Below, piece by piece: positions 1 through 33,969 of a stretch of 33,969 nt of DNA (position 1 is its first letter; the number at the start of each line of letters is the position of its first letter). The position numbers were made by a program, and so were the translations under genes. The DNA comes from Terriglobia bacterium (GTDB taxonomy: Bacteria > Acidobacteriota > Terriglobia > Bryobacterales > Bryobacteraceae), in the NCBI GenBank assembly GCA_019242155.1, contig JAFAWA010000545.1:1-33969 (forward strand), given 5' to 3'. The notes beneath the pieces are model-generated. The model saw only the letters and a program-made list of their open reading frames with translations, had not been told where the DNA came from and ran no database searches.

Positions 1-2727
1 GCGATCAATCGGCTGCTGATAAGCCGAGCCCCGCGTAATAACGAAGGTGCCATTGGCGCGCGGATCCTGGGTGGTGCCGGAGAGTTCTGCATTTGCGGTG
101 AGGATTCCGGTAACCGGGAGGTCGCTACGGCCTGCGATTGCAAGCACGCGGTCGATGGGCAGATTCGTGATCGCGGCAGTGGCAGTGGTCTGGTGAGTGC
201 CGGCGAGCAGAGACTGGCCGTTCACCCTGATTGTGGAGCCCGCGAAGTCGGAGTTGACGTTGTACTGAATCGCGTTCCCTGCGGTATTGGCTGTGGCGGT
301 AAGGTCGCCGAGAGTCTTACCTTGCATTTCCAGGCCGCGGGCCGAAAGGTTCGCGTTCAGGCTCGCAATCTGAAACTCTTGATTGCCGGCAATAGGCATG
401 GCATTTCCGCTGAAATCGGCGTTCAGGGTGAGGGTGCCTTTGAGGCCGGGGCGGTCTTTTACTAACGCCTGAAACGTTGCGAGTTGGATCTGGCTGGTCG
501 CAACATGCCCTTGCAAGACGCCGCTTTTGAGGTCATCGGGGGCGTGCTGATAGGTTGCATTGGCATCGAGCCGCGAAGGTCCATTGACAATCGCCAGGGA
601 CGGCAGATTAATGGCTCCTTGCGTAAAAACAACCTGTGCGCTTGCGCTGTCAAAATGCTGCCCCGCTAAGGCCGCCCCGGTCAAACTAAAATCGGCCGAG
701 CCTCGCGGATCGCCGACCGTGCCGGTTAGATGAGCGTCCGCGGTGAGGGCTCCGGAGCCCTGCAGGCTGGATTGGCCCGCGAGCGCCAGCACATCCTGTA
801 AGTCGGAATTGCGTATCGTAAGGTCTGCCATTAACGGCTCGAACGGCTCCGCTTTCCAGTTACGCAGACCTACGCTGGCGGAGAACCGGGCTTCGAGCGA
901 GCCGCGCGCGAGGGCGGCATTGGTGATGGCAGCTCCCGAACGAGCGGCATTGAAGTCCGTCCCGAAGCGGGTAAACTGCCGTCCTTCTACCGCGAAATTA
1001 GTTACGGCGAGGTGACCGTTGATGCGCGGATTACTTAGCGAGCCTGTTACCGTAGCGCCCAGTGCCGCGTTACCGCCGCTAGAAAAGGTGATGGGTAGCA
1101 CAGCGACTGGTTGAAAGTCCGCGAGGTTGCGAGACACCAGGCGCACTTGAATCTGACGGCCGAGTGAACCTGCGAGATCCAGACGCGTGTTCGGCAGCGC
1201 GAGATAGGACTGGCCCAAGGTAACCGTGTCACCGCGGCCGTTGTAGTCCACGTTCAGACGCCCGGAAACGGGTATGCCGCGCGGGCCCGGAGCGATGGCG
1301 AGATTGGCACGGGCGACCAGCGCAGAGGACGCTTTGACGTTGCCGTCGGCCTGTATCGAGCCTGAAAGAATGCCGTCATAGCCGAGCGGCTGTTTGACGA
1401 ACGGCTGCGACACCCGAGACAGATCGAAACTCCGCAGATCGCCTGTGAAACGGAACTGGGCCATTTCGAGCAGTGAGCCCGAGCCGGTTAGAGTGCCGCC
1501 GAGAACCGAAAGGCGAAGGCCGTTCAGGTCGATCCGGTGCGGGTCGGCAGTCACGGCGGAATCGAGGTCGAGTCCGGTCACGCGGACGGAGCTTTGACGG
1601 AACGAAAGACCGTGCGCATTTACGTTGGCCCGGATCAGATAGTTGTTGCCTGCATTCAACGCCGCATTGCCACCGATCCGGACGTTTCCCTGGGGCTGTT
1701 CGGCAAGGCGCAAGAGGCGGCCGAGCTCTGTTAAATCCAAGTTAGAGGTAAACTGAATTCGGTCTGCGCCCCCGTTTGCTTCGAGATCGCTCTGGCCAAT
1801 GTTCAAGCGCGCGCGCTGAATCTGATAACCGCGATTGTCGGCGGAAGCAGCGAGATCAAGGTTGGCGGTGCGCGGCCCGCGAACCGTATCGAGAGGCATG
1901 GTCAGCCCCGCCGCGCGTCTGATCTCATCGAGCGCCAGACTGGCCCTGAGTTGCCCGGCATAGCGTGGCGCCAGCATGTGATCCATGGACGCAGAGATCG
2001 TGACCTGTGATTGGGGCGTGGTCAACCGCGCGTTGGCCACTGAGATCTTGTCTTTTTCGAGCGTGATCGGTAGCTGGATATTCAGATCCAAGGGCGGATT
2101 GTTTCCGGATTTCAGATGCAGCGGGCTCAGGTCAATTTCGCCGGTGTAACTCGGATTAGATGCTTGATAGCCCAGATTCGCGCGCAGGTTTTCGCCTGAA
2201 GCATTGAATTGACTCTTCCGGTCGGCAAAGATCAGGCTGCCGTTCACGAGATCAAAGTGCCCGACGGCCAGGTTAACCACCGTTTCCAAACCGGACTTAT
2301 CGCTGCTACTGCTCTGTTTGACTTTCGGCGCTGGAATATTGGTGCGGCCGTCCGGGAAGATTATTACATCGGCCTGCGGCGTATCTACCAGCAGGGCCGC
2401 GATATCTACGAATCCTTTGAAGGGCGATAAGAGCTTGAGATCTACTTGAAGCAGCCTGGCTTGAAGCAGCGGGGGCGTGCCGGCCGGCTCGAGGCCATGC
2501 ACCACGAAGCCCCGGACCTGCGCCCGCAGACGATGCCAGTCAAACGAGAATGCGGCGATATCGACCTTGCCGCCCGTAGCGTCTTCTACCGCGGTGATAA
2601 TCTTCTCGCGGACGAAGTTTTGAAACCATGCGGTCTGGACCGTGATAACGCCTGCGATGACGATAAGTACAATCAGGCCAAGAAGCGATCCGCCGGCTAT
2701 GAGGAAGATGCGCTTTTTGCGGGTCAT
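1..2727 (-). CDS. TamB-like translocation/assembly protein (AsmA-like N-terminus), 3' end outside the window
   Basis: The frame is open from the ATG at 2727 to base 1, giving 909 codons with no stop, so the C-terminus lies beyond the left edge. Residues about 6-28 form a single N-terminal membrane anchor after a basic MTRKKR start. The next ~100 residues have an AsmA/TamB-like look (VEDATGGKVDIAAFSFDW, then 'LLQVDLKLLSPFKGFVDIAALLVDTPQADV'-type strands). The rest is a long run of beta-strand repeats typical of TamB (DUF490) proteins, which span the periplasm from inner to outer membrane and help insert outer-membrane proteins or move phospholipid. The ATG overlaps the stop of the SurA-like gene by four bases (ATGA), which implies translational coupling, and an Omp85 gene lies two genes upstream, as in tamA-tamB loci. 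The DUF490 C-terminal domain that would settle the family is not in view; a general AsmA-like protein is the alternative. Confidence 0.8.
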   Translation of the reverse strand, partial: MTRKKRIFLIAGGSLLGLIVLIVIAGVITVQTAWFQNFVREKIITAVEDATGGKVDIAAFSFDWHRLRAQVRGFVVHGLEPAGTPPLLQARLLQVDLKLLSPFKGFVDIAALLVDTPQADVIIFPDGRTNIPAPKVKQSSSSDKSGLETVVNLAVGHFDLVNGSLIFADRKSQFNASGENLRANLGYQASNPSYTGEIDLSPLHLKSGNNPPLDLNIQLPITLEKDKISVANARLTTPQSQVTISASMDHMLAPRYAGQLRASLALDEIRRAAGLTMPLDTVRGPRTANLDLAASADNRGYQIQRARLNIGQSDLEANGGADRIQFTSNLDLTELGRLLRLAEQPQGNVRIGGNAALNAGNNYLIRANVNAHGLSFRQSSVRVTGLDLDSAVTADPHRIDLNGLRLSVLGGTLTGSGSLLEMAQFRFTGDLRSFDLSRVSQPFVKQPLGYDGILSGSIQADGNVKASSALVARANLAIAPGPRGIPVSGRLNVDYNGRGDTVTLGQSYLALPNTRLDLAGSLGRQIQVRLVSRNLADFQPVAVLPITFSSGGNAALGATVTGSLSNPRINGHLAVTNFAVEGRQFTRFGTDFNAARSGAAITNAALARGSLEARFSASVGLRNWKAEPFEPLMADLTIRNSDLQDVLALAGQSSLQGSGALTADAHLTGTVGDPRGSADFSLTGAALAGQHFDSASAQVVFTQGAINLPSLAIVNGPSRLDANATYQHAPDDLKSGVLQGHVATSQIQLATFQALVKDRPGLKGTLTLNADFSGNAMPIAGNQEFQIASLNANLSARGLEMQGKTLGDLTATANTAGNAIQYNVNSDFAGSTIRVNGQSLLAGTHQTTATAAITNLPIDRVLAIAGRSDLPVTGILTANAELSGTTQDPRANGTFVITRGSAYQQPIDR

Positions 2728-3302
2728 TGAAACGCCTCTTTCTTAAACTGGACGCGCGTTTGGGCTCGCGCCTGCCGGAGCCAGGTCTCCATCTGCTGGT
2801 CGACGGTCTCTTCGGGAGGAGCCGCCGCGCCTGCGCGGAGCCGGCTTGCGGTCTGGACGGGCGGGTTCGTTCCTCCCGGGCGGAAGCGGAAATCGGTGAA
2901 GCGCACCAGGGTCTCTTGCCATAACAGATGTTGTTTGAACTGCCCCTCGGTGATTCCGTACTTCACCAATGCATTTTGAAACGCCGCCGCCGATGGAAAA
3001 TGCTGCTCGCGGAAGTTCCGGGCGAGGGCATCGGCATCCGTAGCAGGCGGTGCCTGAAAGCTGTTCAGCGCCATTTCTCCGCGAAGCAACTGTTGATCGA
3101 CCAGGCGATCGGCCGCGGCGCGCTGTGCTTCGGAAGATAGACTCAGCGGCTCCTGGTTTTCGAAGGCGGTCACACGTACCTCCTCATCCACCTCGCTGAC
3201 TGTGATTACCTGGTTGCCCACGATTACCGCGACCCGGTCGGCCACCCCAGCGAAGGCCGGGAAAACGAGGAACACGACGCTTGCGAACCTTAACAACGGC
3301 AT
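2724..3302 (-). CDS. Short SurA-like periplasmic chaperone without a PPIase domain
   Basis: A 192-residue protein with an N-terminal signal peptide (MPLLRFASVVFLVFPAFA, probable cleavage after AFA). The mature start, ADRVAVIVGNQVITVSEVDEE, matches the opening of the SurA N-terminal domain ('D.v.A.V.....I..sEl'). Helical segments follow, including RLVDQQLLRGEM and ITEGQFKQHLLWQETLVRF, the usual SurA_N helices. Family SurA proteins run to about 430 residues with one or two parvulin domains; none is visible here and the protein ends shortly after a proline/alanine linker and a final basic helix. It starts one base after the Omp85 stop and its stop overlaps the tamB start. It probably holds unfolded outer-membrane proteins for the neighbouring Omp85 protein. 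Chaperone role is inferred from family and position; lack of isomerase activity is inferred from the missing domain. Confidence 0.75.
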   Translation of the reverse strand: MPLLRFASVVFLVFPAFAGVADRVAVIVGNQVITVSEVDEEVRVTAFENQEPLSLSSEAQRAAADRLVDQQLLRGEMALNSFQAPPATDADALARNFREQHFPSAAAFQNALVKYGITEGQFKQHLLWQETLVRFTDFRFRPGGTNPPVQTASRLRAGAAAPPEETVDQQMETWLRQARAQTRVQFKKEAFQ

Positions 3303-3303
3303 A

Positions 3304-6279
3304 TTAAAACGCCTGGCCGATGGAGAAGAAGAACTGAAAATGGCTGATGCCCTGGACAGTGGATGTCGCGGTGCCGTTCAGTAACTGGTCGTAGGTGCCC
3401 TTCAAGCCGTAGAACGTGGGCGTGTTGAGGCTGTAAGCCAAGTCGACGCGAACAGGGCCGACCGGGGTTCGATAGCGAATGCCAAATCCTATGGCATGCA
3501 CCATGTAGTTGAAGTCGGTGATGCTCTTCTGGTGGTAGCGGAAAGAGATGCTGCCGAGATCGGAGTAGATGTTTCCCATGTCGTGAAAGATCACTCCATT
3601 GATGTTGTCGCCGATCAGAGGAAAGCGAATTTCCGCCTGGCTGAACAGCAGCGCGTTGCCGCCGAGGGGAAATCCGGTGGTTGGGTCGCGCGGCCCGGCC
3701 TGGTTATCGGGAAAGCCGCGCATGGAGTTTGATCCACCGCCGAAGAATCTCTCCGGCAAAGGTATATAGTTAGCCGCGGTTTCGTTGGCGGGCACGCTGA
3801 AAGGGTGAAGCCAGCCGAACTGAGTGTTGACAGCGAAAACCCACTCGCCGGTTATGGGATGGTAGTACGACGTGCGGCCCAGAAATCGTAAGAAATCCTT
3901 GTTTCCTCCGAAGTAACTCTCGGCTACTCCGAGGTCGGCGGTATTGTAGAAACCGCGGTGAGCGTTGACGGGATCATCGCGCCGGTCCTGGATTAAATTG
4001 GCGGACAGCATGCCGATGCGCGACGGCTGCGAGTAAAGCGGTATGAGCAGCGGCTCAATCTTGAGGGTAGTCTGATCTACTTGCACATTGCGCCAGGTAT
4101 AACGCCATAACACGGTCGTGGCTTTCGAGAGCTTCTGCGAAAGCTGGAGATCGCCTTCGATGCGGCGGGCGGTGAAGGTGCGGACATCGCGCTCGTTGTC
4201 ATAAAGCGCTGTTACGGTAATATTGCGCCCGTCGACGTTGTGATACCGCGGCGCGAGATAGCTGAGCGATACGCGGCGGTCCAGACTCGAATAGCTGCTC
4301 TTGAAATCGACCGTGTGCCCGAGGCCCCACATGTTCAGACGGCTGATTTCGAACGAGCCTTCCGGCGAAAATCCGGTCTGTCCGCCGGGCGCGCTAAGGC
4401 TCGAGGGACTGCCGCCGATCTGCGCTAATTCCGCGCCGAAGCCCACGGCTGTGTAGTAGCGGTGTCCTTCGGTCAAGTGATACAGCACATACTTGTTCTC
4501 TGTATCGCCCTGCGGGTTCTGAATAGCCATGTCGACCTTGTCGAAGACGCCGAGATTATAGAGACGCCGCTGCATCTCTCCCATGCGCGTCCAGGAGAGC
4601 GGCTCACCCTCTTTCAAGATGATGTTCGGATCGACCAGCCGGCGCCTGGTCGTCCGAAGCCCGGTGAGCAGTACATCGCGAATGAAGCGCGGCGCTCCGG
4701 GCATAACCGTGTAAACCAGGTTCACTTCACGGGTGTCCGGCTGTGCCGTCATACGCCAGTCAAAGTTGACGTCCGGATAGCCCTCGGATTGATAGACGTT
4801 GAGGAAATAGTCGCGGTCTAACGACACGTTAATTTTACTGAACGGTTCTCCGGGGACGCAGGCCAGTTTTGCGAGAACTCTGCTGCGGTCGGGCCGGTCT
4901 ACTCCATCCACCTGAACGGTTCCGACCTTGTACTGTGGTCCTTCATCAATCACGAAGGTAACGGCCACGTCGCCGGTCTTCCCTTTGTAATCGTTCATTA
5001 TGTTGGCGGTGACTTTGACATCCTGAAAACCATTATCTTGATAGAGCGCGGAGATCGCGTCTTTGTCACGGTCCGCAAAGCCTTGGCTGTAGCGGCCATG
5101 CCGCAACCGGATGAATCCTGCGGGCTGAAGGAATATCCGCTCTCGGATGTCGGAAGCGCGGAAATAGCGATTACCTTGGATGTCGACGCGCACGAGCTTG
5201 TGCCGTTCGCCCAAACCGATTATGTATGTAATATTCTCCTGGTCGGCATCCGGCTGTGTAGTTTGGAAATCAACCTGAACATCGAAGTATCCGCTGCCTT
5301 GAAAGTAGTCGCGTAGATTGGCCACGCCCTGAACCAGAAGATCACGATTCACCGTCTCCTCTTGGGAGACCGGAACATACCTTTGCAGTACCTTCTTGGA
5401 GATTTTGGCGCCTTTAGAATCGATTTTCACTTTAGGGCCGCCGTCGGCATTGATAGTAGTGCGTACGCGATTATCAGAAGCCAGGTATTCCTGATTTTCG
5501 AGCGACACGTCGGCGGTGAGACGATCTTTCTTTTGATATTTTTGCTGAATCTTCTGCAGCCCGCTCTGGGTATTTTGCTCGGTGGCGGTCTTCCAGCGGA
5601 ACCAGTGCTTGAACCCGGCGGCTTTAGCGAGTTGGTCAGCGGGCAGGCGCGTGTCGCCCACCACCACAGGTAAAGTAAGCTTTGCCCGTTTACCGGACCG
5701 TACGGCGAAGGTAACTGCCACCTCCTGATGCTCGGAATCGCGCTCGATCTGGGGTTGAACTGTGGCTAAATAAAGTCCGTTGCGCTGCAAAAGACTTCGC
5801 AGTCCCTTGACCGCGTTATCAACGTCGGTGTCCTCAAAAGGTGTTCCGAGTTGAAGCCTGGCGGCATTGGTCAGTTGTCCCTCGTTCGGCGGGTAGGTTA
5901 CCTTCCCATGCACTTCTACAGGGCCTACGAACCACTGCTCCGTCGTGCGGATCGTGACGATGACACCGCCGGCCGCAGGTTCTGTTTCAAGCGCAATATC
6001 AGCATAGAGACCGGTGCTGTACAGCTTTTTGATAGCGGCGCGAACCTCGGCGAGATGTAGCGGCATCCCACTGTGAAGCGGCATGATGCGCGTCAGGTCT
6101 GCGCGAGTGATAGGCTGCGTCGGCGGCATATACCTGACTTCCTGAACCGTTTTTCCTTCGTAAGCTTCAGGGGATTCGAGGATTTCAGCTTGCAATAGGA
6201 TGATTGGAATAGCTGGAACGAGGGCCACGCAGCGCCTCACCCGGGTCCGTAGCGCCATAATTAGCGTAATGGCAAGCAC
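3304..6279 (-). CDS. Omp85-family outer-membrane assembly protein (BamA/TamA-like) with seven apparent POTRA repeats
   Basis: A 991-residue protein from the chosen GTG at 6279, which has a GGGAG Shine-Dalgarno six bases upstream; the frame is open back to 6501 but the extension looks non-native. An ATG at 6258 is a second option. A basic/hydrophobic leader (RTRVRRCVALVPAIPIILLQ) precedes about seven POTRA-like repeats, roughly residues 42-113, 114-200, 201-286, 287-362, 363-452, 453-532 and 533-606. Each is recognisable by a 'LY..GLY/GYF/GF..V' helix-to-strand turn (GLYADI, GLYLAT, GYFDVQV, GFQDVKV, GYPDVNF, GVFDKV; the third is degenerate). A C-terminal beta-barrel follows, with the conserved SMRGF loop motif and a terminal phenylalanine. 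Omp85 proteins insert beta-barrels into the outer membrane. Linkage to tamB suggests TamA function, while its size and repeat number are closer to BamA; I cannot decide between them. Confidence 0.9.
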   Translation of the reverse strand: MLAITLIMALRTRVRRCVALVPAIPIILLQAEILESPEAYEGKTVQEVRYMPPTQPITRADLTRIMPLHSGMPLHLAEVRAAIKKLYSTGLYADIALETEPAAGGVIVTIRTTEQWFVGPVEVHGKVTYPPNEGQLTNAARLQLGTPFEDTDVDNAVKGLRSLLQRNGLYLATVQPQIERDSEHQEVAVTFAVRSGKRAKLTLPVVVGDTRLPADQLAKAAGFKHWFRWKTATEQNTQSGLQKIQQKYQKKDRLTADVSLENQEYLASDNRVRTTINADGGPKVKIDSKGAKISKKVLQRYVPVSQEETVNRDLLVQGVANLRDYFQGSGYFDVQVDFQTTQPDADQENITYIIGLGERHKLVRVDIQGNRYFRASDIRERIFLQPAGFIRLRHGRYSQGFADRDKDAISALYQDNGFQDVKVTANIMNDYKGKTGDVAVTFVIDEGPQYKVGTVQVDGVDRPDRSRVLAKLACVPGEPFSKINVSLDRDYFLNVYQSEGYPDVNFDWRMTAQPDTREVNLVYTVMPGAPRFIRDVLLTGLRTTRRRLVDPNIILKEGEPLSWTRMGEMQRRLYNLGVFDKVDMAIQNPQGDTENKYVLYHLTEGHRYYTAVGFGAELAQIGGSPSSLSAPGGQTGFSPEGSFEISRLNMWGLGHTVDFKSSYSSLDRRVSLSYLAPRYHNVDGRNITVTALYDNERDVRTFTARRIEGDLQLSQKLSKATTVLWRYTWRNVQVDQTTLKIEPLLIPLYSQPSRIGMLSANLIQDRRDDPVNAHRGFYNTADLGVAESYFGGNKDFLRFLGRTSYYHPITGEWVFAVNTQFGWLHPFSVPANETAANYIPLPERFFGGGSNSMRGFPDNQAGPRDPTTGFPLGGNALLFSQAEIRFPLIGDNINGVIFHDMGNIYSDLGSISFRYHQKSITDFNYMVHAIGFGIRYRTPVGPVRVDLAYSLNTPTFYGLKGTYDQLLNGTATSTVQGISHFQFFFSIGQAF

Positions 6280-6592
6280 GCGATTCTCCCTGGTGAGTTG
6301 TATAACAAAATTAAATTTTCGCATAGGGCATCTGTCGCAAGTACCGAATGCTCGGTCCGGACGCTCTCCGCTGACGCAGGAATGTGCGATCCTACGCGAA
6401 TCCGGGCGATGAGGCGCGAGAAGATTACCGCCTGCGCTCGGCGCCCCGCAAACACGCTGCTTATAAACGAACGCGCGTGGAGCAACTGTGAGGTCAATCA
6501 AAACTCAAGCTACTGAGCTTCTCACGTTAGGCGGTTGGGGCACGACCGTAAACGCGCTTGCTCGACGATAGAAAAGCGCAGTAAGTGACTGG

Positions 6593-6624
6593 CAGGCACC
6601 GCGCCCGGACTGTAGCGGTGCCTG
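6593..6624. repeat. Inverted repeat, 9-bp stem with 14-base loop
   Basis: CAGGCACCG at 6593-6601 pairs perfectly with CGGTGCCTG at 6616-6624. It lies in the middle of a gene-free stretch and has no following T-run, so it does not look like a terminator. It could be a dispersed palindromic repeat or an RNA hairpin; other copies in the genome would support the former. Confidence 0.5.
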
Positions 6625-6821
6625 TGGACTTCGCATCAGTTAGTGGCCTTTGCGAAACACTGTTAAGTAGAGTGACTCTCGCCAAAACATACCGCAGCTT
6701 TGGCGTTCGATTGTGATTTGCAACCGCCAACTTACTTTAGTAGTCTTGAATAGCTCCCATGCAGCATAGATCGGTATGTTTTCCGGTTCACTAAGCGGGA
6801 CGGGAACATCTTTCGTGTAGA

Positions 6822-6833
6822 ATGTAGATACAT
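6822..6833. promoter_or_regulatory. Candidate operator palindrome upstream of the basic-protein gene
   Basis: ATGTA-GA-TACAT is a perfect inverted repeat centred about 30 bases before the start codon at 6857, in an AT-rich patch where a promoter would sit. TGTA/TACA half-sites of this kind are used by BlaI/MecI-type repressors, but no such regulator is in the window, so assignment to a factor is speculative. Confidence 0.35.
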
Positions 6834-6842
6834 TAAATACGA

Positions 6843-6856
6843 GTGACAGAGGTCAC
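6843..6856 (+). promoter_or_regulatory. Hairpin enclosing the ribosome-binding site
   Basis: GTGAC (6843-6847) and GTCAC (6852-6856) are complementary and flank the loop AGAG, directly abutting the ATG at 6857. The purine-rich ribosome site (AGAGG) falls in the loop and the start of the second arm. A five-pair stem is weak, so any effect on translation initiation is an inference. Confidence 0.4.
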
Positions 6857-7348
6857 ATGCCCCCAAAACTAACTCAAGAATTTATCAGCGCCGCCATTGA
6901 CGGGTTTGAAGCTCAGAAGGCGCGCATAGATGAAAAGATCAGCGAACTCCGTGGACTACTGACTAATGGTCAAGCGGAGAGTTCGCCAACTGAGGAGACC
7001 CCAAGAAAGCGCCGGAGGATGAGCGCCGGGGCCCGGAAACGAATTGCAGCCGCGCAACGGCAAAGGTGGGCAGCACTTCGGCAAGAGGGTGGGACGGAAA
7101 ACCCTAATAGTAAAGCACCCCAAAGTAAACGCAGGCTCAGCCCGGAAGGTAGACGGCGCATTATCGAAGCTACCAAGAAGCGCTGGGCGTTAGCGAAGGC
7201 CGGCGGCAAAAAGCCTGGTCCTTCGGCGGGAAAAACCGGGCCGAAAAAGGCGGGTGCTAAGAAAGCAGGCGCGCGGAAATCAGCTCCGGCAGCGGCCAAA
7301 CGCGCTCCCATGAAAACAGCCGCTTCCCCACCAGCGGCGACTGAATAA
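6857..7348 (+). CDS. Basic DNA-binding-like protein with two copies of an RR-S-RRI-KRWA motif and a histone H1-like tail
   Basis: 163 residues. An N-terminal amphipathic, probably coiled-coil helix (TQEFISAAIDGFEAQKARIDEKI) is followed by two copies of one motif: RRMSAGARKRIAAAQRQRWA at about residues 53-72 and RRLSPEGRRRIIEATKKRWA at about 93-112. These resemble NUMOD3-like or nuclease-associated helical DNA-binding motifs. The last ~45 residues are an alanine/lysine/proline-rich tail (KKAGAKKAGARKSAP) like bacterial histone H1-like proteins. Similar architectures are common as uncharacterised proteins in Acidobacteria, from memory. It probably binds DNA through the basic motifs and multimerises through the N-terminal helix; both are inferences. 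The start has a ribosome site in a small hairpin. Confidence 0.75.
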   Translation: MPPKLTQEFISAAIDGFEAQKARIDEKISELRGLLTNGQAESSPTEETPRKRRRMSAGARKRIAAAQRQRWAALRQEGGTENPNSKAPQSKRRLSPEGRRRIIEATKKRWALAKAGGKKPGPSAGKTGPKKAGAKKAGARKSAPAAAKRAPMKTAASPPAATE

Positions 7349-7405
7349 CTTCGGCAGGTCTGATTAGATTTATTGGAATCTCCGCGAGACGAGCAGAGAG
7401 TAGGC

Positions 7406-7437
7406 TCGCGGGCGCCCGCTATACGGGCGCGCCGCGA
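7406..7437. terminator. Strong hairpin between convergent genes, probable bidirectional terminator
   Basis: TCGCGG-GCGCCCG (7406-7418) pairs with CGGGCGC-g-CCGCGA (7424-7437) around the five-base loop CTATA, a 13-pair stem with one bulged G. It sits exactly between the 3' ends of the basic-protein gene and the thioredoxin-like gene. There is no long T-run on either side, so it may be a non-canonical terminator or an mRNA 3'-end protector. Confidence 0.55.
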
Positions 7438-7445
7438 CATTGCTA

Positions 7446-8660
7446 TCAGTTCTTCGACGTCTGATTCTGAGCTAAGAGTTGTTGGACCTTCGAAACGAAT
7501 TCGTCTTTTTCCCTCTGATATAACGGACCGCTCCCCGGGCTGGGGAAACCGGCATGCGCGCCTTTGACCAGCCCATCCCGACCCACGAAGAAGGTCGTGG
7601 GCCAGGCATCCCAATCACGCGCCTGGGTTAGTTTCTCCTTTGCGGTGCCCGTCTCGCCACCCAACAGGACCGTGTACTTGATTCCGTAATGCTTGATGAA
7701 GGCTTTCAGGCGAGTCGGGTCTGCCAGTTGGTCAGCCTCCTCAAAAGAAAGCGCCACAATCTCGAGGCCCTGCGAATGGAACTTATTGTATAGCTCCACC
7801 AGGAACGGTGCCTCGTCGTGGCAGTTCGGACACCAACTCCCGGTGATGTTAATCAACACCACCTTATTGCGGAAACGGGGGTCCGTATTCGTCACAGTTT
7901 TTCCGCTGAGATCGGGGAAGCTGAAGGTGAACGGCTGGCTCGGATCCCGCACGCCGGTATGCTGGTCGGCATCGGTGGGAAGCGCCAGGCCTTTGGCCTT
8001 CGCCTGCTCGGGACGGACTGCCGTAATCTGACCCTCGTGATGCTGTCCGCTCAAGTCAAGCGCGAGCGTGCCGTCGCTCTGGGGAGTAAGAACGAGCAAC
8101 GCTGGGCGCGCGCCGGAGAAATGGCTGAGAACGAACTTGCCGTCTTTGTAGGCGCCGGTCAACGTTCCGGTATCGCCATCTACTCGCAAGATAGCACCGG
8201 ATACTTCAGCGCCCTTTTGCTTCACGATCAGTTGCCACGCCTTCTCATCCTTCTTGCTGCTGTTCACGCCCTCGAGATACCACACACCCGCGATATCCGG
8301 GGCCTTCGCATTCGAAGCCGGCCGCGCGGCCGCGCGGACCGCATGTACAGACATCGGCTTTCCGCGCGTGACGTACTCGCCGTCGAGAGCGCCGTCCTTC
8401 AGGTTGAGCTTGAGGACGGAAGCGTAGGTGTCGAAGTTTAAGGTTAGCGAGCCGTTTTCGAGCTTCCCGCTGGTTGCGACCTCGTGCTCGTCACCGTTGA
8501 AAAACCATCCGGTGACGCTCGAGCCGTCTCCCGCGAGTTCCAGCTTGAACGGGATTTCGGTTCCATTAAGGTTGATGCTGGCGTCCCATAGACCAGCAAG
8601 CGATTGCGCCCAGGCGCCGGGAACGGCCAGCAAAAGACAACTAAGGACCAGCTTCTTCAT
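7446..8660 (-). CDS. Exported TlpA-like thioredoxin-fold protein with duplicated N-terminal beta domain
   Basis: 404 residues with a signal peptide (MKKLVLSCLLLAVPGAWA, cleavage before QS). The C-terminal third is a TlpA/AhpC-TSA thioredoxin domain with active-site WCPNC (Cys277 and Cys280), the cis-proline region WPTTFFVG, and the charged helix typical of TlpA proteins. The N-terminal part holds two related ~95-residue beta-rich units, starting AGLWDASI (about residue 22) and AGVWYLEG (about 124), each with a 'GxxVxG' strand and a later 'GKxxxxxxxxF' segment. Such proteins reduce or shuttle disulfides on exported cytochromes or other proteins. No ccm gene is adjacent. The function of the N-terminal units is unknown; substrate binding or surface attachment is plausible. 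Confidence 0.88.
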   Translation of the reverse strand: MKKLVLSCLLLAVPGAWAQSLAGLWDASINLNGTEIPFKLELAGDGSSVTGWFFNGDEHEVATSGKLENGSLTLNFDTYASVLKLNLKDGALDGEYVTRGKPMSVHAVRAAARPASNAKAPDIAGVWYLEGVNSSKKDEKAWQLIVKQKGAEVSGAILRVDGDTGTLTGAYKDGKFVLSHFSGARPALLVLTPQSDGTLALDLSGQHHEGQITAVRPEQAKAKGLALPTDADQHTGVRDPSQPFTFSFPDLSGKTVTNTDPRFRNKVVLINITGSWCPNCHDEAPFLVELYNKFHSQGLEIVALSFEEADQLADPTRLKAFIKHYGIKYTVLLGGETGTAKEKLTQARDWDAWPTTFFVGRDGLVKGAHAGFPSPGSGPLYQREKDEFVSKVQQLLAQNQTSKN

Positions 8661-9050
8661 GGCGTCACTCCTTGATATGCATTAGAGCCGGTGAGCAGCA
8701 GACTCATTCGGCTATCGATAGTCCATCAATTTCATCGAGATATACCAGAACGCCAACGGCAAAGTCAACCGGTGGTTAACATCCATGGACGCGCATACCG
8801 CCTGCCCGGAGGGTAAAGATTTATTGGGTCGGCGCGCGCGCGAGCGCAATTTTTGAGTAATCTCGTGCCAAAATGGGCGGAAGTAGTTTTTGATAGCCTC
8901 GGAATCCGTGTGGGGTTTGCGAACCGGGAATGACTAACAGGCCCGTAAAGCAATTAATAACTCTGGCCGATAAGGGTTACGGAGGGCTGATCGTTGCTAA
9001 CAAACGAAGTAAGATGCGGAAAAGCAGTGCTCCATGAGGTAGGGGTTCCC
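8661..9050. other. 390-base gap between divergent thioredoxin-like and desaturase genes
   Basis: No gene is supported here. It should hold divergent promoters. A GGAGGG sequence at 8981-8986 sits eight bases before a TTG at 8994 that is in frame with the desaturase, so the right end may be coding (see that entry). AT-rich stretches near 8700-8765 may hold the leftward promoter, but I could not define one with confidence. Confidence 0.5.
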
Positions 9051-10022
9051 ATGCCCTCGCCGATAATAGTACGGCGCGCCGATGTGCCTCAGGAACTCAA
9101 GCGCGAGCTGCAGCGGCTAATGCGTCCCGCACCGAAGGCTTTTTTTCTCCAGTGGTTTTGGGCATGGATGCTGGTGGGAACTTCGGTTTACGCGGCAGTA
9201 CACTTTCACCAGCTATGGCTTAGCATTCTGGTAGTTCTATTCGTGGCTACACGGCAGAACGTTCTCGCCCTTCTCATGCATGAGCAGACTCACAGGTTAT
9301 GCTCTCGTCAGAAATGGGCGGATTTCTTTTGTGAATTGTTAGTCGCTTACCCGCTGCTGGTAACACTCGAAGGCTACCGCCGAGTGCACCTATCGCACCA
9401 TGCGGCGTACTTCACCGACAGCGATCCTGATTATCTTCGAAAGCAGGGTGAAGAGTGGACATTTCCGCAGCAGACGGCATACTTCTTCCGGACGCTTCTG
9501 CGCGACCTGGCGGGACTTAACGTCTTTAAGACACTTAAGAGCAAAGGGATGAGCGAAACGGCATCGGCCGCCAAAGCCAACTTTGCGCCTCCGCGATGGC
9601 TCCGGCCGGCGTTCTTCGGCGCGCTCTTCCTGCTATTGACGCTAACTCACACCTGGACGGTCTATCTCATTTACTGGTTGCTGCCGCTTTGCACGGTGAT
9701 GCAGTTGTTCATCAAATGGGGCGCCATTTCGGAACACAAATACAATCTAATCCATCCCTCGGTTGAGGAATCCACGCCGCTCATCGAGTTACGGTGGTGG
9801 GAGCGCCTGCTGCTTCCGAATCTCAACTTCACGTTGCATATCTATCATCACTGGTACCCCACTATTCCGGCGTGTCACCTGCCCAAAGTTCACCAGATGT
9901 TTCGCGAGGCCTCATTAGTCGACGACCGTTATGTCTATCACGGCTACGGCGAATTTGTCCGGTCGCTGCTCGGTAAGACGGAATGGGAGAGCACACCTTT
10001 GCGAGCTACTGCGGGCGGCTGA
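9051..10022 (+). CDS. Membrane fatty-acid desaturase family protein
   Basis: 323 residues from the ATG at 9051 (preceded by AGGTAGGGG). An in-frame TTG at 8994 with a GGAGGG ribosome site would add 19 residues and cannot be excluded. The three histidine boxes of the membrane di-iron desaturase/hydroxylase family are present: HEQTH (77-81), HLSHH (113-117) and HIYHH (263-267), plus an extra SEH at 227-229. Hydrophobic segments lie at about 35-70 and 185-215. The family uses O2 and reduced ferredoxin or cytochrome b5 to desaturate or hydroxylate acyl chains, or to modify carotenoids or sphingolipids; sequence alone does not give the substrate. No electron-transfer partner is adjacent. Confidence 0.85.
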   Translation: MPSPIIVRRADVPQELKRELQRLMRPAPKAFFLQWFWAWMLVGTSVYAAVHFHQLWLSILVVLFVATRQNVLALLMHEQTHRLCSRQKWADFFCELLVAYPLLVTLEGYRRVHLSHHAAYFTDSDPDYLRKQGEEWTFPQQTAYFFRTLLRDLAGLNVFKTLKSKGMSETASAAKANFAPPRWLRPAFFGALFLLLTLTHTWTVYLIYWLLPLCTVMQLFIKWGAISEHKYNLIHPSVEESTPLIELRWWERLLLPNLNFTLHIYHHWYPTIPACHLPKVHQMFREASLVDDRYVYHGYGEFVRSLLGKTEWESTPLRATAGG

Positions 10023-10045
10023 GCAGGCGCTCTCCCTCTGAACTC

Positions 10046-11305
10046 TTACTGGCCGGCGCCGCAACGAAGCGATGAGAAAACCAGAGGATCCCGGTTAACG
10101 ACTTCGCCGACGAAAACGGGCGGTATTCGGGTCGCCATGGTGGTGTTCATCTGATGGATAAACGTGTTGGCGACGATGGCATAGCCGGTGTTGGTGGGAT
10201 GAACTCCGTCGAGCGAAAACAGACCTCCCAAGAAACCCGCAGTTAGACAATATCCGCCGGCCTTATACCCGTTCTGATATATGTTTTCAACCAGCGAATA
10301 GATATCGACCAGAGTTGCACCGAATGACGCGGCATTGGATGCAATGGTCGAGTTGTAGGCTTTTATCGTCTCTTGGAAAGAGGTGACCTCAGCCGCAGTC
10401 AGAACGCAGGCTACGGGCGCAGGTGAGAATGGCTCCGCGGTACAGGTGTAGTTGGAAAGCGGACCCGGAGCGCCGCGTAATATCTGTTCGGCTATCGTAA
10501 CACCCGAGGGCCGCAAATAATCTCCCGCACCGATTCCGAGCCGTGAGGTGACCTGGCTAAGGGGCAGGCCCACTTCCTCGGCCAGTGTCGCGGCCGGTGT
10601 TAGATAAGGGAGCCCTGTAACGTCTGGTATGTTGGCGACAATGAACCGGGCTTTGGTTTGAGACAGCGCCAGCATTACGTTATGGTAGGCCGTCGCGAAG
10701 GTGTCGGTCGGTGTGGGACTGCCTCCAAACAGGGCAGGAACAAGCACATCGTTATTTCCCAGCCAAACGATGACGGTGGTCGGTTTCAGAGCAACGGCCT
10801 GCTGTACTTGCGTTTGCGCGGGCCCGGGAAACAGGAAGGGTGTCGGAAAGCCGAGGACGATGTTCGCCCAGCCTGCAACGGGATCGGTGGGATCGGCGTT
10901 TGCATTTGGTGTCAGTGTGAGAGCTTGCTCCACTGTGATCCCGGGGACGGATAGATTGGTTGGGCGAGAGAGAGGATTGACGCGAGGAATTCGAGGAAGA
11001 GTCCCGGGGGCCGCTTGAATCACTGGAGGCGGTCCAAAGCTCTCCAATTCTAAGACATTCGGCGCGCCAGGGTAGGGAACGAGCGGCAGGGTCATGGGCA
11101 CGCCGGCCTGTTCCGCGATCAGAGTGGCATATCCCTTGATCTGCTGCACATCGAGTAACGAAAAATTCTGTACGCCGGCAGAGAGGGAGTCACCAACGAC
11201 TACCAACCGGGAAAGATCAGCTCTTTCAGAGGCAGCAAAAGCCGTTGCTGCGCTGACGAGCAGAGGCAAAACAAGCCGAATATAGGATTGCTCCGATTTG
11301 TTCAT
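10046..11305 (-). CDS. Exported SGNH/GDSL-family hydrolase
   Basis: 419 residues with a signal peptide (hydrophobic core RLVLPLLVSAATAFAA). Block I is VVVGDSLSAG with the nucleophile Ser40, block III is WLGNNDV (Asn184 or Asn185 for the oxyanion hole), and block V is LDGVHPTNTGY with Asp366 and His369 completing the triad. The family hydrolyses esters of lipids, carbohydrates or aryl compounds; the substrate is not predictable. The protein is longer than typical ~200-residue GDSL enzymes, with a large proline-rich insertion between blocks I and III (about residues 70-160), which recalls the plant-type GDSL lipases. It ends 24 bases from the end of the convergent desaturase gene, and it is separated by about 210 bases from the ankyrin gene upstream, so it is probably a separate transcript. 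Confidence 0.87.
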   Translation of the reverse strand: MNKSEQSYIRLVLPLLVSAATAFAASERADLSRLVVVGDSLSAGVQNFSLLDVQQIKGYATLIAEQAGVPMTLPLVPYPGAPNVLELESFGPPPVIQAAPGTLPRIPRVNPLSRPTNLSVPGITVEQALTLTPNANADPTDPVAGWANIVLGFPTPFLFPGPAQTQVQQAVALKPTTVIVWLGNNDVLVPALFGGSPTPTDTFATAYHNVMLALSQTKARFIVANIPDVTGLPYLTPAATLAEEVGLPLSQVTSRLGIGAGDYLRPSGVTIAEQILRGAPGPLSNYTCTAEPFSPAPVACVLTAAEVTSFQETIKAYNSTIASNAASFGATLVDIYSLVENIYQNGYKAGGYCLTAGFLGGLFSLDGVHPTNTGYAIVANTFIHQMNTTMATRIPPVFVGEVVNRDPLVFSSLRCGAGQ

Positions 11306-11516
11306 GATATTCCTCGTGGACTTCCTGGTATTATCCAGACGTTAAGCCTGCATTAAGCACCTGGATTAGAAAGGCTGCTTGAAGGCGGTATGACTCTTGC
11401 AGAGCCGATCGTTACTATAGCAGCGAGAAGAACGAAAAAACGGAGTTTCGGTTACGGAAATTACAAACTGAATCGATTTTTAAGTAAAAGAGGTACCAGC
11501 AGTTCCGTGCGTTTAC

Positions 11517-13244
11517 TTATTGGCATCCATCAACTCCCTTAGTAAGGCAGATAGATGACGCGGGCGGCGGCGGTATCTTCATTCCCTTTTCGCTCATCAA
11601 TTTTACGAGCAGCTTCTCTGCTTCGGGATGAGCGATCGCTGATTGGACACCGACGCGAACGAGTCCGCGCGCCCAATCCAGTGGAATCCAAGTCATGCCT
11701 TTCATGGCGCCGTTCACAGTGTCTCGGCTTCCCAGATCGTGGGCTTCAAGGTTCGCGCCATGGTCCACTAAAACCTGAATGACATCGGTACGGCCCTTGT
11801 GCGCCGCGCCATGTAGCGCGGTACGGCCTTGGTCGTCGGCGGCATTGACGTTAATTCCGAGATCAAGACACATCTTCACGGCTTCGAGGCTGTCTGCCGG
11901 CGACCATTCGAAGGTAACGCCCTCGACCCAACCGATTCCCGCCGCTACGGAGAGCGCGGTATCGTTGTGTGACGTGGGGATCTTGGGATCCGCGCCGTGT
12001 GCGAGCAGCAGCTTCATGAGTGCGAGATCGCCCGACTGAGCGGCTCGTACAAACGGGGTCGCGCCGTCTTCGTACAGCCACTGCATCGTGAAGTTGGTGC
12101 GCGTTTCGGTGGTGTCGCCTTTGCATTCCTGTTCCGTGGATTGCACGCCGCAGATGCGCGCGTTCACGTTGGCGCCATGGTCAAGGAGCAGCTTAATGTA
12201 ATCCAGGTGGTCTATGTCCGGGGCGCGTACCGGATAGTCTCCGCCTTCGATGTTCCGATTGTCGGTCGCAAGATAGAGCGGAGTCCAACCACCTTTGTTC
12301 GGAAGGTTGGGATTCGCGCCATGGTCGAGCAGATAAGCCGCCAGTTTGTAGTGGCGGTTCTGGGTTGCGGTCAGCAGCGCGCTCCACCCATAGTTGGTCA
12401 CCTGGTTTACATCCGCGCCCGATTCAAGCAGGGTCTTGGCACAGTCGAGACAGTTCTCGCGCGCCGCATAAATCAAAGGTGTCAGGCCGCCGCCGTCTTT
12501 AACGGCCGGAGGACGGAAAAAGGCGGCCACGTCGTCTGCGTCGTCCGGAGCCCCGGCTTTTTCACCGGGCTTCGCAGGGGCTCGCGGCGGGCGGCGATTG
12601 GACTGGAGCCCACCCGCTCCCTGCGCGGACGCCGCGCGCTGTTTAATGGTCGGCGCGATATTCAGGCGGGAGTTTCGCGTATCCGGGTTGGTGGCCGCGC
12701 TTACCTGCGCTCCATGTTCGATCAGCAGCCGGATGGCAGCCGCATGTCCCTGTTCCGCCGCCCACATCAACGCGGTGGTTCCGCGGAGATCTTCCTTGGC
12801 GTTTACGTCGGCATGGCGTTCGAGTAGCGCGGAAATAGACTCTGCATTGCCGTTGCGCGCCGCCATCATCAGGGGTGTCTCGCCATGCGGCTGCCGCTCG
12901 TTGGGATCGGCGCCGGCAGCCACTAACCTGCGAATCATGGCGGCGTTTCCGTTCTCCGCCGCGAGCCACAGAGCGGTCACGCCTTCGTGATTGGCGGCCT
13001 TTACATCGGCTCGAGCGGCAATCAGCACATCCGCCATTTCGAGGTCGTTGCGATAAGCGGCCCATTGGATGGCCGTAGCGCCGTCGGGCTGAGGAGCATT
13101 TACATCGGCCTTCTGCCCTACGAGCGAGCGCACCATGCCGCTGTCTCCGCGCATGGCAGCATCGGCGACCGGGCTGCCGGCCGCCTCTAGGAGGGTCAAA
13201 TATGCACCGAGCGAAAGCCCGGCCGCAATGAACAGATATCGCAT
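11517..13244 (-). CDS. Exported ankyrin-repeat protein
   Basis: 575 residues from the ATG at 13244, which has a GGAG site five bases upstream and a signal-like leader (MRYLFIAAGLSLGAYLTLLEAAG). An ATG at 13277 would overlap the DUF1552 stop by eight bases. About ten or more ankyrin repeats are visible by the 'G.TALM.AA..G....I..LL..GADVN' pattern. A proline/arginine-rich linker at about 215-245 interrupts the array, and a later insertion (near ICGVQSTEQEC) carries two cysteines. Ankyrin repeats bind other proteins. It is encoded directly downstream of the DUF1552 and DUF1592-family genes and is predicted to be exported like them, so it is probably a scaffold or partner for those proteins. That role is an inference. 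Confidence 0.88.
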   Translation of the reverse strand: MRYLFIAAGLSLGAYLTLLEAAGSPVADAAMRGDSGMVRSLVGQKADVNAPQPDGATAIQWAAYRNDLEMADVLIAARADVKAANHEGVTALWLAAENGNAAMIRRLVAAGADPNERQPHGETPLMMAARNGNAESISALLERHADVNAKEDLRGTTALMWAAEQGHAAAIRLLIEHGAQVSAATNPDTRNSRLNIAPTIKQRAASAQGAGGLQSNRRPPRAPAKPGEKAGAPDDADDVAAFFRPPAVKDGGGLTPLIYAARENCLDCAKTLLESGADVNQVTNYGWSALLTATQNRHYKLAAYLLDHGANPNLPNKGGWTPLYLATDNRNIEGGDYPVRAPDIDHLDYIKLLLDHGANVNARICGVQSTEQECKGDTTETRTNFTMQWLYEDGATPFVRAAQSGDLALMKLLLAHGADPKIPTSHNDTALSVAAGIGWVEGVTFEWSPADSLEAVKMCLDLGINVNAADDQGRTALHGAAHKGRTDVIQVLVDHGANLEAHDLGSRDTVNGAMKGMTWIPLDWARGLVRVGVQSAIAHPEAEKLLVKLMSEKGMKIPPPPASSICLTKGVDGCQ

Positions 13245-13269
13245 CTCTCTCCGCCCTCCTGGTGCCGCT

Positions 13270-14625
13270 TTATGCAAGGCCGACGAGCTTGCCGGTGCTA
13301 TCGCCGAGGCTCTCCTGATGAATTCCGTAGAACTCCAGGACGCTCAGCAACAGATTTCCGGTCGGGACAGTTTTGGTCGGAAACGCCAGGTGGCGGCCGC
13401 CTTTGAGCTGGCCCGACGCTCCGCCGATCAGAATATGCGGCACGTCATAGTGCAGGTGCTGATTCGAATCGCCCATGTTGGTTCCATAAAGAACCAGAGA
13501 ATGGTCGAGCAGGGTGCCGTCGCCATCGGGGGTCTTCTGCAGCTTGTCGATGAAATAGGCCAGGCACTTGACGTGGTATTGGTTCAGTTTGGAATATTCC
13601 GCGATGCGTTCGGGATTCTCGGCATGGTGCGAGCCGCCGTGGAAACTCAGGCTGGGCACGTCGCTCGCCGGATAGGCGCGCCCGGTGAGATCGCGGGCAT
13701 AAAGCACGCTCGAAACCCGGGTGATGTCCGCTTTGAAGGCTAAAACCTGCAGGTCGAACTGCAGCTTGATGTGTTCGTCGAACGATTCCGGGACGCCGCT
13801 CGGGACGACCACACCTTCGGCCGTCACGCTGCCGGTGGCTTTCTTTGCGATCTCAAGGCGCCTCTCGAGTTCGCGGATATCATCTGTATATTCATCCAGC
13901 TTGGCGCGATCGTCAGATCCCAAATCTTTCTTGAAGCGGGCGAGACTCTGGGCGACCGAATCGAGGATGCTCCGGTCCTGTTCGCGGCGAAGCCTGCGCT
14001 CCTCCTGCGAACCGCCTTCGCCGAACATCCGTTCGAAGGTGACTTGCGGGTTGAGCTCCATCGGGAGCGGCTGCGTGGGCGAGGCCCAGGAAATGGAGTT
14101 GGTGTAAGCGCAGCTGTAGCCTTCTCCGCAATTGCTTGAATTCGCGCCGGGGTCTTCAATGGCCAACTGCAAAGAGGGTAACAACGTGCTCTGGCCGATC
14201 TTCTGGGCGATCAACTGGTCGATTGTGGTTCCGTCCTGTATGTCAGCGCCGGTGGTCTTTTTGGGTTTGTTGGCGCACATGAAAGCGGCAGCCACCCAGT
14301 GATCGGCGCCCGTTACTCCGGGAGGCGGTTCGGCGGACCTCGACCACATTCCGCTCAGTACCACGGTGTGATCGCGAAAGGGATCGAGCGGTTTCAGAAT
14401 GAAGGGGAGATTGCCCGCTTCGAGCACCGGCTTTTCGGGAATCCAGTAGCCCGGCGCCATCCCATGCGGAACGAAAATGCCGGTAAAACGGGTCTTCGGA
14501 ACAGCGGCGGTTTTGGCCAAGGGTGTCTGTGCCGGAATCATCGAATCCAGCAACGGCAACGACAGCGCCACCCCCGCGCCTCGTAGAATCGCGCGCCGGG
14601 AAATGTGCTTTTTCGTGATGAACAT
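13270..14625 (-). CDS. DUF1552 protein exported by the Tat pathway
   Basis: 451 residues. The N-terminus has a twin-arginine signal (HISRRAILRGAGVALSLPLLDSM, arginines 10 and 11), and the start has a strong ribosome site (GGAAGGG). The body has DUF1552 hallmarks: the FVPHGMAPGYWIP opening, a LSGMWSRSAEP segment, HWVAAAFMCANKP, SFHGGSHH and a late LVLYGTNMGDSNQHLH stretch. DUF1552 is related to the DUF1501/alkaline-phosphatase-like fold group, but no activity is established to my knowledge. It lies 60 bases after the DUF1592-family gene and is followed immediately by the ankyrin gene. Tat export suggests folding, perhaps with a metal, in the cytoplasm before secretion. Confidence 0.88.
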   Translation of the reverse strand: MFITKKHISRRAILRGAGVALSLPLLDSMIPAQTPLAKTAAVPKTRFTGIFVPHGMAPGYWIPEKPVLEAGNLPFILKPLDPFRDHTVVLSGMWSRSAEPPPGVTGADHWVAAAFMCANKPKKTTGADIQDGTTIDQLIAQKIGQSTLLPSLQLAIEDPGANSSNCGEGYSCAYTNSISWASPTQPLPMELNPQVTFERMFGEGGSQEERRLRREQDRSILDSVAQSLARFKKDLGSDDRAKLDEYTDDIRELERRLEIAKKATGSVTAEGVVVPSGVPESFDEHIKLQFDLQVLAFKADITRVSSVLYARDLTGRAYPASDVPSLSFHGGSHHAENPERIAEYSKLNQYHVKCLAYFIDKLQKTPDGDGTLLDHSLVLYGTNMGDSNQHLHYDVPHILIGGASGQLKGGRHLAFPTKTVPTGNLLLSVLEFYGIHQESLGDSTGKLVGLA

Positions 14626-14684
14626 TGTTGCCCTTCCTTAATCCTTTAACTTCCTTAATATGATGCTAAAACTTCCCATGGGAC

Positions 14685-17123
14685 TCACCGGGAGGCCCGC
14701 AAATCCGGGCTCCCGCTCCCGCTGACCTGAATTTTTTCGTTCATCTGGAACGGATCGCTCTTTACGACCCCGAGCACCAGCGACGAGAACCGATAGTTGG
14801 ACTTCTCCGCATCGTGGACGATCGACCGGATCAGCGGCATATCGTAGTATTCGGTTCCGCGGCCGAGGGCGTAAATCATAAGTTTTTCCGTGACGACGCG
14901 CACGAATTGCGGCGAATACTTCACCAGCGCCTGCCGTAGTCCGATCACGCCGTCCATCTTCGTCCCATCCACCAGCGCACCCGCGGCATTGATCGGGTTG
15001 CCGTACTCAGAATTACGCCATTCCCCCACAGCATCGAAGTTTTCGAGTGCGAGCCCGATCGGGTCCATGATCTTATGGCAGCTCGCGCAGGGCTCCACTT
15101 TGCGATGCATTTCCATCTGCTGGCGCATGGTGGGCTTGGTGCCTCCATGAACATCGCTCGGATCGACTTTTAGCGCCGGAACGTTGGGTGGCGGCGGCGG
15201 GGGCTCGACTCCCAGGAACACCTGCATCACTGTCTTGCCCCGTTGTACCGGCGACGTCCGGCCGGGCTGGGAGCTTACCGTGAGCAGAGATCCCTTACCC
15301 AACAATCCGCGGCGCACGTCAAGGTCCGGACCAAGCGTTACCCGCCGGAAATTACTCCCATATACGTTCGGGATTCCATAGTGTTTGGCCAGCCGCTCGT
15401 TGACGAACGTGTAATTCCCATCCAGCAGCTCGAGCACGCTGCGATCCTCGTGCACTACGCTATCCACAAACAGCTCAGTCTCTTTCTGCATCGCGCGCCG
15501 AAGATTGTCGTCGAAATCCGGGAACTCCGAGGTGACGGGCGATTGTGCCTTGAGCCCGCGCAATTGCAGCCATTGGCCCGCGAAGTTGAGCACCAACTGG
15601 TCGGATCGCGGATCGGAGAGCATCCGCCGGACCTGTGCCTGGAGAACTTCGGGTTCATGCAGTTTATTCTGCCCCGCCAAGGTGAGGAGCTGGTCGTCGG
15701 GAATGCTGCTCCACAAGAAGAAGGACAGGCGCGAGGCCAATTCGAGATCGCTTACACGATATTTGTCACCCGGCTTTACGTTCGGCGGCTCGGCCTCTTT
15801 CCGGAACACAAATTCCGGGTCCGCCAGGATGCGCCGCAGCGCCAGCTCGATGCCATGGTCGAAGTCGCCGCCTTCATTGCGCCCTTGCTGATAAAAACTC
15901 ATCAGGGTTTCCGTGTCCTGCGGAGTGGCGGGCCTGCGGAAAGCGCGGCGCGCTAACGACGCCACGATCTTGCTCGCGCAAGCTGTATCCTCGGACGGAT
16001 TGGCGGGCCGGCATACAAAGATCTTCTTGCGGCTCACGGTGTCGCTCGCTCCCATGGGCTTATCGGGACCATCGATCACGATTTTGCCGACATGCGGGAA
16101 GAACTTGAACCCGGGAAGACCGCCGGTTTCGATGGTGCTACGCAGAAAATGCTGATCCAGGTCGTTGCCCGGCGCATAGTTGGTGGCGCTGAAAGTCACA
16201 ACCACGGTGTGGAGACCGGCTTTGGCGGGGAACTTAAAATTAAACGTCCCATCTTCCCGCGCCCGCTCTTTGTCCCAGTCGAAGACCTTCAGGCGTTCTC
16301 CATCGATCAGGAACTCAAGCTTTTCCCCTAAAATCTCGCCGAACGGGCTCGTATCGCCCATGTTTCCCTTGCTGATCGGGGTAATTTTGATGGCGTAGTT
16401 GCCATCGGCCGGAAACTCATGTTTGACGATGAGGCCGCCGCGGGTGCCGAAGGGCATTCCCTCGAGGTGATAATCCTGCGAGGTATCCTCGGCCACACGG
16501 TAGACGGTCTGAGTTGAAGTCGTCACATCGCCTATGGCCAAGCGGCTGATCTTGCTCGCCGCCGAAGTATATCCTTCAAGCAGGGCGGGAGAGAGGCTCA
16601 GGGCCGCGGCGACGTTGTCGAAACCCCGGGTAGAGTCGTCAGAGGGGAGATACTTCGAAGGATCGATCTCGATTCCCAGGAGGTCGCGCATCGCATTGGC
16701 ATATTCCGTGCGGTTTAGGCGATGCAGGCCCGGAGGCGGAAGGTTGGCCACGGCGGTCCGGTCGAGCTCATTTTCCATGTAAACGATCGCGGACTCCATA
16801 ACTTCGGGCTTCGGCCGCGGCATTCCCGCCGGCGGCATCATCCCAGCCCGAAGCTTCCGCACCATGGCTTCCCAGCGCTCCGGATTTTTCTCGACATGCG
16901 CGGGATCCAAATTGTCCACCGTGAGGCGCTGCGCGGGCTCGAGGCCGGCGGCCTTGGCTTTCAGGCTGTGACATCCGGCACAGGTCTGCGTGAGAAACGC
17001 GCGTTCCGCATCGGCCGTGGTGATCAGGGCAGCCGAGGATCGCTTTTGGGCATCCTGGCCGTAAACCGCAATCGCCACAGGCAGCAGCGCGAGGGTGCCA
17101 ACTACAACCAGTCGTTTATTCAT
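14685..17123 (-). CDS. DUF1592-family multi-domain cytochrome (DUF1587-DUF1595-DUF1592-DUF1588-DUF1585)
   Basis: 812 residues from the ATG at 17123, chosen because a signal peptide follows at once (MNKRLVVVGTLALLPVAIAVYG); the frame is open further upstream to 17282. The domain order matches the planctomycete/acidobacterial family: an N-terminal c-type haem site CAGCH (48-52), DUF1587 (RLNRTEYANAMRDLLGI), a beta-rich insertion, DUF1595 (ARRAFRRPAT), DUF1592 (ELASRLSFFLWSSIPDD), DUF1588 with a second haem motif CASCHKIMDPIG (679-690), and DUF1585 at the end. Two CxxCH motifs suggest a dihaem periplasmic electron-transfer protein. Members are usually paired with DUF1552 genes, as here; the substrate is unknown. 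The C-terminal serine/glycine tail is probably flexible. Confidence 0.9.
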   Translation of the reverse strand: MNKRLVVVGTLALLPVAIAVYGQDAQKRSSAALITTADAERAFLTQTCAGCHSLKAKAAGLEPAQRLTVDNLDPAHVEKNPERWEAMVRKLRAGMMPPAGMPRPKPEVMESAIVYMENELDRTAVANLPPPGLHRLNRTEYANAMRDLLGIEIDPSKYLPSDDSTRGFDNVAAALSLSPALLEGYTSAASKISRLAIGDVTTSTQTVYRVAEDTSQDYHLEGMPFGTRGGLIVKHEFPADGNYAIKITPISKGNMGDTSPFGEILGEKLEFLIDGERLKVFDWDKERAREDGTFNFKFPAKAGLHTVVVTFSATNYAPGNDLDQHFLRSTIETGGLPGFKFFPHVGKIVIDGPDKPMGASDTVSRKKIFVCRPANPSEDTACASKIVASLARRAFRRPATPQDTETLMSFYQQGRNEGGDFDHGIELALRRILADPEFVFRKEAEPPNVKPGDKYRVSDLELASRLSFFLWSSIPDDQLLTLAGQNKLHEPEVLQAQVRRMLSDPRSDQLVLNFAGQWLQLRGLKAQSPVTSEFPDFDDNLRRAMQKETELFVDSVVHEDRSVLELLDGNYTFVNERLAKHYGIPNVYGSNFRRVTLGPDLDVRRGLLGKGSLLTVSSQPGRTSPVQRGKTVMQVFLGVEPPPPPPNVPALKVDPSDVHGGTKPTMRQQMEMHRKVEPCASCHKIMDPIGLALENFDAVGEWRNSEYGNPINAAGALVDGTKMDGVIGLRQALVKYSPQFVRVVTEKLMIYALGRGTEYYDMPLIRSIVHDAEKSNYRFSSLVLGVVKSDPFQMNEKIQVSGSGSPDLRASR

Positions 17124-17413
17124 AAAAGAGTTCCCGTCCGGAATTCGGCCAGCCAAAAGCTGATCGGAACCTAAAAAACGCCAGAGGCCTTGCCACGAGC
17201 CCCGTCCCCATTTCGCTAACCCTACTCGTGACCGCAGCTTATCGAAATCGGAAACCGGGCGCAAGAGCCTAAAAAGAGCCATCGGCCAAAGCGCACGGCC
17301 AGGCGCGCTGACCTTACCGGAAACTGTTGATTGGGCGGGGCATTAAACCAGGGAAGCTCGCGAAGTCAGCTGCGGGAATCCGTCGCGGCCTCCTAGCTGT
17401 GAAGCGCTCCTCT

Positions 17414-18382
17414 CTAACTGTGGCGCGCCACCCAGATCAAAAGCGAAAATACGGCCACGGGAATCAGCGCCAGCATGGCGTAGTACGCCACGCGGCCCGG
17501 CCACTGGGAGCGCCGCTTTTTCCAGTCCCTCAGTTCGGGACGGTCGGCGGGTCCGACCTGATCCTGATGCTCCAGGTCCCAGGCCATTTCCCTGGCATTC
17601 GCGTAGCGATTCTTGGGATCGCGCTCGAGTGCCCGGTAAATAATCTCCTGCAGTTGCGGGGAGATGCCGGGCTCGTGCTCCCGGGGGGGAATGGGATTGT
17701 TGAGCAGGCGCTCGTTCATGGTGGCGAAGGCATTGGGACCCGAAAAGGGGACCTTGCCCGTCAGCATCTCGTAAAGCATCACACCTAAGGCATAGATATC
17801 GCTCCGCCCATCGCCCCGCTTTCCCTTGACCTGCTCCGGAGAGATGTAATCCGGTGTTCCCATCAACTGTGAAAGCTTGGCGAATGTCAGCCGCCGCGAA
17901 CCTTCATTTCCGGCGATGCCGAAGTCGATCAGTTTGATGTTGTCTTCGGAGTTCACCATGATGTTTTCCGGCTTCAGGTCACGGTGGACGACCCCGTGCT
18001 TGTGAATGTACTCGAGCGCCTCGGCGATCTTAATCGCGAGGCCGACAGCGCGGTCGGTCGGAAGCTTGCGGTTCTCCTGTAGGATCTTTCGAAGCAGGCG
18101 GCCTTCCACCCACTCCATGACCATATAAACCTGGCTGCGGCCGTCATCGGTGATCACCTTCATTACATAGGGGTGATCCAGTTTTTTACCGATGTCCTGT
18201 TCCCGTTGGAAGCGGTCGTATAGAACCACGTCCGCTTCCATTTCGGGATGAGGAATTTTGATGGCTACGGATTGCCCGTTGCGCAGATCGGTCCCGCGGA
18301 AGATGGAGGCCATACCGCTGCGGGCGACCAGGTTCTCGATACGGTAGTGGTCCAGTGTGTCGCCTGCGTGAAAAGAAGCCAT
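17414..18382 (-). CDS. Membrane-anchored Ser/Thr protein kinase (Hanks type)
   Basis: 322 residues. The kinase domain spans about 10-275, with VAIK lysine (Lys42), catalytic loop HRDLKPEN (Asp135), metal-binding DFG (Asp153) and activation-segment end GTPDYISPEQ. The glycine-rich loop is degenerate (VARSGMAS), lacking its first glycines. A basic juxtamembrane stretch (WKKRRSQW) precedes one C-terminal transmembrane helix (about 298-317) with only a few residues after it, so there is no extracellular PASTA or other sensor domain. The gene follows a PP2C phosphatase by 23 bases, the usual kinase/phosphatase pairing. Targets are not evident from the neighbourhood. Confidence 0.93.
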   Translation of the reverse strand: MASFHAGDTLDHYRIENLVARSGMASIFRGTDLRNGQSVAIKIPHPEMEADVVLYDRFQREQDIGKKLDHPYVMKVITDDGRSQVYMVMEWVEGRLLRKILQENRKLPTDRAVGLAIKIAEALEYIHKHGVVHRDLKPENIMVNSEDNIKLIDFGIAGNEGSRRLTFAKLSQLMGTPDYISPEQVKGKRGDGRSDIYALGVMLYEMLTGKVPFSGPNAFATMNERLLNNPIPPREHEPGISPQLQEIIYRALERDPKNRYANAREMAWDLEHQDQVGPADRPELRDWKKRRSQWPGRVAYYAMLALIPVAVFSLLIWVARHS

Positions 18383-18405
18383 GGACTAATTTTGGTTTCC
18401 GCCTT

Positions 18406-19248
18406 CTAGCGTAGCCGATAGGGGCGTCCGCGGTACATGCCCACGCGCTCCACGCCGCGCACCCGAATGAGCTGTATGGTGATGTTATCCTGCCCGTCGC
18501 GTTCATTGGCAAGGGAGACGAGCTGGCGGGCAGCGGAATCGAGATCGGAACTGCGGGTGATGATCTGGGCAATCTCATGGGGTTCCACCGCTCCATGTAG
18601 TCCGTCCGAGCACAACATCAAGATATCCCCCGCGAAGACCTGATGATCGCTGGTTTCGACGCCTACGAACAGATCGTTCCCAAGGGATCGGCTGAGCACG
18701 TGCCGGGCCTCGGATTGCGCGGCCTCCTTTGCCGATAGAACGCCGAGGCGGACCTGATCGTTCACTACCGTGTGGTCGCGGGTGAGCAGGGTGGCGCGGC
18801 CTTGGCGCACCAGGTAGCAGCGGGAATCACCGACGTGCGCGACTGCCAGGCGGTCAAACCGCAGCGCGCATGCTACCACCGTTGTGGCGATAGCGACTCC
18901 GCCGGGGCTCGCGGCGCGCCCAGCCTCGTAAACTTGAATATTCGCGGCCTGCACAAGCCGTTGCAGCAAAGAGGGATGCGACTCGCCGGCGACCGCCGCG
19001 CGGAACCCGGTTTTGAGGGTTTCAATTGCAATTTGGGATGCAACTTCACCCTTATCCTGCCCGCCTACCCCGTCCGCAACCGAAAACAGCCAGCCGTGTG
19101 TGTGGGCACGGCTGGGACTCTCGGGGATGACGCAGCCGAAAGAGTCTTCGTTGTGCCCGCGCACGCGCCCGGGATCCGAGATCTGGGCGTAATCGATTTC
19201 CAGCCCGGCACTTTGGGGCTGGTTGAAGCTTCCAAAAGCACTAGTCAC
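18406..19248 (-). CDS. PP2C-family Ser/Thr protein phosphatase
   Basis: 280 residues from a GTG start. Motifs in order: RGHNEDSFG, SVADGVGG, HVGDSRCYL, LTRDHTVVND, LCSDGLHGAV and RDGQDNITI, which supply the aspartates that bind the metal pair of bacterial PP2C (Stp/PrpC) enzymes. It removes phosphate from Ser/Thr residues and probably reverses the action of the kinase encoded just downstream on the same strand. The C-terminus (RVGMYRGRPYRLR) is basic, with no transmembrane helix, so it should be cytoplasmic. Length is slightly above the ~240-residue Stp norm because of the N-terminal extension. Confidence 0.92.
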   Translation of the reverse strand: MTSAFGSFNQPQSAGLEIDYAQISDPGRVRGHNEDSFGCVIPESPSRAHTHGWLFSVADGVGGQDKGEVASQIAIETLKTGFRAAVAGESHPSLLQRLVQAANIQVYEAGRAASPGGVAIATTVVACALRFDRLAVAHVGDSRCYLVRQGRATLLTRDHTVVNDQVRLGVLSAKEAAQSEARHVLSRSLGNDLFVGVETSDHQVFAGDILMLCSDGLHGAVEPHEIAQIITRSSDLDSAARQLVSLANERDGQDNITIQLIRVRGVERVGMYRGRPYRLR

Positions 19249-19279
19249 AACTCACCAGGGATCATCTTCTTTCTAAGAC

Positions 19280-19317
19280 AAAAACGGCGGACCGCGCCCC
19301 AAGCGCCGCGATCCGCC
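19280..19317 (-). terminator. Intrinsic terminator after the APC permease gene
   Basis: Read on the minus strand, GGCGGA-t-CGCG and CGCG-g-TCCGCC form a ten-pair stem with one mismatch around a ten-base loop. GTTTTTG follows immediately. It lies about 27 bases after the permease stop and before the PP2C gene, so it separates those transcripts. Confidence 0.75.
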
Positions 19318-19343
19318 CAATACCGGTCTGCCCGAAAAAAGAT

Positions 19344-21152
19344 TTAGCCGAGAGCGGGCCGCGCGCGGCTCTCAACAATTGTGGTACGGCCCGTGGCTTT
19401 GCTGCCCCGGATGAAGTAGATACCGCCATATATCAACCATATCGCGGCGACTCCCAGGGCCGTGAAAGGCTCCAATTTGGTGCCGATACCCATAAACGGC
19501 AGGACAATGTAAGCCAACATGCACGCCAGATTGGCCAGCAGTCCGAACAAGGGAATGAACAGGTGGCGAACCGGGCTGAATTTCGGGTGGTTGTGATAGG
19601 CCACGATGCAGATGATGCAGCTCAGCATATACAGCAGAAACGTGCCGAAATTGGAAGAGAGGCTCACCGCGATAAACGAATTGGGTAAAGCGGCGGCCGT
19701 ATCGTGCGAGAAGTATCCGAAGCTCGACCAGAAGCCCTGGGGCAGGGCCTTGATAGTCGCGTCCGGCAATGCCGTGCTGTCGCCGAAATAGTTCACCACC
19801 GTCAGGCAGCCGACCACGGCAGAAAGCGTGGCCAGCGTCCAGATGGAACGGTGGGGGGTCAGGTTGGTCTCGTGCAGCTTGCCGAAGTGATCCGGCATCT
19901 CCTGATCCTTACCCATGGCGTAGGTCACACGTGCGCCGGTATTGAGGCAGGAAAGCGTGGTGCCGATAATCGCGAGGAAGACGGTGAACGCTTCGATGAG
20001 CATAAATGCTTTGCCGTTGCCCTGGCCGAAGAGCGCATCGCCCGTCATGATCATCATGTCCCCGATGGGCGCGGCCGAGCCGGTGGCCGTCGTCATCGGG
20101 TATCCGTTATTGAGGAAGTAATTCGCTGCGAAATACTCGATCAGGTAACAGAAGACCCCCTGGATAAGGAGCGACGCGATGACCGCAATCGGAATATCAC
20201 GCTTCGCATTCTTGGCCTCGGCCCCCATGGAGGTCACCGATTCAAATCCCACCAGAATCAGGATGGCAACCGTAGCCTGAACGAACAACCATCCGAAATT
20301 GTGTATACTCACCACCGACCCGGCCGTAGGATGCGAAAGGAAATTGCCCTTTTCATCTTTCTCCGGGTAAGCGATCGTGAAGGCGACCGGCTTGCCGCTT
20401 GCATCGAGCAACGGCTTTGGATTGCCCATCGCATCGCGCGATACGACGTCGGTCTGCTGGCCGTTGACGGTCTGCTTTTCGGTAGCAAACTGATAGGGGA
20501 AGGAACTGGTGGTCTGAGCATCATAATTTAGGGCGAAGCTACCCGGCGGGTGGTTCATACGGTAGCTCAATGCCATTACGGAAAAGACCAGCAGCGCGCT
20601 GATTTGGATCACGTTGATGGCGATATTGACCGAAGTCGCGCCGGTAACACCGCGATGCGCGATGTAGGCGACTCCGAACGAAGTGGCAACGGCAATGACC
20701 ATCATGAACATCGGCCCGGGATTTGAGGCGCTCATGAAATTCGGCCAAATGGTTCCGGCGAGATATCCGCAAAGGACACCCATAACGCCGCACATCAAGC
20801 CCGGATAGATCCAGTAATAAAGGTGCGACCCCCACCCCACAATAAACTTTGAGATGCGGGCGTAGGGCCATGCCCTCTCGTGGTTCAGAAACGATTGCTC
20901 GGCGAAGTAGTAGGAACTGCCGGTGCCGGGATACAGTTTCGCCAGTTCTGCATAACAGACGGCTGTAGCGAGGCAGAGCAGCACGGCGAAGAGGATTCCG
21001 GCCCACATCGCCGGTGCGGTGTTGCCCTCCCCGCCTTGGGCTACGAACGTCAACCAAAGGAAGGCGCCCGGCGCAATCAACGCCATGGCATTCATGGTCA
21101 AACCGGTTAACCCTAAAGTGGGTTTCATTTCAGGAGCGGTGTTATCCGCCAT
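19344..21152 (-). CDS. APC-superfamily amino acid permease-like transporter
   Basis: 602 residues with about twelve hydrophobic segments. The N-terminus has the APC opening (LGLTGLTMNAMALIAPGAF) and the 'CYAELAKLYPGTGSSYYF' consensus of the second helix. A GFESVTSMGAEAKNAKRDIP segment matches the conserved 'GFE....EE.KNP.R.IP' motif. An APC protein uses proton or antiport coupling to move amino acids or amines. Unusual is a hydrophilic loop of about 85 residues (198-284) between membrane segments, much longer than in most relatives. The ribosome site AAGGAG lies nine bases before the ATG. It has its own terminator and is divergent from the amt pair, so it is probably monocistronic. The substrate cannot be told. 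Confidence 0.87.
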   Translation of the reverse strand: MADNTAPEMKPTLGLTGLTMNAMALIAPGAFLWLTFVAQGGEGNTAPAMWAGILFAVLLCLATAVCYAELAKLYPGTGSSYYFAEQSFLNHERAWPYARISKFIVGWGSHLYYWIYPGLMCGVMGVLCGYLAGTIWPNFMSASNPGPMFMMVIAVATSFGVAYIAHRGVTGATSVNIAINVIQISALLVFSVMALSYRMNHPPGSFALNYDAQTTSSFPYQFATEKQTVNGQQTDVVSRDAMGNPKPLLDASGKPVAFTIAYPEKDEKGNFLSHPTAGSVVSIHNFGWLFVQATVAILILVGFESVTSMGAEAKNAKRDIPIAVIASLLIQGVFCYLIEYFAANYFLNNGYPMTTATGSAAPIGDMMIMTGDALFGQGNGKAFMLIEAFTVFLAIIGTTLSCLNTGARVTYAMGKDQEMPDHFGKLHETNLTPHRSIWTLATLSAVVGCLTVVNYFGDSTALPDATIKALPQGFWSSFGYFSHDTAAALPNSFIAVSLSSNFGTFLLYMLSCIICIVAYHNHPKFSPVRHLFIPLFGLLANLACMLAYIVLPFMGIGTKLEPFTALGVAAIWLIYGGIYFIRGSKATGRTTIVESRARPALG

Positions 21153-21268
21153 CGAATCTGTCTCCTTCTATCTTGGGCGGCTATGACAGGGGCCGTGAGC
21201 GGGACATACCGGGGTCCGGCTTCCCTCTATACTGCCTGCTGGCCCATTCGAAAGTGAAACGGAAATTT

Positions 21269-21285
21269 CTTATTGCTGAAATAAG
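21269..21285. repeat. Small inverted repeat in the divergent permease/amt promoter region
   Basis: CTTATT-GCTGA-AATAAG is a perfect six-pair inverted repeat in the 243-base gap between the divergent permease and amt-associated genes. It could be an operator, but a match this short in AT-rich DNA may be chance. Confidence 0.25.
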
Positions 21286-21395
21286 CGTTTTGAATACGCG
21301 CCCTTGTTTATCGAGAGAATAAAAATTATCGATGCGCCGGTCCCGGGCGGCCGATGTGGTTGTGCTATTTTTAGCGCGGAGCCGATTGCAATTCG

Positions 21396-21575
21396 ATGAA
21401 GATGGCGGGGTTTTTGTTGCTGCTTTCCGGGTGGTTTCTGGTTCTCGCGGCAGTGGTGTTGCTGCGCGCCTCTGGGCCGCAGGCAGTGTTTGTGCTGGCC
21501 GGGATCGCGGTGGAGATTCTGGCCTTCGTGCTGCTGTTTCGCGCGCACCGCATCGCCCGCGGGAGGCCTGAATGA
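21396..21575 (+). CDS. 59-residue two-helix membrane protein coupled to the ammonium transporter gene
   Basis: The ATG at 21396 opens a 59-codon frame ending in TGA at 21573-21575, which overlaps the amt ATG at 21572 (ATGA). The product (MKMAGFLLLLSGWFLVLAA...) has two strongly hydrophobic segments, about residues 4-22 and 30-48, joined by a short loop with RASGPQ. A basic tail (RAHRIARGRPE) follows, so both ends are likely cytoplasmic. I do not recognise the family. The stop/start overlap, in-frame hydrophobicity and position argue for a real gene despite its size. A role as a small subunit or regulator of the transporter is an inference. A competing overlapping frame (21332-21571) has no membrane pattern and is less convincing. 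Confidence 0.72.
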   Translation: MKMAGFLLLLSGWFLVLAAVVLLRASGPQAVFVLAGIAVEILAFVLLFRAHRIARGRPE

Positions 21576-22900
21576 GCGCAGCAGGCGCGCCGTTGCCGGA
21601 CGCCGATCTTCTATCGGCCGCATTTGCGGCTTTGCTGATTCCGTTCGCCATGGTCGGATTAGCGGCCATTAACGCGGGCTTAGGCCGATCCCGCAACGCG
21701 GCTCATCTGATGACGGCCTCATTATGTGTCGTCGCAGCGGCTGCCATAGCTTATCTGTCGTTGGGTTTCGCCTGGCAGGGTGCGGCCGGCGGACCGGCGC
21801 TGGTGCTGTCTTTAGGCGGCAAAGACTGGAACTGGCTGGCACGGCAGCCGTTGTTTCTGCGCGGCATCGCGCTGAGCGGCTCACCGGTGCTGCTCCAGGC
21901 TTGGGTGCAGCTTTTGTGCGTGGGCTTGACGGCACTCATCCCATTGGGTGGAGCGGCAGAGCGATGGCGCCTGAGCGCGATGTGCGCCTCTACCGCACTA
22001 CTCGCTGGGTTCGTTTTCCCTCTGTTTGGCCACTGGGCCTGGGGCGGCGGCTGGCTCGAGCAGTTGGGTACGAATTACCATTTGGGCCATGGCTTTGTAG
22101 ATGCCGGCGGCTCGGGGACCATACACACCATGGGTGGTTTGGCGGCTTTAGCCATGACTTGGCTTCTCGGCCCGCGCCGCGGAAAATATACAAGCGAGGG
22201 CATGCCTACGGCTATCCCTGGGCACAACGGAGTGCAGGTACTGTTCGGCTGCTTCATGGCTTGGGTCGGCTGGTTGGGCGTCAATACCGCATGCTCGATT
22301 CTGTTCAGCGGCTCGGGACTGGGCAGCGCTGCGTTGATCGGCTTGAATACGACGTTGGCTGCGGGTTCGTCCGGCCTGGTAGCAGCGGCATCTACGCGTG
22401 TTCGCTTCGGGCGGCCGGATGCTTCACTTACCGCAAACGGATGGGTCGCGGGACTGGCAGCGGGCAGCGCCGGGTGCGCCGTGGTGCCCCCGGCGGCCGC
22501 CATTCTCATCGGAATCGTGGCCGGATTTCTCGCTCCGCTGGTCATTGAGAAGCTGGAGTTGCGGCTGTCGATCGATGACCCGGGCGGTGCCGTCTCGGTT
22601 CATGCGGTCGGCGGTATTTGGGGTCTGATTGCCGTCGGCATGTTCGCGCGCTTCTCCATGGGCCGCTTTGCGAATGACGGAAACGCCGATAGCGGCCAGT
22701 GGGTGGCCCAGCTCATCGGCGTGGCCACGCTGGCCGGATTCATCCTGCCTCTCGTATACGGCTTAAACTGGCTTCTGAACCGTTTCGTTCCGCACCGCGT
22801 GACGCCCGAAGGGGAGCGGCAAGGGCTCGATTTGCATGAGTTGGGAGCCGGGGCATACCCCGAATTCATGACCCACACTGATGAATTTTTCCAGCGCTAA
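21572..22900 (+). CDS. Divergent Amt/Rh-family ammonium transporter
   Basis: 442 residues with about eleven transmembrane helices and no cleaved signal. The pore histidine pair is present: His185 in DAGGSGTIHTMGG, preceded by Asp177 as in AmtB Asp160-His168, and His344 in DDPGGAVSVHAVGG. HWAWGGGW preserves the tryptophan of the recruitment site and the C-terminus (GLDLHELGAGAYPEF) matches the family tail. By manual alignment the two Phe-gate positions of AmtB (107 and 215) are Cys116 and Val237. The protein carries ammonium or ammonia, or may act as a sensor. No glnK/PII gene is adjacent; instead a 59-residue membrane protein precedes it with stop/start overlap. Confidence 0.9.
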   Translation: MSAAGAPLPDADLLSAAFAALLIPFAMVGLAAINAGLGRSRNAAHLMTASLCVVAAAAIAYLSLGFAWQGAAGGPALVLSLGGKDWNWLARQPLFLRGIALSGSPVLLQAWVQLLCVGLTALIPLGGAAERWRLSAMCASTALLAGFVFPLFGHWAWGGGWLEQLGTNYHLGHGFVDAGGSGTIHTMGGLAALAMTWLLGPRRGKYTSEGMPTAIPGHNGVQVLFGCFMAWVGWLGVNTACSILFSGSGLGSAALIGLNTTLAAGSSGLVAAASTRVRFGRPDASLTANGWVAGLAAGSAGCAVVPPAAAILIGIVAGFLAPLVIEKLELRLSIDDPGGAVSVHAVGGIWGLIAVGMFARFSMGRFANDGNADSGQWVAQLIGVATLAGFILPLVYGLNWLLNRFVPHRVTPEGERQGLDLHELGAGAYPEFMTHTDEFFQR

Positions 22901-22960
22901 ACACGCAATCGGCAGGCCAACGCCACGGAGACTGGGTACCGTCACGCAACAAAGGTAAAC

Positions 22961-22979
22961 CCTGCGGTACGACCGCAGG
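22961..22979 (+). terminator. Possible terminator hairpin downstream of amt
   Basis: CCTGCGGT and ACCGCAGG form a perfect eight-pair stem with loop ACG, about 60 bases after the amt stop. No T-run follows directly (the sequence goes on ttcacagggtacta), so if it terminates it does so non-canonically. An alternative pairing of ACCCTG (22959) with CAGGGT (22984) encloses the second arm. Confidence 0.4.
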
Positions 22980-23155
22980 TTCACAGGGTACTAAAACTTT
23001 AGTTATGAAAAAGGATGAAGAATTTCAGTAAACTACCCCTTAGGGTTAGCAAGTAGCTGAAAATCCTTAAGTTGTATGCTGACGAGAAAGTAAGAGACTA
23101 TTCGAGCGAACTAGGCTAGAGCGTTGTTAATCGACACGGGAGTATTCTGGGGATA

Positions 23156-23184
23156 TTGCATCGCACGTCGGCTAGTGCTACACT
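23156..23184 (+). promoter_or_regulatory. Candidate sigma-70-type promoter for the 128-residue membrane protein gene
   Basis: TTGCAT (23156-23161) and TACACT (23179-23184) are 17 bases apart, matching three and four of six consensus positions. The start codon at 23220 would give a leader of about 30 bases. Confidence 0.35.
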
Positions 23185-23219
23185 CGTCATGGATTGTATA
23201 GTACCCTCGGGGCCGATAC

Positions 23220-23606
23220 ATGATAGCGAGCTTGCTCATTGCTGCCGTTTCTTTCGTTCTGCTTGTTTACTGGTTTCGCTATAGCTGCATTTTGCTGCTA
23301 CAGAGCCGGCAGGACATCGCAGTGAATCCGATCGAGGGCGAGATGGAGCCGCTGCGGCGCGCGATCGAGCAGGACTATCGCATGCTGACATATCTGTGCC
23401 GTCACGCGGCTGCCTTGGGCGACCAGTCCTTGGAAGAGCGCCTTCTGATGCTTGATTTCAAACTGATGCGGCTTTGGTTTGGCTTAACGCGTACCGCTTT
23501 CCCGGAGCGGGCGCGGACTGCGCTTTCAGAAATGGCTGCGGTGGTCGCCTTCCTGGCGGCAAAAATGGGTGAGCAGGCCGGACTGCCCCCTGCCTCGACC
23601 GACTAG
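23220..23606 (+). CDS. Hypothetical protein with one N-terminal membrane helix
   Basis: 128 residues. Residues about 2-20 form a hydrophobic helix (ASLLIAAVSFVLLVYWF), followed by a soluble, mostly helical domain rich in arginine and leucine (EPLRRAIEQDYRMLTYL, LEERLLMLDFKLMRLWFGL). I do not recognise a family. The soluble part probably faces the cytoplasm and could form a small helical bundle. A CGGGG sequence stands about ten bases before the ATG. It lies 66 bases before the dioxygenase gene on the same strand, and could share its transcript. Protein-like composition and a promoter support a real gene. Confidence 0.68.
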   Translation: MIASLLIAAVSFVLLVYWFRYSCILLLQSRQDIAVNPIEGEMEPLRRAIEQDYRMLTYLCRHAAALGDQSLEERLLMLDFKLMRLWFGLTRTAFPERARTALSEMAAVVAFLAAKMGEQAGLPPASTD

Positions 23607-23672
23607 CACCCCTCCTCGCCTTCAGTATCTTTCAACCAATTGCGGCCCCGGGCAATGCGCTAGAATCCGCTT

Positions 23673-24635
23673 ATGCCCGCCGAACCGATTACTGACATAG
23701 CGCACCTCGGCCACCTGGAACTGCTTACGCCCAAACCCGAAGAAAGCCTTCGCTTTTTTGTGGATGTTTTGGGCATGACCGAGACAGGCCGCGAAGGCGA
23801 CTCCGTCTACCTCCACGCCTATGACGATTACGAGCGCCATTCGCTGAAGCTGACCGCTTCCCGTCTGCCCGGTTTGGGTCATGTGGCTTTCCGGGCCCGC
23901 AGTCCGCAAGCTCTGGAGCGGCGCGCGGCCGCGCTCAAGGGTTCAGGCTTCGATCACGGCTGGACGGACGGCGATCTGGCTCACGGCCCCGCGTTCGTCT
24001 GCTGCGATCCCGACGGCCACAAAATCGAACTCTACTACGAAACGCAATGGTTTGACGCGCCGCCCGAACTGCGCCCCGCGTTGAAGAACCAGGCCCAGAA
24101 GTTTCCGGCGCGAGGCGTCAATGTGCGGCGGCTGGACCATTGGAATGGTCTTGCCGTGGATATTGCGGCGAATCGTCAATTTTTCGAAGACTACCTGGGC
24201 TTCCGCCTGACCGAGCAGATCGTATTGGACACCGGCGTAGAAGCGGCAATGTGGATGACGTGCACCAATAAGAGCTACGACTTCGCGTACACGCGCGATC
24301 ACACCGGCACCGCAGGCCGGTTCCATCATGTTACGTATGCGGTCAACAGCCGCGAAGAAGTACTGCTGGCCGCCGACATCTTTCTCGAGAATGGCGTGTA
24401 TATAGAAACCGGACCACACAAGCACGCCATCCAGCAGACTTTTTTCCTGTACGTGTACGAGCCGGGAGGCAATAGGGTAGAGGTGGCCAACGCCGGCGCG
24501 CGCCTCATTCTTGCGCCTGACTGGAAACCCATTCGCTGGACCGAAGCCGAACGCAAGAAGGGCCAGGCGTGGGGCCTGAAGACCATCGAGTCGTTCCATA
24601 CTTACGGCACGCCGCCCGTAGAAGCCAAACACTAA
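23673..24635 (+). CDS. Extradiol ring-cleavage dioxygenase, catechol 2,3-dioxygenase type (VOC fold)
   Basis: 320 residues made of two glyoxalase/VOC modules (about 8-125 and 150-290). The C-terminal module carries the iron ligands of type I extradiol dioxygenases: His156 in RLDHWNG, His218 or His219 in RFHHVTYA, and Glu270 in the class signature 'H..........LYVYEPGGNRVE' (from His249 or His251). Length and two-domain layout match catechol 2,3-dioxygenases, which open catechol next to its hydroxyls to give 2-hydroxymuconic semialdehyde, using Fe(II) and O2. No meta-pathway gene (hydrolase, hydratase, aldolase, ferredoxin) is adjacent, so the physiological substrate is uncertain. The gene ends 18 bases before the dehydratase gene. 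Confidence 0.87.
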   Translation: MPAEPITDIAHLGHLELLTPKPEESLRFFVDVLGMTETGREGDSVYLHAYDDYERHSLKLTASRLPGLGHVAFRARSPQALERRAAALKGSGFDHGWTDGDLAHGPAFVCCDPDGHKIELYYETQWFDAPPELRPALKNQAQKFPARGVNVRRLDHWNGLAVDIAANRQFFEDYLGFRLTEQIVLDTGVEAAMWMTCTNKSYDFAYTRDHTGTAGRFHHVTYAVNSREEVLLAADIFLENGVYIETGPHKHAIQQTFFLYVYEPGGNRVEVANAGARLILAPDWKPIRWTEAERKKGQAWGLKTIESFHTYGTPPVEAKH

Positions 24636-24652
24636 ATTCCAATAGGAAACCA

Positions 24653-25675
24653 ATGAAAATTCTTGTTACCGGAGGCGCCGGTTTCATCGGCTCGGCCTTT
24701 GTCCGAATGCTCGCCCGTGAGACCGACTGGCATATCGTCAATTTCGATGCGCTGACCTATGCGGGCAATCTGGAGAATCTCGCCGGAATTGCGGAAAGCG
24801 ACCGCTACCGTTTCGTGCGCGGCGACATCTGCGACCAGGAACTGGTGACCTCCCTGTTCGCATCGGAAAGGCCTGACGCCATCGTCCACTTCGCGGCGGA
24901 ATCGCACGTCGATCGGAGCATTCTTTCACCCGAACCGGTGGTGCGCACGAACGTCAATGGAACATTCACATTGCTCGAAGCCGCGCGGCGCTCAGCCATT
25001 GCCCGTTTCGTCCATGTTTCGACCGACGAGGTTTATGGCAGTCTGGAGTCACCGCTAGAGGCCACCGAAGAGTTCCCGCTGAACCCGAGCAGCCCTTATT
25101 CGGCAGCCAAAGCCGGCTCCGACCTGCTGGCCCGTTCGTATTTCATAACGTTCAAGCTGCCGGTGCTGATTACGCGCGCTTCCAATAACTACGGTCCTTA
25201 CCAGTTCCCCGAAAAGCTGATTCCGCTCATGATCGCAAATGCCATCGATCACAAGCCTCTGCCGGTTTATGGCGACGGCATGCAGGTGCGCGATTGGCTA
25301 TACGTTGACGACCATTGCCGCGGCATTCGGTCCGTCTTAGAACACGGACGCGAAGGGCAGATTTACAACATCGGGGGGAACCGCTCGCTGCCCAATCTGG
25401 AAGTGGTGCGCCGGATTTTGGAACTGACGGGCCGCGGCCGAGACCTGATCTCTTACGTCACAGACAGGCCCGGACACGACCGCCGTTATGCCTTATCGAG
25501 TGAGAAGTTGATGAACGAGACTGGCTGGCGGCCAGAGGTCGACTTTGAAACCGGTCTCGCGCGGACCATCGAATGGTACCGCAGCAACGCCTCGTGGGTA
25601 GACCGAGTTCGCAGCGGCGAATACCGGACCTACTACGAATTGAACTACGGCGCGCGTGCGGAAGCGATGAGTTAG
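24653..25675 (+). CDS. rfbB: dTDP-glucose 4,6-dehydratase
   Basis: 340 residues from the ATG at 24653, which has AGGA six bases upstream; an in-frame extension to 24569 would overlap the dioxygenase gene. The Rossmann motif TGGAGFIGS (6-14), FAAESHVDRSI, the catalytic STDEVYG (Thr124, Asp125, Glu126) and Tyr149-xxx-Lys153 in PYSAAKAG all match RfbB/RmlB, as does SNNYGPYQFPEKLIPLMI. It converts dTDP-glucose to dTDP-4-keto-6-deoxyglucose, the step before dTDP-rhamnose and other deoxysugars used in cell-surface glycans. The partner genes rfbA, rfbC and rfbD are not in the window. Confidence 0.93.
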   Translation: MKILVTGGAGFIGSAFVRMLARETDWHIVNFDALTYAGNLENLAGIAESDRYRFVRGDICDQELVTSLFASERPDAIVHFAAESHVDRSILSPEPVVRTNVNGTFTLLEAARRSAIARFVHVSTDEVYGSLESPLEATEEFPLNPSSPYSAAKAGSDLLARSYFITFKLPVLITRASNNYGPYQFPEKLIPLMIANAIDHKPLPVYGDGMQVRDWLYVDDHCRGIRSVLEHGREGQIYNIGGNRSLPNLEVVRRILELTGRGRDLISYVTDRPGHDRRYALSSEKLMNETGWRPEVDFETGLARTIEWYRSNASWVDRVRSGEYRTYYELNYGARAEAMS

Positions 25676-25737
25676 CGCCGTTGGCCGTTGTGGCGGCGGG
25701 CGGGCGGCCAAAACGCAATTCGTGATTAACTGAGTTC

Positions 25738-26655
25738 ATGGCCAACAGCACCATAGGGTTCGTGGGGTTTGGCGAGGCGGCGTTTCATATCACGCGCGGG
25801 CTGGGAGAAGCCGGCCTTGCGAACTTTATCGCTTACGACATTCACACCCACACTGCCGGACGCGGTGAAAAGATCCAGCGCCGCGCTGAGGAGACCGGAA
25901 CGCAGCTAGCCGGTTCGAGCGCCGAGTTGGCCGCCGGTGCCGATTGGATCTGGTCGGCGGTGACTTCGGATCAAGCCGCTGCCGCAGCGGCCCAAACGGC
26001 GCCGTTTCTCACGACGCGGCATCTATACGCCGACCTGAATTCTGTTTCGCCGGCGGTAAAGCAATCGATTGCGGCTACTGTCGGCAGGACTGGTGCGCGC
26101 TTCGTGGAAATCGCTATGATGCAGCCGGTCCCGCCCTATGGCCACAGAGTTCCGATCCTGGCTGGTGGACCGGCGGCCGCGGAATTCCGCGAGCGCATGG
26201 AGCTCTACGGCATGCGTATACGCATCACGTCCCAGGAAGTCGGCGCCGCGGCCGCTACCAAAATGTTCCGCAGCATCATGATTAAGGGCCTGGAGGCACT
26301 CATCACCGAATGCGTACTCGGCGCGGGCCGTTATGGAGCCGAGCAGGCCGTGTTTGCTTCGCTGGCCGAGACTTATCCGGGCATCGATTGGCCGGCACTT
26401 GCCGATTACATGATCGGCCGTGTGGTGGAGCATGGCGAGCGGCGCGCGCGGGAGATGGAGGAGGTGGCGGAAACTCTGGAGTCGATCGGGATCGAGCCGA
26501 TTATGGCATTAGCCACGGCGCGCCGGCAGGAGTGGAGCGCCAAGGTGGGATTGAAGCACTATTTTGACTGTGAACCGCCGCGCAATTACCGCGAGTTTCT
26601 GGACGCAGTCGCTAAGCTGGAACGAAGGCCGGCACTGATTGAGACCGCGGGGTGA
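25738..26655 (+). CDS. NAD(P)-dependent beta-hydroxyacid dehydrogenase-like protein with DUF1932 domain
   Basis: 305 residues. The N-terminal Rossmann domain begins IGFVGFGEAAFHI (GxGxxA/G dinucleotide motif). The central EIAMMQPVPPYGHRVPILAGG region resembles the 6-phosphogluconate/3-hydroxyisobutyrate dehydrogenase substrate loop. The conserved lysine is probably Lys180 or Lys186 in AAATKMFRSIMIKGLEAL. The C-terminal half (about 190-275) is DUF1932-like. These enzymes oxidise or reduce beta-hydroxyacids with NAD(P); the substrate here is unknown. Its last 70 bases overlap the end of the convergent CHAT gene. The arrangement after the dioxygenase and dehydratase suggests but does not prove a common transcript. 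Confidence 0.85.
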   Translation: MANSTIGFVGFGEAAFHITRGLGEAGLANFIAYDIHTHTAGRGEKIQRRAEETGTQLAGSSAELAAGADWIWSAVTSDQAAAAAAQTAPFLTTRHLYADLNSVSPAVKQSIAATVGRTGARFVEIAMMQPVPPYGHRVPILAGGPAAAEFRERMELYGMRIRITSQEVGAAAATKMFRSIMIKGLEALITECVLGAGRYGAEQAVFASLAETYPGIDWPALADYMIGRVVEHGERRAREMEEVAETLESIGIEPIMALATARRQEWSAKVGLKHYFDCEPPRNYREFLDAVAKLERRPALIETAG

Positions 26656-29135
26656 CTCTCGAGCGCCCCTTCATAGAACTGAAATGCACCCCAATAATAC
26701 GGATCGCCGTACTTTACGCCCCGAATTAGGTTGAGCTTTGCGTAACGGAGGGCTTCGGCAGGCGGCATCGATGCCGCGAGGCCTGCGTACAGGTCCTGCA
26801 TGATCCGGGGCGACGAGTAGTCGCTCACGTCCCATAGTCCCGCGATTACCCCATGCGCGCCCGATTGCAAAAACGCCCACGCAAAGCCGACTAGTCCTTC
26901 GCCTGCATACGTGCGCGCGCCCGCGCTGTGACAGGCTGAGATCGTGACCAGCTCAGCCGTGACCGGGGTGTTCAACACTTGCTTCGCGAGCAGTTTGCCG
27001 CTGTTGTTTTCTTTGGAAAGAATGATCGCCGAATCGAACGGCGAGTTGCGGTTGGCGGTGGCATGCGCAGTGAACTGGATGTAGGCGTAGTCGCCTGGCT
27101 GCGAACGCATATATGCGGCTGGGGTGGCGGCCGCCCCGCGAAGCACTTCCTGCCGTACGCCCGAGAACTGCTTCTCGATCCCTTCCATCTCCTGCTGTGC
27201 GTGGAGCAGTTTGGGGTATTCCGAGTTCCATTGGATCGCGTCGCCCACTAACAGCAGTGACCGGTCGGAACGCGGTTTCATGCGGCGAGTGAGGAGCAAT
27301 TCGAGTGATGGAGCGACGGCTATGGTCGCATCTTCGATCCAGTACTGCGGAGGATCGCCGGGAACGGGCAGAGTCTCGAAATTGAGCGCATACAGCGGCC
27401 CATCGGGAACGACCACATATTTGCCGCCCGGTTTCAGTACACCAGGATGGGCTGCGAGAAGCACTTGAAAAAGCTTCGCGCCCGCTTTGGATTCTTCGGG
27501 CCGCAGCGGACCGGCGCGTTCGATTCCGGCCTGATATCGATCAACGAGAGTGCGAATTTCCGACTCGGGGGGCAGTGAGAATGATGTGAACTGAGTTCCG
27601 GAGATGGCCCAAAGATACGAGCCGGCCCGTCCTACCCAGTAAGCCAGAAACGTAGTGCCGCTCGCCTGCGCGGCGGCCTGGTATTCAGCCACTTTGTGGT
27701 TGCGAATCTTCGAATGGCGTACATTCAAACGTTCGCGTAGCAAACCGGCACGGCTCGATTCGGCCGCCGCGAACGCTGCCGCCTGATCGCCATAGTCCAT
27801 CAGAAACTTGACATACTCGTGATGGACATCGATCAGCGAGGAGAGATAACTCAGCCTGTTCTCATCGTTATGTAAGCTCCCGCTGGTTCCGTCTGCGAGG
27901 TCGAGTCCGGCTTCAAACCCGCGTTTCGCATCGCTAAGCTGGTGCTTACTCAGGTACAGAGAGGCAAGCGAAGAGTAGGCATTCAGTCTAGCCGAAATAT
28001 CTCCTTCTGTTTCGCCAAGCTGCTGAAGAATTCGCTCCGCTTTCTGATATTCACCTTTGTGGGCCTCAATCCTGCCCGCGTTCAGCACTGCCCACGGTTG
28101 CGTTTCTGCACGATCGATCTGCTTTTCGAGTGCCAGCGCCTGATTGTTGAACTGTTCCGCTTCGGTCCACTTCTGTTGTTCTATTAAGGCCTGGGCGAGG
28201 TCGCTCAACCAAGTAGCTTCGAAGTCCTGCCGGCGGCCCTTGGCCAACGCGGCAGCCTTTCTGTAGTAGTCAGCAGCCTTTGCGAAATCGCGCTCGGCAG
28301 AGTAAAGGTTGCCCAGGCTCCCGAACACTAAGTGCCGGTCTTCGGGATCGGCTAATTCTAACGCTTCGTTGTACAGTCCTAGGGCCTTGTCGAATTGGCC
28401 TAATTGGTAGTAGCACCATCCCAGACTGACCATTACATTGGCTGCTCGCGCATTTTGATTCGGCTTGCGAAATGCGGCGAGAGACTTTTCCAGTAGCGCA
28501 ACCGCATCCTCGAAATGACCGGCGGTTGCCAGTAATTCGCCCCGATAATGCAGGGTGAAGGGTTCAAGCGAATGATCATGAGTTGTTCGGGCGTACTCTT
28601 CCGCTTTCGCCAGACACTGCTCGGCCCCTCCCAGTTGATGGAGTTGGATCAGCACATAGGCTCTGCGAATCTCGAGCCGGGCGGCCATGTTGGCATCGCC
28701 TGTGTGAACTGCCGTATCTTTTGCCAGCAGAAGGTGCTGGTCTGCATCACGAAACCGTCCGAGGGCAGCTTCGTATGACGCCTCTTCACGGAGGAGCAGC
28801 GTGCGAAGGTCATCATCCGCACCCGCAAACGGGGAAAACTGCTTCAGCCAGGCAAGGGCGGCTTCGAGGCGGTCCGCTTCCTTCAACAATTCCGCTTTTT
28901 CAAGGAGTAACTGCCAGTGTGTCCGGCCTGTAGAATTCTCGAATCCCAAGGCCTCTTCCGTCAAGTGCAGGGCTTGGTCAATCTTGCCCTGAGATTCCAG
29001 AGCCTCAATCCTTCGCAATGCCGGCCGGTTGCACCCTGCAAACAGCAACAGCACTGTGAAACCGCCGATCCATAGCTGGTTACGGATCGGTTTGGCCCAT
29101 GCCGCCCCCGCCACCTCCGGCCACAATGCTTGCAT
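26586..29135 (-). CDS. TPR-CHAT lipoprotein (caspase-like protease domain)
   Basis: 849 residues from the ATG at 29135. That start puts a membrane helix and lipobox-like LLLFAGC (Cys35) at the N-terminus; an upstream ATG at 29210 with GGGAGG would add 25 residues and overlap the preceding gene further. About 40-420 is a run of TPR-like helical hairpins (LGWCYYQLGQFDKALGLYNE, DFAKAADYYRKAAAL). The C-terminal CHAT domain has the catalytic pair His691 in QFTAHATAN and Cys735 in TISACHSAG, followed by GEGLVGFAWAFLQSGAHGVIAGLWDV, which is characteristic of the family. CHAT domains are caspase-like cysteine peptidases. As a lipoprotein the enzyme would act outside the cytoplasm. It is the third gene of a unit with an anti-sigma-like protein and an unrecognised protein. 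Confidence 0.9.
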   Translation of the reverse strand: MQALWPEVAGAAWAKPIRNQLWIGGFTVLLLFAGCNRPALRRIEALESQGKIDQALHLTEEALGFENSTGRTHWQLLLEKAELLKEADRLEAALAWLKQFSPFAGADDDLRTLLLREEASYEAALGRFRDADQHLLLAKDTAVHTGDANMAARLEIRRAYVLIQLHQLGGAEQCLAKAEEYARTTHDHSLEPFTLHYRGELLATAGHFEDAVALLEKSLAAFRKPNQNARAANVMVSLGWCYYQLGQFDKALGLYNEALELADPEDRHLVFGSLGNLYSAERDFAKAADYYRKAAALAKGRRQDFEATWLSDLAQALIEQQKWTEAEQFNNQALALEKQIDRAETQPWAVLNAGRIEAHKGEYQKAERILQQLGETEGDISARLNAYSSLASLYLSKHQLSDAKRGFEAGLDLADGTSGSLHNDENRLSYLSSLIDVHHEYVKFLMDYGDQAAAFAAAESSRAGLLRERLNVRHSKIRNHKVAEYQAAAQASGTTFLAYWVGRAGSYLWAISGTQFTSFSLPPESEIRTLVDRYQAGIERAGPLRPEESKAGAKLFQVLLAAHPGVLKPGGKYVVVPDGPLYALNFETLPVPGDPPQYWIEDATIAVAPSLELLLTRRMKPRSDRSLLLVGDAIQWNSEYPKLLHAQQEMEGIEKQFSGVRQEVLRGAAATPAAYMRSQPGDYAYIQFTAHATANRNSPFDSAIILSKENNSGKLLAKQVLNTPVTAELVTISACHSAGARTYAGEGLVGFAWAFLQSGAHGVIAGLWDVSDYSSPRIMQDLYAGLAASMPPAEALRYAKLNLIRGVKYGDPYYWGAFQFYEGALESHPAVSISAGLRSSLATASRNSR

Positions 29136-29907
29136 CCTGCGGCGAACCGAGCTTGGCACGGAGCATGGTGACGCGCCGCTCTTCGGGACTGACGTACAGT
29201 TCGCCAACATGGATCCTCCCAAAGTTGTGAACCGAAATCACGCTGCCATGTACTTGGATACCGGCCACGTTCGGATCTACGATCTTAAACAAGGGTACGA
29301 TCGTATGGCCGCGAAATTCCGGCAACTCGTCCTTCTTTTTATGCAGCAGCCAGCGGAAGAATTTGTGCTTGTCGTCCGGCACGTCGTTCGCGCTTCCGAT
29401 GAAGCCGTGGGCATAAAACGTTTGACGATAATCCTTGTTGTCTGCGAAATGCTTGCGCAGATCCGACATCGTGCCGTTGCTATGGTAGGTGTCGGCCAGA
29501 GGAATGAGCGTAATCTCGTGGCCCAGAATGCGCAAATTCTCAATCCGCGAGCCTTTTGGGGAGATGAAGGGCTCCTCCTGGTCGGGCGAATGCGTAACTG
29601 AGAGTCGAGCGACTACAGAATCCGCCGTGAGGACATCGGAAATATTGAACCCTTGTAACTCGGCATGAACAATGGCGTAATGATTGGTGGTGTTCGGCTT
29701 TTGGCCGGCCTCCGCGCGCGAACGGGCACCGTTGTGAGACACGATATCGCGCAGATTATACGGGTCGGCCTTTGCGGTGCCATAACCTCCGTTCGGAGAT
29801 ACGAAAGTCGGCGCTTGAACGTCAATGTCCTGCTGAAAAGGATGGTTGACCTTGCCTTCTAAGGCTACAGCGTGGGCGTTGTAGTGAAACCTCGGATCGT
29901 TGTTCAT
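29080..29907 (-). CDS. Unrecognised 275-residue protein in the anti-sigma/CHAT gene unit
   Basis: No signal peptide or membrane helix is visible and I do not recognise the family. The protein is rich in beta-prone segments with motifs such as DVLTADSVVARLS, GSRIENLRILGHEITLIP and IVPLFKIVDPNVAG. A stretch of lysine/aspartate-rich helix (KHKFFRWLLHKKKDEL) lies in the middle. The C-terminus ends in a glycine run (VAGGGGGGMGQTDP). It starts three bases after the anti-sigma-like gene and its end overlaps the CHAT gene by at least 56 bases, so the three are co-expressed. It may be a substrate, inhibitor or partner of the CHAT enzyme; this is conjecture. Confidence 0.75.
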   Translation of the reverse strand: MNNDPRFHYNAHAVALEGKVNHPFQQDIDVQAPTFVSPNGGYGTAKADPYNLRDIVSHNGARSRAEAGQKPNTTNHYAIVHAELQGFNISDVLTADSVVARLSVTHSPDQEEPFISPKGSRIENLRILGHEITLIPLADTYHSNGTMSDLRKHFADNKDYRQTFYAHGFIGSANDVPDDKHKFFRWLLHKKKDELPEFRGHTIVPLFKIVDPNVAGIQVHGSVISVHNFGRIHVGELYVSPEERRVTMLRAKLGSPQDASIVAGGGGGGMGQTDP

Positions 29908-29910
29908 CAG

Positions 29911-30567
29911 CTATTCCGTCAACGTGAAAGGAACCTGTGCAACCGGGGTCTTCTCCGCGGAACCTGCGGGAATGCCGTAAATCCTCAGAACATACGAACC
30001 GGTGCGGAAATCCTCCAGCCTCACCGCTACCGACAATGCTTCGGCCGTGGCTGGTGTCCCCGCCTTGTAAATAACCCGCTGATCCCCGGCTCGCTCAATT
30101 TCGCCTTGATACCGCGAGTAAGTTATCTCCCACTCATGTGGAATGGTAAGAGCCATCATGCCTGTTCGCTTGGAAAAGGTCAATCCCTCACCGGAGCGCG
30201 CGGCTCTTACCGAAACGGCAGGCGCTATTACTAAGTTCGATGTAGCTGGGCTGTGCACGAACTGTGCCGCTGCCAGGACGAGGGCCAGGGTCCAGCCCGC
30301 GAAAGCCGCAGCCGGCGCAAAGCCCCATCCGCCGCCCCAAGCGAAGTTAATCTTCTTTCTTTGGGGAACCACGGCCCGGGGCTGCTCTCGGAGGACTGCC
30401 TTCGCATCTTCCACGAGCAGCGCGCCGGTTTCCAACGCCTCGGCACATTCCGGACACTCGAAAAAATGCTGTTCAAACTCTTCTCGTTCTGCCTCGCTCA
30501 TCTCACCGAGCAAGTATTGTTCGGCGGCGAATCTCCGGTTCGCCTCAACATGATCCATTATCTGCAT
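29911..30567 (-). CDS. Anti-sigma-factor-like protein with zf-HC2-type zinc finger and one membrane helix
   Basis: 218 residues. The N-terminal domain has the zinc motif HFFECPEC (His34, Cys38, Cys41) after a helix (LGEMSEAEREEFEQ), as in zf-HC2 anti-sigma factors that bind ECF sigma factors. A membrane helix spans about 82-104, then comes a periplasmic beta-rich domain of about 110 residues (LTIPHEWEITYSRYQGEI, RLEDFRTGSYVLRIYGIP). An ATG four codons in is another possible start. Partner ECF sigma genes usually sit directly upstream; here none is present in the window, and the gene is divergent from a SYLF gene. It may therefore respond to an envelope signal with an unlinked sigma factor, or have changed role. 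Confidence 0.85.
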   Translation of the reverse strand: MQIMDHVEANRRFAAEQYLLGEMSEAEREEFEQHFFECPECAEALETGALLVEDAKAVLREQPRAVVPQRKKINFAWGGGWGFAPAAAFAGWTLALVLAAAQFVHSPATSNLVIAPAVSVRAARSGEGLTFSKRTGMMALTIPHEWEITYSRYQGEIERAGDQRVIYKAGTPATAEALSVAVRLEDFRTGSYVLRIYGIPAGSAEKTPVAQVPFTLTE

Positions 30568-30630
30568 GTTAGCTTAAACGGTCGGCGCCGCCGGCACCTG
30601 GCCGGCCTTTGCCGTTCACTTATATGTGAC

Positions 30631-30647
30631 ACGCAGGCCGCCTGCGT
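30631..30647. promoter_or_regulatory. Perfect 17-base palindrome in the divergent promoter region
   Basis: ACGCAGGC-c-GCCTGCGT is a perfect eight-pair inverted repeat with one central base, about 65 bases upstream of the anti-sigma-like start and 120 bases before the SYLF start. On the minus strand, TGTAAC flanks its left side, which recalls ECF-type -35 elements. It could be an operator shared by both divergent transcripts. Confidence 0.4.
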
Positions 30648-30769
30648 TACAAAGGCAAATTGCAGGTTTCGAAGTGCCGTGTCCTGCTATCTACTTCGGT
30701 ATCTTAAGACTTGTCCGAGTTTGGTCATGAGCTGTCAATAACTGTCGAGCCGCGCGTTACCATATACCC

Positions 30770-31459
30770 ATGCGTCTGATCACGTACACGTTGGCGGTTT
30801 CGATCGCCTGCCTGCCGCTGCTGGCCAAAGACGAAAAAACCAAAACCACGGAACGGCTGGACGATGCGGCCAGTCTTTTTTCCGAAATCATGGGCGCCTC
30901 GGACCGGGCAATTCCGCAAAACCTGTTGGATAAGTCCGCCTGTGTGGTCCTGGTGCCCGGCCTGAAAAAGGGAGCCTTCGTACTGGGCGGCAAATACGGA
31001 CGCGGCTTTGCGCTCTGCCGCGCGATGGGCGGTGAAGGTTGGGGCCCGCCCGCGGCAATCCGCATTGAGGGCGGCAGCTTCGGACTCCAGATCGGCTTCG
31101 CTTCCTCCGATGTCGTGCTCCTGATCATGAATGAGCGCGGCATGCGCGATCTTTCGGCCAGCAAATTTACCATCGGCGGCGAGGCTACCGCGGCAGCGGG
31201 TCCTGTGGGACGCGACGCCACGGCTCAGACGGATGCGCTATTGACCGCTGAAATTCTTTCGTGGTCCCGGTCTCGCGGCGCATTCGCGGGGGTGTCGCTC
31301 GCCGGCTCCACACTTCGGCCCGATATCGACGAAAACCAGGCAATGTACGGCCAACGCTGGGATAACAAGCAGATTCTGAACAGCGGCGCCAAACCGCCCG
31401 CGGCCGCCGATAAGCTGCTCGCACTTTTAAACAAGTATTCTCCCCGCCAGACCCACTAA
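30770..31459 (+). CDS. SYLF (Ysc84-type) lipid-binding domain protein, exported
   Basis: 229 residues with a short signal peptide (MRLITYTLAVSIACLPLLA). The SYLF domain fills the rest: IPQNLLDKSACVVLVPGLKKG, the GGKYGRGFALCR segment, GGSFGLQIGFASSDVVLLIM and ASKFTIGGEATAAAGPVGR. SYLF domains bind phosphoinositides in eukaryotic Ysc84/SH3YL1; bacterial versions are exported and their ligand is unknown. No clear ribosome site precedes the ATG at 30770. It lies 26 bases before the MscS gene, so an operon is likely. It is divergent from the anti-sigma-like gene. Confidence 0.9.
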   Translation: MRLITYTLAVSIACLPLLAKDEKTKTTERLDDAASLFSEIMGASDRAIPQNLLDKSACVVLVPGLKKGAFVLGGKYGRGFALCRAMGGEGWGPPAAIRIEGGSFGLQIGFASSDVVLLIMNERGMRDLSASKFTIGGEATAAAGPVGRDATAQTDALLTAEILSWSRSRGAFAGVSLAGSTLRPDIDENQAMYGQRWDNKQILNSGAKPPAAADKLLALLNKYSPRQTH

Positions 31460-31485
31460 GCTCCGGCGGGTAGCGCCAGCGTTAT

Positions 31486-32586
31486 ATGAACAGCGGAATC
31501 GCGGCATTACGCGATATCCTGGTAACCCATCCGAGGCTGCTGATAACGCCGCTGGTGGTGTTTGCAGTCGTCATGGGTCTGGGCTACCTGGTGCGCCGCG
31601 CCGTCTTTCGGGCCTTGGGCTCCTGGCATGCGCGAACACAAACGCCGGCCAGCCGCATTTTGGCCGAAGCCTTACGGGGGCCGACGCTCATCTGGACTCT
31701 GATCCTAGCCAGCCATCTGGCGATTGAGTTCTCCGAGCTGCCTACTCGCGTCACGAACTGGACGCCCGAAGCTTTCAGCGTGCTCTTCATCTTCTCGGTG
31801 ACGCTGATGTGTATGCGAATTGCCGCGGACCTGATTCGCTATCACGGGGCGCAGATTCCGGGGGCAGTGCCCGTAACTACGCTGACGCAGACTTTAGCCC
31901 AGCTTGGCGTTCTGATCCTCGGCGTTCTGATCATCCTAAGCCAGCTTAAGATCAACATCGCTCCTTACCTTACGGCATTAGGTGTGGGCGGTGTGGCCAT
32001 CGCGCTGGCTTTGCAGGACACGCTGTCCAATCTCTTTGCCGGATTCTACGTGGCGGTGGCCGGACAGGTGAGGCTCGGTGACTACATAAAAATGGACACC
32101 GCCGCGGAGGGCTACATTACGGACATCAGTTGGCGCAGCACCACCATCCGCACGCTCGGCAACAACCTGATCATCGTACCGAACTCGAAGCTCGCACAGG
32201 CCATAGTGACCAATTACCATTTGCCCGAAAAACGTATGGGACTTTCCTTGCAGGTGAACGTGGCCTATGAATCCGACCCGAAGCAGGTGGAACGGACCTT
32301 GCTTGAGGTGGGCACCGCGGCCTCCCACGAGATTGAAGGTATGCTAGCCGATCCCGCGCCGTCGGTTGCGTGGGACCCCGGTTTCGGCGAATCGTATTTG
32401 GGGCTGAGCCTTAACTTTTCGGTGGCCGAATTCGTGGATCAGTTTAGCGTGCGTAACGAGCTGCGAAAACGCATTTTCCAGCGTTTTCGGCAGGAAGGCA
32501 TTGAAATCCCTTTTCCTGCGCGAAATGTCTATCTGCATCAGATTGCCGGCGACCGGCAAAACGGCGGCGGGGGGAACGCCGCATGA
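31486..32586 (+). CDS. MscS-family mechanosensitive ion channel
   Basis: 366 residues. Four hydrophobic segments lie in the first ~190 residues. The pore helix and beta-domain carry the MscS signature: LTALGVGGVAIALALQDTLSNLFAGFYV, then RLGDYIKMDTAAEGYITDISWRSTTIRT and NNLIIVPNSKLAQAIVTNY. The C-terminal alpha/beta domain follows (SLQVNVAYESDPKQVERTLLEV). Such channels open under membrane tension and let out osmolytes on hypo-osmotic shock. The gene is 26 bases after the SYLF gene and 19 bases before the dehydrogenase gene on the same strand. Length is above the 286 residues of E. coli MscS because of the extra N-terminal helices. Confidence 0.93.
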   Translation: MNSGIAALRDILVTHPRLLITPLVVFAVVMGLGYLVRRAVFRALGSWHARTQTPASRILAEALRGPTLIWTLILASHLAIEFSELPTRVTNWTPEAFSVLFIFSVTLMCMRIAADLIRYHGAQIPGAVPVTTLTQTLAQLGVLILGVLIILSQLKINIAPYLTALGVGGVAIALALQDTLSNLFAGFYVAVAGQVRLGDYIKMDTAAEGYITDISWRSTTIRTLGNNLIIVPNSKLAQAIVTNYHLPEKRMGLSLQVNVAYESDPKQVERTLLEVGTAASHEIEGMLADPAPSVAWDPGFGESYLGLSLNFSVAEFVDQFSVRNELRKRIFQRFRQEGIEIPFPARNVYLHQIAGDRQNGGGGNAA

Positions 32587-32605
32587 GAGAATTATCATCG
32601 AAGCG

Positions 32606-33670
32606 ATGAAGACGTTCACAATCGCGGTGATTCCCGGCGACGGAGTGGGCGCGGAAGTGGTGCCCGAAGGCAAGCGGGTTCTGGAGGCTGCGGCCAAACG
32701 GCACAACGTGAGTTTCGCGTTTCAGGATTTTGACTGGGGCGCGGCACACTTCCTGCGCTGGGGGCGAATGATGCCGGCCGGCGCAATCGACCTGCTCCAG
32801 CCGTGCGACGCGATTTACTTGGGCGCGGTGGGGCACCCGCAGATCCCCGACCATACTACGCTCAACGGGCTTCTGCTCCCGATCCGCCGCGCCTTCGATC
32901 AATATGCCAACGTACGGCCTGCGTATCTCTATCCGGGTGTGACTTCGCCCCTGGCGGGCCGTAACGGCGGAGAGATCGACTTCGTAGTGGTGCGTGAGAA
33001 CACCGAAGGCGAGTACGCGCAAGTGGGCGGCTTCCTGTACACGCACCAGCCCGAGGAGGTTGCTATCCAGACCGCTGTGTTTACGCATCGCGGCATAGAA
33101 CGCTTGATGCGATACGCGTTCGAACTCGCCGTAAAGCGGAACAAGAAGAAGCGCGTCACCTCGATCACGAAATCGAACGCTCAGGGCTACGGCATGGTTT
33201 TATGGGACCGGACGTTCTTTGAAGTGTCCGCCAAGTATCCCGATGTCGAAACGGAATCGCTGCTGGTAGACGCGGCGGCCATGAATTTCGTACGCCGCCC
33301 GGAAAGCTTCGATGTAGTGGTCGCATCGAATCTGTTCGGCGACATTTTAAGTGATTTGGGAGCGGCAATTATCGGCAGCATGGGTCTGGCGGCGAGCGCC
33401 AATCTCGACCCGGAGCGGCGCTTCCCCTCCATGTTCGAGCCCGTCCACGGGTCCGCCCCGGATATTGCGGGCAAAGGCGTGGTGAATCCGCTTGCGGCCA
33501 TACTCACCGGCGCCATGATGCTGGACCATCTGGAACTCTCCGCGGCAGCCCAGGAGGTGGAAAGCGCAGTCGCGGCGGTGTTGGCTGAAGGCAAGGTTCG
33601 CACGGCGGATTTAGGCGGCGCAAGTAGAACCGTGGAGGTCACTGCGGCCGTATTGGAGAAACTGGGTTAG
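32606..33670 (+). CDS. Isocitrate/isopropylmalate dehydrogenase family, tartrate/D-malate dehydrogenase type
   Basis: 354 residues from the ATG at 32606; an in-frame extension to 32501 would overlap the MscS gene. The start IAVIPGDGVGAEV, the VVVRENTEGEY loop and the metal-binding ASNLFGDILSDLGAA block place it in the decarboxylating beta-hydroxyacid dehydrogenase family. The segment PDHTTLNGLLLPIRRAFDQY with NVRPAYL matches tartrate/D-malate dehydrogenases better than LeuB. FPSMFEPVHGSAPDIAGKG is shared across the family. The reaction is oxidative decarboxylation of tartrate, D-malate or isopropylmalate with NAD and divalent metal. No other leu gene is adjacent, which favours the tartrate/D-malate type. 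It overlaps the start of murJ by one base. Confidence 0.87.
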   Translation: MKTFTIAVIPGDGVGAEVVPEGKRVLEAAAKRHNVSFAFQDFDWGAAHFLRWGRMMPAGAIDLLQPCDAIYLGAVGHPQIPDHTTLNGLLLPIRRAFDQYANVRPAYLYPGVTSPLAGRNGGEIDFVVVRENTEGEYAQVGGFLYTHQPEEVAIQTAVFTHRGIERLMRYAFELAVKRNKKKRVTSITKSNAQGYGMVLWDRTFFEVSAKYPDVETESLLVDAAAMNFVRRPESFDVVVASNLFGDILSDLGAAIIGSMGLAASANLDPERRFPSMFEPVHGSAPDIAGKGVVNPLAAILTGAMMLDHLELSAAAQEVESAVAAVLAEGKVRTADLGGASRTVEVTAAVLEKLG

Positions 33671-33969
33671 TGGAGAGGACCGGGCGCCATGCGTTTCTGA
33701 TCGGCGCCGGTATCCTGGTCACCCGGCTGGTTGGTCTGGTTCGCCAGCGGGTGTTCAATCATTACTTCGGCCTTTCCGATGTAGCCGATGCGTTCGGCGC
33801 CGCTATCCGCATTCCCAATTTCCTCCAAAACCTGTTTGGCGAGGGCGTGCTTTCGGCCTCGTTCATTCCGGTCTACGCGCGGCTGTTGGCCGAACGGAAG
33901 GACAAAGAGGCCGATGACGTGGCGGGCGCGGTCGGCGCGATCCTGGCATTGACCACCGCCGTGCTGGTG
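33670..33969 (+). CDS. murJ: Lipid II flippase MurJ (MviN), 5' part, 3' end outside the window
   Basis: A GTG at 33670 shares its first base with the TAG of the dehydrogenase gene (TAGTG). 100 codons are in view to the right edge. The sequence has the MviN start: a first helix (HAFLIGAGILVTRLVGLVRQ), YFGLSDVADAFGAAIRIPNFLQNLFGEG and VLSASFIPVYARLLAE, the conserved stretch of MurJ (A.F..A..iPN.LR.LF.EGa...aFiPv). MurJ moves lipid-linked peptidoglycan precursor across the inner membrane. Proteins of the family have about 14 helices and 500 residues, so some 400 residues are missing here. Confidence 0.92.
   Translation, partial: MERTGRHAFLIGAGILVTRLVGLVRQRVFNHYFGLSDVADAFGAAIRIPNFLQNLFGEGVLSASFIPVYARLLAERKDKEADDVAGAVGAILALTTAVLV

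Follow-up and report, generated by a model that had tools for sequence, protein, structure and literature searches.

Three closely packed genes on the reverse strand of a 33,969-nt stretch of Terriglobia DNA (contig JAFAWA010000545.1; the whole stretch is called the window below) raise two questions. Their products are an anti-sigma-like membrane protein, a protein without a named family, and a lipoprotein with TPRs and a CHAT domain. Which sigma factor do they serve, and what does the predicted protease cut? The tight packing described in the first-pass annotation was borne out in coordinates and strand: a 3-nt gap separates the anti-sigma and middle genes, and the TPR-CHAT gene overlaps the middle gene. 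All three genes are intact, open frames. It had also been pointed out that no ECF sigma gene lies beside the anti-sigma gene, and the neighbors are indeed genes for a DUF1932 dehydrogenase and a Ysc84 protein. Hereafter, the genome of the window is G000, and G564, G565, G566, and G567 are its genus-mates (Table 1).

Table 1 Positions of the genes, motifs, and promoter element of the window, and of genes behind the same type of element elsewhere (positions without a locus prefix are those of the window).
Feature	Position	Strand	Evidence or remark
TPR-CHAT lipoprotein gene	26586..29222	-	CHAT E 2.9e-44; TPRs
Predicted CHAT catalytic Cys764 (Cys735 in the first-pass numbering)	26931..26933	-	Invariant, 89/89
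Predicted CHAT catalytic His720 (His691 in the first-pass numbering)	27063..27065	-	Invariant, 89/89
Lipobox cysteine (FAGC, residue 64 from TTG)	29031..29033	-	Sequence, after hydrophobic stretch
Middle gene, 275 aa, unnamed beta-rich family	29080..29907	-	Profile matches and structure model
ZAS-type (zf-HC2) membrane anti-sigma gene, 218 aa	29911..30567	-	PF13490 E 2e-7 and structure model
Arg124 in outer stalk, candidate protease site region (AARSGEG)	30196..30198	-	Arg at aligned column 85/95, following Gly 81/94
HxxxCxxC zinc/sigma-binding motif (H34, C38, C41)	30445..30468	-	94/95 family rows
ECF-type promoter TTGTAACG-N15-TCAC upstream of anti-sigma gene	30626..30652	-	Only exact TTGTAACGN{14,18}TCAC match in the 5.77-Mb genome
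Gene P or homologous stretch, 135-179 aa as called	L262:2476-2925 (G000:C475), L263:7283-7690, L203:4007-4417, L204:4239-4778		
MliC-like genes behind the element	L328:1817-2203 (G155), L070:10763-11191, L067:3487-3873		PF09864 E 7e-10 (G155 copy)

With the middle protein as the query, matches were obtained in 22 of 396 genomes of the phylum, its own genome counted, and a profile of 62 middle proteins found members in 106 of the 237 genomes of the family to which the window belongs. A scan of the named genomes gave 114 stretches, 79 of which were confirmed as loci of the module, and 40 family loci picked by us brought the set to 119. The first-pass annotation had left the gene order in other genomes to be checked; it proved to be conserved and to include a fourth gene, since the full order ECF sigma, zf-HC2 anti-sigma, middle protein, and TPR-CHAT on the same strand was present in 99 of the 119 loci (71/79 and 28/40). 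Among the 20 exceptions, six were cut by contig ends (L105, L156, L171, L211, L213, and L234), the anti-sigma gene had moved in two (L163 and L164), and eight had the three genes in order with no adjacent sigma gene (L202, L205, L214, L220, L229, L231, L238, and L240). L125 had no CHAT gene after the middle gene, L124 no anti-sigma gene, and L223 only the middle and CHAT genes. The last, L137, had broken frames, with the middle and CHAT genes run together in one ORF (L137:6926-9520), which probably reflects frame errors in a metagenome bin; a real fusion is possible. No fifth conserved gene was seen, the widest flanking family occurring in 17 of the 119 loci. A flanking family with a weak DUF1360 match was found near the module in 12 of the 119 loci. 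By record title, 77 of the 79 confirmed loci were from Acidobacteriota, one was from Luteimonas (L165), and one was from Myxococcota (L170). The modules of the latter two, outside Acidobacteriota, were complete, which suggests cross-phylum transfer or misbinned DNA.

The first-pass annotation had described a unit with no linked sigma factor. That the lack of a sigma gene belongs to the design of the unit was not supported: most relatives have an ECF sigma gene directly upstream, and the genome of the window encodes a sigma factor of the module type at another place. Within the genus, the sigma gene is adjacent to the module in G565 and G566 and not in G000, G564, and G567; in G567, an ECF gene of a different kind lies ca. 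0.85 kb upstream with one gene between. A sigma profile (A4) built from 24 operon sigmas retrieved a single gene of G000, on contig C475, with 257 bits; the next best match had 82 bits, and the operon sigmas of the genus-mates scored 253-257 bits. The C475 protein reached 52.8 bits with the ECF sigma-70 model TIGR02937 (cut-off, 42.9), while its Pfam matches for regions 2 and 4 stayed under the cut-off. A Sigma70_r2 search missed this gene and, taken alone, would have backed the absence of a sigma factor. In the sigma tree, the C475 gene grouped with the operon sigmas of the genus and family (UFBoot 98; 97 for the trio of G000, G564, and G567), in a topology where two of the three outgroups were placed inside on a long branch.

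The same pairing was seen beyond the genus. Ten of the 11 genomes with an unlinked module (G000, G564, G567, G454, G460, G439, G623, G337, G155, and G553) hold a module-type sigma elsewhere, scoring 216 to 260 bits (over 200); the exception, G621, has the module and no such sigma. By comparison, none of the 20 family genomes without the module reached 200 bits (184 at best, in G423; 117 or less in the rest). Fisher's test for 10/11 versus 0/20 gave a p value of 2.5e-7, uncorrected for kinship, with 11 of the 20 module-less genomes coming from one genus. G536, whose contig stops at the anti-sigma gene, was left out of this comparison. Among the genomes with an intact operon, 11 of 11 had no sigma above 200 bits other than that of the operon, except that G544 has another close to its second middle gene; an additional unlinked sigma was present in G564 and G566. 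The unlinked sigmas of G454 and G460 (L289, G454:C388; L290, G460:C129) contain an in-frame stop, which is either a sign of a decaying sigma or a sequence error. No zf gene of the module family was present in the stretches of 2.3 to 3.6 kb around the 11 unlinked sigmas. The missing adjacent sigma of the window is a local rearrangement of a split four-part module, and we infer that the C475 sigma pairs in trans with the anti-sigma protein of the window.

The sigma gene and the protease half have separate histories. In the CHAT tree, printed with no support values, the unit of the window was placed with L202, L205, L231, L234, and L240, and the anti-sigmas nearest to that of the window were those of L202, L205, and L231 rather than the operon ones of the genus-mates. 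The anti-sigma, middle, and CHAT lineage of the window thus differs from the operons of the genus-mates, whereas the lone sigma groups with them, so that the two were not simply co-inherited; this fits an exchange of the protease half. Sigma and anti-sigma distances over 34 loci correlated with r = 0.72; the row of the window gave 0.68 and that of G623 gave -0.05 (no correlation).

The upstream regions of the three genus members without an adjacent sigma (G000, G564, and G567) have the element TTGTAACG-N15-TCAC in common. The pattern TTGTAACGN{14,18}TCAC occurred four times in G564 and twice in G567, once each before the anti-sigma gene and thus at three and one other places; it occurred once, elsewhere, in G566 and not at all in G565, and the reversed control gave 0 or 1 per genome. 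In the wider set, TG[A/T]AAC-N16-[TGC]CAC preceded the anti-sigma gene in 11 of the 15 loci without a scored adjacent sigma, contig-cut loci included (shuffles, 0.01), and in 44 of the 101 loci with one, mostly just past the sigma stop codon (shuffles, 0.12). Of 116 loci, 54 had the stricter TG[A/T]AACG-N15-[TGC]CAC upstream of the anti-sigma gene, where ca. 0.9 were expected from the background of 0.0075 per 260 nt in natural DNA of the same loci; in the other 62, it was not found there. The stricter form also occurred before the sigma gene in 8 of 101 and after the CHAT gene in 13 of 102, so that 71 of the 116 loci carry it at one or more of the three sites. The longer pattern TGWAACG-N15-TCACTA had 24 matches in 14 genomes, as against 1 when it was reversed as a control; module or sigma sites account for 7 of these 24. 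The other matches (G000:C472:6343-6370 and 16 more places) are away from the module and possibly represent a wider regulon; the C472 match sits within a large frame of the opposite strand and is perhaps due to chance.

Two kinds of genes recur behind the element. In Edaphobacter (G163), the element after the CHAT gene leads to a gene for a lysozyme-inhibitor-like (MliC) protein, and in G155 and G337, which have the module at another place, the sigma gene is followed by an element of this type and then by the same kind of MliC-like gene. This arrangement suggests lysozyme or wall damage as the signal. The second is gene P, which had no match in Pfam or NCBIfam and which we take by eye to be PilZ-like. 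G565 and G566 have the order sigma, anti-sigma, middle, CHAT, element, and gene P; G564 has sigma, element, and gene P; and in G000, the element directly follows the sigma gene and precedes a stretch homologous to gene P. This layout at the sigma site of G000 indicates that the native anti-sigma, middle, and CHAT genes were apparently lost there, and that the three-gene version in the window stands under the same type of promoter. A DUF1360-like gene was also observed behind the element in G594 (L331:1553-1951) and G601 (L108:4353-4757).

The zinc-finger membrane protein of the first-pass annotation was confirmed as a zf-HC2 match (E 2e-7) with one transmembrane helix. In the structure model (58-row alignment, pLDDT 80.6), helices at residues 6-61 form the N-terminal domain, a helix at 86-105 spans the hydrophobic stretch, and a low-confidence stalk leads to strands at 129-217 that form an outer domain resembling the Ig/fn3-like fold. 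The HxxxCxxC motif lies in the N-terminal helical domain, as in ZAS anti-sigma factors; the window is among the 94 of 95 rows that have it, and the single miss (L105) is truncated by a contig end. The module ECF sigma expected of such a protein is encoded in the operon in most relatives and, in the genome of the window, by the unlinked gene at C475, whose product is the putative partner. Binding and inhibition of this sigma factor are predicted activities. In the outer stalk, the conserved Arg-Gly would be a natural candidate cleavage site, yet it varies among relatives: the Arg of the window stands one position before the aligned column, and in one group (6/86) the column is Trp or Tyr without a clear matching change in the CHAT protein.

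The frame of the TPR-CHAT gene as listed begins with TTG at 29222, and later possible starts are ATG 29210, ATG 29135, and GTG 29114. The true start is probably GTG 29114, which in our judgment yields the most ordinary lipoprotein signal, or another up to 29210. The hydrophobic signal ending in a lipobox cysteine marks the protein of the window as a predicted lipoprotein. A lipobox was detected by a simple pattern, which missed some that were visible by eye, in 32 of the 89 rows of the CHAT family, a few rows of which represent one genome reached twice. A hydrophobic N-terminal segment was present in 88 of the 89 by a crude hydropathy test, with exact starts unresolved in many, and the protease should therefore be exported. 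His691 and Cys735, named in the first-pass annotation, are the correct pair; the numbers fit an internal ATG at residue 30, and counted from TTG the residues are His720 and Cys764. With this invariant pair, the domain resembles clan CD proteases, and proteolytic activity is predicted. A sequence search of the PDB with the 321-aa CHAT domain gave nothing at E <= 0.01.

The S1 model of a separase study (PMC4626109) served as a guide to possible Arg specificity of the CHAT domain. In the CHAT family, Asp607 is present in 89 of 89 rows and residue 798 is Glu or Asp in 82 of 89. No specificity is claimed, because CHAT paralogues of the same genome mostly share such acids, with which the Arg of the anti-sigma shows no covariation. 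PADLOC applied to the system of the window returned a generic TPR match and nothing more. Two further CHAT genes of G000 (L086, C221; L090, C134) overlap ECF sigma genes and have no middle-protein match beside them; they are possibly other sigma/CHAT circuits.

From these features, we consider it an evenly balanced proposition that the three genes make up one half, anti-sigma and protease, of a conserved envelope-signaling module in which the exported CHAT protein would act as the site-1 protease of the ECF anti-sigma. In this scheme, the ZAS anti-sigma would tether the ECF sigma to the inner membrane. The TPR-CHAT protein, which is predicted to be exported and often carries a lipid anchor, would sense an envelope signal, perhaps via its TPRs, and cut the outer stalk of the anti-sigma, possibly near the Arg-Gly motif. 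Intramembrane and cytosolic proteases would then complete the degradation and free the sigma factor, which would transcribe TG[A/T]AACG-N15-[TGC]CAC promoters, namely those of the anti-sigma, middle, and CHAT genes and of neighbors including the MliC gene in Edaphobacter. In the genome of the window, the sigma would act in trans from C475. The signal-controlled proteolysis proposed in the first-pass annotation thus survives in part: the conservation of the three-gene unit and the pairing of an anti-sigma with an intact caspase-like protease make it plausible. Of the two substrates suggested there, the periplasmic part of the anti-sigma is still a good candidate, whereas the middle protein is unlikely on topology.

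The order of genes and promoters also admits a reading in which the CHAT and middle proteins are outputs of the sigma factor under envelope stress, RseP/DegS-like proteases cut the anti-sigma, and CHAT stands outside the switch. The CHAT and middle genes have a sigma-type promoter upstream, as any gene of the regulon would, and the same element precedes MliC, a plain defense output. However, the CHAT gene is in the unit nearly everywhere, while other neighbors change between lineages, and a dedicated exported protease beside a membrane anti-sigma would have an obvious switching role. We regard this reading as possible but rather unlikely.

Topology bears on whether the middle protein could itself be the substrate. 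Inspection of the N-termini of 22 and 78 members of the family revealed no signal peptide; some of the starts were chosen by us, and two sequences (L171 and L092) are truncated. In the window, a stop codon two codons before the middle ATG leaves no longer ATG, GTG, or TTG start possible. Pfam families were matched by 0 of 62 members (E <= 0.1). A distant profile relation of most members to choice-of-anchor P (NF040603) was detected, with 49 of the 62 matching at E <= 0.01 and the copy of the window under the family cut-off (23.3 bits versus 27). Choice-of-anchor P proteins are surface proteins with a signal peptide, a feature that the middle family does not show. The model of the window protein is beta-rich (pLDDT 89.5). 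With Foldseek, neither PDB nor viral structures matched at E <= 1e-3 (best 0.018 and 0.015, respectively), the best Z of VIA was 5.2, and a PDB sequence search gave no usable match; the lack of a clear match for this modeled fold does not show that the fold is new. The name "glycine-tailed" used in the first-pass annotation does not describe the family, because the glycine run is peculiar to the window and the common tail is G-[CS]...N-G-x-x-x-P.

Cleavage of the middle protein by CHAT in the manner of Csx29 and Csx30, with the middle protein as the signal carrier, would agree with the adjacent, overlapping genes, with the conserved tail (in the alignment of 62 rows, G271 is invariant and N269 reaches at least 90%), and with the cutting of a neighbor-encoded protein by Csx29 described in PMC10028731. 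On topology, however, it is improbable: the middle family shows no signal peptide, whereas nearly all CHAT proteins have the hydrophobic N-terminal segment, and the tail is modeled as a strand, not as a loose end. These compartments make the outer stalk of the anti-sigma the likelier substrate. Being probably cytosolic and nearly always present, the middle protein may associate with the sigma/anti-sigma complex, or it may be one of the outputs. That the unit of the window is a relic without a working sigma is very improbable, for although no sigma is adjacent and the tree of the unit departs from that of the lone sigma, the frames are open, the zinc motif and catalytic pair are intact, the promoter element with its 15-nt spacing has been kept in three diverged genomes, and a sigma of the right type is encoded at C475.

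The proposed switch, in which CHAT would open the anti-sigma from outside, can be compared with known systems. In the RseA/DegS/RseP type, a membrane anti-sigma with a periplasmic domain receives its first cleavage outside the membrane, and DegS is a serine protease. The likeness lies in the membrane anti-sigma with a periplasmic domain; the module differs in its candidate for site-1 cleavage, a cysteine protease of the caspase-like CHAT kind, and in having a fourth conserved protein. Regulated proteolysis of this type is named in PMC10028731, which also describes how Csx30, which inhibits an ECF sigma, is cut by the TPR-CHAT protein Csx29 and the inhibition is thereby relieved. That system, Craspase (Csx29-Csx30-CASP-sigma, type III-E CRISPR), resembles the module in that a TPR-CHAT protease is encoded with an ECF sigma and its inhibitor, and differs in that the CHAT protein of the window type is predicted to be exported and that a membrane ZAS protein is the inhibitor-like component. 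The CHAT protein of the window scored 21 bits with NF041237 (Csx29; cut-off, 300) and is outside the Csx29 family, and searches of Pfam and NCBIfam with the middle protein gave no match to a Csx30 model; by analogy, the CHAT protein may nevertheless work like Csx29. ECF54 likewise has a CHAT protein in its gene context, together with a subtilase and a carboxypeptidase, and proteolytic control without an anti-sigma has been proposed in PMC8999054; the present module includes a ZAS anti-sigma gene and so departs from ECF54. In the literature searched, mostly papers outside subscription, no description of the module was found, and the CRISPR-bound circuit of PMC10028731 was the only experimentally described TPR-CHAT/ECF-sigma circuit.

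Taken as a whole, the module may tentatively be viewed as a CRISPR-free counterpart of the Craspase logic, at somewhat less than even confidence. In this four-part switch, site-1 cleavage of an ECF anti-sigma would be the dedicated task of a periplasmic, caspase-like TPR-CHAT protein. The switch, judged by its middle protein, is present in 106/237 family genomes, and its fourth part is a beta-rich protein without a recognized fold. It would be splittable, such that lineages exchange the protease half and re-wire it in trans via one shared promoter type. That such a version is chromosomal and exported suggests a protease-inhibitor-sigma logic independent of CRISPR, and the module supplies exact candidate substrates and promoters. 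The presence of a lysozyme-inhibitor gene behind the element makes cell-wall attack a first candidate for the signal. If the proposed reading is true, caspase-like proteases join the enzymes that release sigma factors.
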